The notes below the pieces were generated by a model that worked only from the letters and a program-made list of their open reading frames with translations, had not been told where the DNA came from and did not search any database. Positions 1 through 64,000 of a DNA stretch of 64,000 bases are shown here, piece by piece. The stretch comes from Rhodoblastus acidophilus (lineage in GTDB: Bacteria; Pseudomonadota; Alphaproteobacteria; Rhizobiales; Beijerinckiaceae): the NCBI RefSeq assembly GCF_900187365.1, contig NZ_FYDG01000003.1, positions 1 to 64,000 on the forward strand, given 5' to 3'. Numbering within the stretch: position 1 is the first letter of the stretch; the number at the start of each line of letters is the position of its first letter. The position numbers were made by a program, and so were the translations under genes.

Positions 1-2
1 GC

Positions 3-344
3 CCGCTCGATCAGATCATCACCGGCGGCGAGAGCGGCCCCAACGCGCGGCCATCGCATCCCGATTGGTTCCGGTCCCTGCGCGACCAATGCGCCATGTC
101 CGAGACCGCCTATTTTTTCAAGCAATGGGGCGAATGGGCGCCGGGTGAAGCGATCGACGATGACATGCAATCGAAGACTGAAACCGGAGCATGGTTCTTC
201 GGCGGTCAATGGCGCCAACGCCCTGTGACCGTCCGCGAAAGCGAAACCATGACATTTGATGACGAGCCTGACGTCTGGCGCGTCGGCAAGCGCCGCGCGG
301 GCCATCTTCTCGATGGCCGCGAGCACCGGGAGTTCCCGGCATGA
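3..344 (+). CDS. DUF5131 / phage Gp37/Gp68 family protein, C-terminal part
   Basis: The gene enters from the left edge, so only its C-terminal ~113 residues are visible. The stretch GGESGPNARPSHPDW followed by SLRDQC and FFKQWGEW is typical of the DUF5131 (Gp37/Gp68) family found on phages and islands, where members look like radical-SAM-related proteins of unknown role. The N-terminal catalytic part lies outside the window. An internal ATG at 96 exists but the homologous pattern clearly begins upstream of it. Its stop overlaps the next start (ATGA), so it is the first visible gene of a compact island operon that ends in the integrase. Confidence 0.8.
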   Translation, partial: PLDQIITGGESGPNARPSHPDWFRSLRDQCAMSETAYFFKQWGEWAPGEAIDDDMQSKTETGAWFFGGQWRQRPVTVRESETMTFDDEPDVWRVGKRRAGHLLDGREHREFPA

Positions 345-559
345 CGCTCTGTCTCGCCCTCAACGAATCCGCCCACGCGACGCCCGGCTATGTGGTCGCA
401 ACGTCGCGCACAGCCACCCCGGCCATTGTCTGGCGTGGCGCCTTTGCCGATCTCCGCCATGCGCGCGGTTATGACACGGTGCATTGCCACCCGCACGACG
501 GCGCGAAGATCCGCGCCGCGCTTGCGGCGAAGCATATCCCGGTGCGCGAGGTCACGTGA
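341..559 (+). CDS. Small hypothetical island protein (72 aa)
   Basis: Its ATG overlaps the preceding stop by 4 nt (ATGA), supporting real translation by coupling. No known domain was recognised. The central pattern is G-Y-x-V-A-T, then IVWRG, an aspartate/leucine-containing stretch and YDTVHCH. This closely parallels the chromosomal 73-residue protein at 9404-9625, which has IVWRG and FDVIYCH at nearly the same spacing. The shared Trp-Arg-Gly and Cys-His positions suggest a small conserved fold; the Cys-His could bind metal, but that is inference. Composition is like the other island genes. Confidence 0.55.
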   Translation: MTLCLALNESAHATPGYVVATSRTATPAIVWRGAFADLRHARGYDTVHCHPHDGAKIRAALAAKHIPVREVT

Positions 560-717
560 CGCCGCGCGACCGCCAGGAGGCGGCGCCCAGGCCCAAGTCT
601 TTCGATGATTGGTATCGAAGGAATTTCGAGCGCTGGGGGATGCCTGAGCCCGACGAAGCCGAGCTGCAAAAGCTCTGGGAACTGAACTTACAGGACGAAA
701 CGCGAGAACATCAATGA
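556..717 (+). CDS. Very small hypothetical island protein (53 aa)
   Basis: A GTG start at 556 overlaps the stop of the preceding gene (GTGA), and the 3' end overlaps the next gene's ATG (ATGA at 714-717). The product is short, charged and rich in Trp, Glu and Arg (DDWYRRNFERWG, LQKLWELNLQ), with no signal peptide or membrane segment and no recognised domain. The double overlap with neighbours is the main support for it being a gene; an in-frame ATG further upstream at 484 would overlap the previous gene by 76 nt and is less likely. Confidence 0.45.
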   Translation: MTPRDRQEAAPRPKSFDDWYRRNFERWGMPEPDEAELQKLWELNLQDETREHQ

Positions 718-1052
718 ACCAGCTTCTCTCGCTTCAGGAAGCCGCGGAACGGCTCTGTATGTGCGAGCGCAGCCTCCGGGCTTGCGTGGATGCCGGCGAA
801 CTCGCTTATATTGATCTTGCTAGGCCGCAGGCCAAAAGGCGCCGCATGGTGTTCGACCCGGCCGACCTTGAAGCCTTCGCGACCGAGCGACGGAGGAAAG
901 CATGTCCGTCTTCAAGCGGAAAAACTCCCCCTATTTCCAATACGATTTCCAGCTTCAAGGTGTTCGATTTCGAGGCTCTACGGGCAAAACGAGCCGCCGA
1001 GAAGCGGAATTCGAAGAGCGCGCCCGCAAGGAAGATGCCGCGCGGCAAATAG
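714..1052 (+). CDS. Excisionase-like helix-turn-helix protein
   Basis: The first ~65 residues form a MerR/AlpA-type winged HTH: LLSLQEAAERLCMCERSLRACVDAGELAYI, then a basic wing and DLEAFATERR, the classic excisionase (Xis/HTH_17) layout. It sits directly before the integrase, the usual place of a recombination directionality factor. The C-terminal ~50 residues are encoded in the region that also encodes the integrase N-terminus in another frame (902-1052); this tail is Lys/Arg/Ser-rich and shows no domain. The functional protein probably needs only the N-terminal part. Role in directing excision is inferred from family and position. Confidence 0.75.
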   Translation: MNQLLSLQEAAERLCMCERSLRACVDAGELAYIDLARPQAKRRRMVFDPADLEAFATERRRKACPSSSGKTPPISNTISSFKVFDFEALRAKRAAEKRNSKSAPARKMPRGK

Positions 1053-2062
1053 AGCGCCACCAGACGGCCGATAAGGCGTTCCGGGGCCAGGGCGATCTGA
1101 CCCTGAGCGCCGCCGTCGCCCGCTACTGGCAGGAAAAAGGCCAGTTTCTCGCAGGCTCGGACACCGTCTGGAAGAACCTGGAACGCATGGTCGACCATTT
1201 CGGCGCCGCCACCAATATGGCCGACATCCGCGATGCGGATGTCGCCGCCTGGGTGGCGTTGCGCCGGGGCGAAAAAGCCTGGGGCAAGGATAAAACGGCC
1301 CGAATTCAGAATGGCACGGTGAACCGCACCACCGTCGACGCTTTGCGGAAAGTGTTCGGCCACGCGCGCACGGCATGGAAAATCCGCTTCCCGGATGAGC
1401 CGACTTGGTCGAACCACCGGCTCAAGGAACGCGAAACCATCGGGGCCGAGGTCAAGCGCGTCGACCAAGTCGCGATCGCCAACAAGATGGGCGACGGCTA
1501 TCGCGATATGTGGCTGTTCGCCCTCGCCACCGGCCTTCGCCTCGCGGAATGCTTCGTGAGCTGGTCGCAGATCGACATGGGCGGGGCCAAGGCCACGCTA
1601 GTCCAAAAAGGCGGCGGCGAGCGGCAAGTGATCCTCGGCCGCGCCGCCATGGCGATCCTCGCCGCCCAGCAGGGCAGGGACGAAACGCACGTCTTTACCT
1701 ATGTCTGCCGGCGACGAGGCGGCAAGAACGCCAACAAGAAGCTTGTCCTGGGCGGGCGCTACCCGGTGACCTACACGGGGCTGAAAAGCGCCTTCCGGCG
1801 TGCGGTCGCGCGCATCGGCCTGAACGTCCGCTTCCACGACGCCCGCCACACGGTTGGCTCCGCCATGACCCGGGTCAAAGGGTTGAAGGCCGCACAGCGC
1901 CAGCTAGGCCACGCGCGAATCGAGACCACGGCGAAGTTTTATTCACACGTCCTCGATGACGAGTTGCGCGACGCGCTCGATGCAGCGATTCCCCACATTA
2001 GTCCCCACAGCGCCGAGTCAGAAAGAGACAACAAGCTGAAACAAAAGCGGAAAAAGACTTAA
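902..2062 (+). CDS. Tyrosine recombinase (phage/island integrase)
   Basis: A 386-residue site-specific tyrosine recombinase. The N-terminus (MSVFKRKNSPYFQYDF, then FRGSTGKTSRREAE) is the arm-type DNA-binding domain; a core-binding SAM-like domain follows (~60-165). The catalytic domain shows the first Arg in ATGLRLAE, the HxxR box as HDARHT, and the nucleophile Tyr in ETTAKFYSHV near residue 347. The start is supported by the Shine-Dalgarno GGAGGAAAG just upstream, even though this places it 151 nt inside the excisionase-like gene. The stop is 9 nt before a tRNA-Pro 3' fragment, matching an integrase that targets this tRNA. Confidence 0.95.
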   Translation: MSVFKRKNSPYFQYDFQLQGVRFRGSTGKTSRREAEFEERARKEDAARQIERHQTADKAFRGQGDLTLSAAVARYWQEKGQFLAGSDTVWKNLERMVDHFGAATNMADIRDADVAAWVALRRGEKAWGKDKTARIQNGTVNRTTVDALRKVFGHARTAWKIRFPDEPTWSNHRLKERETIGAEVKRVDQVAIANKMGDGYRDMWLFALATGLRLAECFVSWSQIDMGGAKATLVQKGGGERQVILGRAAMAILAAQQGRDETHVFTYVCRRRGGKNANKKLVLGGRYPVTYTGLKSAFRRAVARIGLNVRFHDARHTVGSAMTRVKGLKAAQRQLGHARIETTAKFYSHVLDDELRDALDAAIPHISPHSAESERDNKLKQKRKKT

Positions 2063-2070
2063 GCTCAAGG

Positions 2071-2116
2071 TCTGGGGGACTAGGGGTCGTGGGTTCGAAT
2101 CCCGCCACTCCGACCA
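2071..2116 (+). other. attR: 3' fragment of tRNA-Pro(GGG)
   Basis: The sequence reads as the 3' half of a tRNA-Pro(GGG): anticodon loop CTGGGGG (2072-2078), a T arm with GTGGG, TTCGAAT and CCCGC, the acceptor strand CACTCCG, a discriminator A and CCA ending at 2116. There is no matching 5' half upstream; the sequence 5' of 2071 belongs to the integrase gene region and cannot form the acceptor or D stems. This is what remains of a tRNA gene displaced by an island that rebuilt an intact copy at its other end. The exact left edge of the crossover segment cannot be fixed without the partner attL. Confidence 0.85.
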
Positions 2117-2120
2117 TTCA

Positions 2121-2150
2121 AAAAGCCGCATCCGCGAGGGTGCGGCTTTT
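2121..2150 (+). terminator. Rho-independent terminator after the tRNA-Pro end
   Basis: A perfect 10-bp stem, AAAAGCCGCA (2121-2130) with TGCGGCTTTT (2141-2150), surrounds a 10-nt loop and ends in a T run. It lies 4 nt after the CCA of the tRNA fragment, so it was presumably the original terminator of the tRNA-Pro gene and now also closes the integrase transcript. Confidence 0.85.
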
Positions 2151-2182
2151 GACGTTTTGGCTCGGCGCCGCCGCGAGCGGCG

Positions 2183-2989
2183 TCAGTCGCGCCGCTCCGC
2201 CGCCAGCCGGTCCAGCCGCAGCCGGTGGCGCGCGTCGGTCAGCCGCGCCGCGCCGGACAGGATGGCGACGATCGCGCCGACGCCGGTGCATCCGGCGATT
2301 AAAAACATCACCATCAGCTGATATTTGACGGCCGCGCCGGGTTCGGCGCCGGCGAGGATCTGGCCGGTCATCATGCCCGGCAGGAACACCAGGCCGGTCG
2401 CCGCCATCGAATTGATCGTCGGCAGCAGCGCGTTGCGCGCGGCCTGGCGCACCGGCCCCAGCAGGGCGCGGCGGCGGTCGTCCCCCAGCGCCAGCCGCGC
2501 CTCGATCCCGGCCTTTTGCGCCGTGACCGCCTGCGTCAGCGTGTTCAGGCCGAGCGCGATGCCGGTCATAGCGTTGCCGAGCACCATGCCGAGCAGCGGG
2601 ATCGCATAGCGCGGATCGTACCACGCGCCGGGATAGAGCCGCGCGCCGAGCGCGAAAACCAGCGCGACCAGCGCCGACGAGGCGATGCAGGACGCGCCGA
2701 GGCCGAACGACCAGCCGCCGGCCAGCGGCCGGTCGATGCGGCTGGCGATCTCGGCGCCGCCGAAGCCGATCATCGCCAGCGCCGCCAGCCCGGTCCACAG
2801 CGGCGAGACATGGCTGAACAAAGTGGTGAGGACGAGGCCGATCAGCGCCAGTTGCACGGTCATGCGCAGGGCGGCGACGAGCAGCCGGCGCGCCAGTCCG
2901 AGTTCGAGCGCCAGCGACAGGCCGGCATTGATGAGAATCAGCGCCGAGGCGGCGGCCAGCGCGCCGAAGTCCAGTTCGAACGACGTCAT
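2183..2989 (-). CDS. fetB: FetB-type ABC exporter permease (UPF0014)
   Basis: A 268-residue integral membrane protein of the UPF0014/YbbM family with about seven hydrophobic segments. Family-typical signatures include LVLTTLFS after a first TM pair, PLLGMVLGNAMTGIALGLN, and ATGLVFLPGMMTGQILAGAEP. In Escherichia coli FetAB is an ABC system linked to iron export and resistance to peroxide stress; that function is carried over by homology. The ATG overlaps the stop of the ATPase gene by 4 nt, so the pair is translationally coupled. Downstream it faces the island boundary terminator. Confidence 0.88.
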   Translation of the reverse strand: MTSFELDFGALAAASALILINAGLSLALELGLARRLLVAALRMTVQLALIGLVLTTLFSHVSPLWTGLAALAMIGFGGAEIASRIDRPLAGGWSFGLGASCIASSALVALVFALGARLYPGAWYDPRYAIPLLGMVLGNAMTGIALGLNTLTQAVTAQKAGIEARLALGDDRRRALLGPVRQAARNALLPTINSMAATGLVFLPGMMTGQILAGAEPGAAVKYQLMVMFLIAGCTGVGAIVAILSGAARLTDARHRLRLDRLAAERRD

Positions 2990-3573
2990 GCCCGCGCGTC
3001 TCCCTGATCCAGATGCAAGGTCCGGTCGGCGACACGCTCGGCCTGATCGGGGTCATGAGCCACCCACAGCGCGGCGCCGCCGTCGCGACGGAAGGCGGCG
3101 ACGAGGCCCTCCATCCGGTCGCGCGCCTCGCCGTCGAGGGCCGCCGTCGGCTCGTCCAGCAGCAGGACGCGGGGCTTGCGCGCCAGGGCGCGAATCAACG
3201 CGAGGCGCTGGCGTTCGCCGGTCGAAAGGGCCGCAATCGGGCGCGAAACGATGTCCTTTTGCAAGCCGGCCGCTTCCGCCAGCGCGGCCGCGTCGGCGCC
3301 GGACGGAAAGTGTTCGGCGGCGGTGTCGGCCCACCATCCCGGCTCCGCCGCCACATAGATCACGCGGCGCCGCCAGTCCGGCGCCGGCATGGCGTCGCGG
3401 GAGCGCCCGTCAAGCCGGACCTCGCCCGCATTGGGGTCGAGATCGGCGATGGCGCGCAGCAGCGTGCTTTTGCCGGAGCCGGACGGCCCGCGCACGGCGA
3501 CGCAGGCGCCCGCATCCAGGTCGAGGCTGACGGGTTTTAGAATGCGGGTGCGAAGATCCGAGATGCTCAACAT
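2986..3573 (-). CDS. fetA: FetA-type ABC transporter ATP-binding protein
   Basis: A short ABC ATPase (195 residues from the ATG at 3573). It has Walker A GPSGSGKST, signature LSTGERQRLALIRAL, Walker B VLLLDEPTAAL and switch His in VAHDPDQ. Size and pairing with a UPF0014 permease match FetA (YbbL). An in-frame TTG at 3609 would add 12 residues; the ATG is preferred because MLSISDLRTRI matches the normal start of these domains. It is divergent from nikR, with 135 bp between the two starts, so both promoters lie in that gap. Confidence 0.88.
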   Translation of the reverse strand: MLSISDLRTRILKPVSLDLDAGACVAVRGPSGSGKSTLLRAIADLDPNAGEVRLDGRSRDAMPAPDWRRRVIYVAAEPGWWADTAAEHFPSGADAAALAEAAGLQKDIVSRPIAALSTGERQRLALIRALARKPRVLLLDEPTAALDGEARDRMEGLVAAFRRDGGAALWVAHDPDQAERVADRTLHLDQGDARA

Positions 3574-3708
3574 GCCCTGCGGCGCCGTTCGATCGGTGTT
3601 TTTTCCCAAGATAGGGCGGCGGCGGGGCGGCGGCTATGGCCATGCGGGCGCCGCTCTGGCACATTGCCGGGGGCTGTTGGGCGGCCGCTAGCGGCGCGGG
3701 GAGGCGGG

Positions 3709-4160
3709 ATGCAGAGAATCACCATCACTCTGGACGACGATCTCGTGGCCGAAATCGACAAATTCCAGCGTGAGAAGGGCTATCAGAACCGCTCGGAAAC
3801 CTTGCGCGATCTGGCGCGCGCCGGCTTGACCCATCGGGCGTCGCCGGAGCCGGAGGGCGCCTGCGTCGCCGCCCTGGCCTATGTGTTCGACCACGAAACC
3901 CGCGCGCTGGCCAAAAGGCTGGCCCATACCCAGCACCACCATCACGATTTGTCGGTGGCGACGCTCCACGTCCATCTCGACCATGATTCGTGTCTGGAGG
4001 TGGCGGTGTTGCGCGGCGCCGGCGCCGAAGTGCGCCATTTCGCCGATCATGTCATCGCCGAGCGCGGCGTGCGCCATGGTCAGCTGATGATCATTCCGGT
4101 CGAGGTCGCCTCGGAAACCCACGCCCATGGCGGCGAGACGGCGCAGGCGCACGCCCATTC

Positions 4161-4182
<22 letters not shown>
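3709..4182 (+). CDS. nikR: Nickel-responsive transcriptional regulator NikR
   Basis: A 157-residue NikR. Residues 1-45 are the ribbon-helix-helix DNA-binding domain ([16 protein letters not shown]) and the rest is the ACT-like nickel-binding domain. The square-planar nickel ligands known from E. coli, His76, His87, His89 and Cys95, are all present at identical numbering (HHHHD, TLHVH, DSC). It is ~24 residues longer than E. coli NikR (133 aa) because of a His-rich tail, with HAHGG and HAHSH. ATG 3709 has a purine-rich ribosome site (GGGGAGGCGGG). Its 3' end overlaps the convergent nikO by 22 bp. It probably controls the nickel importer next door. Confidence 0.95.
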
Positions 4183-4912
<730 letters not shown>

Positions 4913-4916
<4 letters not shown>

Positions 4917-5680
4917 GCCGCGCGGTCCGCCAGCAGCCCGCCCAGCAGCACGCAGCCGAGGCCGGCGAGGAAGACCAGATCGCGGGCGCGAAAACGCTCG
5001 TCGGACACCAGCGCGAAGCGGCCGGAAAAGCCCCGGCAGCGCATGGCCTCGTCGACGCGTTCGGCCCGCTCCAGCGCGCGCAGCAGCAATTGCCCGGTGA
5101 AATGGCCGAGCGTGCGCCAGCTGTGCGCCGAGGTGGAGGCGCGGAACGCCCGCGCCCGCATCGCGTCGTGCAGCCGGCGCGCCTCCTGCCGCACCAACTC
5201 GGTCCAGCGCGCGGCGAACAGCAGGAGGTGCGCCAGTTTTTCGGGGACGCCGAGGCGGGCGAGGGCGTGGCCGAAGCGGCTCGGCTCCAGTCCGGCCAGC
5301 AGGGTCAGCACGGCCAACGCCGACAGGTTGACCCGCAGCAGGATCATCACGGCGCGCTCGACGCCGGGGCGCGAAAATTCCAGCGGCCCGAGCGTCGCCC
5401 AGGCCGGGCCGGGGACGGTGAGCGGCAGCATTAGCAGCAGGACCAGCAGAAAACCTTCGGCATGGGCCAGACGCGCGAGGATTTCGCCGCCGCGCAGGCC
5501 GCAGGCCAGGGCGAAGCCGAGCAGCAGCGGCGCGCCCGCCAGCAGCACCCAGGGCGAGCGGATCGCAACGGCGCACAGCACGATCGCCAGCGCCGCGACG
5601 ATGCGCGCGCGCGCGTCGAGCCGGTCGAGCCAGGGGCGGGCCTGCGCCTCGTCGCAACAGAACAGCGCCTCAGTCGCCAT
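4913..5680 (-). CDS. nikQ: Nickel ECF transporter transmembrane subunit NikQ (CbiQ family)
   Basis: A 255-residue T-component with about five transmembrane segments. The two cytoplasmic coupling motifs of the family, with an Ala-Arg-Gly-like core, appear as AMRARAFRA and AMRCRGFSG, separated by a helix; these contact the ATPases. It starts 11 nt inside nikL and overlaps nikO by 4 nt. Together with NikM and NikO it forms the core transporter; assignment to nickel rather than cobalt comes from the adjacent nikR, nikL and nikK. Confidence 0.92.
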
Positions 5681-6275
5681 GGCCGTCGTCCCTGCGTTTT
5701 TGGCGCCGCGCGCTGGCCCAGAGGCCGGCGCCGGCGAGGCCGACGATCATGCCGATCCCGCCCATGACATCGTTGAATCGCACGCGGCCTTCCGCCTGAT
5801 CATAGGCTTCCAGCAGGGGCCGCAACTGGCGCGCCACGGCCCGGTCCACTTGCGCCTCGATCAGCTTGGCCTGCGCCGCCGCATCGGTTGGCGCGCAAGC
5901 GGGCGCGGCTTGCGGCGGCGGGGCGGTTTCGACCGGCGGGGAGGGCGCCTCGGCGCCGCCGAGACGATCCGCCGTCACGGCGGCTTCGGCCCAATGGCCG
6001 TCGCCGGCGTCGATCGTCACCGAATAATCGGCGGGGGCGGGCGGCTTCCAGCGGAAATCGCCGTGATCATCGGTCTTGCCGCGATAGACCTCGCGGCCGG
6101 ACTGCTTGACGATGACGTCGGCGCCGGAGGGCCGCCCGCCGCCGATGAAGAAGGCGTAGCCGCCGAGCGCGCCGTCTTCGACCGTTAGGAACAGTTTGAG
6201 CCGATGCGCGCTGGCGCTCGTCGTTAGCCCGAGGGTGAGCAGGAGCGCCAGCGGGAGGAGCCGGGGCGCGCTCAT
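5670..6275 (-). CDS. nikL: Nickel ECF transporter accessory subunit NikL
   Basis: A 201-residue protein with a signal peptide (cut after SASA), an extracytoplasmic beta-rich domain (~25-105, with YRGKTDDHGDFRWK typical of the CbiL/NikL family), a Pro-rich spacer, an amphipathic stretch and a C-terminal transmembrane helix (GGIGMIVGLAGAGLWAS) followed by a positive tail. In NikKMLQO systems NikL replaces NikN as the membrane-anchored partner of NikM. The ATG at 6275 overlaps nikM by 4 nt. The frame extends upstream as open sequence but lacks homology there. Confidence 0.85.
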   Translation of the reverse strand: MSAPRLLPLALLLTLGLTTSASAHRLKLFLTVEDGALGGYAFFIGGGRPSGADVIVKQSGREVYRGKTDDHGDFRWKPPAPADYSVTIDAGDGHWAEAAVTADRLGGAEAPSPPVETAPPPQAAPACAPTDAAAQAKLIEAQVDRAVARQLRPLLEAYDQAEGRVRFNDVMGGIGMIVGLAGAGLWASARRQKRRDDGHGD

Positions 6276-6892
6276 GCGGCGGCTTCCTCCGCCAGCCCCA
6301 AGGCTTCCGGCTTGACCCGCTTGAGATAGGCGACGACTCCGCCGGTCAGCGCGGCTTCCGCCAGCGCCAGCGGAATATAGGTGAGGGCGATCACGCGCAG
6401 GCTCGGGACATAGTCGGCCGAGGACAGCGCCAGGGCGAGCGACACGCAGGCCGCCGTTCCCGCGACGCCCGCCGCCGCCACAGCCGCCCCAAGGGCGCCG
6501 ACGCGCCAGCCCTGCGCCCGCGCCAGCGCCGGCCGGGCGATCAAAGCGGCGGCGACGCCGGGAAAGGCGATATCGACCAGATCGACGCCCAGCGACGTGA
6601 TCCCGCCGAAGCCGAACAGCACGGCTTGCAACAGCAGTCCGACGAACACGGCGGGAATGGCCCGCAGCCCGAGAACCAGCCCCATCAGCCCCGACAGCAG
6701 CAGATGCACGCTCGACGGCCCGACCGGCACGGCCACCAGCGAGGCGACGAAAAAGGTCGAGGCGAGAATGGCGGTTTTGGGAATCTCCGCCTCGTCCATG
6801 CGGCGCAGGCCGAGCGCGACGCCGCCGACGGCCAGGGCCGCGCCGCCCGCCAGCACGGGAAAGGACAGGACGCCGTCGGGGATATGGGCCAT
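6272..6892 (-). CDS. nikM: Nickel ECF transporter substrate-binding subunit NikM (CbiM family)
   Basis: A 206-residue membrane protein, the S-component that binds the metal. It begins MAHIPDGVLS; in CbiM/NikM the N-terminal amine and a His at position 2 of the mature protein bind the ion. Here an Ala follows the initiator Met, so Met removal would again leave His at position 2. A second ligand region is visible as VPVGPSSVHLLLSGLMGLVLG. About six hydrophobic segments follow. It lies 9 nt after nikK and overlaps nikL by 4 nt. Confidence 0.93.
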   Translation of the reverse strand: MAHIPDGVLSFPVLAGGAALAVGGVALGLRRMDEAEIPKTAILASTFFVASLVAVPVGPSSVHLLLSGLMGLVLGLRAIPAVFVGLLLQAVLFGFGGITSLGVDLVDIAFPGVAAALIARPALARAQGWRVGALGAAVAAAGVAGTAACVSLALALSSADYVPSLRVIALTYIPLALAEAALTGGVVAYLKRVKPEALGLAEEAAA

Positions 6893-6901
6893 GCGCCGCC
6901 C

Positions 6902-7702
6902 CTATTTCGCGGCCGAGGCCGGCGCGGACGTCATGTCCGTCGCCTTGACCCAGAACAGGCCGCCGAGTTCGGTCTTGGCGGGCGATCCGTCCGGCGCCTT
7001 GGCCGGGGGGCCGTCGATCAGGGCGGCGAAGCCCCACCAGCCCGCGCGCGGCAGCGCGAAGGCGAACACGCCGTTGGGGTCGGCCTTGATCTTCTGGGTG
7101 ACGAAGGCGTCGTTGGGCGGCCGCACCGAGCCGTCATTGGCCCATTCCACCTCGATTTCGGCCGAGGACGCGGGCTTGCCGTCGTGGCGGACGAGGCCGC
7201 GAAACAGCGAGCCGGTCCACAGCCCGGTGGGGCGGGTCAGCGGCTCGATCTCGACCGGCAGGCCGGCCAGCCTGTCCCAGCCCTCGCCGGAGGCGTAGCC
7301 GTCCACCACCACTTTGGCGAAATGGGAGATCCAGGTTTTTTCGGCCGGCTCCCAATAGGGTTGCGGCTCGACGAAGAAAACGGCGGCGCCGGGCTTGTCC
7401 AGCCGGGTGGAAAGCGTCCAGGCGGTTTTGCCCTCGACCTTTTTCTCGGCGAGGCCGCTGGTGAGATCGACGGTCTTGCCGTCGATCAGCGCGCCGACGC
7501 TTCTCGGCCTCGCCATTTCCATGGTCGGGCCGCGCTCCATCGGATGGGTGAAGACCAGATCGAGCGTCACCGCCCCGCCTTCGGGCAGCACATCGGCCGA
7601 GGGGAGGATTTCCTGAAAATGCGCCAGGGCCGGCGCGGGCGCCGTCAGGAGCGACGCCGCGCCCACAAGGAGCGAGGCGAGGGGAAGACACGGAAGGCGC
7701 AT
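6902..7702 (-). CDS. nikK: NikK, DUF4198 periplasmic nickel-uptake protein
   Basis: A 266-residue secreted DUF4198 protein. The signal peptide runs from MRLPCLPLAS to APALAHFQE, placing a His right at the mature N-terminus as in NikK proteins. Family-typical segments are DLVFTHPMERGPTMEM, YWEPAEKTWISH and VEWANDG. The start at ATG 7702 has GGAG 9-10 nt upstream; an ATG-less extension to 7738 lacks that. It is the promoter-proximal gene of nikKMLQO and probably delivers nickel to NikM in the periplasm. Confidence 0.88.
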   Translation of the reverse strand: MRLPCLPLASLLVGAASLLTAPAPALAHFQEILPSADVLPEGGAVTLDLVFTHPMERGPTMEMARPRSVGALIDGKTVDLTSGLAEKKVEGKTAWTLSTRLDKPGAAVFFVEPQPYWEPAEKTWISHFAKVVVDGYASGEGWDRLAGLPVEIEPLTRPTGLWTGSLFRGLVRHDGKPASSAEIEVEWANDGSVRPPNDAFVTQKIKADPNGVFAFALPRAGWWGFAALIDGPPAKAPDGSPAKTELGGLFWVKATDMTSAPASAAK

Positions 7703-7730
7703 GGCGAGGCTCCGGCGAGACCGTGGGCAG

Positions 7731-7758
7731 ATAAGCACATTTTATAAAATAGTCATAC
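7731..7758 (-). promoter_or_regulatory. Candidate NikR operator upstream of nikK
   Basis: On the minus strand, 29 nt before nikK, a GTATGA half-site (complement of 7753-7758) is followed after 16 nt by GCTTAT (complement of 7731-7736). The E. coli NikR operator is GTATGA-N16-TCATAC. The first half is exact and the spacing is right, but the second half matches only 3 of 6. Between them lies the 12-nt palindrome ATTTTATAAAAT (7739-7750), which could also serve as a -10 region. Confidence 0.4.
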
Positions 7759-7882
7759 CCGTGTTTTCGTTTGCGCATCGACAATATGCGCCGGACTCTT
7801 CGCGCGCGGCCATGCCGGGACGGCGAGCGGAACGCGGTCTTCGCGGCGGCGTTTCCTTCCGGAAGCTGAGGAGGGCGGACCG

Positions 7883-8893
7883 ATGGGGCGTGTCGTGATC
7901 ATCACCGGCGGCTCGGCCGGCGTGGGGCGCGCCGCCGCCGAGCGCTTCGCCCGCGCGGGCGACCGGATCGGCCTGATCGCGCGCGACGCGGCGGCGTTGG
8001 AGGACACGCGTCACGACCTGTTGCGGATCGGCGCGGAGGCGGCGGCGTGCGAGAGCGCCGACGTCGCCGACGCCGAGGCGTTGTTCGGCGCCGCCGAACG
8101 GCTGGAGCGCGCGCTCGGGCCGGTGGACATCTGGGTGAACGACGCGATGGAGACCGTGTTCGCCCGCGTCGTCGACATCAGCCCGGCGGAGCTGCGCCGC
8201 GTGCTGGAGGTGTGCTTTCTCGGCTACGCCCATGGGACGCAGGCCGCGCTCCGGTCGATGCGCGGGCGAGAGGAGGGGCGCGGGCGCGGGCGGATCGTGC
8301 AGGTCGGCTCGGCGCTGGCCTATCGCGGCATCCCGCTGCAGGCCGCCTATTGCGCGGCGAAACACGCCATTCGCGGTTTCACCAGCGCGTTGCGGACCGA
8401 GTTGATCGCCGAGGGATCGGGGATCACGGTCGTGACGGTCGAACTGCCCGCCGTCAACACGCCGCAATTCGACTGGGCGCGCATTCACATTCCCTTCGCG
8501 CCGCGCCCTGCGGGGCGGCCGGTCCGGCCCGACGTGGCGGCGGAGGCGGTCTTCCGCGCCGCCGGCGGCGACGCCCGCGAAATCTGGCTGGGACTCCCGA
8601 CTTTTCTGGCCATTCTCGGCGAGGCCGTCGCGCCCGGGCTGCTCGACCGCTATCTGGGTCGGGTCGCGCTGACCGGGCAAATGTCGGCGACGCGGGCGAA
8701 ACCGGACCGCGCCGACAATCTCGACCGGCCGATCACCGATCTGCACCGCGTGTCCGGGCGCTTCGTCGGCGAGGCCGCCGACTGGGCGCCGGCGATCTCC
8801 GGCGATCTGGCGCGCGCGGGGGCCGCCGCCCTCGCCGCCCTCGCTTGTTTTGCGGCGGGCGCGGCCTTCGTCCGCTGGCGCGCCGGGCGCTGA
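7883..8893 (+). CDS. Short-chain dehydrogenase/reductase with C-terminal membrane anchor
   Basis: A 336-residue SDR. The NAD(P)-binding motif is TGGSAGVG near the N-terminus, followed by the catalytic Ser in VGSALAYRG and YCAAK (Tyr/Lys active site). It is longer than the usual ~250 residues: after the fold come ~80 extra residues ending in a hydrophobic helix (LAALACFAAGAAFV) and a short basic tail, so it is probably tethered to the inner membrane. This layout is common in SDRs of unknown substrate in alphaproteobacteria. It is divergent from nikK with 180 bp between; nothing links it to nickel. Confidence 0.88.
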   Translation: MGRVVIITGGSAGVGRAAAERFARAGDRIGLIARDAAALEDTRHDLLRIGAEAAACESADVADAEALFGAAERLERALGPVDIWVNDAMETVFARVVDISPAELRRVLEVCFLGYAHGTQAALRSMRGREEGRGRGRIVQVGSALAYRGIPLQAAYCAAKHAIRGFTSALRTELIAEGSGITVVTVELPAVNTPQFDWARIHIPFAPRPAGRPVRPDVAAEAVFRAAGGDAREIWLGLPTFLAILGEAVAPGLLDRYLGRVALTGQMSATRAKPDRADNLDRPITDLHRVSGRFVGEAADWAPAISGDLARAGAAALAALACFAAGAAFVRWRAGR

Positions 8894-8934
8894 TCGGGCC
8901 GCGCGCGCGGCCTCCCCAGCCTTCGTAAACAAGC

Positions 8935-9342
8935 TTGGGTAGTCGCCACAGCTTGACCTATAGTCATGCGTCAATACCATTGGCCCAGACGAATCAACAA
9001 CTAAGGTCGGGTCATTTGGTTTGGAAACCGCTGTCCAACGAGAGCTGGAGACAGTTCGAATATGTCCGCGTCGTCACGGCGGCGGGCGCTGTGACGACGA
9101 TCAGCGTCGCGCTGCTCGACGACATGATTTCCGGTAATGCGCGCATTGCGGAATTGCTCGGCGACCGGACCTATTGGGCCGAAATCGCCGCCCATTCCAA
9201 CAGCCGCCGCGACGCGCATACGCCGAACCGGCTCAGCAAGCGGGAAATTTTCGACCTTTACGGTCGGCTGTTGAGCCTCGACAAGCGCCTCAGGGAGACC
9301 GAGAAGTTTGCGGAGGAAACCTCCTCCAGCTGGCAACAATGA
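8935..9342 (+). CDS. Hypothetical protein
   Basis: No domain was recognised. The convincing part is from about 9016 onwards: WKPLSNESWRQFEYVRVV, a hydrophobic stretch, then LLGDRTYWAEIA and an amphipathic C-terminal helix ending KFAEETSSSWQQ, which reads like a small soluble protein. No in-frame ATG exists. TTG at 8935 gives 135 residues; TTG at 9016 gives 108 and has AAGG 9 nt upstream, so the shorter form is quite possible. It is followed by another small gene on the same strand. Confidence 0.5.
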   Translation: MGSRHSLTYSHASIPLAQTNQQLRSGHLVWKPLSNESWRQFEYVRVVTAAGAVTTISVALLDDMISGNARIAELLGDRTYWAEIAAHSNSRRDAHTPNRLSKREIFDLYGRLLSLDKRLRETEKFAEETSSSWQQ

Positions 9343-9403
9343 TTTAACGCATTGCCGCGGAAGGATTTCATTCTATCGTTCGCAAAAAAGGGGAGAGTGA
9401 ACG

Positions 9404-9625
9404 ATGGCGAACTCACCGCCAGAGCAAAACTGGAAGATCGACGCCAGCGAACACGAACGTCAGGGCTTCGCCACCTGCACCGACAAAGGGGTGATCGTGT
9501 GGCGCGGCTCGCTGACCGAACTCGCTGACGGCGCCATGCCCGACTTCGACGTGATCTATTGCCATGACAAGGATGTCGATCGCGTCTGGCAGGCGGTGGC
9601 GAAAGGCCAGCTCGAACGCCGTTAG
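9404..9625 (+). CDS. Small conserved-looking protein (73 aa), VWRG/CH type
   Basis: A short soluble protein with a strong ribosome site (AAAGGGGAGAG, 7 nt before ATG). Its pattern GFATCTDKGVIVWRGS followed by FDVIYCH resembles the island-borne 72-residue protein at 341-559 (GYVVATS, IVWRGA, YDTVHCH), so the two look like paralogues. No function is known to me. It ends at the base of a hairpin shared with the convergent TPP-enzyme gene. Confidence 0.6.
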   Translation: MANSPPEQNWKIDASEHERQGFATCTDKGVIVWRGSLTELADGAMPDFDVIYCHDKDVDRVWQAVAKGQLERR

Positions 9626-9657
9626 CGCGCGCCGCGTGCGCATCAGGCGGCGCGCTA
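9623..9657. terminator. Possible bidirectional terminator hairpin
   Basis: TAGCGC-GC-GCCGC (9623-9635) pairs with GCGGCGCGCTA (9647-9657) leaving a 2-nt bulge and an 11-nt loop. The left arm starts with the TAG stop of the 73-residue gene and the right arm ends with the complement of the TAG stop of the convergent TPP enzyme. T runs are short, so it is a weak intrinsic terminator at best. Confidence 0.35.
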
Positions 9658-11454
9658 TTTGTCGCGCGGCAAAACGCCGCTGAGAACCTGACGGGCGGTT
9701 TCGCGCAGGATTCCGCCTTCGCGATCGTCGCCTTTCGTCAGCATGGACATGAACTTGCGCGCCTGATCGAGCGTGAAGTGCGGCGGCAGCGGCGGCACGT
9801 CCGGGTCCGTCTTGATTTCCAGCACGACCGGAACGGACGCGGCCAGCGCCTCGTCCCAGGCCGGCCCGACCTGTTCGGGGTCGTCAACGTAAAAACCCTT
9901 GAAGCCGATCAGCTCGCCGAACTTGTGGTAGGGCACGTTGGGGATTTGTTGCGACGCCACGAATTTGGGATCGCCCTCCATCACGCGCTGCTCCCAGGTG
10001 ACCTGATTGAGATCCTCGTTGTTGAACACGCAGACGATCCACTGCCTGTTCGTCCATTCGCGCCAGTATTTCGCCACCGTGATCAGTTCGGCCATATTGT
10101 TCATCTGCATCGCGCCATCGCCCACCAGCGCGATCACCGGGCGGTCGGGATGGGCGAATTTCGCGGCGATGGCGTAGGGAACGGCCGCGCCCATCGAGGC
10201 CAGCCCGCCCGACAGCGACGCGCTCATGCCGCGCCGCATCTTCAGATCGCGCGCGTACCAGTTGGCGCAGGAGCCGGAATCGCTGGTGATGATCGCGCGG
10301 TCCGGCAGGCGGGGCGACAGCTCCCATGTGACGCGCTGCGGATTGACCGGGTTGGCCTTTTGCCCCGCGCGGTTTTCCAGCGTCTTCCAGCTTTCGCGCA
10401 CATGGCTTTCGACGGTTTGCCGCCAGGAGCGGTCGGATTTTTCCTGCAGCAGCGGCAGCAGCGCTTTCAGCGTCTCCCGGGCGTCGCCGACGAGGTTGAC
10501 CTCCATTGGATAGCGGATCGACAGCATGTTCGGTTGCAGATCAATCTGCACGCCTCTCGCGCGGCCCTCCTTCGGCAGGAATTCGGAATAGGGGAAGCCC
10601 GAGCCGACCATCAGCAGCGTGTCGCATTCCGCCATCATGCGGGAACTGGCGGGCGTGCCGAGCAGGCCGATCGCGCCGGTCACCCACGGCAGGTCGTCGG
10701 GCAGCGCCGCCTTGCCGAGCAGCGCCTTGGCGCAGCCGGCGCCGAGCTTTTCCGCGATGGCGATGACCTCGTCGGTGGCGTTGAGCGCGCCGGCGCCGAT
10801 CAGCATCGCGACCTTCTTGCCTGCGTTCAGCACGTCGGCGGCGCGGCGCAGATCCTGCTCGAACGGTACGATTTTGGGCGCGCTATAGCCGACGCCTGAG
10901 AGCACTGCGCCATGTTTGCGCGGCGGATCGGCGTAGGGCAGGTCCTGAAGGTCGTTGGGGAAGATCAGCGCCGACACGCAGCGCCCGCCCAGGGAGGTGC
11001 GGACGGCGCGGTCGATCAGGTGGCGCACCTGCGGCGGCGCGCTGGCGGTTTCGACATAGCTCGCCACGTCTTTGAACAGCGATTGCAGGTCAAGTTCCTG
11101 CTGGTAATGCGCGCCAAGCGCCGTGCGCGCCTGCTGGCCGGCCAGCGCCAGCACCGGCTGGTGGTCGAGCTTGGCGTCGTAAAGACCGGTGAGCAGATGG
11201 GTTGCGCCCGGTCCCGACGTGGCGATGCAGACGCCGAGCTCCCCGGTGAATTTGGCGTAGGCGCTCGCCATGAACGCCGCCATTTCCTCATGGCGCGCCT
11301 GGATGAATTGGATCGAACCGTCGCCGCCCTTTTCTTGCGCGCGGCGCAGCGCGCCGAACACGCCGTTGATGCCGTCGCCGGGATAGCCGAAGATTTTTTT
11401 CACGCCCCAGGCCCGCAGGCGCGCCACGATGAAATCGCCGACGGTCATGCTCAT
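9655..11454 (-). CDS. Thiamine-pyrophosphate enzyme, pyruvate oxidase-like
   Basis: A 599-residue member of the acetolactate synthase/pyruvate oxidase/decarboxylase superfamily. The N-terminal domain has the catalytic Glu in QARHEEMAAFMA, a GPGATHLLTGLYDAK stretch follows, and the C-terminal TPP-binding motif is VGDGAMQMNNMAEL...NNEDLNQVTWEQR. Closest in my judgement is PoxB-type pyruvate oxidase (pyruvate to acetate and CO2, electrons to quinone or O2), but acetolactate synthase or another keto-acid use cannot be excluded by eye. It is the last gene of the por operon, 93 nt after the GltD-like gene, suggesting a shared role in pyruvate handling. Confidence 0.85.
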   Translation of the reverse strand: MSMTVGDFIVARLRAWGVKKIFGYPGDGINGVFGALRRAQEKGGDGSIQFIQARHEEMAAFMASAYAKFTGELGVCIATSGPGATHLLTGLYDAKLDHQPVLALAGQQARTALGAHYQQELDLQSLFKDVASYVETASAPPQVRHLIDRAVRTSLGGRCVSALIFPNDLQDLPYADPPRKHGAVLSGVGYSAPKIVPFEQDLRRAADVLNAGKKVAMLIGAGALNATDEVIAIAEKLGAGCAKALLGKAALPDDLPWVTGAIGLLGTPASSRMMAECDTLLMVGSGFPYSEFLPKEGRARGVQIDLQPNMLSIRYPMEVNLVGDARETLKALLPLLQEKSDRSWRQTVESHVRESWKTLENRAGQKANPVNPQRVTWELSPRLPDRAIITSDSGSCANWYARDLKMRRGMSASLSGGLASMGAAVPYAIAAKFAHPDRPVIALVGDGAMQMNNMAELITVAKYWREWTNRQWIVCVFNNEDLNQVTWEQRVMEGDPKFVASQQIPNVPYHKFGELIGFKGFYVDDPEQVGPAWDEALAASVPVVLEIKTDPDVPPLPPHFTLDQARKFMSMLTKGDDREGGILRETARQVLSGVLPRDK

Positions 11455-11547
11455 CGCCTCGTCCCTCTCGCTGGGGCGCGTGGGAAACGCGCGCCCTAAC
11501 CGAAACGGACGGAGCCTCGCCGGCGTTCCAACGCCCGGCGATGCGCG

Positions 11548-13179
11548 TCAGATTTCCTCCGGCGCCATGGCGATCGCGCCGCAGGGACATTCGCTGGCGC
11601 AGAGGCCGCAGCCCTTGCAGAAGTCGTAGTTGAACTTGAACCCCTGCCCGGGGCCGAGCTTGATCACCGCATTGTCCGGGCAGACGCCATAGCAATTGTC
11701 ACATTCGAAGCAATTGCCGCAGGACAGGCAGCGCCGCGCCTCGTAGAGCGCGGTGCTCTCGTCGAGGCCGCGCACCACCTCCTCAAAAGTCGATGAACGC
11801 CGCGCGATTTCCAGCGTGGGACGCACGGTTTGCGGCGCCTCGCCGTAATACCAGCTGTTGAGTCTTTCGAAGCTGGCGAGTTCGTGCTTCGGCCCCGGCG
11901 TGTAAATCCCGCCGCGCAAGAACGCGTCGATGGCGCGGGCGGCTTTCTTGCCGTGGCCGACCGCCACTGTCACCGTGCGCTCGGAAGGCGCCATGTCGCC
12001 GCCCGCGAAAACGCCGGACGCGCCGGTCATCATATCAGGGCCGACCTTGACCACGCCATTCTCGATTTCGAGGCCCGGCACGCCGTCGAGCAGCGACAGA
12101 TCGACATCCTGGCCCAGCGCCAGCACGACGGAATCGGCCTCCAGCGTCTCGAATTCGCCGGTCGGCTGCGGGAAGCCGGTCTCGTCGAGCGTCATCTTTT
12201 CCACGGTGATCGAGCCGGCCGCGACGTGCTTGATGGTGGACAGCCACTTCAACATCACGCCTTCTTCCAGCGCCTCCTCCAGCTCGAAATCATGCGCGGG
12301 CATTTTCTCGCGGGTGCGGCGATAGACGATGATGGCTTCCTCGGCGCCAAGGCGCTTGGCGGTGCGGGCCACGTCGAGCGCGGTGTTGCCGCCGCCATAG
12401 ACCACGACGCGGCGGCCGAGCAGCGGTTTCTCCTCGCCCTCCATCGAGGCCAGCACCTGCACGGCGTCGAGGATTTTCGTCGCCTCGCCCGCCGGGATGT
12501 AGGCGCGCTTGGCGATATGGGCGCCCACCGCCAGAAAGGCCGCGTCAAAACCGCCCTCGGCCATGGTCGCCTGAAGGTCGGAGACTTTTTGATTGTACTC
12601 GATGCGCACGCCGAGATCGCAAATGCGCGCGACTTCGGCGTCGAGCACGTCGCGCGGCAGCCGGTATTTCGGGATGCCGAACCGCATCATGCCGCCGGGG
12701 GCGGGGCCAGCCTCCTTGATCGTGACGGCGTGGCCCAGCAGCGCGAGGTGATAGGCGGCGGACAGGCCCGCCGGCCCCGCGCCGACCACCAGAACCTTGG
12801 TGCAGGTTTTGTGCCCGGGCGGCGTGAACTTCCAGCCCTTGGCCAGCGCCATGTCGCCCAAAAAGTGCTCGACGGCGTTGACGCCGACGGCGGCGTCGAT
12901 GGCGCCGCGATTGCAGGCGGTTTCGCAGGGGTGATAGCAGACGCGGCCCATCACGGCGGGCAGCGGATTGTTTTGCGTCAGCGCCCGCCACGCGGCTTCG
13001 TAATCGCCGGCTTCGGCGAAACTCAGCCAGCCCTGAATGTCCTCGCCGGCCGGGCAGGCGGCGTTGCAGGGCGGCAGGCGCCGGACATATTCGGGCCGGA
13101 ACGTCCGCCACGATCCCGTGTGATTGGCCGCCGACGAGCCGACGTCCAGAGTGATCGCGAAATCATGATCCATGGCCAT
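11548..13179 (-). CDS. GltD-like NAD(P)H oxidoreductase fused to 2[4Fe-4S] ferredoxin (PorD-like)
   Basis: A 543-residue flavoprotein. The N-terminal Cys-rich domain (CNAACPAGEDI, CYHPCETACNR) binds Fe-S clusters as in glutamate synthase small subunit/NfnB. Then come an FAD fold (VVGAGPAGLSAAYHLA) and an NAD(P) fold (VVYGGGNTALDVARTA). The C-terminus has two ferredoxin motifs: CLSCGNCFECDNCYGVCPDN and CKGCGLCASECP, which is the PorD delta-subunit part. It sits 4 nt after porB, so it very likely passes electrons between pyruvate:ferredoxin oxidoreductase, ferredoxin and NAD(P)H. Reaction direction cannot be read from sequence. Confidence 0.9.
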   Translation of the reverse strand: MAMDHDFAITLDVGSSAANHTGSWRTFRPEYVRRLPPCNAACPAGEDIQGWLSFAEAGDYEAAWRALTQNNPLPAVMGRVCYHPCETACNRGAIDAAVGVNAVEHFLGDMALAKGWKFTPPGHKTCTKVLVVGAGPAGLSAAYHLALLGHAVTIKEAGPAPGGMMRFGIPKYRLPRDVLDAEVARICDLGVRIEYNQKVSDLQATMAEGGFDAAFLAVGAHIAKRAYIPAGEATKILDAVQVLASMEGEEKPLLGRRVVVYGGGNTALDVARTAKRLGAEEAIIVYRRTREKMPAHDFELEEALEEGVMLKWLSTIKHVAAGSITVEKMTLDETGFPQPTGEFETLEADSVVLALGQDVDLSLLDGVPGLEIENGVVKVGPDMMTGASGVFAGGDMAPSERTVTVAVGHGKKAARAIDAFLRGGIYTPGPKHELASFERLNSWYYGEAPQTVRPTLEIARRSSTFEEVVRGLDESTALYEARRCLSCGNCFECDNCYGVCPDNAVIKLGPGQGFKFNYDFCKGCGLCASECPCGAIAMAPEEI

Positions 13180-13183
13180 CGCC

Positions 13184-14206
13184 TCACGCTTCGTCGTCGC
13201 CGAGCAATCCGTAATCCGCGATATGGGCGTCGCAGATCGCCTGCAGTCTGGCGACGCGCGGATCGTCTTCCCCGTTGCGGAACAGATGCGCGTAACGCTT
13301 TTGCAAAATCAGATAGTCGCGCACCGGAATCCGCCGCCGGATTTTGCGCGCGGCGGTGATGCGGCCGTGCTCGGCCTCGAAGATCGGGTAAAGCCCGCAT
13401 TCCACCGCGAGCCGCGCCAGCTTGATCGTATCGGACGAGGGCGCGCCCCAGCCGAGCGGGCAGGGCACGTTGATCTGGATGTAGCGGGCGCCGTGGATGC
13501 CCATGGCCTTGATGACCTTGCGCTCCAGATCGTGCAGGTCGGCCACTGTCGCGGTGGCGACATAGGGAATGTTATGCGCCACGGCGATTTTCGGCACGAA
13601 TTTGCCCGTGCCGAACACATTGCCCGGCTCCGGCCCGAGCGCCGGGGTGGTGGCGGTGCGCGCGGCGGGCGGCGTGGCGGAGGAGCGCTGCACCCCCGTG
13701 TTCATGTAGCCCTCATTGTCGTAGCAGATGTAAAGCACGTCGTCGTTGCGCTCGAACATGCCGGACAGGCATTGAAAGCCGATGTCGGTGGTGCCGCCGT
13801 CGCCGCCCTGCGCGATCACCCGCGTTTTCTTGCCCTTCACGCGCATCGCCGCCGCGACCCCGGTGGCCACCGCCGCCGCATTGCCGAACAGCGAATGCAG
13901 CCAGGGCAATTGCCAGGACGTTTCGGGATAGGGCGTGGTGAAGACTTCGAGACAGCCGGTGGCGTTGACGGCGATCATGTCGTTGCCGGTGGCGCGCATG
14001 GCCGCGTCGATGGCGTAGCGGGCGCCGAGCGCCTCGCCGCAGCCCTGGCAGGCGCGATGGCCCGAGGTCAGCGCGTTGCTGCGCTCGGGCGAGGACTGCA
14101 CCGCGCGCTCTGCATCGGCGACGAGGCGGTTGCCGACGGTGAACGTGCCCTTTTGATAATATTTGAGGGACGGCGCCGGATTTTGGGCGTGCGTGCTGTC
14201 CGTCAT
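13184..14206 (-). CDS. porB: Pyruvate:ferredoxin oxidoreductase beta subunit
   Basis: A 340-residue TPP-binding subunit. GHRACQGCGEALGARYAID carries the [4Fe-4S]/TPP-domain cysteines of PorB, the TPP-Mg motif is GGDGGTTDIGFQ with later CYDNEGYMNTG, and NVPCPLGW matches pyruvate-type enzymes. ATG 14206 was chosen because homology begins shortly after; the frame is open upstream but overlaps porA. It lies 11 nt after porA. With PorA and PorG it makes acetyl-CoA and reduced ferredoxin from pyruvate, or the reverse as pyruvate synthase. Confidence 0.92.
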   Translation of the reverse strand: MTDSTHAQNPAPSLKYYQKGTFTVGNRLVADAERAVQSSPERSNALTSGHRACQGCGEALGARYAIDAAMRATGNDMIAVNATGCLEVFTTPYPETSWQLPWLHSLFGNAAAVATGVAAAMRVKGKKTRVIAQGGDGGTTDIGFQCLSGMFERNDDVLYICYDNEGYMNTGVQRSSATPPAARTATTPALGPEPGNVFGTGKFVPKIAVAHNIPYVATATVADLHDLERKVIKAMGIHGARYIQINVPCPLGWGAPSSDTIKLARLAVECGLYPIFEAEHGRITAARKIRRRIPVRDYLILQKRYAHLFRNGEDDPRVARLQAICDAHIADYGLLGDDEA

Positions 14207-14217
14207 GATTTTCTCCC

Positions 14218-15480
14218 TCAACCCGGCGGCAGATGGCTCGCCAACGCGAGCTGTTTCAGGATGTTTTCGGCGGTCGAGCCGGCGCGCCGCACCTTGCGTC
14301 CGCGATGGATTTCGCGGCCGACCACGCGCTCGTTGAGGTCGAGGAAGAACGGCCCGATCCAGGGCGCGTGGACGGCGTCGTGGAACAGCTTTTTCAGGGA
14401 TTCGCGGGTGATGGGCCGCCCGCCCAGCCCGGCGATGGCCGAATGCAGTTTGGGCCGGTCGCGCAGGTTGCGCAGCGCGCCGTCGGTGTTGTCGGCGAGC
14501 GGGCCGCCGACGCCGACGGAAATGCACTTTTCCACCACCACGACATGCTTGGCGTGTTTGAGAATGTCGCGCAGCGCCTCGACCGGGAAGGGGCGGTAGG
14601 ACACCAGCGCGACCGCGCCGATCTTCTCCCCCGCGTCGCGCATTTCGTCGATCACATCCTTGATGGTGCCGACCACCGAGCCCATGGCGACGACGATGGT
14701 TTCGGCGTCGTCCGTCCGATAGGGCCGCAGCAGGCCGCCCGCCGCGCGCCCGAAGGTTTTGGCGAAATCCTCGCAAAATTCCGGGATCAGCCGCAGCGCC
14801 TGCCGCTGCTTGTAATGGGCGAGAAACCGCACTTCCGTAAAAGCCTCGGGACCGACCATGGCGCCGATCGAGGCGGGATTCTCGGGGTCGAGCACCTGAA
14901 CGGGATCATAGGGCGGCAGGAAGGAATCCACCTGCGCCTGATCCGGGATGTCCACGCGCTCGAAGGCGTGGGTGAGAATGAAACCGTCAACGCAGACCAT
15001 CGCCGGCATCGACAGCTCCTCCGCCAGCCGGAAAGCGATGATGTGCAGGTCGACCGCCTCCTGGTTGTTTTCGGCGAACAGCTGAATCCAGCCGGCGTCG
15101 CGCATCGACATGGCGTCGGAATGGTCGTTCCAGATGTTGATCGGCGCGCCGATGGCGCGGTTGCCCAGGGTCATGACGATCGGCAGGCCGAGGCCGGCGG
15201 CGTTATAAACCGCCTCGGCCATGAACAGCAGGCCCTGCGAGGCCGTGGCGGTGTAGACGCGGGCGCCGGCGGCGGAGGCGCCGATCGCCACCGAGAGCGC
15301 GGCGAACTCGCTCTCGACATTGATGAATTCGCAATTTTGCAGCGCGCCGGACTTCACCAGTTCGCCCACGCCCTCGACAATATGGGTCTGCGGCGTGATG
15401 GGATAGGCGCAAATGACTTCGGGCCGACACAACGCGATGGCCTCGGCCATGGCGTGGGACCCTTCGATCTGTTTCAGCAT
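14218..15480 (-). CDS. porA: Pyruvate:ferredoxin oxidoreductase alpha subunit
   Basis: A 420-residue PorA. The N-terminus (GSHAMAEAIALCRPEVICAYPITPQTHI) is the pyrimidine-binding TPP domain, followed by the family stretches NVESEFAALSVAIGASAAGARVYTATASQGL and MTLGNRAIGAPINIWNDHSD. The C-terminal transketolase-like domain has GSVVGTIKDVID and SYRPFP. Its length fits the four-subunit PFOR type rather than the single-chain Nif type. It lies 9 nt after porG. Confidence 0.93.
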   Translation of the reverse strand: MLKQIEGSHAMAEAIALCRPEVICAYPITPQTHIVEGVGELVKSGALQNCEFINVESEFAALSVAIGASAAGARVYTATASQGLLFMAEAVYNAAGLGLPIVMTLGNRAIGAPINIWNDHSDAMSMRDAGWIQLFAENNQEAVDLHIIAFRLAEELSMPAMVCVDGFILTHAFERVDIPDQAQVDSFLPPYDPVQVLDPENPASIGAMVGPEAFTEVRFLAHYKQRQALRLIPEFCEDFAKTFGRAAGGLLRPYRTDDAETIVVAMGSVVGTIKDVIDEMRDAGEKIGAVALVSYRPFPVEALRDILKHAKHVVVVEKCISVGVGGPLADNTDGALRNLRDRPKLHSAIAGLGGRPITRESLKKLFHDAVHAPWIGPFFLDLNERVVGREIHRGRKVRRAGSTAENILKQLALASHLPPG

Positions 15481-15489
15481 CGATGCTCC

Positions 15490-16083
15490 TTACGCAAGGG
15501 CGGCGCGTTCGTGACTGGCGTTTTCCTGAGTCCTGACGAGATCGTAAGCTTCGCGGGCGGCGGCGCCGTTGGCGTCTCCGACCTTGCCCGGAAAAGCTTG
15601 ATGGATGGCGCGTAAAACGCTGTCGAAATGGACGAGGCCGGTCAGTGCGGCGAAGGCGCCGAGCAGCGCGGCGTTGGGCGCGGCGCGCCTGACGTGTTTT
15701 AACGCCAGTTCGGTCGCCGGCACGATCACCGCATGGCCCGGCGGCAGTTTGTCCACCAGCGCGCGCAGGTGGAGATCGTCGAATGTTTTGGTGGTGTTGA
15801 CGATCAGATAGCCGTCAGGGCGCAGGCCGGACGTCACGTCGGACAAGCGCAGCAGGGTGGGGTCCTGCAGAATCACGCAATCCGGATCCTGGATCGGCTC
15901 GCGCAGCCGGATTTCCTTGTCGTCGATTCGGCAGAACGCCACCACCGGCGCGCCGGTGCGTTCGGATCCGAAACTGGGAAAAGCCTGGGCGTGCCGCCCC
16001 TCCATGAAGCCGGCGACCGAGAGCATTTCCGCCCCGGTGACGACGCCCTGGCCGCCCCGGCCGTGAATACGGCTCTGGAACAC
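15490..16083 (-). CDS. porG: Pyruvate:ferredoxin oxidoreductase gamma subunit
   Basis: A 197-residue gamma subunit, the CoA-binding part of the complex. Its first residues, SRIHGRGGQGVVTGAEMLS, are the hallmark of POR gamma domains, followed by AFPSFGSERTGAPVVAFCRI. It is the first gene of the minus-strand operon porG-porA-porB-gltD/fdx-pox; the promoter should lie within 16084-16397. Confidence 0.92.
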   Translation of the reverse strand: MFQSRIHGRGGQGVVTGAEMLSVAGFMEGRHAQAFPSFGSERTGAPVVAFCRIDDKEIRLREPIQDPDCVILQDPTLLRLSDVTSGLRPDGYLIVNTTKTFDDLHLRALVDKLPPGHAVIVPATELALKHVRRAAPNAALLGAFAALTGLVHFDSVLRAIHQAFPGKVGDANGAAAREAYDLVRTQENASHERAALA

Positions 16084-16397
16084 TTTTGCCTCCTCCCCGC
16101 TGTTTGCCGGTCTTGATCGCCGGTCTTGTCCTCCAACCTGCCACGATCATCGTTCGGACGCCAGAGCAGCGCCTTGACCTGCCGCACGGTTTGCGGCCTG
16201 TACCGAACGGGCGCCCGCGCGGCTTGCGTAGGACGCGGACGTTGCGTTTGGGTTGGAGCTTGGGCGGGGCGGGAGTCGCGCCGGCCGTCGAAGCCGTCGC
16301 GTCAAAGGAATTGGACTCAAAAACGGGGGGGGCGTCATCGCGATCGCCGTCTCCACAGGAGGCGGCGCCGGGAGTTGGAGCGGGCGCGCCGAACCGG
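16084..16397. other. Intergenic region upstream of the por operon
   Basis: This 314-bp stretch has no convincing gene; the reading frames that cross it have low-complexity Arg/Pro-rich translations. It should hold the minus-strand promoter for porG and the end of the downstream hypothetical gene. A run of eight G residues lies near 16328. I saw no clear riboswitch, FNR-like palindrome or strong terminator. Confidence 0.5.
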
Positions 16398-16748
16398 TCA
16401 GTCTTTGATCAGCGTGCGCAGGCCCAAAAATCTGGACAACGGCGCGGGGTCGTCGATCAGGGTCACACGAGGCTCGTGATTCCACAGCACCGGGAGATGC
16501 AACAGGCTGGAGAGGGGCGTCGGGTTGTTGCGGATGCCCGAGGGCGGAGGCGCGGCCGGGCTGGACTCGTTGAGAATCTGGAGGGCCGTGATCGCCTTGT
16601 CCGGCTCCGCTTCGACCGTCACCGAGGTGTTTCCCAGGCGCCTCCGCTCCAGCTTGATGCGGTCGTCCCTGACGACTTTCTTCAAGGCGGCGACGGCGTC
16701 GCTGGCCTGTTTTTCAGAGGCGTAGAACTGCGTTATGGTGGTCGGCAT
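16398..16748 (-). CDS. Hypothetical protein (116 aa)
   Basis: From ATG 16748 the product begins MPTTITQFYASEKQASDAVAALKK, an N-terminal alpha/beta pattern reminiscent of the general-stress-protein 17M-like domain that starts many small stress proteins, then a Pro-rich middle and a C-terminal half with no recognisable fold. The frame continues upstream without support. It is transcribed towards the por promoter region. Function unknown. Confidence 0.55.
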   Translation of the reverse strand: MPTTITQFYASEKQASDAVAALKKVVRDDRIKLERRRLGNTSVTVEAEPDKAITALQILNESSPAAPPPSGIRNNPTPLSSLLHLPVLWNHEPRVTLIDDPAPLSRFLGLRTLIKD

Positions 16749-16957
16749 GAGGGTGGGCCTTTCGGGCAATTGTTTCAGGACGAGCGTAACGTCGACCGCG
16801 CCGCGCGACCGTCGCCGGCGCATGGTCCGCAGTCCCTCAAACGCCGAGATGGCGCGAACAGTTCAGGGATTGCCGCAATTTGATCAAACGGCGACGAATG
16901 GGGGAGGGCCGCGTCGCCTGCCGCAGGCGTCGGAGGCTTGTGCGTCGCTGAAAACCG

Positions 16958-17033
16958 TGGTGGGCCGGGCAGGACTCGAACCTGCAACCAGACCGTTATG
17001 AGCGGCCGGCTCTAACCATTGAGCTACCGGCCC
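16958..17033 (-). tRNA. tRNA-Ile(CAT), lysidine type
   Basis: The minus strand folds into a full 76-nt cloverleaf: acceptor GGGCCGG with CCGGCCC, D arm GCTC/GAGC, anticodon stem GGCCG/CGGTC around loop CTCATAA, T arm GCAGG-TTCGAGT-CCTGC, discriminator A and encoded CCA. The CAT anticodon could mean Met, but the loop CTCATAA and the overall sequence match the tRNA-Ile2 that TilS modifies to read AUA; initiator and elongator Met tRNAs look different. Confidence 0.9.
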
Positions 17034-17094
17034 CACCGCGCCGACGGCGCGCCGGCGGCGTTCGCACCCGGAGGCGCAAAATAGGATGCGCCTT

Positions 17095-17523
17095 TTAGAC
17101 CGAAATCGGAGGCGCTGGCAATATCGCCCCCGATTCCCGCGGGATCGGACGCGGGCGGCCGGCGTCGTCGATGGCGACGAAGGTGAAGGTCGCATCCGTC
17201 ACCTTCTCCAGCTTGTTGGTGATGAAGCGATTGACCCAGGCCTCGATGTGAATCTTCATCGATGTCCGGCCAATCGACTCGACTGCCGTATAGACGTTGA
17301 GCACGTCGCCGACCTTCACCGGGCGGATGAAGGTCATCGTATCGACCTTGATCGTCACCACCCGGCCGCCGGCGCGGTCGACGCCGCAAATGCCGCCCGC
17401 CGCATCCATCTGAGACAGCACCCAGCCGCCGAAAATATCGCCGTTGGCGTTGGTGTCCGCCGGCATCGCAATGATTTTTACCGTCAAATCGCCGTGGGGC
17501 GCATCCTGTGTCGTCGATTCCAT
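17095..17523 (-). CDS. Acyl-CoA thioesterase, YciA-type hotdog protein
   Basis: A 142-residue single hotdog domain. The N-terminal pattern (KIIAMPADTNANGDIFGGWVLSQMD) with the catalytic Asp and the following helix is diagnostic of YciA/BACH-type acyl-CoA thioesterases; MTFIRPVKVGDVLNVY is the next strand pair. These enzymes hydrolyse acyl-CoA to free acid and CoA in the cytoplasm, often with broad specificity. It is divergent from the DUF6632 gene by 65 bp. Confidence 0.9.
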   Translation of the reverse strand: MESTTQDAPHGDLTVKIIAMPADTNANGDIFGGWVLSQMDAAGGICGVDRAGGRVVTIKVDTMTFIRPVKVGDVLNVYTAVESIGRTSMKIHIEAWVNRFITNKLEKVTDATFTFVAIDDAGRPRPIPRESGAILPAPPISV

Positions 17524-17588
17524 CGTCTCCTCCTGGGATCAGCTTAGCAGATCGACCGGAGAAGACGACGGCCATAGGGAAGGATAGG

Positions 17589-17984
17589 ATGGATCCCATG
17601 ACCGAAGCAGTACAGCTTTTATTTCTGCGGCTGGCCTTGGCGGCGTGCGGTTTGTTCGCGCTTACGCTTTGGCCGCTCTCCCATTGGTGGCCTGCGGGTT
17701 TCTTGTGGCACGAAACGGGCGCGCGCTCGTATTATTTCGAAATGATCTGCGCCGTTTATTTCGTGCTCGGGATTTTTCTGCTGATCGCGGCGCGCAATCC
17801 GCTGCAACATCGCAGTCTGATCTGGTTCGCGATCTGGTCCAGCGCCGCCCACGGGGCCGTGATGGCGGTGCAATCGTTCGATCATCCGCCGCACAATCTG
17901 GCGCATTTGCTGGGCGACGTCCCGCTGTTGCTCGGCGGGGCCGCCTTGCTCGCGTGGCTGATGCCGCGCAAGTTTGACCGCTGA
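17589..17984 (+). CDS. DUF6632 small membrane protein
   Basis: A 131-residue protein with four hydrophobic segments. The pattern PLSHWWPAGFLWH, YYFEMICAVYFVLGIFLLIAARNP, SLIWFAIWSSAAHGAVMAVQ and HLLGDVPLLLG fits the DUF6632 family as I know it. ATG 17589 has AGGATAGG just upstream and is preferred; a further ATG at 17598 is also possible, and extension to 17508 would run into the divergent gene. Function unknown. Confidence 0.7.
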   Translation: MDPMTEAVQLLFLRLALAACGLFALTLWPLSHWWPAGFLWHETGARSYYFEMICAVYFVLGIFLLIAARNPLQHRSLIWFAIWSSAAHGAVMAVQSFDHPPHNLAHLLGDVPLLLGGAALLAWLMPRKFDR

Positions 17985-18025
17985 TCCAGTCTAGTCGTCG
18001 ACTGGATCAGCCAAAGCCAATCGCG

Positions 18026-19998
<1,973 letters not shown>

Positions 19999-20111
19999 CG
20001 AACGATATAGGTAACAGGCTTGCCGGGGCCGTGCAAGCTGAGCGGCGCCGGAACATGACGACGGTCAAGGCGTTTCTTGCGGGTTGCACCCCAATCAGCA
20101 GGCGAGGCGGC

Positions 20112-20564
20112 ATGGCCGGGAACAAGATGCGCGTGATCGAGGACGGTCCCAGCGACCTCAACGAGATCAACCCGGAAAAGGTTGGCTATGTCATTGTCAA
20201 GGCGCGCGAATTGCTCGCCGAGGACGAGGGCGCGTCCGCCGACGCCTCCAACGCGTCCGACGATGGCGAGCGCGCCATTCTCACCGACAGCGCCGACGCC
20301 CCGGTGCGCGCCGAACTGACGCAATATCTCGCCGCGCTGGACGAGGAGGAATCGGCGGCGCTGGTGGCGCTGCTGTGGATCGGGCGCGGCGATTTCGAGC
20401 GCGAGGAATGGGCGAACGCCCTGGCGCAGGCGCGCGAGCGGCGCGAGAGCCCCACGGCGACCTATCTGCTCGGCGAACCCTTGCTGCCGGATTATCTGGA
20501 GGAGGCGCTGGCCGCGTTTGGCTATGCGCATGAGGACGTGACCCCCGACGAGGAGCGCGAATAG
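20112..20564 (+). CDS. DUF3775 domain protein
   Basis: A 150-residue acidic soluble protein. The region INPEKVGYVIVKARELLAEDEG near the start and LVALLWIGRGDFEREEWANAL plus ATYLLGEPLLPDYLEEALAAFG near the end are the DUF3775 pattern common in alphaproteobacteria. ATG 20112 with GGCGAGGCGG upstream is preferred; an ATG at 20055 would lie closer to the riboswitch promoter. It is divergent from thiC. Function unknown. Confidence 0.8.
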   Translation: MAGNKMRVIEDGPSDLNEINPEKVGYVIVKARELLAEDEGASADASNASDDGERAILTDSADAPVRAELTQYLAALDEEESAALVALLWIGRGDFEREEWANALAQARERRESPTATYLLGEPLLPDYLEEALAAFGYAHEDVTPDEERE

Positions 20565-20582
20565 CCCAATCTCTTTTGGGCT
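20563..20582 (+). terminator. Hairpin terminator after the DUF3775 gene
   Basis: AGCCCAA (20563-20569) and TTGGGCT (20576-20582) form a 7-bp stem with a 6-nt loop; the left arm includes the end of the TAG stop. The following bases (GTTGCGTT) make only a broken T run, so termination may be moderate. Confidence 0.5.
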
Positions 20583-20650
20583 GTTGCGTTCCTGCGCTTG
20601 TCCGCGCTTGACGCGCGTGCGAAAAGTCAGGCCTCAGGCAAGGCTTGGCT

Positions 20651-21034
20651 ATGAATCAAAAAATTGCTGCTTCTCTGGCGCTTTGCGCGCTGCTCGGCGC
20701 TTGCGCCAGCGTTCCCCCCACCGAACCGCATCGCGTCAGCGCGCTCGCCGACGAAAAGGTCAGCGCGGCCAAATTCGGCCGCGACGATTCGGTCTGCAAG
20801 GCCAAGGCGAAATCGGTGACCGACGCCGAGGCCGCCGCCGGGCAGGGCGATTTGCAACGCCATTTCGACCAGCTCTATGGCGACTGCATGTTGAACAAGG
20901 GCTACGACGTGGAGGAGGTTCGCCGCCGCCACGTCTTCTACGGGGCCTATTACGGACCGGGTTACGATCCGTTCTGGGGGCCGCCCGGCATGTATTATGG
21001 CGTCGGCTGGGGATTCCACCGCCACTATTGGTGA
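20651..21034 (+). CDS. Putative small lipoprotein
   Basis: A 127-residue exported protein. The N-terminus MNQKIAASLALCALLGACAS contains a lipobox (L-G-A-C), so Cys20 is the likely lipidated residue. The mature part has paired cysteines (SVCKAKAK, YGDCMLNKGY) and ends in a Gly/Tyr/Pro/Trp-rich tail (YYGPGYDPFWGPPGMYYG). ATG 20651 follows AAGG; a TTG 6 nt earlier is unlikely. It converges with the DUF992 gene. Function unknown. Confidence 0.75.
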   Translation: MNQKIAASLALCALLGACASVPPTEPHRVSALADEKVSAAKFGRDDSVCKAKAKSVTDAEAAAGQGDLQRHFDQLYGDCMLNKGYDVEEVRRRHVFYGAYYGPGYDPFWGPPGMYYGVGWGFHRHYW

Positions 21035-21044
21035 AACGCCGGGA

Positions 21045-21551
21045 TCAATCGTCCCAGCGGTCCCAGAACCGGCGCGGACGCGATTCGGGCGCGGGTTTCA
21101 GCGTCACCCGCGCCACGCCGGCCGCGACATTGGCGCCGACATGGCCTTCCGCCGACAGCGGTTGCAGCGTGAACACGCGGTTGGTGTCGCCAACCAGCAG
21201 ATTGACGCCGCCGCCGCCGCCGAACGCGACCTGCGCGCCGAGGCCCGAATAGGAGCCGGCCAGCGCGCCGTGCGGCGCGGCCTGCGCCGGTCCGAGCACC
21301 GCCCAGGCGAGCTTGCCGCGCGCGATCGCGCCGATGGTCAGGCCGTAGGCGTCGAGATGGCCCTTGTAATAATCGACGGGGCCGCCGTCGGCCGGCGCGA
21401 ACACGCAGCGAATGTCCTGCCGCTGCATCACGATCATGGCGATGGCGGCGGAGGTGTCGCAGGTCAGGGCGCCGACCTGAACGCCCTGAGCGGCGGCGGG
21501 CAGGGCGGCGCAGGCGGCGGCGAAAGCAACGGCGAGACGAAAGGTTTTCAT
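21045..21551 (-). CDS. DUF992 exported protein
   Basis: A 168-residue protein with a signal peptide (cut after AAAQ near residue 22). GVQVGALTCDTSAA, IRCVFAPADG and YYKGHLDAYGLTIG are the family signature of DUF992, a periplasmic glycine-rich beta protein of alphaproteobacteria with unknown role. The two cysteines (LTC, RCVF) could pair. It lies 68 bp upstream of the end of the sulfate operon, same strand as cysN. Confidence 0.85.
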   Translation of the reverse strand: MKTFRLAVAFAAACAALPAAAQGVQVGALTCDTSAAIAMIVMQRQDIRCVFAPADGGPVDYYKGHLDAYGLTIGAIARGKLAWAVLGPAQAAPHGALAGSYSGLGAQVAFGGGGGVNLLVGDTNRVFTLQPLSAEGHVGANVAAGVARVTLKPAPESRPRRFWDRWDD

Positions 21552-21619
21552 GGATGCGCTCCAGTAACGAAACGCAGCCTAGCCGATCACGACGCGCCTG
21601 AAAACGGGCTTTTTCCGGG

Positions 21620-23215
21620 CTAAATCCCGGCGCCGTCCGGCGTGATCTCGTCGTCGGATTTTCTTTTGGCGAGCGCCGCGCGGAAGTCGCCATACCAGCC
21701 GCGCACCAGCGGTCGGAAAGCGGCGTCGGCCAGCCCGAGCGCGACCGCCGTGGAGGTCGGCGCGCCGAACAGCTTGGCGCCGAGGCCGATCAGGACGCCG
21801 CCGCCCAGCGCAGGCAGCAGCTTTTCGCCGAGATTCTGGACCAGCCGACCCCAATCGACGCCGCTCTCCTGCGCGCCGCTTTCGTCCCTGGCGAGCGTCT
21901 CCGGCGCGGCCCGGCCCGGCGCGATCATGCCAAAAGCCACGGTCTCGTTGGTGATGCGGTCGATCAGGATGAAGCCGCCGAGATCGCGGTTGTCGCGATA
22001 GAGGCTGATCGGGAAGGGGCGGTCGAAGCGCAATTTCGCTTCGGCGATTTCGTTGAGGGCGAGCGGTTTGCCCGGCGCCGGCTCGAACGTGTGGATGTCG
22101 ATCAGCGCCCGCACCTTGTCGATGCTGGCGTTGGCCGTGCGCGCGCCGAGCTTGACGATATAGGACGCGCCGGGATGCATGTCGGTCTCGGCGGTCCACA
22201 GCAGGCGCGCCTCGACCGTCGAAGCCACCTCCGGCTGCTTTTCGACGCTGGACAGGATGTCGCCGCGCGAGACGTCGATTTCGTCGGCGAGCGTGAGCGT
22301 CACCGACTGGCCCGCCACCGCGACCGGCAGATCGCCGTCCTGGGTGACGATGCGCGCCACCGTGCTGGCGCGGCCCGAAGGCAGGGCGACGATGGCGTCG
22401 CCGGGCTTGACCGACCCGCTCGCCACCCAGCCGGAAAAGCCGCGGAAGTCGAGGTTGGGGCGGTTGACCCATTGCACCGGGAAGCGGAACGGCGCCTCGG
22501 CCAGATCGCCGGCGCCGGCCTCCACGCTTTCCAGCCAGGGCAGCAGCGGCTCGCCCTGGAACCACGGCGTGCGCTCGGACAGGCTGGCGATATTGTCGCC
22601 GTTGAGCGCGGAAATCGGCAGCGGCGTGATCGAGCGGAAGCCGAGGTTTTTCGCCATGTCGCGATAGGCCGCGACGATTTCGTTGAAGCGGTCCTCGCTG
22701 TAATCGACCAGATCCATCTTGTTGATGGCCAGCGCCACGTCGCGCACGCCGATCATCGACACGATGAACGAGTGGCGGCGCGTCTGCGGCAGGATGCCTT
22801 TGCGCGCGTCGATCAGGATGATGGCGAGATCGGCGGTCGAGGCGCCCGTCGCCATGTTGCGGGTGTATTGCTCGTGCCCGGGCGTGTCGGCGACGATGAA
22901 GGCGCGCTTGTCGGTCTTGAAATAGCGATAGGCGACGTCGATGGTGATGCCCTGCTCGCGCTCGGCGGCGAGGCCGTCCACCAGCAGCGCGAAATCGAGC
23001 GCGCCGCCCTGCGTGCCGAACTTTTTCGAGTCGCGGTCGAGCGCGGCGAGCTGGTCCTCGGCGATCATCTGGGAGTCGTACAACATGCGGCCGATCAGCG
23101 TGGACTTGCCGTCGTCGACGGAGCCGCAGGTGATGAAGCGCAGCAGGACTTTTTCCTGGGCGGCGGGCGCGGTTTCGGGGGCCAGCGCTTCGGCCTCGGT
23201 GACGTGCGCGTTCAT
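21620..23215 (-). CDS. cysN: Sulfate adenylyltransferase subunit 1 (CysN) with unusual C-terminal extension
   Basis: The GTPase subunit of ATP sulfurylase. The P-loop is GSVDDGKST (31-39), followed by DTPGHEQYTRNM, NKMDLVDYS and two beta-barrel domains. A standard CysN ends near residue 435 (ITNETVAFGMI). Here ~96 residues follow, containing a Gly-rich hydrophobic stretch (LLPALGGGVLIGLGAKLFG) and a basic-acidic tail. This is not an APS kinase domain, as no second P-loop is present, so it is not CysNC. ATG 23215 lies right after the cysD stop. The last gene of the sulfate operon. Confidence 0.95.
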   Translation of the reverse strand: MNAHVTEAEALAPETAPAAQEKVLLRFITCGSVDDGKSTLIGRMLYDSQMIAEDQLAALDRDSKKFGTQGGALDFALLVDGLAAEREQGITIDVAYRYFKTDKRAFIVADTPGHEQYTRNMATGASTADLAIILIDARKGILPQTRRHSFIVSMIGVRDVALAINKMDLVDYSEDRFNEIVAAYRDMAKNLGFRSITPLPISALNGDNIASLSERTPWFQGEPLLPWLESVEAGAGDLAEAPFRFPVQWVNRPNLDFRGFSGWVASGSVKPGDAIVALPSGRASTVARIVTQDGDLPVAVAGQSVTLTLADEIDVSRGDILSSVEKQPEVASTVEARLLWTAETDMHPGASYIVKLGARTANASIDKVRALIDIHTFEPAPGKPLALNEIAEAKLRFDRPFPISLYRDNRDLGGFILIDRITNETVAFGMIAPGRAAPETLARDESGAQESGVDWGRLVQNLGEKLLPALGGGVLIGLGAKLFGAPTSTAVALGLADAAFRPLVRGWYGDFRAALAKRKSDDEITPDGAGI

Positions 23216-23216
23216 G

Positions 23217-24122
23217 TCAGAAATAGCCTTCCTGCTTCTTCTGCTCCATGGAGGCGGAGCCGTCGTGGTCGATGATGCGGCCCTCGCGTTCGCTGGTTTT
23301 CGAGGCGCGCATTTCCGCGATGATTTCGGGCAGGGTGGACGCCGTGCTTTCAACCGCACCGGTGAGCGGATAGCAGCCGAGCGTGCGGAAGCGGACGCTC
23401 AATTCCTCAACCTGCTCGCCGGGACGCAGCTTCATGCGCTCGTCGTCGCGCATGATCAGCGCGCCATCGCGGCGCACCACCGGGCGTTTCTTGGCGAAGT
23501 AAAGCGGGACGACCGGAATGTCTTCCTTGGCGATATAGTCCCAGATGTCGCTCTCGGTCCAATTGGACAGCGGGAAGACGCGGAACGATTCGCCGGGGCG
23601 CTTGCGCGTGTTGTAGAGCCGCCACGGCTCCGGGCGCTGGTTCTTCGGGTCCCAGCGATGCTCGGGCGAGCGCAGCGAAAACACGCGCTCCTTGGCGCGG
23701 GACTTCTCCTCGTCGCGCCGCGCGCCGCCGAAGGCCGCGTCGAACTTGTATTTGTCGAGCGCTTGTTTCAGGCCCTGCGTCTTCATCACGTCGGTGTGCA
23801 GGCGCGATCCCGAATCGAACGGATTGACGCCAGCCTTGACGCCTTCCTCATTGATATGAACCAGCAGCTCCAGCCCCAGCTCCTTGACGCGCTTGTCGCG
23901 GAATTCGATCATCTCGCGGAACTTCCAGGTCGTATCGACATGGAGCAGCGGGAACGGCGGCTTGGACGGATAAAACGCCTTCATGGCGAGGTGCAGCAGC
24001 ACCGCCGAATCCTTGCCGATGGAATAGAGAAACACCGGCTTCTCGCACTCGGCCGCGACCTCGCGGAAAATGTGAATCGATTCCGCTTCGAGCTTTTGCA
24101 GATGGGTGAGCGGCGCGTTCAT
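23217..24122 (-). CDS. cysD: Sulfate adenylyltransferase subunit 2 (CysD)
   Basis: A 301-residue PAPS-reductase-fold protein that, with CysN, makes APS from sulfate and ATP. The PP-loop [14 protein letters not shown], then [23 protein letters not shown] and [15 protein letters not shown] are typical, and the end [17 protein letters not shown] is the conserved CysD C-terminus. ATG 24122 overlaps the cysH stop by 4 nt. The upstream open frame is inside cysH. Confidence 0.97.
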
Positions 24123-24865
24123 TGCGCGGCCTCCTTTTCGCGCGTCACGCGGCCCTCGGCGGACACGTGCAGGCCGCATTCCTTCTTGTCCTCGCTCTCC
24201 CACCACCAGCGGCCCGCGCGTTCGGGCTCGCCCGGCTGGATCGCGCGGGTGCAGGGCGCGCAGCCGATGGAGACAAAACCCTTTTCGTGCAGCGCGTTGA
24301 CCGGGACGTTATTGGCTGTGGTGTAAGTCACCACGTCGTCGCGCGAAAAATCGAGCAGCGGGTTGGCCTTGATCAGATTGCGTTCGGCGTCCCATTCGAC
24401 GAAGCGCAGATGCGAGCGATGCGCGTTCTGGTCGCCGCGCAGGCCGGTGACCCAGATTTTCGCGCCGCTGAGGGCGCGCGAAAGCGGCTCTACCTTGCGG
24501 GTTTCGCAGCAGGCCTTGCGCATGGCGAGGCCGTAATAAAAACCGTTGATGCCCTGATCGGCGATCAGGGATTCCAGCGCGTCGGCCTTGGGGTAATAGG
24601 CCTTGATGCGCAGCGCGTATTTTTCTTCGGTGCGCTGCCAGACGTCATAGGTTTCCGGGAAAAGACGGCCGGTGTCGAGCGTCACCACGTCGAAATCGAC
24701 CTTGGATTCGGCGATGGCGTGGGTCACCGCCTGATCTTCGACGCCGAGGCTGGTGGTGAAGACGATGCGGCCGGACACGGCCTTGCGCAGCAGTTGCAAA
24801 CGATGGGGCAAAGTGGCGGCGGCGAAGGCCGCGTTCAGTTCGTCGATGAGAATATCTTGCGACAT
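24119..24865 (-). CDS. cysH: Phosphoadenylyl/adenylyl-sulfate reductase (CysH)
   Basis: A 248-residue thioredoxin-dependent reductase. The PP-loop-like start is [14 protein letters not shown]. The CC pair in [12 protein letters not shown] together with the later CAPC in [23 protein letters not shown] are the [4Fe-4S] ligands found in the APS-reducing type, and ECGLH carries the catalytic Cys. This fits the absence of an APS kinase gene here: sulfate can go to APS and directly to sulfite. Confidence 0.95.
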
Positions 24866-24868
24866 GAA

Positions 24869-25369
24869 TCAGCTCCGCGCGCGACGGTCGAGAATGGAGG
24901 CGGGTCCGGTCGCGCCCCGCGCGTAATCGCGCTGGTACGACAGGGTGACGCGGTTGAGCGCGGCGAGCCATTGCGCGACCGGCTGGCGCGCGGCGTTGGC
25001 GTCGGGGATTTCGACCTCGTCGAAGCCGCAGGCCAAAGCTTGCGGGAACTGGTCGGGAAACAGCGGGCCGGAGGCGCGCAGAACGCCCTTGTAGCCGAGC
25101 CGGCGCAACTGCCGCGCCAGCGAAAAGCCGCGCCCGTCCGTGGCCGAGGGAAAGCGGATCGCGATCAGCGCGAGCCGGTCGAGATAGGGCGCGAAGTCTT
25201 CGGCGTCGAGGTCGTTGGGCGCCAGCACGGCCGCTTGCGCCGGCCCGGCGGCGAGCAGGGCGTCGACGGAAGCGAACGCGTCGATCACGTTTTTGCCCGG
25301 CGCGTCGTCGAGCGTTTCGACGGCGATGAACGGATCGGGCTTGGCGCCGTTTCGATCAAGCAACAGCAT
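24869..25369 (-). CDS. DUF934 protein of the sulfate-reduction operon
   Basis: A 166-residue protein of the DUF934 family, which is regularly encoded beside CysI/CysH in proteobacteria. Signature parts are LAPNDLDAEDFAPYLDRLALIAIRFPSATDGRGFS, LRRLGYKGVLRASG and FDEVEIPD. The biochemical role is unknown; association with sulfite reductase is established by gene context only. It starts 14 nt inside the end of cysI and ends 3 nt before cysH. Confidence 0.9.
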   Translation of the reverse strand: MLLLDRNGAKPDPFIAVETLDDAPGKNVIDAFASVDALLAAGPAQAAVLAPNDLDAEDFAPYLDRLALIAIRFPSATDGRGFSLARQLRRLGYKGVLRASGPLFPDQFPQALACGFDEVEIPDANAARQPVAQWLAALNRVTLSYQRDYARGATGPASILDRRARS

Positions 25370-27023
25370 CGGCGATTTCCTTGAAGGCGGCCTTGAACGG
25401 CGTGACGCCGAGGCGGCGATAGGTTTCGATGAACGTCTCGCCCTGGCGGCGCGCGTCGAGGTAAACGCCGATCACCCGGTCGATCGCCTCGGGCACGGCG
25501 GAGGCCGGCAGTCCCGGGCCGAGCAGTTCGCCCAGCGCGTACTGGTCGCCGGGATCGCCGCCAATGGTGATCTGATAGGATTCGCCGCCGCTCTTTTCCA
25601 GGCCGAGAATCCCGATGTTCGCGATATGGTGATGGGCGCAGGCGTTGATGCAGCCGGAAATCTTGATCGACAGTTCGCCGATCTCCTTCTGCTTGTCCGG
25701 ATCGGCGAAATGGCGCGACAGGGTTTGCGCCAGCGGGATCGAGCGGGCGGTCGCCAGCGCGCAATAATCGAGGCCGGGGCAGCAGATGATGTCGGTGATC
25801 AGGTCGACGTTGGGCGTGGCGAGGCCCTGCGCCTTCAGAACCGCGAAAATTTCCGGCACGTCGTCGCGCCGCACATGCGGCAGAACGAGATTCTGCTTGT
25901 AGCTCACGCGCACCTGGTCGAAGGAAAATTGTTCGGCGAGATCGGCGACCGCGCGCATCTGTTCGGCGGTGGCGTCGCCCGGCGCGCCGCCGATGCTCTT
26001 GAGCGAAATCGTCAGCGCCACATAGCCCTTCTTCTTGTGGCGGAACAGGTTGCGCGCGACGAACTGGGCCAGATCCGGGTCGGCGGCCTGCGCCTGTTCG
26101 AGCTTGCGCGAGACCTCGGGCAGATCGGCGAAGTCCGGCGCGTCGAAGGACGCCGTGATGCGCTCGAATTCGCGCAGATCCGGCGCGGGCGCGGCGGCGA
26201 CGACCTTGGAATATTCGGCTTCGACCTGGGCGCGAAACGCCTCCAGCCCGATTTCGTGAACCAGGATTTTGATGCGGGCCTTGAACTTGTTGTCGCGGCG
26301 TCCCTCGAGATTATAGACGCGCAGGATCGCTTCGAGATAGCCGAGCAGTTCGGCGCGGGGCAGGAAGTCGCGGACGAGCTTGCCTTCCATCGGGGTGCGG
26401 CCGAGGCCGCCGCCGACGTAGAGCCGATAGCCGGTCTCGCCCGCCGCGTTGCGGACGATGCGCACGCCGACGTCATGGCCTCTCAGCACGGCGCGGTCCT
26501 GCTGCGTCGCGGTGACGGCGATCTTGAATTTTCTGCCGAGCCAGTCGAATTCGGGATGCAGCGTCGACCATTGCCGGATCCATTCGGCGGTGGGACGCGG
26601 GTCCTCGATCTCGTCGAAGGCGGCGCCGGCGAAGCAATCGGTCGTGGTGTTGCGGATGCAATTGCCGGAGGTTTGAATCGCGTGCATGTCCACATCGGCC
26701 AGCAGGCCGAGAATGGCGGGAATCTCGCGCAGTTTCGGCCAGTTGAACTGGATGTTGGTGCGGGTGGTGAAATGGCCGTAGCCGCGGTCGTATTTTTCCG
26801 CAATCAGCGCCAGTTGCCGCAATTGCCGCGACGACAGCCCTCCGTAAGGAATGGCGACGCGCAGCATATAGGCGTGCAATTGCAGATAGACGCCGTTCTT
26901 CAGGCGCAGCGGGCGGAATTCCTCCTCGGTCAGCGACCCGTCGAGCCGGCGCTCGACCTGGCTGGCGAATTGCGCCACGCGCTCGCGGACGATCTGGCGG
27001 TCTAACTCGTCGTAGGCGTACAT
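25356..27023 (-). CDS. cysI: Assimilatory sulfite reductase hemoprotein (CysI/NirA type)
   Basis: A 555-residue siroheme/[4Fe-4S] enzyme. Two ferredoxin-like and two catalytic domains repeat in order. RGYGHFTTRTNIQFNW is the substrate-side motif, QTSGNCIRNTTTD follows, and the cluster/siroheme ligands are in CCPGLDYCALA and SGCINACAHHHIANIG. The operon context (DUF2849, DUF934, cysHDN) assigns it to sulfite rather than nitrite. ATG 27023 is 8 nt after the DUF2849 stop. Whether it uses ferredoxin or an NADPH flavoprotein is not shown; no cysJ is here. Confidence 0.95.
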   Translation of the reverse strand: MYAYDELDRQIVRERVAQFASQVERRLDGSLTEEEFRPLRLKNGVYLQLHAYMLRVAIPYGGLSSRQLRQLALIAEKYDRGYGHFTTRTNIQFNWPKLREIPAILGLLADVDMHAIQTSGNCIRNTTTDCFAGAAFDEIEDPRPTAEWIRQWSTLHPEFDWLGRKFKIAVTATQQDRAVLRGHDVGVRIVRNAAGETGYRLYVGGGLGRTPMEGKLVRDFLPRAELLGYLEAILRVYNLEGRRDNKFKARIKILVHEIGLEAFRAQVEAEYSKVVAAAPAPDLREFERITASFDAPDFADLPEVSRKLEQAQAADPDLAQFVARNLFRHKKKGYVALTISLKSIGGAPGDATAEQMRAVADLAEQFSFDQVRVSYKQNLVLPHVRRDDVPEIFAVLKAQGLATPNVDLITDIICCPGLDYCALATARSIPLAQTLSRHFADPDKQKEIGELSIKISGCINACAHHHIANIGILGLEKSGGESYQITIGGDPGDQYALGELLGPGLPASAVPEAIDRVIGVYLDARRQGETFIETYRRLGVTPFKAAFKEIADAVA

Positions 27024-27031
27024 GGGCGTCC

Positions 27032-27352
27032 TCAGAGATGAAAATCGGCCTGCTTGCCGAGGTCGAGGCGATGGCTGGGGCCGAGCGTGCGCAGCCTTTC
27101 GCGATAATGGCGGGGAACGGGAACGCCGGCCTCGATTTCGACGTCGACCAGATAGGCGTCCACCACCTTGCACGCCCGGGCTTGCGCCGCGCCGAACTGT
27201 TCCAGCGCCTGCGCGGCCTCGGCGTCGTTGGCCACCCGCGCCGCGCGTACGTCGCGGGTCCAGCCGTGTTCGGCGGCGAAGATCACCTCGCCCTCGACCA
27301 GGTCGTTGGCGACAAGAATGACGGGAAAGGGCGGGCGCTTGACCACGGCCAT
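27032..27352 (-). CDS. DUF2849 protein, first gene of the sulfate operon
   Basis: A 106-residue protein with the DUF2849 pattern: VILVANDLVEGEVIFAA near the start, W and DDA-like acidic middle, VVDAYLVDVE and VPRHYRERLRTLGPS at the end. In alphaproteobacteria it usually precedes the sulfite reductase gene. Function unknown. The promoter for the whole DUF2849-cysI-DUF934-cysH-cysD-cysN unit should lie in 27353-27608, shared divergently with hpnA. Confidence 0.88.
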   Translation of the reverse strand: MAVVKRPPFPVILVANDLVEGEVIFAAEHGWTRDVRAARVANDAEAAQALEQFGAAQARACKVVDAYLVDVEIEAGVPVPRHYRERLRTLGPSHRLDLGKQADFHL

Positions 27353-27611
27353 GGAAACCTCATGCGTTGCTCGGCCTCGAAAGTAAGCGGGGCGGCGTGA
27401 CGTTGCAATGCGCCGAAACAGAATGAAAATGGCGATTTTCCGATGGGGGGAAGAAAAATCATCTCCTTGCTGCGCAGATGGATGGCGAAACAGAGAAACT
27501 TATTCTTCAGTTTGGGCTTGCGCTCGCCGCGCCCGCGCTTTTCCTCGTTTGGCTGCGCCCGCCGCTATGCTAGGAGGGGCGTGATGGCTCCTGCGACCAA
27601 GAGGATCGATG

Positions 27612-28613
27612 ATGAGCACGGGCGGCAAGATTCTGGTGACAGGCGCGACCGGTTTCGTCGGCGCGGCGGTGGCGCGGGCGCTGATCGCGCGGGGCGAGCG
27701 CGTCGTTCTGCTGGCGCGCCAAAGCTCGCCGCGCGGCAATATCGAGGGGCTCGACGCGGAAGTGGCGATCGGCGACCTGCGCGAGGCCGAATCGCTCAAG
27801 CCCGCCTTTGCGGGCGTGGACCGGCTCTATCATGTCGCCGCCGATTACCGGCTGTGGGCGCCCGACCCCAATGAGATCGTCGAGGCCAATCGGCTCGGCG
27901 TCACCAATATCATGACCGCCGCCTTGCGCGCGGGCGTGTCGCGCGTGGTTTATACGTCGTCGGTCGCCACGCTGAAGCTGAATGGCGAAGGCCGCCCGGT
28001 GGACGAGACTTCGCCCGCCACGCCCGATCAGGCCATCGGCGCCTACAAGCGCAGCAAGACCATCGCGGAACGGGTGGTGGAGACCATGGTGAAGACTCAA
28101 GGCTTGCCGGCGGTGATCGTCAATCCGTCGACACCGATCGGCCCGCGCGACATCAAGCCGACGCCCACGGGCCGCGTGATCGTCGAGGCGGCCAACGGCA
28201 AGATGCCCGGCTATGTCGACACCGGCCTCAATCTCGTCCATGTCGAGGATGTCGCGGCCGGCCATCTGCTGGCGATGGACAAGGGGCGCATCGGCGAGCG
28301 TTACATTCTCGGCGGCCAGGACGTTCCGTTCGGCCAATTCCTGACCGAAATCTGCGAGATGGCCGGCCGGCGCCCGCCGGTGCTGAAAATCCCGCGCGCG
28401 CCGCTGTTTCCCTTCGCCCGCGCCGCGGAGTTTTTCGCGCGCTTCACCGGCAAGGAGCCGTTCGCCACCGTGGACGCGCTGCGCATGGCCAAATACCGCA
28501 TGTATTTCTCCTCGGCGAAAGCGCAGGCCGAACTCGGCTATTCCGCGCGGCCCTACAAGGAGGCCATCGCCGACGCCCTGTCCTGGTTCCGGGAGAAAGG
28601 CATGGTCAAGTGA
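27612..28613 (+). CDS. hpnA: Hopanoid-associated sugar epimerase HpnA
   Basis: A 333-residue extended SDR with N-terminal NAD motif VTGATGFVGAAVAR, catalytic YKRSK, and the HpnA-typical HVAADYRLWAPDP and NLVHVEDVAAGHLLA. Two ATGs occur in tandem (27609 and 27612); GAGG at 27601 gives better spacing to the second. It acts in building the hopanoid side chain, although its exact step is not certain in the literature. First gene of hpnABCDE; its stop overlaps hpnB (GTGA). Confidence 0.95.
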   Translation: MSTGGKILVTGATGFVGAAVARALIARGERVVLLARQSSPRGNIEGLDAEVAIGDLREAESLKPAFAGVDRLYHVAADYRLWAPDPNEIVEANRLGVTNIMTAALRAGVSRVVYTSSVATLKLNGEGRPVDETSPATPDQAIGAYKRSKTIAERVVETMVKTQGLPAVIVNPSTPIGPRDIKPTPTGRVIVEAANGKMPGYVDTGLNLVHVEDVAAGHLLAMDKGRIGERYILGGQDVPFGQFLTEICEMAGRRPPVLKIPRAPLFPFARAAEFFARFTGKEPFATVDALRMAKYRMYFSSAKAQAELGYSARPYKEAIADALSWFREKGMVK

Positions 28614-29770
28614 TCCTGCTCGGCGTTCTCGTTCTCGTCATCTGGCTGGTCTTGATTTTTGCGCGTGGAAAATTCTGGGCCTGCCTCGACACGGATTCGG
28701 CGCCCCGGCCGCAGCTGACGACCTGGCCGACCGTGGTCGCCATCGTCCCCGCCCGCGACGAGGCCGAGGTGATCGCGCAGAGTCTCGGCGGCCTGCTGGC
28801 GCAGGATTATCCCGGCGCTTTCCATATCGTGCTGGTGGACGACCAGAGTTCCGACGGCACGGCGCAAATCGCCCGCGCGCTGCCGCATTCCGAGCGGCTG
28901 GCGGTGCTCGACGGTTCGCCGCCGCCCGAGGGCTGGACCGGAAAACTGTGGGCGATGGCGCAGGGCGAGCGCTACATGCGCGAGAATTTCGCCGCCAAAT
29001 ACATCCTGTTCACCGACGCCGACATTTTCCACGAACCTTGCAATCTGCGCGCGCTGGTGGCGCGGGCCGAGGCCGACGCGCTCGGCCTGACCTCGCTGAT
29101 GGCGCTGCTGCGCTGCGAATCCTTCGCGGAAAAACTGCTGGTTCCCGCCTTCGTCTATTTCTTCCAGATGCTTTATCCGTTCCGCTGGGCGCGCGACGGG
29201 CGCCGGCGCACGGCGGCGGCGGCCGGCGGCTGCATGTTGGTCCGCCCCGATCTGCTGGCGACGGCGGGCGGGCTGGAAAGCCTGAAAAACGCGCTGATCG
29301 ACGATTGCGCGCTGGCGGCGCGGATGAAGACGGTCGGTCCCGTGTGGGTCGGCCTGACGCGGCGGGTGAAAAGCCTGCGGCCCTATCCGGGGATCGGCGA
29401 CATCGGCCGGATGATTTCGCGCTCGGCCTACGCCCAGCTCGGCTTTTCGCCGTGGCGGCTGGCGGCGGCGATGGCGGGCATGGTCGTGACCTATCTGCTG
29501 CCGGTCTGGCTGGCGCTGGCGGCGCCGGGCGTCGCCGGGCTGCTCGGCGCGCTGGCGTTCGGGCTGATGATCGCCAGTTTTATGCCGATCCAGCGGTTCT
29601 ATGGCCTGGGGCGCGGCCGCGCCGTGCTCTTGCCGGCTATCGCCGCGGTTTATATGGTCTATACGCTGCGCTCCGCATGGGACTTTTATCGTGGGCGCGG
29701 CGGCATGTGGAAGGGGCGGGCGCAGGCGGCGAATGTTCGGCCGGGCGCCCGGAAGGCGGGGGAAGCATGA
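28610..29770 (+). CDS. hpnB: Hopanoid biosynthesis glycosyltransferase HpnB
   Basis: A 386-residue membrane-bound GT2-type glycosyltransferase. An N-terminal anchor (ILLGVLVLVIWLVLIF) precedes the nucleotide-sugar domain with VPARDEAEVI, VDDQSSDGT and the metal-binding FTDADIFH. C-terminal hydrophobic segments (MAGMVVTYLLPVWLAL, PAIAAVYMVYTLRSAWDFYRGRGGMWKGR) complete it. GTG start overlaps the hpnA stop; the stop overlaps hpnC (ATGA). Confidence 0.93.
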   Translation: MILLGVLVLVIWLVLIFARGKFWACLDTDSAPRPQLTTWPTVVAIVPARDEAEVIAQSLGGLLAQDYPGAFHIVLVDDQSSDGTAQIARALPHSERLAVLDGSPPPEGWTGKLWAMAQGERYMRENFAAKYILFTDADIFHEPCNLRALVARAEADALGLTSLMALLRCESFAEKLLVPAFVYFFQMLYPFRWARDGRRRTAAAAGGCMLVRPDLLATAGGLESLKNALIDDCALAARMKTVGPVWVGLTRRVKSLRPYPGIGDIGRMISRSAYAQLGFSPWRLAAAMAGMVVTYLLPVWLALAAPGVAGLLGALAFGLMIASFMPIQRFYGLGRGRAVLLPAIAAVYMVYTLRSAWDFYRGRGGMWKGRAQAANVRPGARKAGEA

Positions 29771-30633
29771 ACGAGGCCAAGGTGACGGCGGAAAGCCTGC
29801 GGTCCGGCAAGACCGGCGCGGACGAGAATTTTCCGGTCGCTTCCGTTTTGATCGCCGCGCCGTTGCGGCCGGTGATTCTGGCCTTTTACGATTTCGTTCG
29901 CTCCGGCGACGACGTGGCCGACAATCCCGATCTGGCGCCGGCGCGGAAACATGCGCTGCTCGACCAGATGGAGGATTCGCTGATCGGCCGCAGCGAGGCC
30001 GAGCCGCTCGGGGTCAAGCTCCGGGCGATGCTGGCCAAGCACGAACTCACCGACCAGCACGCCCGCGACCTGCTCGACGCGTTCCGGCTCGACGTGGACA
30101 AGAACCGCTACGCCAATTGGGACGAGCTGATCGACTATTGCCGGCTGTCGGCCATGCCGGTCGGCCGGTTCCTGCTCGACGTCCACGGCGAGAGCGACAA
30201 GCTGTGGGCGGCCTCGGACGATGTTTGCGCGGCCTTGCAGATCAACAACCATTTGCAGGATTGCGCCAAGGATTTCAAAAGCCTCGACCGCGTCTACCTT
30301 CCGCAGGACGCGCTCGAGGCGGCGGGCGCGCGCGTGGAGGATCTGGGCGAGGCGAAAAGCTCGCCGGAGCTGCTGGCGTGTTTGCAGGGACTGGCGTGGA
30401 AGAACCGCGCCCTGCTCGATCGCGGCGCCGGGCTGACCGGCGCCATCGCGGATTTCCGTCTGGGGCTGGAGATCGCGGTGATCGTGCGCCACGCCTACAG
30501 CATCGTGGACATGCTGACGTTGCGCGACCCCTTGAGCGAAAAGGTGAAGCTCAGCAAGCCCGAAATGATTATGGGCGCCTCAGCCGCCGCCGGCCTTGAG
30601 GCGCTGTCACGCGTGATCGGGAGAGCCAGATGA
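29767..30633 (+). CDS. hpnC: Hydroxysqualene synthase HpnC
   Basis: A 288-residue trans-isoprenyl-diphosphate synthase fold protein. HpnC converts presqualene diphosphate to hydroxysqualene. FYDFVRSGDDVADNP is the first Asp-rich motif and NNHLQDCAKDFKSLDRVYLP the second. It starts ENFPVASVLIAAPLR, typical of HpnC. ATG overlaps the hpnB stop and its own stop overlaps the hpnD ATG, so translation is coupled through the operon. Confidence 0.95.
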   Translation: MNEAKVTAESLRSGKTGADENFPVASVLIAAPLRPVILAFYDFVRSGDDVADNPDLAPARKHALLDQMEDSLIGRSEAEPLGVKLRAMLAKHELTDQHARDLLDAFRLDVDKNRYANWDELIDYCRLSAMPVGRFLLDVHGESDKLWAASDDVCAALQINNHLQDCAKDFKSLDRVYLPQDALEAAGARVEDLGEAKSSPELLACLQGLAWKNRALLDRGAGLTGAIADFRLGLEIAVIVRHAYSIVDMLTLRDPLSEKVKLSKPEMIMGASAAAGLEALSRVIGRAR

Positions 30634-31460
30634 GCCTCGCGTCTCATGAGGTGGCGCGCGAAACCGCGCGCAACAGCTCGTTCTACCGGGCGATGGCCAT
30701 CCTGCCGCGCGCGCAGCGCGACGCGATGTTCGAGATCTATTCGTTCTGCCGCGCCGTGGACGATATCGCCGATGGCGAGGGAAGCCGCGAGGAGAAGACC
30801 GCCGCGCTCGACGTCTGGCGGCGCGACATCGCCGCGCTCTATGACGGCGGCCATGCCGGGCTGGCGCAGGGGCTGATCACGCCGCTGCGCGAGTTCAGCT
30901 TCCGGCGGGAGGATTTTCTCGCCGTGATCGACGGCATGCAGATGGATGTGGACGAGAATATCGTCGCGCCCGACGCGGAAAAGCTCGATCTCTATTGCGA
31001 CCGCGTCGCCAGCGCGGTGGGGCGGCTGTCGGTGCGGGTGTTCGGCCTGCCGGAGCAGGAGGGGATCGACCTCGCCCATCATCTCGGCCGCGCGCTGCAA
31101 CTGACCAACATCCTGCGCGACATCGACGAGGACGCCGGGATCGGCCGGCTCTACCTGCCGCGCGACCTGCTGATCGGCGCGGGAATCCTCGACGCCACGC
31201 CGGAACAGGCGGCGGCGCGCGACGATCTCGATCCAGTGGGCCGGCCGTTGCTGGCGCAGGCCCGCGCCCATTTCGACAAGGCCGAGGCGATCATGGCGGG
31301 CCGTCCCCGGGCGGAAATCCGCGCGCCGAAGATCATGTATCTGGCCTATCGCGCGATCTGGCGGCGGCTCGACAGGCGCGGCTTCAAGGCGCCGCGCGAA
31401 AAGATCGCGACGCCGAAACTGGCGCTGCTCGGCGCCTTCCTGCGCTACGGCCTGTACTGA
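30630..31460 (+). CDS. hpnD: Presqualene diphosphate synthase HpnD
   Basis: A 276-residue enzyme that condenses two farnesyl diphosphates to presqualene diphosphate. NSSFYRAMAILPRAQRDAMFEIYSFCRAVDDIAD contains the first Asp motif, LGRALQLTNILRDIDEDAGIGRLYLP the second. Paralogous to HpnC in fold. It overlaps hpnC by 4 nt and hpnE by 1 nt (TGATG). Confidence 0.96.
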   Translation: MSLASHEVARETARNSSFYRAMAILPRAQRDAMFEIYSFCRAVDDIADGEGSREEKTAALDVWRRDIAALYDGGHAGLAQGLITPLREFSFRREDFLAVIDGMQMDVDENIVAPDAEKLDLYCDRVASAVGRLSVRVFGLPEQEGIDLAHHLGRALQLTNILRDIDEDAGIGRLYLPRDLLIGAGILDATPEQAAARDDLDPVGRPLLAQARAHFDKAEAIMAGRPRAEIRAPKIMYLAYRAIWRRLDRRGFKAPREKIATPKLALLGAFLRYGLY

Positions 31461-32692
31461 TGGCGCGGGTTCACGTCATCGGCGCCGGGCTCGCCGGCCT
31501 GTCGGCGGCGGTGGAGCTGGCGGAGCGGTTCGAGGTCGCGCTGTACGAGGCGGCGCCGCAGGCGGGCGGGCGCTGCCGCTCCTATTTCGATTCCACGCTG
31601 AACATGACCATCGACAACGGCAATCATTTGCTGCTGTCGGGCAATAGCGCGGCGCTCGATTACGCCCGGAAGACCGGCGGTTTCGACAAACTGGCGATTT
31701 TCGAGGAGGCCGCGTTCGACTTCTGCGATCTCGAACGTGGGGCGCGCTGGCGGCTGCGGCCCAATGCCGGCAAAATCCCGTGGTGGATTCTGGTTCCCGA
31801 CCGCCGCCTGCCGGACACGGCGGGGCTGGATTATCTCGCGCTGGCCAAAATGCTGTTCGCCAAACCCGGCCAGACCCTGCGGCCGTTCCTCGGCGACGGC
31901 GACGTGGCGCGGCGGCTGTGGGACCCGATTTTCGTTTCGGCGCTGAACACGGCGCCGGAGGAGGCGTCGGCGACGCTGGCCGCCGCCATCGTCCGCGAGA
32001 CTTTTGCGAAAGGGGGCGACTCCTGCCGGCCCGTGGTGGCGGTCGAGGGTCTGTCGGCGGCCTTTGTCGATCCGGCGCTGGCGTGGCTGCGCGGACGCGG
32101 CGCGCAGGTCGCCTTTGGCGCGAAATTGCGCGCCCTGGTTTTTGACGGCGAACGCGTGGCGGCGCTGGATTTCGGCGAGCACACCGTCGCGCTCGAAGCC
32201 GGAGACCAGGTGGTGCTGGCGGTGACGGCGCCGGTGGCCGCCGAGCTTGTTCCGGGCCTGTCGGCGCCGACCGAATTCCGCTCCATCGTCAACGCCCATT
32301 TCGCCTGCGCCGCGCCGAAACACATGCCGCTGCTGACCGGCGTGATCGGCGGCTGGACCGAATGGGTGTTCGCCTTTCCCGACCGCCTCTCCGTGACCAT
32401 CAGCGCCGCCGAGCGTTTTCTGGCGACTTCGCGCGAGGAGCTGGCGGGGCATATCTGGGACGAGGTCCAGGCGGTCGCCGGCCTCACCGCGCCGCTGCCG
32501 GCGTGGCAGATCATCAAGGAAAAGCGCGCCACCTTCGCCGCCACCCCCGCGCAGGACGCCGTGCGGCCCGGGCCGGCGACGGGCTGGCGCAACCTGTTCC
32601 TCGCCGGCGATTGGGTGCAGACCGGGCTGCCGTCCACCATCGAAGGGGCGATCCGCTCCGGTTTGAGCGCCGCCGGCCTTGCCTTGGCGTAA
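31460..32692 (+). CDS. hpnE: Hydroxysqualene dehydroxylase HpnE
   Basis: A 410-residue FAD-dependent amine-oxidase-fold enzyme that reduces hydroxysqualene to squalene. The dinucleotide fold is VIGAGLAGLSAAVELAE, followed by AGGRCRS and TIDNGNHLLLSGN; the C-terminal FAD site is NLFLAGDWVQTGLPSTIEGAIRSG. It is the last gene of the cluster; squalene-hopene cyclase is not encoded in this window, so squalene must be cyclised by a gene elsewhere. Confidence 0.95.
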   Translation: MARVHVIGAGLAGLSAAVELAERFEVALYEAAPQAGGRCRSYFDSTLNMTIDNGNHLLLSGNSAALDYARKTGGFDKLAIFEEAAFDFCDLERGARWRLRPNAGKIPWWILVPDRRLPDTAGLDYLALAKMLFAKPGQTLRPFLGDGDVARRLWDPIFVSALNTAPEEASATLAAAIVRETFAKGGDSCRPVVAVEGLSAAFVDPALAWLRGRGAQVAFGAKLRALVFDGERVAALDFGEHTVALEAGDQVVLAVTAPVAAELVPGLSAPTEFRSIVNAHFACAAPKHMPLLTGVIGGWTEWVFAFPDRLSVTISAAERFLATSREELAGHIWDEVQAVAGLTAPLPAWQIIKEKRATFAATPAQDAVRPGPATGWRNLFLAGDWVQTGLPSTIEGAIRSGLSAAGLALA

Positions 32693-32834
32693 ACTGCGGC
32701 TAGACTCGTCCAGCTCTGGCGCGGCCACGCGCGCAGCTTCCGGCAAGCGCCTGCAAAAGCGTGGGCTTTCCGGATCTTTCGGCGCCATGCCGATTCGCGG
32801 ACCGGCGCGTGGCTGGCCCAAAGGAGGAGCGGAA

Positions 32835-33065
32835 ATGAACGACATGACCCGCAGGAACGCGTTCCGCCTGTTCGGCGCGGCCCTGCTCGGCGGCGTCGTC
32901 GCCACTAGCGGCGAGGCCGAGGCGCAGCCCTATTACGATCCCTACGACCGGCCGCCGCCGCGGCGCCGCCCACCGCCGCCGCCGCCTTACGGCTACGGCC
33001 CGCCGCCGCGGCGCCGCTGCTGGTGGCGCGAGACGCCGTGGGGACCGCGCAAGGTTTGCCGGTAA
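32835..33065 (+). CDS. Small exported Pro-rich protein
   Basis: A 76-residue product with a strong ribosome site (AAGGAGGAGC). The N-terminus MTRRNAFRLFGAALLGGVVA resembles a twin-arginine signal peptide and is cut probably after EAEA. The mature part is Pro/Tyr/Arg-rich (DRPPPRRRPPPPPPYGYG) with a Trp- and Cys-containing end (RRCWWRETPWGPRKVC). Proteins of this layout are frequent in rhizobial genomes and have no known role. Closed by a good terminator. Confidence 0.75.
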   Translation: MNDMTRRNAFRLFGAALLGGVVATSGEAEAQPYYDPYDRPPPRRRPPPPPPYGYGPPPRRRCWWRETPWGPRKVCR

Positions 33066-33073
33066 TCGGGCAG

Positions 33074-33100
33074 GGGCGCCGGAAACGGCGCCCTTTTCCT
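33074..33100 (+). terminator. Rho-independent terminator
   Basis: GGGCGCC (33074-33080), loop GGAAAC and GGCGCCC (33087-33093) form a GC-rich stem followed by TTTTCCTT. It lies 9 nt after the stop of the Pro-rich exported protein. Confidence 0.85.
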
Positions 33101-33180
33101 TGTGCGGCGGGGCGCGATAGCCCAGTAACACCCGGCGCGGAAATTCGGCGCCATCCTCCGACAAGCATGGGAGGATGAAG

Positions 33181-33783
33181 ATGAGCGCGAAGAAGATTTT
33201 GCTGATCGCCGGCGATTTCGTCGAGGATTATGAGATTATGGTCCCGTTCCAGAGCTTGCTGGCGGTCGGCCACCGGGTTCACGCGGTTTGTCCCGGCAAG
33301 GCGGCGGGCGACCGCATCGCCACGGCGATCCACGATTTCGAGGGGCAGCAGACCTATACCGAAAAGCGCGGCCATGATTTCATCCTCAACGCCGCTTTCG
33401 CCGACGTCGAGGCTGAAAACTATGACGCGCTGGTGATTCCCGGCGGGCGCGCCCCGGAATATTTGCGGCTCGATCCGCAGGTGATCGCGCTGGTCCAGCA
33501 GTTTTTCGCCGCCGACAAGCCGGTCGCGGCCATTTGCCACGGGGCGCAATTGCTGGCGGCCGCGGGCGTGATCAAGGGGCGGACCGTCTCCGCTTATCCC
33601 GCCTGCCGGCCGGAAGTGGAGCTGGCGGGCGGAACCTATGCGGACATCGCCATCGACGCCGCCGTCACCGACGGCAATCTCGTCACCGCCCCGGCCTGGC
33701 CGGCGCATCCGGCCTGGCTCAACCAGTTCCTCGGCCTGATCGGCCACGCGCTCGGCGAAAGCGGCTTGTCGCAGGCGGCGTGA
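33181..33783 (+). CDS. DJ-1/PfpI family protein
   Basis: A 200-residue DJ-1/PfpI (class I glutamine amidotransferase-like) protein. [21 protein letters not shown] starts the fold, [17 protein letters not shown] follows, and [15 protein letters not shown] holds the nucleophile Cys and His. Members act as glyoxalases, deglycases or chaperones; the exact activity is not readable. Two ATGs exist: GGGAGG touches the first (33175) and is 6 nt before the second (33181), which is preferred. Confidence 0.9.
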
Positions 33784-33878
33784 CCGGCGGGCGGCGACAC
33801 GGCGATGTGATCCGGCCCCGATTTGCCAAATCCCGCGCGCCTCGCCATTGTTGAGGGGCGAGGCGCGGAGGCGTTTTC

Positions 33879-34310
33879 ATGTGCCAATTGTTCATCAAGG
33901 CGGACCCGGAACTCTGGCGAAGCAAACTGCGCTCGGCGCGGCTGCGCGGATTCTCCACCAGCGTGCGGCTTGAGACCATCTATTGGCGTCTGCTGCAGGA
34001 AATCGCCGCGCGCGACGGCCTGAGCGTCAACGAGATTCTGGCGCGGCTTTACGACGAATTGCTGGAGACGCAGGGCGAGGTCGAGAATTTCGCCTCGTTC
34101 CTGCGGGTGTGTTGCGCCCGCTATCTGATGCTGCAACGCGACGGCGACATTCCCGCCGATCCGGCGCAGCCGATCGCCGGGCTCGACGCTCCGGCGATTC
34201 TGGCGCGCGAAAAGGCCCGGCTCGGGGGCGCCGACGGCTGGGGCCAGACCGAGGCGCCGCCGCCTTACTTTTCCGCCGGCCCGGGCAGCCCGAGGGTGCG
34301 GCCGGGATAG
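33879..34310 (+). CDS. Ribbon-helix-helix domain protein
   Basis: A 143-residue protein. After a short lead, STSVRLETIYWRLLQEIAARDGLSVNEILARLYDEL is a clear ribbon-helix-helix DNA-binding motif of the RHH_4 type found in alphaproteobacteria, followed by ASFLRVCCARYL. The C-terminal ~45 residues are Pro/Ala-rich and the last 15 are encoded in DNA overlapping the convergent phosphatase gene by 46 bp. Probably a transcription regulator; targets unknown. Confidence 0.8.
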   Translation: MCQLFIKADPELWRSKLRSARLRGFSTSVRLETIYWRLLQEIAARDGLSVNEILARLYDELLETQGEVENFASFLRVCCARYLMLQRDGDIPADPAQPIAGLDAPAILAREKARLGGADGWGQTEAPPPYFSAGPGSPRVRPG

Positions 34311-36076
34311 CCCGCCGCGTCGAAATAGAGCGCGCCGTCGGCCTGCTGGAACAGAAGCTCCGTCACATGGCCGCGCGCGTCCGGTTCCGACGCCTTGCGT
34401 CCGCTGACGACGGCGGGTTCGGCGCCGTTGGGCAGGGCCTCGGTCAGCACGCGGCCGACCAGATCGCCCTTTTTGGGCAGCCGCAAATCCAGCAGCCGCG
34501 CGATGGTCATGGCGAGATCGGCGTTGCTGGCCGGCGCGCGATCGACGAACGCCGATTTGAAGCTGGGGCCGGCGGCGGCCATGATGTTGCGGGTGTCGGC
34601 GCGCGAGAACGAGCCGTGCATGCCCTGACCCTGGCGCAGGCTGGTGTCGGCCACCTCGACGCCGCAGGCGGTGGGATCGTCGCAGCCCGTCGAAAAACTG
34701 CGGAAATTAACCACAATCGCCGGGGTCGGCGTCACCGCCGCGCCTTTGAGCGCGATGGCCGACAGCGGCAGGGTCCCCGGGATCGCGCCAAGGTCGTCGC
34801 TGACGAACAGGCCGCTGACGTAATCCTGCGCCGACAGGGTTTCGACGATGCGGCGCGCCAGGGCGGACGCCGCGCCCGGCGTTTGCGGCAGATAGATCAG
34901 GTCGGAGCCGCCATTGCCGGCGACCACCACATCGGGACGGGCGGGATCGGCGCCGATCAGGCCATTGCCCCGGCTCGGCGTCGCGCTGGGCGCAATCGGC
35001 GCATTGCCCTTGTCCGGGTCGAACAGCGGCAGCGACAGCGCCTGGGCGAGGTCGAGCGCGACAAAGCCGGGCGGCAATTGTCCCGCCGGGATTTTTTCAT
35101 AGCTCTGGCTCGCCGCCCAACTGGTCGCGCTTTCCTTGGAAATGGTGGAAAAGCCGTGGTCGGAGGTCACGATCACGTCGGTGTCGCCGTCAAGGCCGAG
35201 ATTTTTCAGCGCGGCGAGCAAGGCGGCGAGATTGTCGTCGGCGTTGCGGATGGCGGCGAGCGAGGTCGGGCCGTTAATGCCCGGCGTGAGCTTTTCCAGC
35301 GAATCGGTCTGGCCGTGCTGCGTTCCATCGGGATCGCGCGACCAATAGACCAGCGCGAAGGTCTGGCCGCGCGTCTTGAACCAGGGCAGGACCACCTCGG
35401 TCGCGGCCCGGATGAAATCCGCCTGCTGCGCGACATTGGGGCCGGGATTGGCGCGCGGCCGGGTCGCCGCCAGCCCCTTTTCCTGCAATTGCGCCTGGAT
35501 TTCGGCGGGCAGGGCGACGCCCGCATCGTCGTCGGGACCGGCATGGCCGGTGCTGTCGTCGATGACGATCGTGCTCTTGCCATCGCGGGCCAGATGGTCC
35601 TGAATCAGGGTCGGGCCGAGCTTGCCGATGGCGGCGGTGGAATAGCCCTTTTCGCGCGCGGCGTGGAGAATCGTTTCTTCGTCGAGGTAGTCGCCGTTGA
35701 AATGGGCGTCGACGTCGCCGAGCACCTTGTCATATTCGAGGAAGGGCGTGACCGTCGGCCCCAGCCGGGGCGGAACGATGGGGGCGCCGGTGAAGATCGT
35801 GTTGGAGAAATCGCCGTGGTCGCCGGCGTAATGGCCGGTGGCCAGCGCGGCGGCGTTGGCGGTGGTGAAGGTCGGAAACAGCGAATGGCTGTTGGCGAAA
35901 CGCACGCCGCGCGCGGCCAGCGCGGTCATGGTCGGCGCCGTCTGGGCGTTGACCATGCCGGGCCGCAGGCCGTCGGCGACGAACAGCACCACATTGTGGG
36001 GCTTGGTCTGGGCGAACGCGGGCGTGGCCGCCAGCAGCGGCAGGGCGAAAGCGAGGGGGCGCAGGAGGCTGTTCAT
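34265..36076 (-). CDS. Secreted alkaline phosphatase / type I phosphodiesterase family protein
   Basis: A 603-residue exported metallohydrolase. The signal peptide ends at AFAQ. VLFVADGLRPGMV carries the first metal Asp, FPTFTTANAAALATGHYAGDHG the Thr nucleophile and typical helix, and VTSDHGFSTI the late Asp-His metal ligands; SRDPDGTQHGQ adds another metal His. This is the PF01663 phosphodiesterase/nucleotide pyrophosphatase type within the alkaline phosphatase superfamily. Substrate unknown: phosphate esters or diesters in the periplasm. Its 3' end overlaps the RHH gene. Confidence 0.9.
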   Translation of the reverse strand: MNSLLRPLAFALPLLAATPAFAQTKPHNVVLFVADGLRPGMVNAQTAPTMTALAARGVRFANSHSLFPTFTTANAAALATGHYAGDHGDFSNTIFTGAPIVPPRLGPTVTPFLEYDKVLGDVDAHFNGDYLDEETILHAAREKGYSTAAIGKLGPTLIQDHLARDGKSTIVIDDSTGHAGPDDDAGVALPAEIQAQLQEKGLAATRPRANPGPNVAQQADFIRAATEVVLPWFKTRGQTFALVYWSRDPDGTQHGQTDSLEKLTPGINGPTSLAAIRNADDNLAALLAALKNLGLDGDTDVIVTSDHGFSTISKESATSWAASQSYEKIPAGQLPPGFVALDLAQALSLPLFDPDKGNAPIAPSATPSRGNGLIGADPARPDVVVAGNGGSDLIYLPQTPGAASALARRIVETLSAQDYVSGLFVSDDLGAIPGTLPLSAIALKGAAVTPTPAIVVNFRSFSTGCDDPTACGVEVADTSLRQGQGMHGSFSRADTRNIMAAAGPSFKSAFVDRAPASNADLAMTIARLLDLRLPKKGDLVGRVLTEALPNGAEPAVVSGRKASEPDARGHVTELLFQQADGALYFDAAGYPGRTLGLPGPAEK

Positions 36077-36113
36077 GCGCCGATCTTATTCGCTCAAGCG
36101 TGACAGATTCACG

Positions 36114-36350
36114 TCATTTTTTGAAGGTTGAAAGTTCCTTCCGGCTGAAATTCGACAGGTCGCCGGACGCGGCGGCCTGGGCGCGTCCGGCCCGGCGGAT
36201 TTTCTCCATCTTCAGGTCCGGCGCGATCCAGGACGGCAGGCGCTCCATCTTGTCGCTGCCGCAAGCCGGGCAGATCGCGGTTTCGTCGGAGCGCATCAGC
36301 AATTCGGCGTCGGCGTCGCAGGCGGAACAGTGAAAGGAATAAAGCGGCAT
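36114..36350 (-). CDS. FmdB-type zinc ribbon protein
   Basis: A 78-residue protein with an N-terminal FmdB zinc ribbon: MPLYSFHCSACDADAELLM then CPACG give four cysteines in two CxxC pairs. The remainder is charged. This family is widespread, often called a regulatory protein because of an old link to formamidase/amidase expression, but its role is unclear. ATG 36350 gives the family's standard start. Confidence 0.85.
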   Translation of the reverse strand: MPLYSFHCSACDADAELLMRSDETAICPACGSDKMERLPSWIAPDLKMEKIRRAGRAQAAASGDLSNFSRKELSTFKK

Positions 36351-36529
36351 GTTTGTCCTCGGTCTTGGCTCAAAACGGTTTTGCTTAAAACTTAAGCAAG
36401 AATGGGGCCATCCGGGCGTTAAGCGCCGCCGCAATGTGTTCCGCGAACCTCCGTTCGCCGAACACACGTCAGCATTTTGTTTGCGCGCATATTTTTTCAA
36501 AAAACCGCGCAGACTTTCGGGACTCTGCG

Positions 36530-36877
36530 CTAATTCACCCGGAACCGGCGCACCTCGCGAATAAGATCCTCGTCCTTGAACGGCTTGTCCACCACCGCCG
36601 CCTCGCGGTGCGCCGGGGGCAGATTGTCGCGGCCATAGGCGGTCACGAACACGAACGGGACGCGCCGTTGCGCCAGAATCTCGGCCACGTCGTCGATCCT
36701 GCCGCCGTCGATGTTCACGTCGAGCAGGGCGCCGTCCACCATCTCGTTGCGCGCCAGCACGATCGCCTCCTGCAGCGACCCGACCGGCCCGATCACTTCC
36801 ACCCCTTCACCCTCCAAAACATGTTCAATATGGGCCGCGACGAAGAACTCATCCTCGATCACCAAGATTCGCTGCAT
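36530..36877 (-). CDS. Single-domain response regulator (FAT-GUY-like receiver)
   Basis: A 115-residue stand-alone receiver domain. The acidic pocket is IEDE, the phospho-acceptor Asp is in GALLDVNIDGG, and the switch region VPFVFVTAYGRDNLP with KPF is the alphaproteobacterial FAT-GUY style (here V-T-A-Y). No output domain. It is divergent from the HWE kinase gene at 37100 and a paralogue of the receiver at 38163, so both are probable partners of that kinase. Confidence 0.92.
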   Translation of the reverse strand: MQRILVIEDEFFVAAHIEHVLEGEGVEVIGPVGSLQEAIVLARNEMVDGALLDVNIDGGRIDDVAEILAQRRVPFVFVTAYGRDNLPPAHREAAVVDKPFKDEDLIREVRRFRVN

Positions 36878-37099
36878 TTGGCTTCCCCGGCCGCCGGCGC
36901 GGAGGGCGCGCGGCAAAGTGACGCTAATGTAACTGTTTTTCTCACGATTTTAAAGGATTGCGCGAGGCGTTCCCGCCGCCGGCCGCTTGAGCCTGTGCAT
37001 CCGAATGGCCGTTGGCGCGTTGAGCGCTTGTGGCGCCGCCCCGTTCGTGTCGGAAGGCGATCCGCCGCGGCCGGACGTTATGAATTTGAAGGCGCATGA

Positions 37100-38140
37100 A
37101 TGACTGACAGACTGTCCGAAACCGCCGACGCTCCCCACTCCGGCGGTCAGGACGAACTGGCGGCGCTCAGGCGCGCGCTCGACCTGACCGAGGACCGCCT
37201 CAGTCTGGCGCTCGACAGCGCGCGCATGGGAAGCTGGGACTGGGATCTGGACTCCAACGTCCTCGAATGGACGCCGACGTGCAAGTCGATCTTCGGCATG
37301 ACCGCCGACGAGGCGATTTCCTACCAGCGTTTCCTCGAGCGGCTGCATCCGGAGGATCGCGCGCCGGTGGACGGGATGTGCCGAAACGTGCTCGATCCCG
37401 AAATTCGCGCGCCCTACGACGTCGAATATCGCGCGCTCTGGCCGGACGGTTCGGTGCGGTGGATTCTGGCGCGCGGCCGGGCCTATTTCGTCGAGGGGCG
37501 GGCGGTGCGCTTCATTGGCGCCGTGATCGACATCACGGCGCAGAAGGAGTCGGAAACCCAGTTGCGGGTTCTCGTCAACGAACTGGCGCATCGGGTGAAG
37601 AACACGCTGGCGGTGGTTCAGTCCATCGCCGAACAGACGTTTCGCGGCGGAACCGCTCTCGAGACCGTGCGCAAGACGCTGGCGGGACGGCTGCAGGCGC
37701 TGGCCGACACCCACACGCTGCTCACCCAGGCGAACTGGCGCGGCGTGGAAATGGCGGCGCTGGTGGCGCGCGTCGCGGGAGCGGTCGCGCCGCGCGACGA
37801 CGGACGGTTCGAGGCCGAGGGGCCGCCGCTGCCGTTGCGGCCGAAAGCCGCGCTGGCGCTGGGGCTGGTGCTGCATGAATTGGGCGTCAACGCCGCGACG
37901 CATGGAGCCTGGTCGGTTCCGGGCGGCAAGGTCGCGTGCCGCTGGCGGCGCGACGGCTCCGCCGTCGCGTTCGAATGGAGCGAGACCGGCATGACCGATT
38001 TGACGGCGCCGGCGCGGCGCGGGTTCGGCTCGCGGCTGATCAAGCAGGCCATCGCCTATGATGTCGCCGGCGTGGCGAGCCAGGAGTGGCGCCCGGAGGG
38101 GCTGCTCTATTCGCTGAACATTCCCTCGGAGCGCTGTTGA
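37100..38140 (+). CDS. PAS-containing HWE-family sensor histidine kinase
   Basis: A 346-residue soluble kinase. Residues ~30-150 are a PAS/PAC sensor (MGSWDWDL, FGMTADEAI, RLHPEDR, GAVIDITAQKESE). The H-box VNELAHRVKNTLAVVQSIA holds the phospho-His, the N-box is VLHELGVNAATHGAW, and the WxE motif appears as EWSETG, together defining HWE kinases. No membrane segment, so the stimulus is likely cytosolic or carried by a small ligand. It is flanked by two single receivers and may form a local phosphorelay with them. Confidence 0.93.
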   Translation: MTDRLSETADAPHSGGQDELAALRRALDLTEDRLSLALDSARMGSWDWDLDSNVLEWTPTCKSIFGMTADEAISYQRFLERLHPEDRAPVDGMCRNVLDPEIRAPYDVEYRALWPDGSVRWILARGRAYFVEGRAVRFIGAVIDITAQKESETQLRVLVNELAHRVKNTLAVVQSIAEQTFRGGTALETVRKTLAGRLQALADTHTLLTQANWRGVEMAALVARVAGAVAPRDDGRFEAEGPPLPLRPKAALALGLVLHELGVNAATHGAWSVPGGKVACRWRRDGSAVAFEWSETGMTDLTAPARRGFGSRLIKQAIAYDVAGVASQEWRPEGLLYSLNIPSERC

Positions 38141-38162
38141 CGCGCCGAGGCGGGCGGCGGCC

Positions 38163-38519
38163 TCAGCCCAGCAGCCGCGCCACCGCGTCGCGCAGCGCCT
38201 CGGGCTGATACGGCTTGTTGAGCGCGGGGCGGTCCTTGAAGCCCTGGGGCAGGGCGGAGGCGTTGGTGTAACCGGTGGTGAAGACGAATGGCACGTCAAC
38301 CGCCGCCAGCGCCCCGGCGACCGGCTCGATGCTCTCGCCGCCGAGATTGACGTCGAGAATGGCGGCGTCGATCTTTTCCGCGCTTAACAGCTTCATGGCG
38401 CTGTCCACGCTGGGCGCCGGGCCGACCACGGCATAGCCGAAATCCATCAGCATTTCTTCAAGCGCAAAGGCGACAAGAGCCTCGTCTTCAACGACCAAAA
38501 TTCGGGCGGGAGCGTTCAA
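38163..38519 (-). CDS. Single-domain response regulator (FAT-GUY-like receiver)
   Basis: A 118-residue stand-alone receiver. No ATG fits; a TTG at 38519 has GAGGA 9 nt upstream and gives MNAPARILVVEDEALV. The phospho-Asp is in AAILDVNLGG and the switch region is PFVFTTGYTNAS with NKPY, close to the FATGY signature. It converges with the HWE kinase (22-bp gap). Paralogue of the receiver at 36530. Confidence 0.9.
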   Translation of the reverse strand: MNAPARILVVEDEALVAFALEEMLMDFGYAVVGPAPSVDSAMKLLSAEKIDAAILDVNLGGESIEPVAGALAAVDVPFVFTTGYTNASALPQGFKDRPALNKPYQPEALRDAVARLLG

Positions 38520-38544
38520 TTCCTGACATCCTCGCAGAGACGGC

Positions 38545-38970
38545 TCAATCGCCGTCGTGAACGAAGCGCCGGCCCTGCTTGTGCAGCGCCCGCGTTTTCT
38601 TGGCTTCGAGGCGCCGCTCCACCGAGCCCTTGCTGGGCCGCGTGGGCCGGCGCACGGGCGGGGGCGGCTTGGCCGCCTCTCGCACCAGCTCCACCAGTCG
38701 CTCAAGCGCATCGGCGCGATTAAGTTCCTGGGTGCGGAAGCGCTGGGCGTTGAGAACCAGCACGCCGTTCTTGGTGAGACGCCGGCCGGCCAGCGCCATC
38801 ACATTGGCGCGCACCCGCTCGGTGAGCGCCGGCGAGGCCGAGACGTTCCAGCGCAATTGCACGGCGGTCTCGACCTTGTTGACGTTCTGACCGCCGGCGC
38901 CTGACGCCCGCAGGAACGATAGCGAAATCTCCCCCTCGTCGATCCAGAGCCGGCCGCCGATGTGAATCAT
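38545..38970 (-). CDS. arfB: Alternative ribosome-rescue factor ArfB (YaeJ)
   Basis: A 141-residue peptidyl-tRNA hydrolase. The catalytic GGQ is in RASGAGGQNVNKVETAVQLRW and the C-terminal tail is strongly basic (RPSKGSVERRLEAKKTRALHKQGRRF), which enters the mRNA channel of stalled ribosomes. It lacks the domain 1 of release factors, as expected for ArfB. Confidence 0.96.
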   Translation of the reverse strand: MIHIGGRLWIDEGEISLSFLRASGAGGQNVNKVETAVQLRWNVSASPALTERVRANVMALAGRRLTKNGVLVLNAQRFRTQELNRADALERLVELVREAAKPPPPVRRPTRPSKGSVERRLEAKKTRALHKQGRRFVHDGD

Positions 38971-39117
38971 GGGTTCGCCCCGGCGCTGCGCGTCACGTTC
39001 CAGTCCACCCCTTGCGGCTGCGCCGATGACAGCGGACGCGCGGCGATTGCAATTGGCGGAACACTATCAAGGCGCCGGCCGGATGCAAGCCGAACTTGAA
39101 CCCGACCGCCGCGCGAT

Positions 39118-40373
39118 TCACTGCAACTTCAGCAAAACATGCTTCTTTTTGCCGACCGACAGCTTGGCGACGCCCGCGACGAAATCCTTGTCGCCGAGCA
39201 CATAACGCTCGTCGGCCAGCGCCGCGTCGTTGAGGCGCAAGCCGCCGCCTTTGATCTGGCGTCTCGCCTCGCCGGTGGAGGGGGTGAGCCCGGCCTTGAC
39301 GAAGGCGGTGAGGATTCCAAGCCCCGCCGCGACGTCCGCTGCGGAGACGGCGATGGTCGGAAGGCTGTCGGCCAGCACGCCCTCCTCGAAGGTTTTCCGC
39401 GCCGTTTCCGCCGCAAGCTCGGCGGCGGCGCGGCCATGCAGCAGGGCGGTCGCCTCGTTGGCGAGCGCCTTCTTGGCCTCGTTGATCTCCGATCCCTGCA
39501 AGGCGGCGAGCCGCGCGACCTCGTCCATCGGCAGGGTGGTGAACAGCTTCAGGAATCTAACGACGTCGGCGTCTTCGGCGTTACGCCAGTACTGCCAATA
39601 ATCATAGACCGGCAACATGTCCGAATTGAGCCAGACCGCGCCGGCCGCCGTCTTGCCCATCTTGGCGCCGGAGGCGGTGGTGAGCAGCGGCGAGGTCAAC
39701 GCGTAAAGCTGCGGCGTCCCCATGCGGCGGCCGAGATCGAGGCCGGTGACGATATTGCCCCATTGGTCCGATCCGCCCATCTGCAGCACGCAGCCGTGGC
39801 GGCGGTTGAGTTCGACGAAATCATAGGCCTGCAGGCACATGTAGTTGAATTCGATGAAGGACAGCTCATGCTCGCGCTCCAGCCGCAGCTTGACGCTGTC
39901 CATCGCCAACATGCGGTTGACCGAGAAATGCTTGCCCACGTCGCGCAGGAAATCGATATAGTTGAGCTTGGTCAGCCATTCCGCATTGTCGGTCATCACG
40001 GCGTCGGTCTTGCTGTCGCCGAACGTCAGGAATTTCTCGAACACGCGCTTGATCGAATTCTTGTTGGACTCGATCTGCTCCAGCGTGAGCATCTTGCGGC
40101 TCTCGTCCTTGCCCGAGGGATCGCCGACCCGCGTCGTGCCGCCGCCCATCAGCGGGATCGGCTTGCCGCCGGTTTTTTGCAGCCAGTGCAGCAGCATGAT
40201 CGGCAGCATCGAGCCGACGTGCAGCGAGGGCGCGGTGCAATCGAAGCCGATATAGGCGATCAGTTCGCCCGCCGCCGCCTTCTCGTCCAGCCCGGCGAGA
40301 TCGGAACATTGATGGATGAAGCCGCGCTCGGTCAGGACGCGCAGAAAATCGGATTTCGGCTGAAAGTCGGTCA
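39118..40373 (-). CDS. tyrS: Tyrosyl-tRNA synthetase
   Basis: A 418-residue class I synthetase from [10 protein letters not shown]. The HIGH motif appears as LHVGS, the KMSKS as KMGKT, and GGSDQWGNI and the C-terminal S4 domain ([16 protein letters not shown]) are normal. The internal ATG at 40373 has a good ribosome site (GCGAGGAACAA), supporting separate initiation. Unusually, the frame upstream stays open through the whole preceding glycosyltransferase gene, so an 849-residue read-through product would be possible. Confidence 0.96.
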
Positions 40374-41667
40374 TTTGTTCCTCGCTTGCGCGAGGTTTTA
40401 GGGATTTGGCGGCGGCGGCGCAAGCGGGAGGGCCGGCGCGCCGGGCGTCACGCGCCGTCGCCGGCGGCTTTTGCGGGAGCCGCGCGGCTGGCGCGCGTGG
40501 CGGCGCGGGCGGCCTGCTTGCGTCCGTTGAGCGACCGCGCCCGCTTTGACTTGACCGACCGGCCACCACCGAGGGCGCCGCGCGGCGTTGGCGCGCCGCC
40601 AGGCCGGATTCCCGCCGGCGTTGGGAAATGAGCGCGTCGATCCGCTTGACGAAAGTCAGGGAATCGTAGCCGTAGCGCTGCAATCGCCGCTGGGCGTTGC
40701 GGGCGCGCCGCAGCGCCTCGACGTCGACGGGATCGGCGCGGCAGGCGGCGGCCTGCGCCGCCGTGGCGTGATCGCGGCCGGGGCCGTAGAACCACAGTTC
40801 GTCGCCGGAGAAATAGTCGCTAAGCCCGCCCTGGTCGGCGCAAACCACGGGGGCGCCGCGCGCGACCGCCTCCAGAAGCACGGTGATTCCCGACGCATGG
40901 CGATTGTCCTTCACGCAGACCAGGGTCATGCGCGCCGCGTCATAGACCGCGTTGGTCTCGGCGACGCCATGGGTGGGACGAATCTCGACATGGGGCAGCC
41001 CGGCCAGATCGGAATGGGCGAAACGCGAGGCGACGCGCAGCCGCAAATCCGGGTTTTGCAGGGCGACCTCGCGCACCGCCTTCCAGTCCCGCGCCTGATC
41101 GTTGCCGATGGCGGCGATCATATCGCCGGCGCGCAGCGTGGGTTCGACCGGGGCGAACGAGTCCAGGGAAATGCCGTAAGGCACATAGCGCACCGGCGCG
41201 AGGCCGAGCGCGGCGGCGGCGGCGACGTTGGGAAGCGCGTTGCAGGTCAGCAGGTCGACGCGCTCGATCAGGCGGCGGGCCAGCCCGCGCCGCCAGAACG
41301 GCAGACGCGGCCATTGATGGAACAGCCACAGCGTGTTGCCGACGATGATCGGCTTGTTCAGCCGGAACAGCCGTGCGGCCAGGGCGGCCGCCAGATATTC
41401 CTCCTCCGTATGCGTCAGCACGACGTCAGCGTGGCCGATGGCGCGCCGATTGATCAAGCCGTGGATCGCATCGAAGCCGACCAATTTGCGCACGAGACGC
41501 TCGAACAGGCTCCGGCGCCGCCCGGGGCTGAACGTGACGGCGTGGCCGAACCTTTGCAGATGGCCGAACCCCCATGGCGAGGAATCCGCCGAGCGGCCCG
41601 CCTTGAACCCTTTGGCGTAGGCTTCGCTGTCGAGGTGGGCAGGAAGCAGAACGAAAATTTCGGCCAC
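40374..41667 (-). CDS. Glycosyltransferase (GT4-like), lacking its own stop codon before tyrS
   Basis: The ~345 N-terminal residues are a GT-B glycosyltransferase: [35 protein letters not shown], then [44 protein letters not shown], the GT4/GT1 donor-site pattern. After [13 protein letters not shown] the translation becomes Ala/Pro/Arg-rich and continues in frame into tyrS without a stop. In another minus frame the same stretch gives a Lys/Ala/Arg-rich tail ([15 protein letters not shown]) that stops at 40448, so a frameshift or sequence error is possible. Substrate unknown. Confidence 0.75.
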
Positions 41668-41750
41668 GCGACAAAACCGTATTCACATGAGCAATATTTA
41701 ATTCATTATCGTACCGTATTTAAAGCGGTCAATTGAGTAAAATACGTTGG

Positions 41751-41767
41751 TTGCTATTAAATAGCAA
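41751..41767. repeat. AT-rich inverted repeat upstream of the glycosyltransferase
   Basis: TTGCTATT-A-AATAGCAA: two 8-nt arms with a single central base, in the AT-rich gap (41668-41830) between the glycosyltransferase start and tRNA-Thr. It could be an operator for the glycosyltransferase; nothing else supports this. Confidence 0.35.
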
Positions 41768-41830
41768 GTCAATGAAATAAAACGAATCAGCTCGCGCGGG
41801 CGCGAGCGGCATTCGCATTATGAGGAAACA

Positions 41831-41905
<75 letters not shown>

Positions 41906-41950
41906 GAAGACGTCTCTGCTAACAAACCGGCGCGAGCCGCGCAACCCGCC

Positions 41951-43627
41951 TTAATCTCCGGCCGTGATGTCCCTGTTCCGGGTCTCCGGCAGAAACGCCA
42001 GGCCCACGACAAAGGTCAGCGCCGCCACCGCCACCGGGTACCACAGGCCGGAATAGATGTCGCCGCTCGCCGCCGTCAGCGCAAACGCCAGCGGCGGCAG
42101 CAGGCCGCCGAACCAGCCGTTGCCGATATGATAGGGCGTGGACAGCGCCGTGTAGCGAATCCGCGTCGGGAACAACTCCACCAGCAGCGCCGCGATCGGG
42201 CCATACGTCATCGCCACCAGCCCGATCAGCGCCGTCAACAGCGCCAGCGTCGCCAAAACATTGACCTTGGCGGGATCGGCGCGCGCCGGATAGCCGGCCG
42301 CCGCCAAGGCGTCGCCCACCTGCCGCTCCAGCGCGGCGCGCTGGGCGGCGCGCGCGGCCTCATTGAGGCCCGTGCCCTCGAAACTGGCGATCTCCCGGTC
42401 GCCGATCGCGATTTTGGCCAATGTTCCGGGCGCGGCGGCCACGTTGGCGTAGCTCACGCCGGCGCTGGCCAAAAAGTTCTTGGCGATGTCGCACGAGCTG
42501 ACGAACGCCTTGGCCTCGACCGGATCGAACTGGAAATCGCAGTTTTTCGGGTCGGCGATCACTCGCGCTGGGGCGCGCGCCGTGGCCTGCGCCAACGCCG
42601 GATTGACCGCCTGGGCGAGGCCATGGAAAATCGGGAAATAGAGCGCGGCGGCGAGCAGGCAGCCGCCGAGAATCACCGGCTTGCGGCCGATTCGGTCCGA
42701 CAGCGCGCCAAAAATCGTGAACAGCGGCGCGGCCAGCGCCAAAGCCCCGGCCATCAGCAGGCTCGCGGTGGTCGAATCCAGCCGCAGGGTCTGCGTCAGG
42801 AAGAACAGCGCGTAGAATTGCCCCGTGTACCACACCACCGCTTGTCCCGCCGTGGCGCCGAACAGCGCCAGCAGCGCCAGCCGGCCATGGCGCCAGACGC
42901 CGAACGCCTCCGCGATCGGAGCCGCCGAGGCGCGCCCGGCCCGCTTGATGCGCTGGTAGGCCGGCGATTCGTTCAGCCGCAGCCGCATCCAGACCGACGC
43001 GGCCAGCAACAGGAAGGAGGCGAGGAAGGGAAACCGCCAGCCATAGAGGGCGAAGTCCTCTTCGCCGACCAGCGCCCGGAAGCCCAGCGTCACCAGCAGC
43101 GCCAGCAGCAAGCCGCCGGAGGCGGTGAGCTGAATGAACGAGGTGTAATAGCCGCGCCGTCCGTGTGGCGCGCTCTCGCCGACGAACAGGGCGGCGCCGC
43201 CATATTCGCCGCCGAGCGCCAGGCCCTGCGCCATGCGCAACAGCGTCAGCAGCACGGGGGCGGCGAAGCCGATGGCCGCGAAATTGGGCAACAGGCCGAT
43301 GAAGAAGGTCGAAAGCCCCATGATGAGAATGGTGAGCAGAAACGTGAATTTTCGCCCGGAAAGGTCGCCAAGCCGCCCGAACAGCAGGGCGCCGAAGGGC
43401 CGCACCGCGAAGCCGGCGGCGAAGGCCAGCAGCGCGAAAATATAGGCGGCGGTGGGGTGGACGTTGGAGAAGAAATTTTGCGCGATGACCGGGGTCAGCG
43501 AGCCATAGAGAAAGAAATCATACCATTCGAACACGGCGCCGGCGGAGGCGGCGAGCACCACACGCCGCTCCTGCGGCGTCATGGGGCGGGGCGCGTCGGC
43601 GGCGCGCGACAAGGCGGCGTCGGTCAT
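41951..43627 (-). CDS. MHS-family MFS transporter with large inserted loop
   Basis: A 558-residue major-facilitator protein of the metabolite:H+ symporter group. GAVFEWYDFFLYG in TM1, RPFGALLFGRLGDLSGRK after TM2, and GEYGGAALFVGESAPHGRRGYYTSFIQ are hallmarks. It is longer than usual (~430-450): ~115 residues are inserted after TM9 region (FHGLAQAVNPAL to AKVNVLATL), holding two cysteines (KNCDF, SSCDI) that may pair in the periplasm. ATG 43627 has GGGAGG upstream. Substrate (organic acid, osmolyte or shikimate-like) unknown. Confidence 0.9.
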   Translation of the reverse strand: MTDAALSRAADAPRPMTPQERRVVLAASAGAVFEWYDFFLYGSLTPVIAQNFFSNVHPTAAYIFALLAFAAGFAVRPFGALLFGRLGDLSGRKFTFLLTILIMGLSTFFIGLLPNFAAIGFAAPVLLTLLRMAQGLALGGEYGGAALFVGESAPHGRRGYYTSFIQLTASGGLLLALLVTLGFRALVGEEDFALYGWRFPFLASFLLLAASVWMRLRLNESPAYQRIKRAGRASAAPIAEAFGVWRHGRLALLALFGATAGQAVVWYTGQFYALFFLTQTLRLDSTTASLLMAGALALAAPLFTIFGALSDRIGRKPVILGGCLLAAALYFPIFHGLAQAVNPALAQATARAPARVIADPKNCDFQFDPVEAKAFVSSCDIAKNFLASAGVSYANVAAAPGTLAKIAIGDREIASFEGTGLNEAARAAQRAALERQVGDALAAAGYPARADPAKVNVLATLALLTALIGLVAMTYGPIAALLVELFPTRIRYTALSTPYHIGNGWFGGLLPPLAFALTAASGDIYSGLWYPVAVAALTFVVGLAFLPETRNRDITAGD

Positions 43628-43733
43628 GAATCCTCCCGGCAAGCATGGAATGCTCTTATGATTGTTTTTTGAGAGGATGAGGGTTGTCGGCGCGAAGCGC
43701 AAGCGGGCGCGCCGAGAAACTTGCGGCGCCGGG

Positions 43734-44591
43734 CTAGGCCTGTTGGTTGAGCGCCTGCCGCGCCAGCGTCAGCGCCACGGCGCAGGCGTTGGAGACGTTG
43801 AGGCTCTTGATGGCGCCGGGCATGTCGAGCCGGGCCAGGACGTCGCATTTTTCGCGGGTCAGCCGGCGCAGCCCCTTGCCTTCGGCGCCGAGCACGAGGA
43901 CCGTGGGGCGCGACAAAACCGTGTCCTCCAGGCTGGCCGACCCTTCCGAATCGAGGCCGACGCGCAAAAAGCCGGCGTCGCCGAGTTGGTCGAGCGCGCG
44001 GGCGAGATTGACGACTTCGATCAGCGGCGCATGTTCCAGTCCGCCGGACGCGGTTTTCGCCAGCACGCCGGAAAAATCCGGGGCGTGGCGCTCGGTGACG
44101 ATCACGCCGTCCACGGCGAAGGCGGCGGCGGTGCGCAGAATCGCGCCGACATTGTGGGGGTCGGTGATCTGGTCGAGCGCCAGCACCAGGCCTGATTTCA
44201 CTTCGATATCGGTGATGTCGAGGGCGGGCAGGGGGCGGGCCTCCAGCAGCAGGCCCTGATGCACCGCCTCGGCGCCGAGGCGGGCGTCGAGCGTTTCGGG
44301 GGCGACGACATGGACTTTGACATCACGGTCGGCGAGTTCGGCCTGCAGCCGTTCGAGCGCCGGCGCGGTGGCGAACAGGTCGAGGCACTTGCGGCGATTC
44401 GCGCGCAACGCCTCGCGCACGGCGTGGCCGCCATAGATGACGGCGAGGTCGGGCGCGGGACGGCGAAAGGCGGCGTCGCTCCCGGCGAGCGGTTTGCCGG
44501 CATTGCGTGGGGACGCCGGAACGTTGCGGGCGGGCGGGCGCCTGTCGCCGTCTTTGGCGCGCGAAAAGGGGGGCTTGCCGGGTTTTTTCAT
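43734..44591 (-). CDS. rlmB: SpoU-type 23S rRNA 2'-O-methyltransferase (RlmB-like)
   Basis: A 285-residue protein with a basic N-terminal tail, the SpoU substrate-binding domain (YGGHAVREALRANRRKC) and the trefoil-knot methyltransferase: motif 1 DPHNVGAILRTAAAF, motif 2 VLVLGAEGKGLRRL, motif 3 IKSLNVSNACAVAL. RlmB makes Gm2251 in 23S rRNA. The ~45-residue basic front is typical for alphaproteobacteria. It lies 170 bp upstream of tRNA-Tyr on the other strand. Confidence 0.93.
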   Translation of the reverse strand: MKKPGKPPFSRAKDGDRRPPARNVPASPRNAGKPLAGSDAAFRRPAPDLAVIYGGHAVREALRANRRKCLDLFATAPALERLQAELADRDVKVHVVAPETLDARLGAEAVHQGLLLEARPLPALDITDIEVKSGLVLALDQITDPHNVGAILRTAAAFAVDGVIVTERHAPDFSGVLAKTASGGLEHAPLIEVVNLARALDQLGDAGFLRVGLDSEGSASLEDTVLSRPTVLVLGAEGKGLRRLTREKCDVLARLDMPGAIKSLNVSNACAVALTLARQALNQQA

Positions 44592-44760
44592 GTTCGTCTC
44601 CAGCCTCGTCCTGTCATGGGGCGCCGGATTTGGCAAGAAGACGCTGATTTTTTGTAGTTGACATAGCCCCATAAAGTCGCGCATAAGCCGCCCCACGACG
44701 CGGCCCGGTTGGGCCGTTTTCGTTGCCGGTTCGGGCCGGCGGCTGATGCAAATCGGCGAT

Positions 44761-44845
44761 GGGAGAGTGTCCCGAGCGGCAAAGGGGGCGGACTGTAAAT
44801 CCGCTGGCTACGCCTTCGAAGGTTCGAGTCCTTCCTCTCCCACCA
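44761..44845 (+). tRNA. tRNA-Tyr(GTA)
   Basis: An 85-nt class II tRNA: acceptor GGGAGAG/CTCTCCC, anticodon loop CTGTAAA (GTA), a long variable arm (GGCTACGCCTTC region), T arm GAAGG-TTCGAGT-CCTTC, discriminator A and encoded CCA ending at 44845. Confidence 0.95.
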
Positions 44846-44889
44846 TTCCTTTTCAAGGTTCTGATTCTACTGGCCTTTGGGTCACAGGC

Positions 44890-45124
44890 GAGTCACGTTG
44901 CCACACATCGTCTCAAGCAACGCTCGACGGGACGCTTCCTGCGCGGGACGGTCTGGCGGATTCGGATGGGAATTCCCCGCGAGTGTGTGGAGACGGTCGG
45001 GCGGAAATTCGTATATCGGCGTTTGCAAATGTCTGATTATCGTCAGGCGTGGGTGTGGCGGTTCATCGCAAAGCTCCCCGCTTTTTGCGTGCCTGCACGC
45101 GCACATGGGCGGGCGGCGACATAG
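44890..45124 (+). pseudogene. Probable integrase N-terminal relic downstream of tRNA-Tyr
   Basis: In the frame starting near 44890 the translation reads THRLKQRSTGRFLRGTVWRI, then MGIPRECVETVGRKFVYRRLQ and MSDYRQAW. The spacing of the R-x-x-IP-x-E, VGRK and RRLQ-x-SDYRQA parts resembles the N-terminal DUF6538-type arm domain of tyrosine recombinases (pattern: VPxxLR..LGRKE..RSLKT.D..EA). After that the frame loses sense and stops at 45124; no catalytic domain follows. Its position 45 nt after a tRNA 3' end fits an old integration event. By-eye similarity only. Confidence 0.4.
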
Positions 45125-45195
45125 CGGCATTCCGTCGAAAACCCCGGGTTGGCTGTGGTTTGTCAGACTGTTTCGGACGTTTTGGGATGGTGCTT

Positions 45196-45271
45196 TGGTG
45201 CCGCAAGAGGGATTCGAACCCCCGACCCCCTCATTACGAATGAGGTGCTCTACCAGCTGAGCTATTGCGGC
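45196..45271 (-). tRNA. tRNA-Thr(CGT)
   Basis: A 76-nt cloverleaf on the minus strand: acceptor GCCGCAA/TTGCGGC, D arm GCTC/GAGC, anticodon stem CTCAT/ATGAG with loop TCGTA plus flanks giving anticodon CGT, T arm GGGGG-TTCGAAT-CCCTC, discriminator A and encoded CCA. Confidence 0.95.
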
Positions 45272-45809
45272 GTCCGCGACGCGGTTGAGTCCTCTTAGCC
45301 AGATTGGCGGCGATTGGCAAGGCGGCTTTGCAAATCATCCGCGCCTCTTTCTCCCTACAGCGCTCCCGCTCGCCGTCCGGTCCCCTAAGTCTCAGCGCGA
45401 TCTTCGCGGGAGTTTCGGCATATCTCTCGGAAGCAGAACGGAAAAAGCACGGCGCGCTTTCCGTGCGGGCGCGTGGAATTACGCAGGGAACTCCTCGGAT
45501 TGCTTCAGGGGAATCGCTTGGTTAGGGTCCGGCCGACCTTTTGAGGTTGGCGGATGACACGCAAAATGCGGCCTCCGTCGCGACAGCGCGAACGGGGAGA
45601 GTGACCATGTCGCGATTTTGCAACCGCGCGAGCGGATCAAGGCTTTGTGCGGAGGCCCCGCGACAGGCTCATGGATGCGTCGCGAACGACACCAAATAGA
45701 TTGACCGACGCCGCTTGCGGCTCCCGTTCCGGTGGGCGGCGGTTGCCTTGCGCAGGGCCTGCCGGCCGGAATCGCACCTCTGCGAATGGCTGAACCGATT
45801 GGATCGCCG
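45272..45809. other. Intergenic region after tRNA-Thr(CGT)
   Basis: About 540 bp without a convincing gene. The first 60 bp should hold the tRNA-Thr promoter on the minus strand. Frames that cross the region give no domain. One 30-residue ORF with a fair ribosome site is listed separately. No repeat or palindrome stood out. Confidence 0.5.
45607..45699 (+). CDS. Possible 30-residue micro-ORF
   Basis: ATG 45607 follows GGGGAGAG by 5 nt and opens a frame of 30 codons ending in TAG. The product is Cys-, Arg- and Ser-rich (MSRFCNRASGSRLCAEAPRQ...), with three cysteines. The ribosome site is the only support; no relatives are known to me and codon bias cannot be judged at this length. Confidence 0.2.
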   Translation: MSRFCNRASGSRLCAEAPRQAHGCVANDTK

Positions 45810-46076
45810 ATGGCGTGCTATCAATTTTATCTGCGGAGGCCTGATGGCTCCACCGCGCTCAAGAGCGCGCGAGTCTGCTCCGACTTGTCGGGCGCGTGGG
45901 GCGTCATCGCAGATATGGCGCTCAAGGCGGGCGAACAGGCCGCCGGCGATATTTTCGTGAAGAACGATCAGGACGAGTTGGTGATTATGGTCGGCGTCGC
46001 CTCGGCCCGCGTGCTCACGGGGCAGAAGGAGCGGCCCGCCGTCCGGCCGCGCCTTGGCTTGTGGAGGGCGGGGTGA
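45810..46076 (+). CDS. DUF6894-like small protein
   Basis: From ATG 45810 the product is 88 residues: MACYQFYLRRPDGS, an acidic/Ser middle and DIFVKNDQDELVIMVGVASARVL. This N-terminal beta strand with DG turn and C-terminal V-x-D-x-x-x-xLV pattern recalls the DUF6894 family abundant in Hyphomicrobiales. Another in-frame ATG lies at 45786. It converges with the regulator at 46082 with only 5 bp between. Function unknown. Confidence 0.55.
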   Translation: MACYQFYLRRPDGSTALKSARVCSDLSGAWGVIADMALKAGEQAAGDIFVKNDQDELVIMVGVASARVLTGQKERPAVRPRLGLWRAG

Positions 46077-46081
46077 GGCGC

Positions 46082-46756
46082 CTATCCCTGTGCGGCGGCC
46101 AGCCGCACCAGTTCGGCCAGATTGCGTGCGCCGGTCTTGCGCATGATCGAGGCGCGATGCGACTCCACCGTCCGCTCGCTGATGTCCAGCTCCACGCCGA
46201 TCATGCGATTCGACTTGCCCGCGAGCACGCGGTCGAGCACTTCATGCTCGCGTTTGCTCAACATGGACAGCCGGGCCTGCGGCGGCTCGCTCGGCGCCCG
46301 CGCCACCCGTTCGACGGCGGCGCGCACCGTCTCGATCAGTCGTTCCGCGGAAAAAGGCTTTTCGATAAAGTCGATCGCGCCCTTCTTCATGGCGTGGACG
46401 GCGAGCGCGACATCCTTGTGGCCGGAAACGATCACCACCGGCAGCGCCGCGCCGTTCTGCCGCAAGCGGGCCAGCACCTCGATGCCGCTGGATTCGGGCA
46501 TGCGCAGGTCGGTGATGACGCAGCCCGGGCCTTCGTACGGGTTCGATTCGAAAAAGGCGCGGGCCGACGGATAGCTCCGCGCCACGAAACCGGCGCCTTC
46601 GAGCAGCAGCTCCATGGCGTGGCGCACATCGGCTTCGTCGTCGATGACATGGACGACGGCTTGGACGCCGCCTTGGTTTTTCGTCGCCGCGCGCACGGTG
46701 TCGTGGTTCAGGCGCCAGGCCGCTGGCGGAGAAACCTTGATCGTTTCCGTACTCAT
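46082..46756 (-). CDS. FixJ-like response regulator (receiver + LuxR HTH)
   Basis: A 224-residue two-domain regulator. After a ~33-residue lead the receiver begins VVHVIDDEADVRHAMELLL; the phospho-Asp lies in CVITDLRMPESSG and the switch Lys in IEKPFSAERL. A LuxR-type HTH follows: LSKREHEVLDRVLAGKSNRMIGVELDISERTVESHRASIMRK. The FixJ/NarL-like form implies phosphorylation-driven DNA binding. There is no kinase gene next to it, but the KaiBC-associated hybrid kinase is 3.6 kb away. Confidence 0.93.
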   Translation of the reverse strand: MSTETIKVSPPAAWRLNHDTVRAATKNQGGVQAVVHVIDDEADVRHAMELLLEGAGFVARSYPSARAFFESNPYEGPGCVITDLRMPESSGIEVLARLRQNGAALPVVIVSGHKDVALAVHAMKKGAIDFIEKPFSAERLIETVRAAVERVARAPSEPPQARLSMLSKREHEVLDRVLAGKSNRMIGVELDISERTVESHRASIMRKTGARNLAELVRLAAAQG

Positions 46757-47145
46757 TCAGAAAAAATCCTTCCGTTGGAGCGCGCCGCCCCCTCGGCCCA
46801 AACGCGCCGCGCAATTTCAACGTCAGAGGCGTCTGCAGGTTCCGCTCAAGGCGTGCTGCGGTCTCTACGGAGTGGCGTGAAACGGACAAGCTCAAGCATC
46901 GCCGCGGCGCAATGCGGTTTCGTCATTGCGTGAACAGTCACGCTCAAGCTTTTCGGGAACTGCGGAATTGATGGGGGGTTCAATTTGGCGTAGTGAGCCG
47001 GTAAGATGTCATGGTTTTTATTTGGAATTATTGAAGATGGTTCGGGAAGATGCGTCGCGTGGGCGCGGACGGCCCACAGACATTGAACAGCCGACGAGCC
47101 TGAAGACGCCGACCCAGGGTCGGAATGCGGTGGAGTTTGGATTGC
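46757..47145. other. Divergent promoter region between two FixJ-like regulators
   Basis: 389 bp separate the two divergent regulator starts (46756 minus, 47146 plus). The stretch is AT-richer than the genes around it near 47000-47040 and should hold both promoters. No clear inverted repeat that could be a FixJ-type box was seen, and no coding frame is convincing. Confidence 0.5.
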
Positions 47146-47817
47146 ATGATCATCTATGTTATCGACGATGACGAAGTTGTCCGCCAATCTCTGGAAATCC
47201 TCTTGGCTGGAGAAGGTTTCGAGACGGAGGCTTATGCCTCGGCGGCGGAATTCCTCGCACGGGCGGACGCGCGGACGCGCGGCTGCGTGGTGGCCGACAT
47301 CCAATTGCCGGGCCTCAGCGGCCTGGACCTGATCTCGGCTCTGCGCGCGCGCGGCTTCACCCTGCCGGTGGTGGTCGTCACCGGCCATGGCAATCTCGCC
47401 CTGGCGGTGGAGGCGATGAAGCGCGGCGCCTCCGATTTTATCCAAAAACCTTATTCGGCGGACGCGATGCTCGCGGCGATCCGCGGCGCCTGCGAGAAGC
47501 AGGGCGAGATGGAGGCCGAGTCGCCCGACCTCGCCGCCACGCGCGAGGGCCTCGCCAAGCTGACTTCGCGCGAAAAGCAGGTTCTGCTCAAGCTCGTCAG
47601 CGGATTGCCCAACAAGATCATCGCCTACGACATGGGGCTGAGCGTGCGGACCGTGGACAGCCATCGCGCCGCCGTAAAAAAGAAGATGGGCGGCGGTAGC
47701 CTTGCCGAGCTGGTGCGCAAGTGCATCGCTGTCGGGCTGCTCGGCGCCGAATCCTCGTCGCAAACGCCGTCCCCCAGCAAACTCAACGCCAATTTGAAAG
47801 AGACTCGCGCGCGATAA
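47146..47817 (+). CDS. FixJ-like response regulator (receiver + LuxR HTH)
   Basis: A 223-residue regulator from ATG 47146 (GGAG upstream): MIIYVIDDDEVVRQSLEILLAGEGFE. Phospho-Asp in CVVADIQLPGLSGLD, switch Lys in IQKPYSADAML, then HTH LTSREKQVLLKLVSGLPNKIIAYDMGLSVRTVDSHRAAVKKK. It ends with a ~30-residue Ser-rich tail. It is 61 bp upstream of kaiC on the same strand and could be co-transcribed with the KaiBC operon, making it the best candidate output regulator. Confidence 0.93.
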   Translation: MIIYVIDDDEVVRQSLEILLAGEGFETEAYASAAEFLARADARTRGCVVADIQLPGLSGLDLISALRARGFTLPVVVVTGHGNLALAVEAMKRGASDFIQKPYSADAMLAAIRGACEKQGEMEAESPDLAATREGLAKLTSREKQVLLKLVSGLPNKIIAYDMGLSVRTVDSHRAAVKKKMGGGSLAELVRKCIAVGLLGAESSSQTPSPSKLNANLKETRAR

Positions 47818-47878
47818 TAGCGCAATATGATCAAAAATAGACGCAACGGAAGCCGGCAGGCATCGAGGGGCTTTTCAC

Positions 47879-49723
47879 GTGAACGCGCAGGCGCATAGGC
47901 TCGCCAGGACGCCATCCGGCATTGTTGGCTTTGACGAAATTACAGGCGGCGGACTGCCCACCGGGCGGTGTTCGCTGGTTTGCGGCGCCGCCGGCGCGGG
48001 CAAGACGCTGTTCGGCCTGACCTTTCTCGCCGAGGGCGCTCTGCGGTTCGGGGAGCCCGGCGTTTTCATCTCGTTCGAGGAGACCGAGGCGGAACTTGCG
48101 GCCAATGTCGCTTCGCTCGGCTACGATCTGGAGCAGCTCAGAGCGGCCAACCAGTTAGCCGTCGATTACGTCCGGGTCGAGCGCGCCGAGATCGCCGAGA
48201 CCGGCGATTACGATCTGGATGGCCTGTTCCTCCGCATCGGCCACGCCATCCGCACCGCCGGGGCCAGGCGCGTCGTGCTCGATACGCCCGAAAGCCTGTT
48301 CTCCAGTTTTTCCAACGCGGCGATCCTGCGCGCCGAACTGCGCCGGCTGTTCGGCTGGCTCAAGGCGCAGGGCGTCACATCCGTCATCACCGCCGAAAGC
48401 GGCGGCGGCGAGCTGACGCGCCACGGCCTTGAGGAATATGTCTCCGATTGCGTCATCCTGCTCGATCAGCGCGTGCTCGATCAGGTGGCGACGCGGCGGC
48501 TGCGCGTGGTCAAATATCGCGGCGCCTCGCATGGCGGCGACGAATATCCGTTCCTGATCGACGAGACCGGCGTGTCCGTGCTGGCGCTGGCCTCGCCGCA
48601 ACTGGCGCATGACGTTTCAACCGAGCGCGTCCGCACCGGCGCGCCGGCGCTGGACGACATGCTTGGCGGCGAGGGGTTCTGGCGCGGGTCCTCCATTCTG
48701 CTTTCGGGCGAGGCGGGAACGGGCAAGACCACGTTCGCCGCCCAATTCGCGGCGGCGGCCTGCGCGCGCGGCGAAAAGGCGGTCTATTTCGCCTTCGAGG
48801 AAAGCCCGCAGCAGGTCGCGCGCAACATGCGTGCGGTCGGGATCGACCTGCAGCGCTGGATCGACGCCGGACTGCTGCATTTTGTCGCGAGCCGCCCGAG
48901 TTCTTCGGGGTTGGAGACGCATCTCGCGCGCATGTGCCGCGAGGTTGAGCGTTTCGCGCCGGACGTGGCGGTGGTCGATCCGCTGTTCAAGCTCGGGGGC
49001 GACGTCGGCGGCATGCTGCTGCGCCTGATCGATTATTTCAAGGGCCGGGGCGTCACCGCCCTGCTGACCTTCGCCGAATCGACCGCCGAGACGCCCGATC
49101 ACGCCGGGGTCTCGTCGCTGATGGACGCATGGCTCCAGGCGCGCATGACCGAGGCCGGCGGCGAACGCCAGCGCGGCCTGTTGATTCGGAAGGCGCGCGG
49201 AATCGCTCATTCCCACCAGATCCGGCGGTTCGAGCTGACCGCGCAAGGCGTCAGGCTGCTTCCCGCCGCCCCCGCGCCGCGTCTCGCCGCGCCTTCGGCG
49301 GCTTCGCCCGCGCGGTCGGTCGTCAATAGCGTGGCGGTTCCTGGCGTGGCGGTCCAGGGCTCTGCGGTCCAGGGCTCTGCGGTCCAAGGCTCTGCGGTCC
49401 AAGTTTCTGCGGTTTCTGGCTCTGCGGTCCCCAACTCTGCGGTCCCGAGCTCTGCGGTTTCTGGCGCGGCCAAGGATGCGGGGAGGGAACCCGCGGCGGA
49501 CGCCGCGGAGGTCGAGCGCCGCCATGCGGCGGAGGCCCGCAAGCGCATGATCGAGATCCGGCGCCGCGAACTCGGGGCGCGGATCGCCACATTGCAGTCG
49601 AAGCTGGCGCAAAGCGAACGCGAGGCCGACATGCTGTTCGCGCGCCAGCAGGGCGCCGAGGAGGCAGCGGCCCAGTTCCGGCGCGAGGCGGCCGAGGCGG
49701 GGCGTCACCGGGGGCGCACGTGA
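47879..49723 (+). CDS. kaiC: KaiC-like double RecA ATPase/autokinase with repeat linker and coiled-coil tail
   Basis: A 614-residue KaiC. CI: GFDEITGGGLPTGR, Walker A GAAGAGKT (36-43), catalytic Glu pair FEE (67-68). CII: GAPALDDMLGGEGFWRGS, Walker A GEAGTGKT (277-284), Glu pair FEE (307-308). The phosphorylation site region is GVSSLMDAWLQ: Ser412-Ser413 replace the cyanobacterial Ser431-Thr432, as in KaiC2-type proteins. Beyond residue ~465 comes a tandem pentapeptide linker and a basic, Glu/Arg-rich helix, likely coiled coil, to the end. GTG start with GAGG upstream. First gene of kaiC-kaiB-kaiB-kinase; no kaiA. Confidence 0.93.
   Translation: MNAQAHRLARTPSGIVGFDEITGGGLPTGRCSLVCGAAGAGKTLFGLTFLAEGALRFGEPGVFISFEETEAELAANVASLGYDLEQLRAANQLAVDYVRVERAEIAETGDYDLDGLFLRIGHAIRTAGARRVVLDTPESLFSSFSNAAILRAELRRLFGWLKAQGVTSVITAESGGGELTRHGLEEYVSDCVILLDQRVLDQVATRRLRVVKYRGASHGGDEYPFLIDETGVSVLALASPQLAHDVSTERVRTGAPALDDMLGGEGFWRGSSILLSGEAGTGKTTFAAQFAAAACARGEKAVYFAFEESPQQVARNMRAVGIDLQRWIDAGLLHFVASRPSSSGLETHLARMCREVERFAPDVAVVDPLFKLGGDVGGMLLRLIDYFKGRGVTALLTFAESTAETPDHAGVSSLMDAWLQARMTEAGGERQRGLLIRKARGIAHSHQIRRFELTAQGVRLLPAAPAPRLAAPSAASPARSVVNSVAVPGVAVQGSAVQGSAVQGSAVQVSAVSGSAVPNSAVPSSAVSGAAKDAGREPAADAAEVERRHAAEARKRMIEIRRRELGARIATLQSKLAQSEREADMLFARQQGAEEAAAQFRREAAEAGRHRGRT
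49328..49467 (+). repeat. 15-bp tandem repeats inside kaiC (GSAVQ linker)
   Basis: About nine 15-bp units based on TCTGCGGTCCAAGGC encode imperfect pentapeptides: VAVPG, VAVQG, three GSAVQ, then VSAVS, GSAVP, NSAVP, SSAVS. The three central units are nearly identical at DNA level, so the array can probably expand or contract by slippage in steps of five residues. It joins the CII ATPase domain to the coiled-coil tail. Confidence 0.9.
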
Positions 49724-50013
49724 CCGGCGCCGACGCCGAGCGCTGGCTGCTCCGGCTGTATATCGCCGGGGGATCGCCGCGTTCGCAGGCGGCGCTTGCC
49801 AATCTGAAGGGGGTTTGCGACGAATATCTGCCGGGCCGCTACGAACTGGAGGTGATCGATCTCGTCGCGCATCCCGAGCGTGCGCGGGCCGATCAGATCG
49901 TGGCGGTGCCCACGCTGGTGCGCCGGTTGCCGCCGCCGATCACCAAGATCATCGGCGATTTGTCGATGAAAGAGCGGGTCATCGTGGCTTTGGATATTGA
50001 AATGACAGATTGA
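49720..50013 (+). CDS. kaiB: KaiB-like protein 1
   Basis: A 97-residue thioredoxin-like KaiB: LRLYIAGGSPRSQAALANLKGVCDEYLPGRYELEVIDLVAHPERARADQIVAVPTLVRRLPPPITKIIGDL, all family landmarks including AVPTLVRRLPPP. GTG start overlaps the kaiC stop (GTGA), so it is coupled to kaiC. KaiB binds the CI ring of phosphorylated KaiC after a fold switch in cyanobacteria; whether this one switches fold is unknown. Confidence 0.93.
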   Translation: MTGADAERWLLRLYIAGGSPRSQAALANLKGVCDEYLPGRYELEVIDLVAHPERARADQIVAVPTLVRRLPPPITKIIGDLSMKERVIVALDIEMTD

Positions 50014-50024
50014 CGGGAGGGCGA

Positions 50025-50336
50025 ATGGAGGGGCGGGAGGCTTATCGGCTGCTGCTGTTCGTGAGCGGCGCCACGCCGCGCTCGATGCGCGCCGTCGCCG
50101 CCGTGCGCAACCTTTGCGACACGCGTCTTCCCGGCGCCTATCGGCTCGACGTCATCGACGCGTTTCTCGATCCGGTCCTCGCCCGCGATCACCAGATCCT
50201 CGCCCTTCCGACCTTGCTGCGGCTGTCGCCCGGACCGACGAAAATGTTTGTCGGCGACATCAGCGACCCCGTGCGGCTGGCGGCCGGGCTCGGCCTGTCG
50301 TGGCGGCCGGTGATCGCCCCGGGAGCGCCGTCATGA
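50025..50336 (+). CDS. KaiB-like protein 2
   Basis: A 103-residue second KaiB: YRLLLFVSGATPRSMRAVAAVRNLCDTRLPGAYRLDVID, then ILALPTLLRLSPGPTKMFVGDISDP. It differs from the first in the LRLSPGP turn and a longer C-terminus. ATG 50025 has GGGAGG 4-5 nt upstream. Its stop overlaps the kinase ATG (ATGA). A pair of diverged KaiB proteins suggests separate partners, for example KaiC and the kinase N-terminus. Confidence 0.92.
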   Translation: MEGREAYRLLLFVSGATPRSMRAVAAVRNLCDTRLPGAYRLDVIDAFLDPVLARDHQILALPTLLRLSPGPTKMFVGDISDPVRLAAGLGLSWRPVIAPGAPS

Positions 50337-53300
50337 GCGAGAAGCGCGCCGCTCCCCTCGCCAAAATCCCGGCGACGGAGGAAGCCGTCGAAACGCTGCA
50401 GGCGCTGGTGATGGGCGAGGCCGACGCGCTCGTGGTGGAGACGGCGGCCGGACCGCGCGTCTTCACGCTGCGCGGCGCCAACGAGCCTTACCGGACGCTG
50501 ATTGAGCGGATGTCGCAGGCGGTGGTGGCGCTGCGGGACGGGGTGGCGGTCTATTGCAACGGCGCCCTGGCGCGCGCGCTGGGCCGGGAAACCCTGATCG
50601 GCGCGCGACTGGCCGATCTGGTCGTCGAGGCGGATCGCGAGCGGTTCGCCCGGATGCTGCGCGTGGGCGAGACATGCGACGTCGCCATCGAGGCGGCGCT
50701 GCGCGGGCCGGCCGGCCGGCCGCTGCCCACGCATGTCGCCGCCGCGCCCTTCATGTTCGACGGGGCGCCTTGCGTCGCCTTGATCGTCACGCCGCTCGAC
50801 GAGATCGCGTCGTGGCGGACGGCGCGCTTCGGCCTGGCTGAAAGCGAACGGCGGTTCCGGCTCGCCCTCGCCAATTCCCCCAGCGTGGTGTTCGAGCAGG
50901 ATCTGGACCTGCGTTACACCTGGGTGTTCAATCCCAAGCCCGGCCATCCCGACCCGATCGGCCTCACCGACGACGAAATTCTCGACCCGGCCTTCGCGGC
51001 GCCCCTGGCGGCGATCAAGCGCAAGGTCATCGCCACCGGCGAGCCGACCCGCGCCGAAGTGCAGACCGCCTTGCCGGGCGGCCCGGTCGAGACCTGGGAT
51101 TTGTGCGTCGAGCCGCGCCGCGATCCGACCGGCGCGATCATCGGCGTCATTTGCGTCGCGATTGATTTGACCGAGCGCAAGCGGGCGGAGGAGGCGCTGC
51201 GCGAGAGCGAGACGCGTTTCCGCATGCTGACCGAGGCCACGGCGCATGTCATCTACCGGATGAACGCCGACTGGACGGAACTCCGGCGTTTCAAGGGCGC
51301 CGAGTTCCTGGCGGATGTCGAACACGTGGACGCCGCCTGGCTGAACCGGTTCCTGCCCGCCGACGAGCACGCGCGCGTTCTCGCCGCGATCGACGAGGCC
51401 ATCCAGCGCAAGGGCGTGTTCGAGCTGGAGCATCGCGTCAAACGGATCGCCGGCGGCATCGGCTGGATCTGTTCCCGCGCCGCGCCGCTGCTGGATGCGC
51501 ATGGCGAGATCAAGGAATGGTTCTGCTCGGCCAGCGACATCACCGCCCGCAAGACGGCGGAAGAGGCGCTGCGCGAGAGCGAGGCGCGCAAGGAATTGCT
51601 GCTCGGCTTGGTCGACGCCTTCAAGACCCTGACCGACGCCAATGACATTGTCGCCCTGGCGGCCGAGAAGCTGGGCCGCCGGCTCGGCGCCGACCGGGTG
51701 ATTTTCGCGGAGGTGGATCCGCGCGACGATTTCGTCACCATCGCGCGCGAATGGAACGACGGGAAAATGCCGAGCTATATCGGCGTGCACCGCCTGACGG
51801 ATTTCGGCCCTGTCGTCGCCTATTTGCGGTCGAACGAGCGCGTCATGGTTCCGAATGTCGCCACGGACCCGCGTCTCGCCGCGCCGGAGGTCCAGGCGCG
51901 CGCCCGCCTCGCGGAGATCGGCGCTTTCCTGAGCGTTCCGCTGGTCGCCGGCGGCCGGCTGGCCTGGGTCATGTCGGTGCATCAACGCGCGCCGCGGGCG
52001 TGGAGCGCCGCCGATCTCGCGTTGGCGGAGGAGGTGGCCGAGCGCACCTGGGCCTGGGCCGAGCGCGCCCGCGCGGAGCAGGCGTTGCGCGAGGGCGAGT
52101 TGCGCATGGCCGAGGCGCAGGCCAGCGCTGGAATCGGCACCTGGTGGTGGGACGTGCCCACCGGCCGCACCCAGTTCAATCCCTGCTTCTACAAGCTCTA
52201 CGGGCTGCAGCCGCAGCCGGACGGCTTCGACGATTTCCTGGCGCTGGTCCATCCCGAGGACCGCGTCGGGCTGCTGGCGTGCGCGGACGAGGCGCTCGGC
52301 GGCCCCGGAGGCTATGAGGCGGAATTCCGGCTGCGTCGCGCCGACGACGGCGCCGAACGCTGGTTCCGCTCGCGCGTGCGCACTTCCTTCGACGTCAGCG
52401 GGCGCCCGTCCCGGGTGAGCGGCATTGTCCAGGACATCACCGAGGCCAAGGCCGCCGAGCTGGCGCTGCGCGAGAGCGAGGCCGCGCTGCGCCGCGTCCA
52501 GCGCCAGTTGCGCCATGCCGCCGATGCGGCGCGGCTCACTTATATGGAGTTCGACCTCGAAAACCAGCGGCTGGAGCTGGCCGACAATCACGCCGAGGTC
52601 ATGGGCTTCCTGCCGGAGATCGCCGACGCCAGCGTGGATTCGTCCTTCGAGGGCCTGCTCGGCCATGTCGTCGAGGCCGACCGGTCGAAACTGCTGGAGG
52701 CCCGTGACGCGTTCTACGCCGGCCTGCCGTCGGAGCCGTTGCGCTACCGGGTGATGACCGACGACGGCGAGCGCTGGATCGAAAGCCGGTGGAGCGCCGA
52801 ATGCGACGCGGACGGGCGCCCCTCCCGCGTATTCGTCAGCCAGCTTGACATCACCAAACTCGTCCAGGGCACCGTCGCGCTGGCCGCCGCCAAGGCCGAG
52901 GCCGAGCGCGCCAATCTGGCCAAATCCAGTTTTCTCGCCGCCGCCAGCCACGATCTGCGCCAGCCGGTGCAATCGCTGATGCTGCTGCTGCCGCTGATCG
53001 AGCGCCATCTCGACAGCACCCCCAAGGCGGCGCAGGTTCTTGGCCTGATGAACAAGGCGCTTGGGGGGCTCAATGTGCTGCTGACCGCGGTGCTCGACGT
53101 GTCGCGATTGGACGCCGGCGGCGTGGAGCCTACGGTCGAGACCGTGTCGCTGCGCGGATTGTGCGAACGTCTGGCGGCCGAATACGATTCCAAGGCGGAC
53201 GCCGCCGGCCTGCACATGCGGGCGCGCACGCTCGATCTGCACGCCCGCACCGATCCCGCGCTGCTGGAGCGCGTGTTGCGCAACCTGATCGAAAACGCGC

Positions 53301-54001
53301 TGCGCTACACCCGCCAGGGCGGCGTGCTGCTGGCGATGCGCCGGCGCGGGCAGGGCGTGCGCATCGACGTCATCGACACCGGGATCGGCGTCCCCAAGGA
53401 AAAACAGGCGGAGATTTTCCAGGAATTCACCCAGCTCGACAATCCCGGCCGCGATTTGACGCAAGGGCTGGGACTCGGGCTGGCCATCGTCGCCCGCGTC
53501 TCCGCCCTGCTGAACCTCGATGTGACCGTGTCGTCGCGGCCGGGGCGCGGCTCACGTTTTTCGGTCTGGCTGCCGGTGTCGGCGCCGGCGGCGCCCAAGC
53601 CGGCCCAGATCGTCAGGGCCGAGAGCCGCGGCGGACTGGTGCTGGTGATCGAGGACAATCAGATCTTGCGCCTCGCCATCGAAACCATCCTGAGCGAAGG
53701 CGGCTATGACACGCTCGCCGCCGCGAGCGGCGAGGATGCGCTCGATCTGGCGCTGCGGGCGCGTTCCATCGACGCCATCGTCACCGATTTCCGGCTCGGC
53801 GCCGGTTTAAACGGGGTCGAGGCGGCGCAGGAGATCGAATGTCGTCTGGCGCGGCCGGTCGCCAAATTGCTGCTCACCGGCGAAGCCGCCATCTCCGACT
53901 TCGACCATGCGGATCTGCGAGGCTTCGAATTCCTTTACAAGCCGATCAGCGCCGAAAAGTTGCAGGCCAAGCTGGCCGCCGCGCTGGAGTCGCTTCGGTG
54001 A
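50333..54001 (+). CDS. KaiBC-associated multi-PAS/GAF hybrid histidine kinase
   Basis: A 1222-residue soluble sensor. The N-terminus (VVETAAGPRVFTLRGANEPYRTLIERM) is the lead seen in KaiBC-linked kinases. Then in order: PAS (~60-160), PAS/PAC (~165-285), PAS/PAC (~290-415), GAF (~430-590), PAS/PAC (~600-730), PAS (~740-860), HisKA with phospho-His873 in SHDLRQPVQ, HATPase with NLIENALRYT and GLGLGLAIV, and a C-terminal receiver with Asp1152 in IVTDFRLG. No membrane segment. Coupled to the second kaiB by 4 nt. The receiver could feed back on the kinase or relay to FixJ-like partners. Confidence 0.93.
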   Translation: MSEKRAAPLAKIPATEEAVETLQALVMGEADALVVETAAGPRVFTLRGANEPYRTLIERMSQAVVALRDGVAVYCNGALARALGRETLIGARLADLVVEADRERFARMLRVGETCDVAIEAALRGPAGRPLPTHVAAAPFMFDGAPCVALIVTPLDEIASWRTARFGLAESERRFRLALANSPSVVFEQDLDLRYTWVFNPKPGHPDPIGLTDDEILDPAFAAPLAAIKRKVIATGEPTRAEVQTALPGGPVETWDLCVEPRRDPTGAIIGVICVAIDLTERKRAEEALRESETRFRMLTEATAHVIYRMNADWTELRRFKGAEFLADVEHVDAAWLNRFLPADEHARVLAAIDEAIQRKGVFELEHRVKRIAGGIGWICSRAAPLLDAHGEIKEWFCSASDITARKTAEEALRESEARKELLLGLVDAFKTLTDANDIVALAAEKLGRRLGADRVIFAEVDPRDDFVTIAREWNDGKMPSYIGVHRLTDFGPVVAYLRSNERVMVPNVATDPRLAAPEVQARARLAEIGAFLSVPLVAGGRLAWVMSVHQRAPRAWSAADLALAEEVAERTWAWAERARAEQALREGELRMAEAQASAGIGTWWWDVPTGRTQFNPCFYKLYGLQPQPDGFDDFLALVHPEDRVGLLACADEALGGPGGYEAEFRLRRADDGAERWFRSRVRTSFDVSGRPSRVSGIVQDITEAKAAELALRESEAALRRVQRQLRHAADAARLTYMEFDLENQRLELADNHAEVMGFLPEIADASVDSSFEGLLGHVVEADRSKLLEARDAFYAGLPSEPLRYRVMTDDGERWIESRWSAECDADGRPSRVFVSQLDITKLVQGTVALAAAKAEAERANLAKSSFLAAASHDLRQPVQSLMLLLPLIERHLDSTPKAAQVLGLMNKALGGLNVLLTAVLDVSRLDAGGVEPTVETVSLRGLCERLAAEYDSKADAAGLHMRARTLDLHARTDPALLERVLRNLIENALRYTRQGGVLLAMRRRGQGVRIDVIDTGIGVPKEKQAEIFQEFTQLDNPGRDLTQGLGLGLAIVARVSALLNLDVTVSSRPGRGSRFSVWLPVSAPAAPKPAQIVRAESRGGLVLVIEDNQILRLAIETILSEGGYDTLAAASGEDALDLALRARSIDAIVTDFRLGAGLNGVEAAQEIECRLARPVAKLLLTGEAAISDFDHADLRGFEFLYKPISAEKLQAKLAAALESLR

Positions 54002-54194
54002 ACCCCGGTTCGCCGAAGGAATTTCCGCTTTTTGTTCTGACGCGGCGTCTTCACGGGAACCGGTCTCCAGTTTTCTATAATATGCGTCGTCTTCCCCCTG
54101 AAGCGGGGTGAGGCGCTCATACCATGCCTTAAGGTAATCCCGGCTAGGCTCGGGATGCGCCGCGTCCGCGCGGATTGGTTTGGCTGGGGGCGAC

Positions 54195-55274
54195 GTGACG
54201 AAACAGCGCAACGAGGGCGGCGCCGACCGCATCGAAGTTCTCGACGGCTGGCGCGCGATCAGCGTCGGGCTGGTGCTTGTCGCGCATCTTCTCGGCCATT
54301 CCAGCGTCAAACTGCCCGATCTGTTCGGCGCGCCGGCGCTGGCGACTTTCGACCCGCTGGCGCGGCTGGGCGTCGATATTTTCTTCGTGATCAGCGGTTT
54401 CGTGATCTGCCGCGGCCTGATGCGGGAGCGGCGCGAGACCGGGCGGATCTCGCTGCCGGCGTTCTATGCCCGCCGCGTCTTTCGGATCGGGCCGCCTCTG
54501 GTCGCCTATCTGGCCTGCGTCGCGCTGCTGGCGTGGATGGGCGCGGTCGAGATCCATGGCTATGGCCCGCTGGCGCGCGCCCTGACCTTCACCTGCAACA
54601 TCGCCAACGCCGATTGCGGCGGATGGCTCGGCGGTCACACCTGGAGCCTGTCGGTCGAGGAGCAGTTCTATCTGGTCATCCCGTCCTTCCTCGTGCTGCT
54701 GGCGCAAAACCGCCCGGCGGCGCTGGCGATGCTGATCGTTTTCTGTCTGTTGGGGCTGGTTTTTTCGGCCTTCGACATTCTGATCCAGTTCGTGTTCATC
54801 GGCGCCGGCGTGGCGCTGGCGCTGAACGAGGATTCCGCGCGGCGTGCTGTCCGGCTGCTGCCGAACTGGGCCGGCTATGCGCTGCTCGCGGCGGCGCCGG
54901 CGCTCGCCTGGGCGCGCCATGCCGGCTATGAGCTGGCCGGGCTGGCGATTGTCGCCGTCATCCCGACGCTGCTGATGTGGACGATGCTGAGTCCGTCCCG
55001 GTGGCGGGATGTCCTGCTGTCGCCGCCTTTGCAGGCGACCGGCCGGGTGTCCTACGGCGTTTATCTGTGGCAGCAATTGGCCACTTATCCGTTCGCCGGG
55101 GCGGGCGCGCTGTTTTATCTGGGCGCGGTCGCCGGGTGTTTGGCGTGGTCGTTGGTCTCGTTCCATTGGATCGAGACGCCGTTGATCGATTTTGGCGCGC
55201 GATTGTCGCGCCGGTTAAAGCAGGCTCAGGCCTCGAACTTTTCATGCGCGCCCGCCTTGCCGCGCACCCAATAG
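54195..55274 (+). CDS. OafA-type acyltransferase 3 membrane protein
   Basis: A ~359-residue acyltransferase 3 with about ten transmembrane segments. IEVLDGWRAISVGLVLVAHL carries the family's D-x-x-R start, then GVDIFFVISGFVICRGLM, the active-site-adjacent FYARRVFRIGPP, and WSLSVEEQFYLVIP (His/Glu pocket). It transfers acetyl or similar groups to exported sugars. GTG 54195 with GGGGG upstream is preferred to a TTG at 54180. The last 49 bp overlap the convergent siderophore-interacting protein gene, and the tail after LSRRLKQ may be non-conserved. Confidence 0.88.
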   Translation: MTKQRNEGGADRIEVLDGWRAISVGLVLVAHLLGHSSVKLPDLFGAPALATFDPLARLGVDIFFVISGFVICRGLMRERRETGRISLPAFYARRVFRIGPPLVAYLACVALLAWMGAVEIHGYGPLARALTFTCNIANADCGGWLGGHTWSLSVEEQFYLVIPSFLVLLAQNRPAALAMLIVFCLLGLVFSAFDILIQFVFIGAGVALALNEDSARRAVRLLPNWAGYALLAAAPALAWARHAGYELAGLAIVAVIPTLLMWTMLSPSRWRDVLLSPPLQATGRVSYGVYLWQQLATYPFAGAGALFYLGAVAGCLAWSLVSFHWIETPLIDFGARLSRRLKQAQASNFSCAPALPRTQ

Positions 55275-55996
55275 CCGGCGGCCTTGATCCAGTTTTTGGG
55301 ATGGCCGCGATCCTCGATCATGTAGTCGCGCAGCCGCCGCGCGACGGCGGCCTCGGCGGCGATCCAGACAAAGCCGTCGCCCTCGGGTTTGGCCCACCCG
55401 CTCAACGCCCGGCGCAAAAGGGTGGCGTCGTCGGCGTGCGCGCCGCGGCGAAACACCCAGAGCGGCGTCCAATGCGCGGCGGCGGCGAAAGTCTGGACGT
55501 CCTCCGGCCCGTTGACCACGACCACGCTGGCGACGGCGACGCCGGGGCGCAGCGATTCGACGCGGCGGCCAATCGCGGGCAGGGCGGATTCGTCGCCGAT
55601 CAGCAGATAATAGTCGAAATCGTCGGCGACGACGACCGAGCCGCGCGGGCCGCCGATGGTCAGCGTGTCGCCGGGCCGCGCCTTGAGCGCCCAGGCGGTG
55701 GCCGGGCCGGCGTCGTGCAGGGCGAAATCGAGCGTGAGGCGGCGGCCCGCCGCGTCGAAGGCGCGCGGCGTGTAGTCGCGCAGCACCGTCTCACCCGGCC
55801 TGTTGGGGTCGGGCAGAAACAGCTTGACGTGATCGTCGGGCGCGTGGCTGACGAAATCCGCGAGCTGAGGCGACGTGAAGGTCAGCCGCAGCATCGACGG
55901 GGTCAGGCGCGCGACGCTTTCCACGGTCAGGAGCCGTTTCTTCGGCTCCTGGCGCAGGCGCTCGACCGTGTGGCGGGTTTCGGCGCGGCAGAGCAT
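55226..55996 (-). CDS. Siderophore-interacting FAD ferric reductase (YqjH/ViuB-like)
   Basis: A 256-residue SIP-family flavoreductase. MLRLTFTSPQLADF, HVKLFLPDP, LRDYTPRAFD (FAD binding), LTLDFALHDAGPATAWALKARPGDTLTIGGPRGS, and DESALPAIGRR with the C-terminal WIAAEAAVARRLRDYM. These enzymes reduce ferric siderophores in the cytoplasm with NAD(P)H. It follows the PadR regulator with a 1-nt overlap, the same pairing as E. coli yqjI/yqjH, although there the genes are divergent. Confidence 0.92.
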   Translation of the reverse strand: MLCRAETRHTVERLRQEPKKRLLTVESVARLTPSMLRLTFTSPQLADFVSHAPDDHVKLFLPDPNRPGETVLRDYTPRAFDAAGRRLTLDFALHDAGPATAWALKARPGDTLTIGGPRGSVVVADDFDYYLLIGDESALPAIGRRVESLRPGVAVASVVVVNGPEDVQTFAAAAHWTPLWVFRRGAHADDATLLRRALSGWAKPEGDGFVWIAAEAAVARRLRDYMIEDRGHPKNWIKAAGYWVRGKAGAHEKFEA

Positions 55997-56676
55997 CAGA
56001 GCCGCTCGATCTTGCGCGCGGCCTCGTCGATGAGGTCCGCGACCGCCAGCAATTGCTCGCGATTGCCGGCGTCGAGCGCCTTCTGCTCCAGCACGGCTTT
56101 CAGATTGACCATGGCGCGGAACACCGGGCCCATGTCCATGGCCTCGCCGCGCTTGCGCAGCGCTTCGAGCCGCGCCAGCGCCGCTTCCGCCTCGGCCCGG
56201 CTCTTGTCCAGCTCCGCCGCGCCGGCCTCGGTGATGGCGTAGAGCTTTTTCGCGCCCTCGCTCGCCTGAGTGGCGATCAGGCCGGTTTCGTCCAGCAGCG
56301 TGAGGGTCGGATAGACCACGCCCGGGCTGGGCGCATAGGCGCCGCCGGTGCGGGCCTCCAGCTCGCGAATGATGTCATAGCCGTGGCGCGGCTCCTGCTC
56401 GATCAGCAGCAGCATCACCAGCCGCAGTTCGCCGCCCTCGAACATGCGCTTGCGGCCGCCGCCCTCGCCGCGTCCGCCGCCATGTCCGTGGCCGCGTCCG
56501 AAGCCGAAACCGTGCCGGCCGAAGCCTTCGCCGCGCATGGCGCGCAGGTGGTCGAACCAGCCGCCCCGGCGTCCGCCGAACGGGGTTTCGCGCGGGTCGC
56601 CGCCGGCGTCGTGGTCGAGATCGGGACCGCCGAAGTTTTCGCAGCCGTGGCGGCCGCCTCTGTGGAACATTCGCAT
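55996..56676 (-). CDS. PadR regulator, YqjI-like, with Gly/His-rich metal-binding N-terminus
   Basis: A 226-residue regulator. Residues 1-75 are rich in Gly, His, Arg (FGRHGFGFGRGHGHGGGRGE) like the His-rich nickel-binding N-terminus of E. coli YqjI. The PadR winged helix follows: GELRLVMLLLIEQEPRHGYDIIRELEARTGGAYAPSPGVVYPTLTLLDETGLI, then a C-terminal helical dimerisation domain. YqjI represses the ferric reductase YqjH and responds to nickel and iron. The operon with the SIP gene and the AAGATATATCTT site upstream support the same function here. Confidence 0.92.
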   Translation of the reverse strand: MRMFHRGGRHGCENFGGPDLDHDAGGDPRETPFGGRRGGWFDHLRAMRGEGFGRHGFGFGRGHGHGGGRGEGGGRKRMFEGGELRLVMLLLIEQEPRHGYDIIRELEARTGGAYAPSPGVVYPTLTLLDETGLIATQASEGAKKLYAITEAGAAELDKSRAEAEAALARLEALRKRGEAMDMGPVFRAMVNLKAVLEQKALDAGNREQLLAVADLIDEAARKIERL

Positions 56677-56705
56677 TTCTGTGTTCTCCTGTTTTCGATG
56701 GTTAC

Positions 56706-56717
56706 AAGATATATCTT
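56706..56717. promoter_or_regulatory. Probable PadR (YqjI-like) operator palindrome
   Basis: AAGATATATCTT is a perfect 12-bp palindrome in the 50-bp gap between the divergent padR and AEC transporter starts, in otherwise GC-rich DNA. It lies 30 bp before the padR ATG and 10 bp before the transporter ATG. PadR/YqjI proteins bind such AT-rich inverted repeats, so autoregulation and possibly control of the transporter are expected. Confidence 0.6.
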
Positions 56718-56726
56718 AGATGCGTC

Positions 56727-57731
56727 ATGTCAAGGTCGGATGCACGCGATTTGCGCGACGCGGCGTGCGCGGGGCCGGAGGCCCGCTTGCGGCGGCCCAA
56801 GCGACAGCGCGCCGAAAAGCTGCTACGGCAGGCGGAAACGTCAGGTTTCGCCTTGCCTCTTCTCGATCTTCTGCAAATCGGCGCGCCGGTCTTCATCGTC
56901 ACGGCGATCGGCTATTTCTGGCGGCTGCGCGCGCTGCCGTTCAACCAGAGCTTCGTCACCCAGTTCGTGGCGCTGGTCGGCGCGCCGGCGCTGACGTTCG
57001 TCACGCTGCTCAACAGCCATTTCGCCCTGGCCGACATCGCCCGCATGGGCGGGGCGACGCTGGCCTGCCTGCTGCTGTTCGCCGCCGTGGCCGCGCCGGC
57101 GCTGAGGCTGCTGGGCTACGACCGGCGGGTTTACCTGCCCTCGCTGATCTTTCCCAATATCGGCAATATGGGCCTGCCGATCTGCCTTTACGCCTTTGGC
57201 GAGCGCGGATTGGCGCTGGCGATGATCTATTTCACCATCACCTCCATCGGCCAGTTCACCTTCGGCCCGGCCATGGCGCGCGGCCGCATCACACTGGCGG
57301 CTTTGTTCCGCGCGCCGTTTCTCTATGCCGCGCTGGCGGCGGTCGCCTGCTCGCAGGCGGGGATCGTCGCGCCCGACTGGGTGGTGAAATCATTAAAACT
57401 GGTGGGCGACGTCACCATTCCGCTGATGCTGCTGGGGCTGGGCTGCGCGCTGGCCGAATTCGGCGCCAGCGCCTGGCCGCGCCAGACGGCGTTCTCGCTG
57501 GCGCGCATCGGTCTCGGTCTTTTTGGGGGCCTTGTCGTGTCTTCCGCGTTTGGGTTCAATGGCGCCGAGCGCGGCGTTCTGATCGTCGAGAGCGCCATGC
57601 CGGTGGCGGTGTTCAATTATTTTTTCGCGCGCGAATATGGTGCGCATGAAGAGGAAGTCGCCGGCCTGGTGCTGATCTCGACCGCGCTCAGCTATGTCCT
57701 GTCGCCGTTTATTCTGCTGATCGCGTTGTAG
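56727..57731 (+). CDS. AEC-family (auxin efflux carrier-like) permease
   Basis: A 334-residue transporter with ten hydrophobic segments in two halves: APVFIVTAIGYFWRLRALPFNQSFVTQFVALVGAPALTFVTLLNS, FPNIGNMGLPICLYAFGERGLALAMIY (conserved N-x-G-N-x-GLP), and in the second half TIPLMLLGLGCALAEFG. Family members export or import organic acids such as malonate or malate. The first ~40 residues are charged and not family-like, so the true start may be a TTG near 56853; only ATG 56727 is available upstream. Confidence 0.85.
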   Translation: MSRSDARDLRDAACAGPEARLRRPKRQRAEKLLRQAETSGFALPLLDLLQIGAPVFIVTAIGYFWRLRALPFNQSFVTQFVALVGAPALTFVTLLNSHFALADIARMGGATLACLLLFAAVAAPALRLLGYDRRVYLPSLIFPNIGNMGLPICLYAFGERGLALAMIYFTITSIGQFTFGPAMARGRITLAALFRAPFLYAALAAVACSQAGIVAPDWVVKSLKLVGDVTIPLMLLGLGCALAEFGASAWPRQTAFSLARIGLGLFGGLVVSSAFGFNGAERGVLIVESAMPVAVFNYFFAREYGAHEEEVAGLVLISTALSYVLSPFILLIAL

Positions 57732-57767
57732 TCAGGCGACAGGCGAAAATAATTCAGGGAGGACAAC

Positions 57768-59909
57768 GTGGCGGATATACGGATTGCGCCGGCGTTCCGG
57801 CGGTTCATGGAGGACGAGGCCCTGCCGGGGACGGGCGTATCGCCCGACGCGTTCTGGTCGGCGCTGGAGGAGTTGCTGGCGCGGTTTGCGCCGGACAACC
57901 GGCGGCTGCTGCGCAAGCGCGACGCCCTGCAGGAGAAGATCGACCGCTGGCACCTCGAACGGCGCGGCGAGACTCACGACGCCGCCGCCTACAAGAAATT
58001 CTTGGGCGAGATCGGCTATCTGCTGCCGGAGGGCGGGGATTTCGCGGTGGAGACGGCCAAGGCCGATCCCGAGATCACGCATGTCGCCGGGCCGCAACTG
58101 GTGGTGCCGATCAGCAATGCGCGCTACGCCCTCAACGCCGCCAATGCGCGCTGGGGCAGCCTTTATGACGCGCTTTATGGCACGGATGCCTTGGCTCCGG
58201 TCGATCCGGGGGCGCGCGGATATGATCCGGCGCGGGGCGCCGCCGTGGTGCATTGGGCGCGCGATTTTCTCGACGTGATCGCGCCGCTGCAAGGCGAGGC
58301 GTGGAAGGACGCCAAGGGATTCGCCATCGAGAACGGGCTTTTGCGCGTCGATGTGGCGGGCGGGGCCACCACGCTGGCCGATCCCGCGCGGCTGGCGGGA
58401 TATGTCGGCGACGCCAACAATCCGTCGCGTCTGCTGCTGGTGCATAATGGCCTGCATGTCGAGATCGTGATCGACCGCACGACCGTGGTGGGGCGCGACG
58501 ATCCCGCGGGGATCAGCGATGTCATCCTGGAATCCGCGCTGACCACGATTCAAGATTGCGAGGATTCTGTCGCCGCCGTCGATCCCGACGACAAGGTTCT
58601 CGTCTATCGCAACTGGCTCGGCCTGATGCGGGGCGACTTGTCCGCGACCTTCGAGAAGCGGGGCGGCGCGGAAACCCGCACGCTGCATGGGGATCGCGAC
58701 TATCTGCGCCGGGACGGGACGCCGTTTTCCCTGCCGGGGCGGGCGCTGCTGCTGATCCGCAACGTCGGCCATCTCATGACCACAGATCTTGTGACTTTCG
58801 ATGGCGCGCAGGCGCCGGAGGGGCTGATCGACGCTCTGGTCACCTCGACCATCGCGCTGCACGATTTGCGCGGGTCAGGGCGGCTGCGCAACAGCCGCGC
58901 CGGGTCGATCTATATCGTCAAGCCGAAGATGCACGGGCCGGAGGAAGTGGCTTTCGCCAACGATGTGTTCGATTTCGTCGAGGAGCGGTTGGGGCTGGCG
59001 CCGAACACGATCAAGATGGGCATTATGGACGAGGAGCGCCGCACCTCCGTCAATCTGAAAGAGGCCATTCGCGCGGCGAAATCCCGCGTGTTCTTCATCA
59101 ACACCGGCTTTCTCGACCGCACCGGCGACGAGATGCACACGTCCATGCTGGCGGGGCCTTTCATTCGCAAGAACGACATGAAGGCGACGCCGTGGATCGC
59201 GGCTTATGAAAACAACAATGTCGATGTCGGCCTGCGCGCCGGCTTTCGCGGCAAGGCGCAGATCGGCAAGGGCATGTGGGCCATGCCGGACCTGATGGCG
59301 GATATGCTCAAGGCGAAGGTGGGGCATCCCAACGCCGGCGCCAACACCGCCTGGGTGCCTTCGCCCACCGCCGCCACGCTGCACGCCACCCATTATCACC
59401 GCGTCAATGTCGCGGCGCGGCAGGCGGAGATTTCCGCTCGCGAAAAAGCCAGCCTCGACGATCTGTTGACGCTGCCTCTGGCGGACCGGGCCAATTGGTC
59501 GGCGGAGGAGGTGCAGCAGGAACTCGACAACAATGCGCAGGGGATTCTGGGCTATGTCGTGCGCTGGATCGACCAGGGCGTCGGCTGCTCGAAGGTGCCG
59601 GACATCCACAATGTCGGGCTGATGGAGGATCGGGCGACGCTGCGGATTTCCTCGCAGCATATCGCCAACTGGCTGATGCACGGCGTCATCGACGCCGATC
59701 AGATCCTCGCCACTTTTCAGCGCATGGCCAAGGTGGTGGACAAGCAGAACGCGGGCGACCCCAATTACCGCCCGATGGCGCCGGATTTCGGGTCTTCGGT
59801 GGCGTTCCAGACCGCTTGCGCCCTGGTGCTCGAAGGCGCGCGCCAGCCGAACGGCTATACCGAGCCGCTGCTGCATGCGGGGCGGCGCCAGGTTAAGGCT
59901 GCGGTCTGA
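57768..59909 (+). CDS. glcB: Malate synthase G
   Basis: A 713-residue malate synthase G (E. coli 723), which joins glyoxylate and acetyl-CoA to malate. Landmarks: [29 protein letters not shown]-like N-terminal part, [36 protein letters not shown] (catalytic Arg region), [17 protein letters not shown], and the C-terminal [26 protein letters not shown]-like segment. GTG start with GGGAGGAC upstream. It works in the glyoxylate bypass or glycolate/C2 assimilation; no isocitrate lyase is in this window. Confidence 0.97.
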
Positions 59910-59917
59910 ATTTTCAG

Positions 59918-59939
59918 CGGCGGCGCTCCTACGCCGCCG
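59918..59939 (+). terminator. GC hairpin after glcB
   Basis: CGGCGGCG (59918-59925), loop CTCCTA and CGCCGCCG (59932-59939) form a strong 8-bp stem 9 nt after the malate synthase stop; only TT follows, so it is not a classic terminator. It includes the stop codon of the convergent DUF707 gene in its loop. Confidence 0.4.
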
Positions 59940-60699
59940 TTCCGCTCGCGGGCGCCGATGTCAGCGCCTGCGGGACGTAGCGGGCGATCCCGAGATGCGC
60001 GAGGATCGCTTGCAATTCCCGATTATGATCGACGCCGATCGCGCGGAGATAATTGTAAAATTCGCCGTTGGGGTCGAACGGATGGGTGTGGCGCATCTCG
60101 AACGCGTCGACGATGGCGGCGACATATTCGTCGCCGAGATGATGGCCCCAATAGACGTCGAGTCCCCAGCTCGAAATCGAATAAGTGAAGGAATGCAACA
60201 TCTTGCCAAAATAGCGCCGGGAGAAGCAGGGCGCCATCACCTCGACGAAATTGGTGCGGCGGAAGCTGTGGCCGGGATGGTTCCAGGTGAGGGCGAACGA
60301 GACATGGGAGTCCCGCGTCAGCGAGGCCTGGGCGAGATCGAACCCCTGCGCGCCGCAAAAGGCGAAGAAATCGTCGAGTGAAAAACGAAACTCCAGATCG
60401 TCGTCGGCGATCATGATGTGTTCGTAGTCGGCGATGTCAGGATAAACCCGCGCCATTTCATGCACGCTGTGGAATTTCGACAATCCGCCGGTAAAAACGC
60501 CTTCGGCCTGGGTCGCCAGAATATCGTTGTTGGCCGGTCCGGCATAATAACTGACGAAAATGTCGAAGCTGCGCGGATCGGGCAGGGAAAAGAAAAACGA
60601 CGGACGCGGCGAGTCGCCCGCGCGCAGGATCAACAGATTGCGCCGGCGTTGCGCGGGAAGCCGTTCAACCGTGATCTGTTGACTGTTGCTTCCGATCAT
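59929..60699 (-). CDS. DUF707-like putative glycosyltransferase
   Basis: A 256-residue protein resembling DUF707: RRNLLILRAGDSS-like start (RRNLLILRAGDSPRPSFF), FDIFVSYYAG, KFHSVHEMARVYPDIADYEHIMIADDDLEF with an Asp-Asp-Asp metal/nucleotide motif, LAQASLTRDSHVSFALTWNHPG, RRTNFVEVMAPCFSRRYF and SSWGLDVYWGHHL. This looks like a GT-A glycosyltransferase acting on a surface sugar. No operon partner on the same strand; a GT25 gene lies divergently beside it. Confidence 0.8.
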   Translation of the reverse strand: MIGSNSQQITVERLPAQRRRNLLILRAGDSPRPSFFFSLPDPRSFDIFVSYYAGPANNDILATQAEGVFTGGLSKFHSVHEMARVYPDIADYEHIMIADDDLEFRFSLDDFFAFCGAQGFDLAQASLTRDSHVSFALTWNHPGHSFRRTNFVEVMAPCFSRRYFGKMLHSFTYSISSWGLDVYWGHHLGDEYVAAIVDAFEMRHTHPFDPNGEFYNYLRAIGVDHNRELQAILAHLGIARYVPQALTSAPASGTAA

Positions 60700-60912
60700 C
60701 GCGCGCCCCCCGGTCCAAATGCGCCGGCGGCGCAGGCGCGCCGACGGCGCCCGAAGCTGTCACTCTTTCCTCGCGCGAGGCATGTGTGGGCGCATCGGCT
60801 TCGCACAAGTTTAGCTCAATAGAGACGGAGACTCCCGAACGCGCGCCTGCCCTCGGGGGAGACGTGGGGGCGCGTCAAAACTTTGTTTCGCCCGCCGTTC
60901 ACGAGATCAGTC

Positions 60913-61734
60913 ATGGATTGCTTCTATATCAATCTCGATGCGGAAACGCACAGGCGGGCGGCCGTGCAGGAGAATTTCAATCGCTTCCGCACGCAGAACT
61001 GGGATTTAACCCGCTTTCCCGCCGTAACGGCTGACGAGGTGGTCGCAGAGGGCGTCGACGGCCGCATTCGCCCGGCTGAAAAAGCCTGCTTGCTGAGTCA
61101 TCGGCGCATCATCGCCGAGATCGCCCGCCGGGGCGACGACGCCCTGGTGGCGGAAGACGACGTGCTGTTCGGCCCCTCGACCTTCGTCGGTTTGGACGCG
61201 CTTTTGCGTGACCCTGCCTCAAACGACTGGGATGTCATTTTCACCGACGTCGGCGTTCCCGACATTCCGACCCAGTATCATCTCGTTCGATTGAAACAGG
61301 AATTTCAAAAGACCGGACAGTCCCGGATTATCGATTTGCGATTCCTGCCGAGTTTTTTCGGCACGACGGCCTATGTGGTGAAGGCGGGCGCGGCGGAGAA
61401 GGCGCTGTCTTGTTTTGCCGAAAACGAGACCCTGGATCTGCCTTACGATATCTTCATGCGCCGGTTGGTTCATGACGCCAAGATCAAGGCGGGCGTCGTT
61501 TTTCCGTTCCTGACGTCGGTCGCCGACAACAGTCTGGCGTCGAACATTCAGCCCTCCACGCATGAGGTCGCGGATGTCGCATGGCTGTTGTTCCGGCGGA
61601 TGATCTGGACCGATGGCGCTTGCGCCGATTTTGCGGAAAAACTCGAACATTTCGACGATCATGTCGATGCGGACGCCAAAGCATTTGGGAAAATATGGTC
61701 AGTGATTTCGGACCGGAACTTTTTGTACAAGTGA
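60913..61734 (+). CDS. Glycosyltransferase family 25-like protein
   Basis: A 273-residue protein from ATG 60913: MDCFYINLDAETHRRAAVQENF is the GT25 start (YxINLD..RR), then AEKACLLSHRRIIAEIARRGDDALVAEDDVLFGP with the LSH and EDDV motifs, and FGTTAYVVKAGAAEKAL. GT25 enzymes add galactose or similar sugars to lipooligosaccharide. Upstream in-frame ATG at 60883 lacks homology. With the divergent DUF707 gene it may form a small surface-glycan locus. Confidence 0.85.
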   Translation: MDCFYINLDAETHRRAAVQENFNRFRTQNWDLTRFPAVTADEVVAEGVDGRIRPAEKACLLSHRRIIAEIARRGDDALVAEDDVLFGPSTFVGLDALLRDPASNDWDVIFTDVGVPDIPTQYHLVRLKQEFQKTGQSRIIDLRFLPSFFGTTAYVVKAGAAEKALSCFAENETLDLPYDIFMRRLVHDAKIKAGVVFPFLTSVADNSLASNIQPSTHEVADVAWLLFRRMIWTDGACADFAEKLEHFDDHVDADAKAFGKIWSVISDRNFLYK

Positions 61735-62062
61735 AGGCGGCGCTGGCGTCTTTTTGGACTCTTGGCTGAGGCCGCGCGGAGGCCAATTTCCCAGAATTTC
61801 AATTTTTGGTTGAATCGAAAATTGCAAAAACAGCGAGATTCGCGACGATTTTTGCGAATTTCGTGCAAAAAGACGCAAATTTCTGTTTGTTTTTGAACGG
61901 ACAACCATTTGGTTGCGCTGAGGCGGTTCTCGACGGTTTCGCCAAATTACATATGTAAATCAATGTTTTGATCAAGGGTGTTTCACGTGGAACATACCAT
62001 GAACATTGCGGTATTGGCTTTGTCGCGGGATTCTTGTTTTTGTTTTGCGTCGCGCCGCCGGC
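61735..62062. other. AT-rich intergenic region holding a parS site
   Basis: About 330 bp between the convergent GT25 and radical SAM genes, distinctly AT-richer than the surroundings with several A/T runs (61795-61910). No gene is convincing. It contains the parS-like palindrome described separately at 61979-61994. Confidence 0.7.
61979..61994. promoter_or_regulatory. parS-like centromere site (ParB binding)
   Basis: TGTTTCACGTGGAACA differs from the universal parS palindrome TGTTTCACGTGAAACA at a single base, and fits the degenerate form TGTTNCACGTGNAACA. The core TTCACGTG and both outer TGTT/AACA arms are intact. It sits in non-coding DNA between convergent genes, a usual place for chromosomal parS. 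ParA/ParB are not encoded in the window. Confidence 0.8.
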
Positions 62063-63493
62063 CTATTCCGCCGATTGGCGCAATTCGGGTTCCGGCTCCA
62101 AACCTTCGAGCACGGCCTCGCGCCATTCGCGTTTGATCGGCAGGATCGGTGGGTTGGGCGCGTGCTGCGTTTCCGGCGTGGCCGGCGCGATGCTCTCGAT
62201 GTTTTCCGTCTTCGACGCCTTGCGCATGAACAGATTGTAAATCAGCCATTGCGCGCGGCTGCGCTTGCCGGTGAGCGGGAAGCGGCTGGCGATGGATTTG
62301 ACCGAGTAGAAATCCTTGTAGGCGCCGTCGAGGCCAAGGCGCAGCGTGTCCGGCTCCATTTGCGCGGGGCGATAGACGACATGGCCCTGGTCGTACATGG
62401 TCCAGTCGAACGAGACGATGCGGTTGGCCTTTTTCATCTCGTACCAAGTCAGCGTGCCCGGATAGGGGGTGAGGGCGGAAAAGGCGCAGGCGTCGAAGCC
62501 GGCGTCGATGTTGAAATTGACGGTGTGGTCGAAGACGGTCGCGTCGTCGCCGTCGAAGCCGAACATGAACAGGCCGAACACCGAAATGCCGTAGCTTTGA
62601 ATCTTCTGCACCAATGCGGCGAAATGGTCGGGCTGGTTGACGAATTTATGCACGCTTTTCAGCGTGTCGCGCGAAATCGATTCAAAGCCGATGCTGAGCA
62701 TGGTGCAGCCGCTTTCCGCCGCCAGCTCAAGCATCCTGTCGTCTTCGGCGAGCTTCGAGGTGACGCCGGCCTGCCAGCGAAAGCCGCGTCCTTTCAGCGC
62801 CCGCATCACCTCTTTCGGGCGCTCCGGCGTGCCGAAGAAATCGGCGTCGTTGATGGAGATGTTGCGCGAGCCGCAGGCCTCCATTTCCGCGATCACCTCG
62901 TCCACCGGGCGGTAGCGGAATTTCAGGCCGTTCATCAGCGGTTCGGCGCAAAAGGTGCAGCCCGTGTGGCAGCCGCGCGAGGTCTGCACGAAGGTTTTGT
63001 TCACATAGCGGTTCTGTTTCAGCAGATCGTAGCGCGGCATTTTCATGCCGACCATCGGATGCAGCTGGTGCGAGCGGTAGATGCCGCGCATCGCGCCGCC
63101 GCGCAGATCGTCGAGCAGCCGGTCCATCACCAGCTCCGCCTCGCCCACCACCACGGCGTCGCAATGCGACAGCGCCTCCTGCGCCATAAAACTCGGATGC
63201 ACGCCGCCCATCACCACGGGCACGCCCTTTTGGCGGAAGGCGTCGGCGATTTCGTAGCCGCGATTGACATAGGAGGTCATGGCGGAAATGCCCACGAGAT
63301 CCGCCGTGAGGTCGAAATCGACGGGCTCGATGTTTTCGTCCGTCAGCACGACTTCATACTGGTCGCGCGGGATGCAGGCCGCCACCGCCAACAGACCGGC
63401 GAGCGGAGAATAGAGCGCGCGGTTGAAATAAATCGGGCGGGTGGTCAGGGAATCGGTCTTGGGATTGATCAGATGGATGCGGCGCGTGGGCAT
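62063..63493 (-). CDS. B12-binding domain radical SAM protein
   Basis: A 476-residue enzyme. Residues ~1-140 are a cobalamin-binding-like Rossmann domain (HLINPKTDS, VLTDENIEPVDFDLTADLVGIS, VVMGGVHPSFM, DAVVVGEAE). The radical SAM cluster motif is GCHTGCTFC with Cys175, Cys179 and Cys182, then NDADFFG, LSIGFESIS and LFMFGFDGDD. The C-terminus is Pro-rich. Family members do methylations, cyclisations or ring contractions in bacteriochlorophyll, hopanoid, and lipid pathways; the substrate is not readable. Convergent with GT25 across the parS region. Confidence 0.9.
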   Translation of the reverse strand: MPTRRIHLINPKTDSLTTRPIYFNRALYSPLAGLLAVAACIPRDQYEVVLTDENIEPVDFDLTADLVGISAMTSYVNRGYEIADAFRQKGVPVVMGGVHPSFMAQEALSHCDAVVVGEAELVMDRLLDDLRGGAMRGIYRSHQLHPMVGMKMPRYDLLKQNRYVNKTFVQTSRGCHTGCTFCAEPLMNGLKFRYRPVDEVIAEMEACGSRNISINDADFFGTPERPKEVMRALKGRGFRWQAGVTSKLAEDDRMLELAAESGCTMLSIGFESISRDTLKSVHKFVNQPDHFAALVQKIQSYGISVFGLFMFGFDGDDATVFDHTVNFNIDAGFDACAFSALTPYPGTLTWYEMKKANRIVSFDWTMYDQGHVVYRPAQMEPDTLRLGLDGAYKDFYSVKSIASRFPLTGKRSRAQWLIYNLFMRKASKTENIESIAPATPETQHAPNPPILPIKREWREAVLEGLEPEPELRQSAE

Positions 63494-63571
63494 GGAGGGG
63501 TTCCGAACAGCCAGACAACAGGCTGAACGGCGGCGGCGGCGCGCGGTTCCCGAGCGGCAGCCAAAATACCC

Positions 63572-64000
63572 TCACGCCGCCACGCGCGCCAGAATCGCGG
63601 CGACCTGATCCGCCGCCGTCACATGGGGCAGGTGGCCGCTGCTTTCGACGATAACGAGTTCGGCCTGCGGCCACAGCCCGGCCAGATGGCGGCCCACCGC
63701 CACCGGCACGACGGGGTCGGCGCTGGGCTGGATGATGGTGGTGGGCGTGCGATAGGCTTGCAGCTGCGGGCGCAAATCAATGGTGAACAGCAGTTGCGCC
63801 ATGGACAGGGCGACGTCCGGCCGCAGCGCCCGCAGTCCTTCGCGGAAATCGTCGATCGCCACGGAATTCGGCGCGCCCCCGACCGCGATGGGCGCGAAGG
63901 CCTCGGTCCAGGCGAGGTAATCGTCGCTGACAGCGTCGAGCAAGGCGTCGAGCTCCTCGCGGGTGAATCCGGCTTCATAGCCTTGGTCGCGGATGAAGCA
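63572..64000 (-). CDS. Alpha/beta hydrolase, RsbQ-like, C-terminal part
   Basis: The gene runs off the right edge; 142 C-terminal residues are visible. YLAWTEAFAPIAVG, the lid region, LQAYRTPTTIIQPSADPVVPVAVGRHLA (acid residue Asp) and VIVESSGHLPHVTAADQV (catalytic His) match the RsbQ type of alpha/beta hydrolase, related to strigolactone/karrikin receptors. The nucleophile Ser would lie outside the window. 78 bp separate it from the radical SAM gene on the same strand, so they may be co-transcribed. Confidence 0.85.
   Translation of the reverse strand, partial: CFIRDQGYEAGFTREELDALLDAVSDDYLAWTEAFAPIAVGGAPNSVAIDDFREGLRALRPDVALSMAQLLFTIDLRPQLQAYRTPTTIIQPSADPVVPVAVGRHLAGLWPQAELVIVESSGHLPHVTAADQVAAILARVAA

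Follow-up and report, generated by a model that had tools for sequence, protein, structure and literature searches.

Kai systems without KaiA

In cyanobacterial SasA a KaiB-like domain is fused to a HisKA kinase, and the regulator partnering SasA is RpaA, in whose place the locus considered here has FixJ-like genes. This locus lies in a 64,000-nucleotide stretch of Rhodoblastus acidophilus DNA (the window) and supplies candidate parts for passing the state of a KaiA-less Kai timer to transcription, namely a distal KaiB, a kinase N-terminus and two regulators. It resembles SasA in having a KaiB-like protein of predicted thioredoxin fold and predicted reader role ahead of a HisKA kinase, but its putative reader is encoded by a gene of its own, and its kinase is a PAS/GAF hybrid beside the FixJ-like genes.

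KaiA-less KaiC-KaiB-kinase operons have already been published for R. palustris (PMC4794148), R. sphaeroides (PMC10076222) and Bradyrhizobium (PMC3899966), and the window's locus is a variant of these. The accessible part of the R. sphaeroides report describes autophosphorylation of KaiC without KaiA and its reset with KaiB (PMC10076222). As far as the available text and annotation extend, this system (plasmid pRSKD131A) shares with the window the lack of KaiA, the kaiC-kaiB-kinase order, an SS phospho-pair, a C-terminal KaiC extension and the same N-terminal motif in the kinase, but it has one KaiB, an HWE kinase and an annotated flank without FixJ genes. R. palustris is, like the window's organism, a purple phototroph with a kaiC-kaiB-PAS/HK operon and a longer KaiC tail, and its daily timing was shown to depend on KaiC; the accessible text names one KaiB there (PMC4794148), whereas the window has two KaiBs and a FixJ pair. 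The Bradyrhizobium operon BRADO1478-1481 (kaiC-kaiB-HK-receiver) likewise has kinase and response regulator genes at its end, but in the available sections the receiver is CheY-like and there is one KaiB (PMC3899966). For the KaiC-HK pairs of Ramlibacter, the kinase N-terminus has been likened to SasA/KaiB; kaiC is followed by a kinase, as in the window, but according to the accessible part of the report without a KaiB gene (PMC3164672). A separate KaiC-kinase pair (L049) is also present elsewhere in the window's genome.

On plasmid p3 of Pararhizobium qamdonense, known from annotation alone, kaiC-kaiB-kaiB is followed, as in the window, by a gene whose start carries the kinase motif, but the annotated flank is without a FixJ pair. 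The record labels this gene 'response regulator'. The open-access literature searched yielded no study of these p3 genes, and neither the tandem KaiB lineage nor any Kai genes of Rhodoblastus were found described there. The distal KaiB lineage, the kinase motif, the opposite losses within Rhodoblastus and the association of FixJ-like genes with the kinase have no match in the publications found.

Layout of the locus

The R. acidophilus operon runs kaiC, kaiB1, kaiB2, kinase, all on the plus strand (Table 1). A sequence-only reading had described kaiC, two kaiB genes and a 1222-residue kinase as overlapping or nearly touching, and 4-bp overlaps are indeed found at 3/3 junctions (kaiC/kaiB1, kaiB1/kaiB2 and kaiB2/kinase); it had also correctly placed one FixJ-like gene 61 bp upstream of kaiC on the same strand and a second in divergent orientation. 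The divergent gene falls outside the range which that reading quoted, 47146-54001. Domain matches across the operon are far above chance level. The designation of the system as KaiA-less likewise stands, KaiA (PF07688) having no match in the window's genome (98.5% complete), while the positive control, S. elongatus, was matched. The two KaiBs of the operon are the only ones in the genome.

Table 1. Features of the Kai locus (positions within the window)
Feature	Position	Strand	Basis or remark
FixJ-like response regulator A, REC + GerE, divergent	46082..46756	-	Pfam; NCBIfam FixJ 227 bits
Intergenic region between divergent FixJ genes, presumed control region	46757..47124	.	Alignment with G006 and G001
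FixJ-like response regulator B, REC + GerE	47125..47817	+	Alternative start ATG 47146; Pfam, NCBIfam
kaiC, CI + CII	47879..49723	+	GTG start, 614 aa; NCBIfam PRK09302 604 bits, cut-off 408
15-bp tandem repeat, 7.3 copies	49349..49458	+	Codes AVQGS-like linker, CII to C-terminal stretch
KaiC C-terminal stretch, residues 541-614, presumed coiled coil	49499..49720	+	Constraint vs R. sphagnicola
Proximal kaiB (kaiB1), canonical type	49720..50013	+	KaiB E 2.8e-24; grouping with single KaiBs
Distal kaiB (kaiB2), divergent paralogue, SasA-like	50010..50336	+	KaiB E 2.1e-17; grouping, profiles, model
PAS/GAF hybrid histidine kinase, C-terminal receiver, 1222 aa	50333..54001	+	Pfam
N-terminal Kai-kinase motif, kinase residues 12-76	50366..50560	+	Common to 22 aligned Kai-linked kinases
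His873, presumed HisKA phospho-acceptor	52949..52951	+	Read from sequence
Asp1152, presumed REC phospho-acceptor	53786..53788	+	Read from sequence

KaiC and its C-terminal extension

KaiC has two KaiC domains (Pfam, E 8.7e-102), with Walker A residues in both (K42 T43 and K283 T284) and EE pairs at E67/E68 and E307/E308. The phospho-site pair S412/S413 lies in GVSSLMD and aligns with GLSSLMD of R. sphaeroides KaiC (PDB 8dba, 566 bits), the nearest solved relative. Because KaiC is closest to this structure, assignment to a KaiA-independent KaiBC system of R. sphaeroides type, with predicted timing and autokinase activity, is supported. The protein carries a C-terminal extension of ~150 residues, in which a simple heptad count for a coiled coil was only weakly raised (13/23 vs 18/55) at the most favourable of seven offsets, and its C-terminal stretch is conserved between the window and R. 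sphagnicola with a dN of 0.074 and a dN/dS of 0.11. An apparent internal stop in the KaiC of G006 (R. acidophilus MO) is the regular end of that gene, whose product lacks the extension.

Two KaiB lineages

Sixteen tandem KaiB loci were mapped, 13 outside the genus together with those of the window, G006 and G001, and the kinase gene directly follows the distal KaiB in all of them (16/16). In the grouping of KaiB sequences, 46 proximal or single KaiBs fell together at 99/96, the window's proximal KaiB among the single KaiBs that include the one from R. sphaeroides, and the 16 distal KaiBs split from all others, including six further KaiBs, at 96/80. The distal KaiB is an old, distinct paralogue lineage, a point that the sequence-only reading had missed. 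The SasA N-domain scored 28.8 and 27.9 bits against the distal KaiB profile, and 17.9 bits and no match at E 1 against the proximal profile; thioredoxin scores were level between the two. The SasA family model matched 16/16 distal KaiBs (best 2.3e-10), the window's at 4e-6, and 12/16 proximal ones (best 4.9e-5), the window's giving no match at 0.01. By these scores the distal KaiB is nearer than the proximal one to the KaiC-binding domain of SasA, although the likeness is graded and a matter of degree, 12/16 proximal copies matching too.

The predicted model of the distal KaiB has a thioredoxin-type order of elements (pLDDT 83), and its five best matches were switched KaiBs and the Legionella KaiB 4kun (TMt 0.68-0.89). 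The proximal model is unsure (pLDDT 62), the two values being not strictly comparable, since the distal model was built from 4 sequences and the proximal from 17; it is also closer to the switched fold (TM-score about 0.56-0.60) than to the ground fold (0.42-0.44). Encoded by a gene of its own that overlaps the kinase gene by 4 bp, the distal KaiB is not fused to the HisKA kinase and is therefore not a SasA; it possibly works like one. A KaiB2-kinase fusion suspected in G129 was rejected, the two frames being separate, and no fusion was found.

The hybrid kinase

By Pfam, the kinase comprises a PAS domain (53-145), two PAS_4 and two PAS_3 stretches, GAF (436-571), HisKA (863-929), HATPase (974-1082) and REC (1103-1214), and the earlier estimate of about five PAS domains, a GAF and a receiver was a fair count. 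The proposed phospho-acceptors His873 (motif SHDLRQP) and Asp1152 (TDFRL) lie at the positions predicted, and the receiver, as read from the sequence, retains the acidic pair and the lysine. The view of the kinase as soluble is reasonable, its most hydrophobic 19-residue stretch (Kyte-Doolittle mean 1.7, residue 1048) sitting inside the HATPase domain. Its core is related to the NahK/ErcS hybrid kinase family NF041832, but outside its membership rule (298 bits, cut-off 400). Pfam detected no HPt domain among the scanned proteins, which counts against the two-component output proposed below.

That the kinase is part of the Kai module is supported by a specific N-terminus common to Kai-linked kinases, the motif being present in all 22 aligned. 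In plasmid records bearing the motif, kaiB lay <=400 bases away in 13/13, and the window's motif as query gave one plasmid match, adjoining kaiB. A kinase like the window's was the next gene in only 4/52 other KaiC loci, an insensitive count from BLAST to one kinase; these 52 are the loci among L085-L142 (58 loci) showing KaiC in a listed frame, with those cut by contig ends counted. KaiC genes of this type do not, in general, have a kinase next to them. The kinase core lies nearer to orphan hybrid kinases from Rhodoblastus (45-56%) than to Kai kinases elsewhere (27-36% in the best core pieces), and the output may therefore be rewired. Both points speak against the proposed circuit. Joint recruitment of the core and FixJ from a local kinase-FixJ pair found no support in six other hybrid kinases of the same genome, whose mapped flanks held no FixJ-like match in 5/6 and a distant partial match only in L238.

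A proposed timer with a two-component output

The chances come close to even, without quite reaching it, that the locus encodes a Kai timer of R. sphaeroides type which works without KaiA and has a two-component output of its own. In such a circuit KaiC would self-phosphorylate on S412/S413, tracking the phototroph's day/night ATP/ADP ratio, and the proximal KaiB, in its switched fold, would bind the CI ring, leading to faster ATP hydrolysis and reset. The distal KaiB, apparently locked in the thioredoxin fold, would act as a separate subunit like the KaiC-reading domain of SasA and dock on the Kai-specific kinase N-terminus, coupling kinase to KaiC. The kinase would then self-phosphorylate on His873 and pass phosphate to both FixJ-like regulators, its receiver (Asp1152) serving perhaps as brake or intermediate. 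The gene order, the intact active-site residues, the two KaiB lineages and the common kinase N-terminus are observed, as are the persistence of FixJ-like genes with the kinase and the constraint on KaiB, KaiB, kinase and FixJ where kaiC is lost; from these we infer every binding, phosphotransfer and timing step.

More tentatively, the distal KaiB of many KaiA-less Kai operons might form a 'split SasA', a dedicated, fold-locked KaiC reader docking on a Kai-specific N-terminal module of the kinase. The reader-kinase arm and the KaiC arm each survive alone in different Rhodoblastus species, and the Kai system may therefore consist of two separable signalling units.

Opposite losses within Rhodoblastus

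Two of the four Rhodoblastus genomes with the region have dismantled it in opposite ways. In G001, kaiC is lost apart from an in-frame remnant of 61 codons that lacks Walker A, and KaiB1, KaiB2, the kinase and both FixJ genes are kept with open frames; no other KaiC better than a weak RecA/DnaB-like match was found in that genome. Compared with G006, the five retained genes have dN/dS values of 0.16-0.28, and the remnant, over 48 codons only, 0.84. In R. sphagnicola, the region is reduced to KaiC alone, without phospho-sites. Sister species that retain just one arm, KaiC in one case and KaiB-kinase in the other, constitute a natural experiment, and their losses offer clues to how simple Kai timers may send signal. 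The persistence of the FixJ genes with the kinase in G001 had not been part of the sequence-only reading.

Survival of the kinase arm without KaiC in G001 counts against the proposed circuit, and KaiC may therefore not be the main input of the kinase. Such constraint on genes beside a kaiC remnant would suit a KaiC-independent stress or redox sensor made of the KaiBs and the kinase, with KaiC an optional input that some species drop, as would the likeness of the distal KaiB model to a solved, thioredoxin-like Legionella KaiB. We consider this sensor unlikely: KaiC is kept in 13/13 tandem loci mapped outside the genus, and the remnant's dN/dS rests on few codons.

The FixJ-like regulators

Both regulators have FixJ as their best match and consist of REC and GerE domains, but A and B reach 227 and 218 bits against the NCBIfam FixJ equivalog PRK09390 (cut-off 255) and are accordingly classed as FixJ-like only. 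No sigma-70-like promoter was detected in the intergenic region by a simple scan. The one control region shared by the divergent FixJ genes and the operon would fit a reversed flow, in which the kinase serves as input, tuning KaiC to redox or light sensed by its PAS/GAF domains, while the regulators only control kai operon transcription; the kinase beside kaiBC in R. sphaeroides has been proposed, in the accessible part of one report, to relay a redox signal to KaiBC (PMC5520375). This arrangement seems less likely still, as an output is suggested by the receiver and by two DNA-binding regulators whose phospho-acceptor sites are intact, and the FixJ genes outlive kaiC in G001.

Counterparts of A occupy the same place in G006 and G001 (71% and 69%), and within the genus B has matches of 75-76% only in these two genomes. 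The next best relative of B (60%) comes from G007, a genome lacking any KaiB match; the 18 kb mapped there contain no Kai gene. The FixJ pair is at the locus in 3/3 Rhodoblastus genomes having this kinase and in 3/4 with the region, the fourth being without FixJ pair, KaiB and kinase there. Beyond Rhodoblastus, a full-length FixJ-like gene adjacent to kaiBC is missing from all 19 alpha/gamma/delta loci mapped (13 tandem and 6 with single KaiB). The expectation that FixJ genes would be conserved beside kaiBC in relatives thus held within Rhodoblastus and failed beyond it, and a conserved partnership of the pair with Kai genes was rejected for other genera. The absence of these genes from Kai loci of other genera also speaks against the proposed circuit. 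At L221 a FixJ-like gene lies about 2.7 kb from the Kai locus, and at L228 an adjacent divergent gene resembles the FixJ-like proteins only in the DNA-binding part.

In the 52 other KaiC loci, a FixJ-like match is the gene next to KaiC(-KaiB) in 20, mostly in Ignavibacteriota and Bacteroidota; two of the 20 are short pieces (L102, L128). It is improbable that the FixJ genes are unrelated chance neighbours of the Kai operon, as their absence from the kai loci mapped in other genera and the relative in KaiB-less G007 might suggest. Three species keep them next to the operon, in divergent orientation and under constraint, the fourth lacks them at the locus along with KaiB and kinase, and KaiC genes of other phyla repeatedly have REC-LuxR regulators as neighbours. 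The earlier proposal of a FixJ-like output of the Kai timer is therefore partly supported, by a pair that follows the kinase, in this genus only, and by the unrelated REC-LuxR family beside KaiC elsewhere; against it stands the absence of FixJ genes beside kaiBC in other genera. Scanned regulators of this family had REC and GerE in 10/10, and nine that were compared showed 46-78% mutual likeness and were 17-21% identical to the window's FixJ proteins, which indicates another family than the Rhodoblastus pair. At L122 and L143, a receiver-bearing gene follows the kinase.

Operon organisation and type of KaiC

On the + strand of the 4.7 Mb Rhodoblastus genome, the gene order is fixJ-B, kaiC, proximal kaiB, distal kaiB and kinase, with fixJ-A divergent, and there is a 4-bp overlap at each junction from kaiC to the kinase gene. 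Both KaiBs of the genome are the two in this operon. The domains, the active-site residues and kinase residues His873 and Asp1152 named in the sequence-only reading were borne out by domain scan and reading of the sequence, and the system is KaiA-less as proposed, since a KaiA match is absent from the window genome. Published papers describe KaiC-KaiB-kinase operons in R. palustris and R. sphaeroides (PMC4794148), an additional receiver gene in the Bradyrhizobium Kai operon (PMC3899966) and a general tendency of kaiC to adjoin signalling genes (PMC3164672); no description of the tandem KaiB lineage, or of Kai in Rhodoblastus, was found in the open-access literature. The system is therefore a variation on a known operon type; what goes beyond the operon as such, and can be put to the test, are the KaiB paralogue, the kinase motif and the reciprocal losses.

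The solved structures closest to the window KaiC are those of R. sphaeroides KaiC (8dba, 8db3; 566 bits), with a score about twice that of S. elongatus KaiC (282 bits), and in a KaiC tree (n=34) the three Rhodoblastus proteins form their own branch within the R. sphaeroides-type group. For R. sphaeroides KaiC, published work (PMC10076222) reports KaiA-independent autophosphorylation, assembly into a dodecamer through the C-terminal extension, and a reset brought about by KaiB together with the ATP/ADP ratio. The window KaiC retains both EE pairs, both Walker A sites and the SS pair, and has a long tail in which a linker-coding 15-bp repeat array is followed by a conserved charged stretch.

The distal KaiB

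The second KaiB belongs to an ancient paralogous lineage. The class, order and phylum samples contained 19/385, 41/397 and 38/398 genomes with a KaiB (PF07689) match, of which 14, 38 and 37, respectively, scored above the cut-off, and a subset of these matches comprised 13 mapped tandem-KaiB loci outside Rhodoblastus (L215-L221, L143-L146, L122, L124). In all 13, KaiC precedes and a PAS kinase gene lies directly 3' of the distal KaiB, with the contig ending within that gene in L221 and L145 and the kinase in two frames in L218. In a KaiB tree (n=68), 46 proximal or single KaiBs cluster (support 99/96) and 16 distal KaiBs are set apart from all others (96/80), although strict monophyly of the latter depends on the root of an unrooted tree built from a short alignment. 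A single change accounts for each label in every one (100%) of 200 bootstrap trees. On the KaiC tree, loci with a tandem are dispersed and no fewer than four gains or losses are needed to explain them, a pattern compatible with an old tandem that was later lost in places. Two non-adjacent KaiBs, 1-2 kb apart, occur at locus L234 and in phylum-sample genomes G864, G882 and G826; at L234 they flank a receiver-bearing gene, and the KaiC that comes after is of a more distant type.

The distal KaiB resembles the SasA reader domain. In searches of solved chains with one profile built from 16 distal KaiBs and another from 16 proximal ones, the distal profile matched two SasA N-domains at 28.8 and 27.9 bits, whereas the proximal profile matched one at 17.9 bits and left the other unmatched; the best thioredoxins scored about 21-23 bits with both profiles. 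The SasA family model at E 0.01 recovered 16/16 distal and 12/16 proximal KaiBs, more strongly for the distal. The window distal KaiB was modelled as a thioredoxin-type chain (pLDDT 83), with the KaiB switched fold and Legionella KaiB as top structural matches and SasA from rank 12, while the proximal model (pLDDT 62) is undecided, ground-fold KaiBs coming first by E-value and the switched fold (TM-score about 0.56-0.60, against 0.42-0.44 for the ground fold) by TM-score. This predicted fold contrast is suggestive only, because alignment depths were unequal (4 for the distal, 17 for the proximal).

A proposed Kai-specific front on a probably swapped kinase core

The kinase probably consists of a Kai-specific front and a swapped core. 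The first 75 or so residues follow one common pattern across 22 aligned Kai-linked kinases. A relative's 67-residue version of the motif, searched against 72,556 plasmid records, matched 13 of them, all among the 15 with a KaiB match and with motif and KaiB no more than 400 bases apart (annotation was examined for two of the 13); nine are Cereibacter sphaeroides, so that about five independent plasmid cases are represented. The window's own version of the motif matched one plasmid record, likewise adjoining kaiB, and kinase residues 15-146 have a single other match in the window genome, a weak one (34%). The core is closest to other hybrid kinases within Rhodoblastus (45-56%), compared with 27-36% over best pieces for Kai kinases in other genera. 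The fifth PAS region is a swapped sensor domain.

Among tandem loci with a readable core (n=15), 11 are HisKA and four HWE, where two Rhodoblastus genomes (G006, R. acidophilus MO, and G001) were entered as HisKA via 60-63% identity to the window kinase and L221 was left out; single-KaiB loci have an HWE core in 6/6. Core type thus tracks KaiB state (Fisher p 0.004, with loci treated as independent despite relatedness). By BLAST, only 4 of 52 loci of an Ignavibacteriota-rich KaiC set have a kinase of this kind directly after the Kai genes, so that the kinase is not general for this type of KaiC.

Reciprocal losses within Rhodoblastus

Losses within the genus provide a natural experiment. The flanking SIP gene is present in 4 of 11 Rhodoblastus genomes, and in all four the SIP-PadR-AEC block adjoins part of the Kai locus; the other seven have neither a KaiB match nor a close KaiC. 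The locus is complete in the window genome and in G006, the KaiC of which lacks the C-terminal extension. In G001, kaiC is a remnant without Walker A, with 36 N-terminal and 12 C-terminal codons alignable, in an open 61-codon frame still ending in the ATGA overlap with kaiB; no other KaiC was found in that genome (the strongest hit covers 75 residues at 41%, E 1.5e-8). Counted by a simple method from few sequences, dN/dS between G001 and G006 is 0.84 for the remnant (48 codons; dN 0.233, dS 0.276), 0.26 for the kinase, 0.16 for fixJ-A, 0.18 for fixJ-B, 0.22 for proximal kaiB and 0.28 for distal kaiB. On the G001 branch dN exceeds that on the G006 branch for proximal kaiB (0.071 against 0.038) and fixJ-A (0.051 against 0.025), and is not raised for the kinase, distal kaiB or fixJ-B. 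Most of the G001 circuit has therefore stayed constrained.

The loss pattern of R. sphagnicola is the opposite. KaiB and such a kinase are absent from its genome, and no FixJ occurs at the locus (genome-wide, the best fixJ-B match is 42%; fixJ-A was sought at the locus only). In its KaiC the SS pair is YA, the CII EE pair is EA, and a 10-residue insertion precedes the TGDYDLDG stretch, which we take to be the KaiB-binding loop. Constraint persists on this KaiC (dN/dS 0.34 and 0.41, by the same simple count) and is strongest in its C-terminal stretch (0.11).

Regulators beside Kai loci

Within the genus, G006 and G001 alone have fixJ-B counterparts at 75-76%, in both cases beside the kinase, the next-best relative being a 60% gene in another Rhodoblastus genome (G007); the FixJ pair therefore follows the kinase (3/3) and not KaiC. 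Conservation of FixJ genes beside kaiBC did not extend beyond the genus, a full-length adjacent FixJ-like gene being found at 0/19 loci mapped there. Nevertheless, a REC-LuxR regulator lies next to KaiC(-KaiB) in 20 of the 52 Ignavibacteriota-rich loci, with REC and GerE domains in the ten scanned, which favours the general idea of a Kai timer linked to transcription through such regulators. A common origin is denied, as these proteins are 17-21% identical to the Rhodoblastus FixJ proteins and belong to a different family, so that the Kai-regulator pairing may have arisen more than once. The likeliest reading of the Rhodoblastus system is a local rewiring, in which a genus-like kinase core lies behind a putative Kai-reading front together with two FixJ-like regulators.

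Two further arrangements were seen elsewhere. A second KaiC in the window genome (L049) has a histidine kinase gene directly after it and resembles the KaiC-HK pairs of Ramlibacter, and locus L153 is possibly another, KaiC-free, KaiB-kinase arm.

Table. Features and side observations at the mapped loci
Feature	Location	Observation
Fifth PAS region, kinase residues 715-850	window 52475-52882	25% identity to G006 and G001 counterparts; other stretches measured, 57-88%
Siderophore-interacting-protein gene, R. acidophilus MO	L043:14320-15092	Two frames; one frame in the other three genomes
Inverted repeat, G001	L045:9849-9892	Perfect, 20 bp, 4-base loop; between fixJ-B and kaiC remnant
Kai kinase, genome G625	L218:1073-2819	Apparently split, two overlapping frames; may be broken or misassembled
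REC-LuxR genes beside KaiC	L087, L095, L097, L108, L109, L111, L117, L129, L136 and others	
REC-LuxR family beside KaiC		46-78% alike; Ignavibacteriota, Bacteroidota and Calditrichota genomes
Second KaiC, window genome, contig C40	L049:806-4370	504 aa, 31%, then histidine kinase; KaiB absent
KaiB-kinase pair, genome G125	L153:7065-10704	KaiB, then 1131-aa kinase; KaiC match absent from mapped 16 kb
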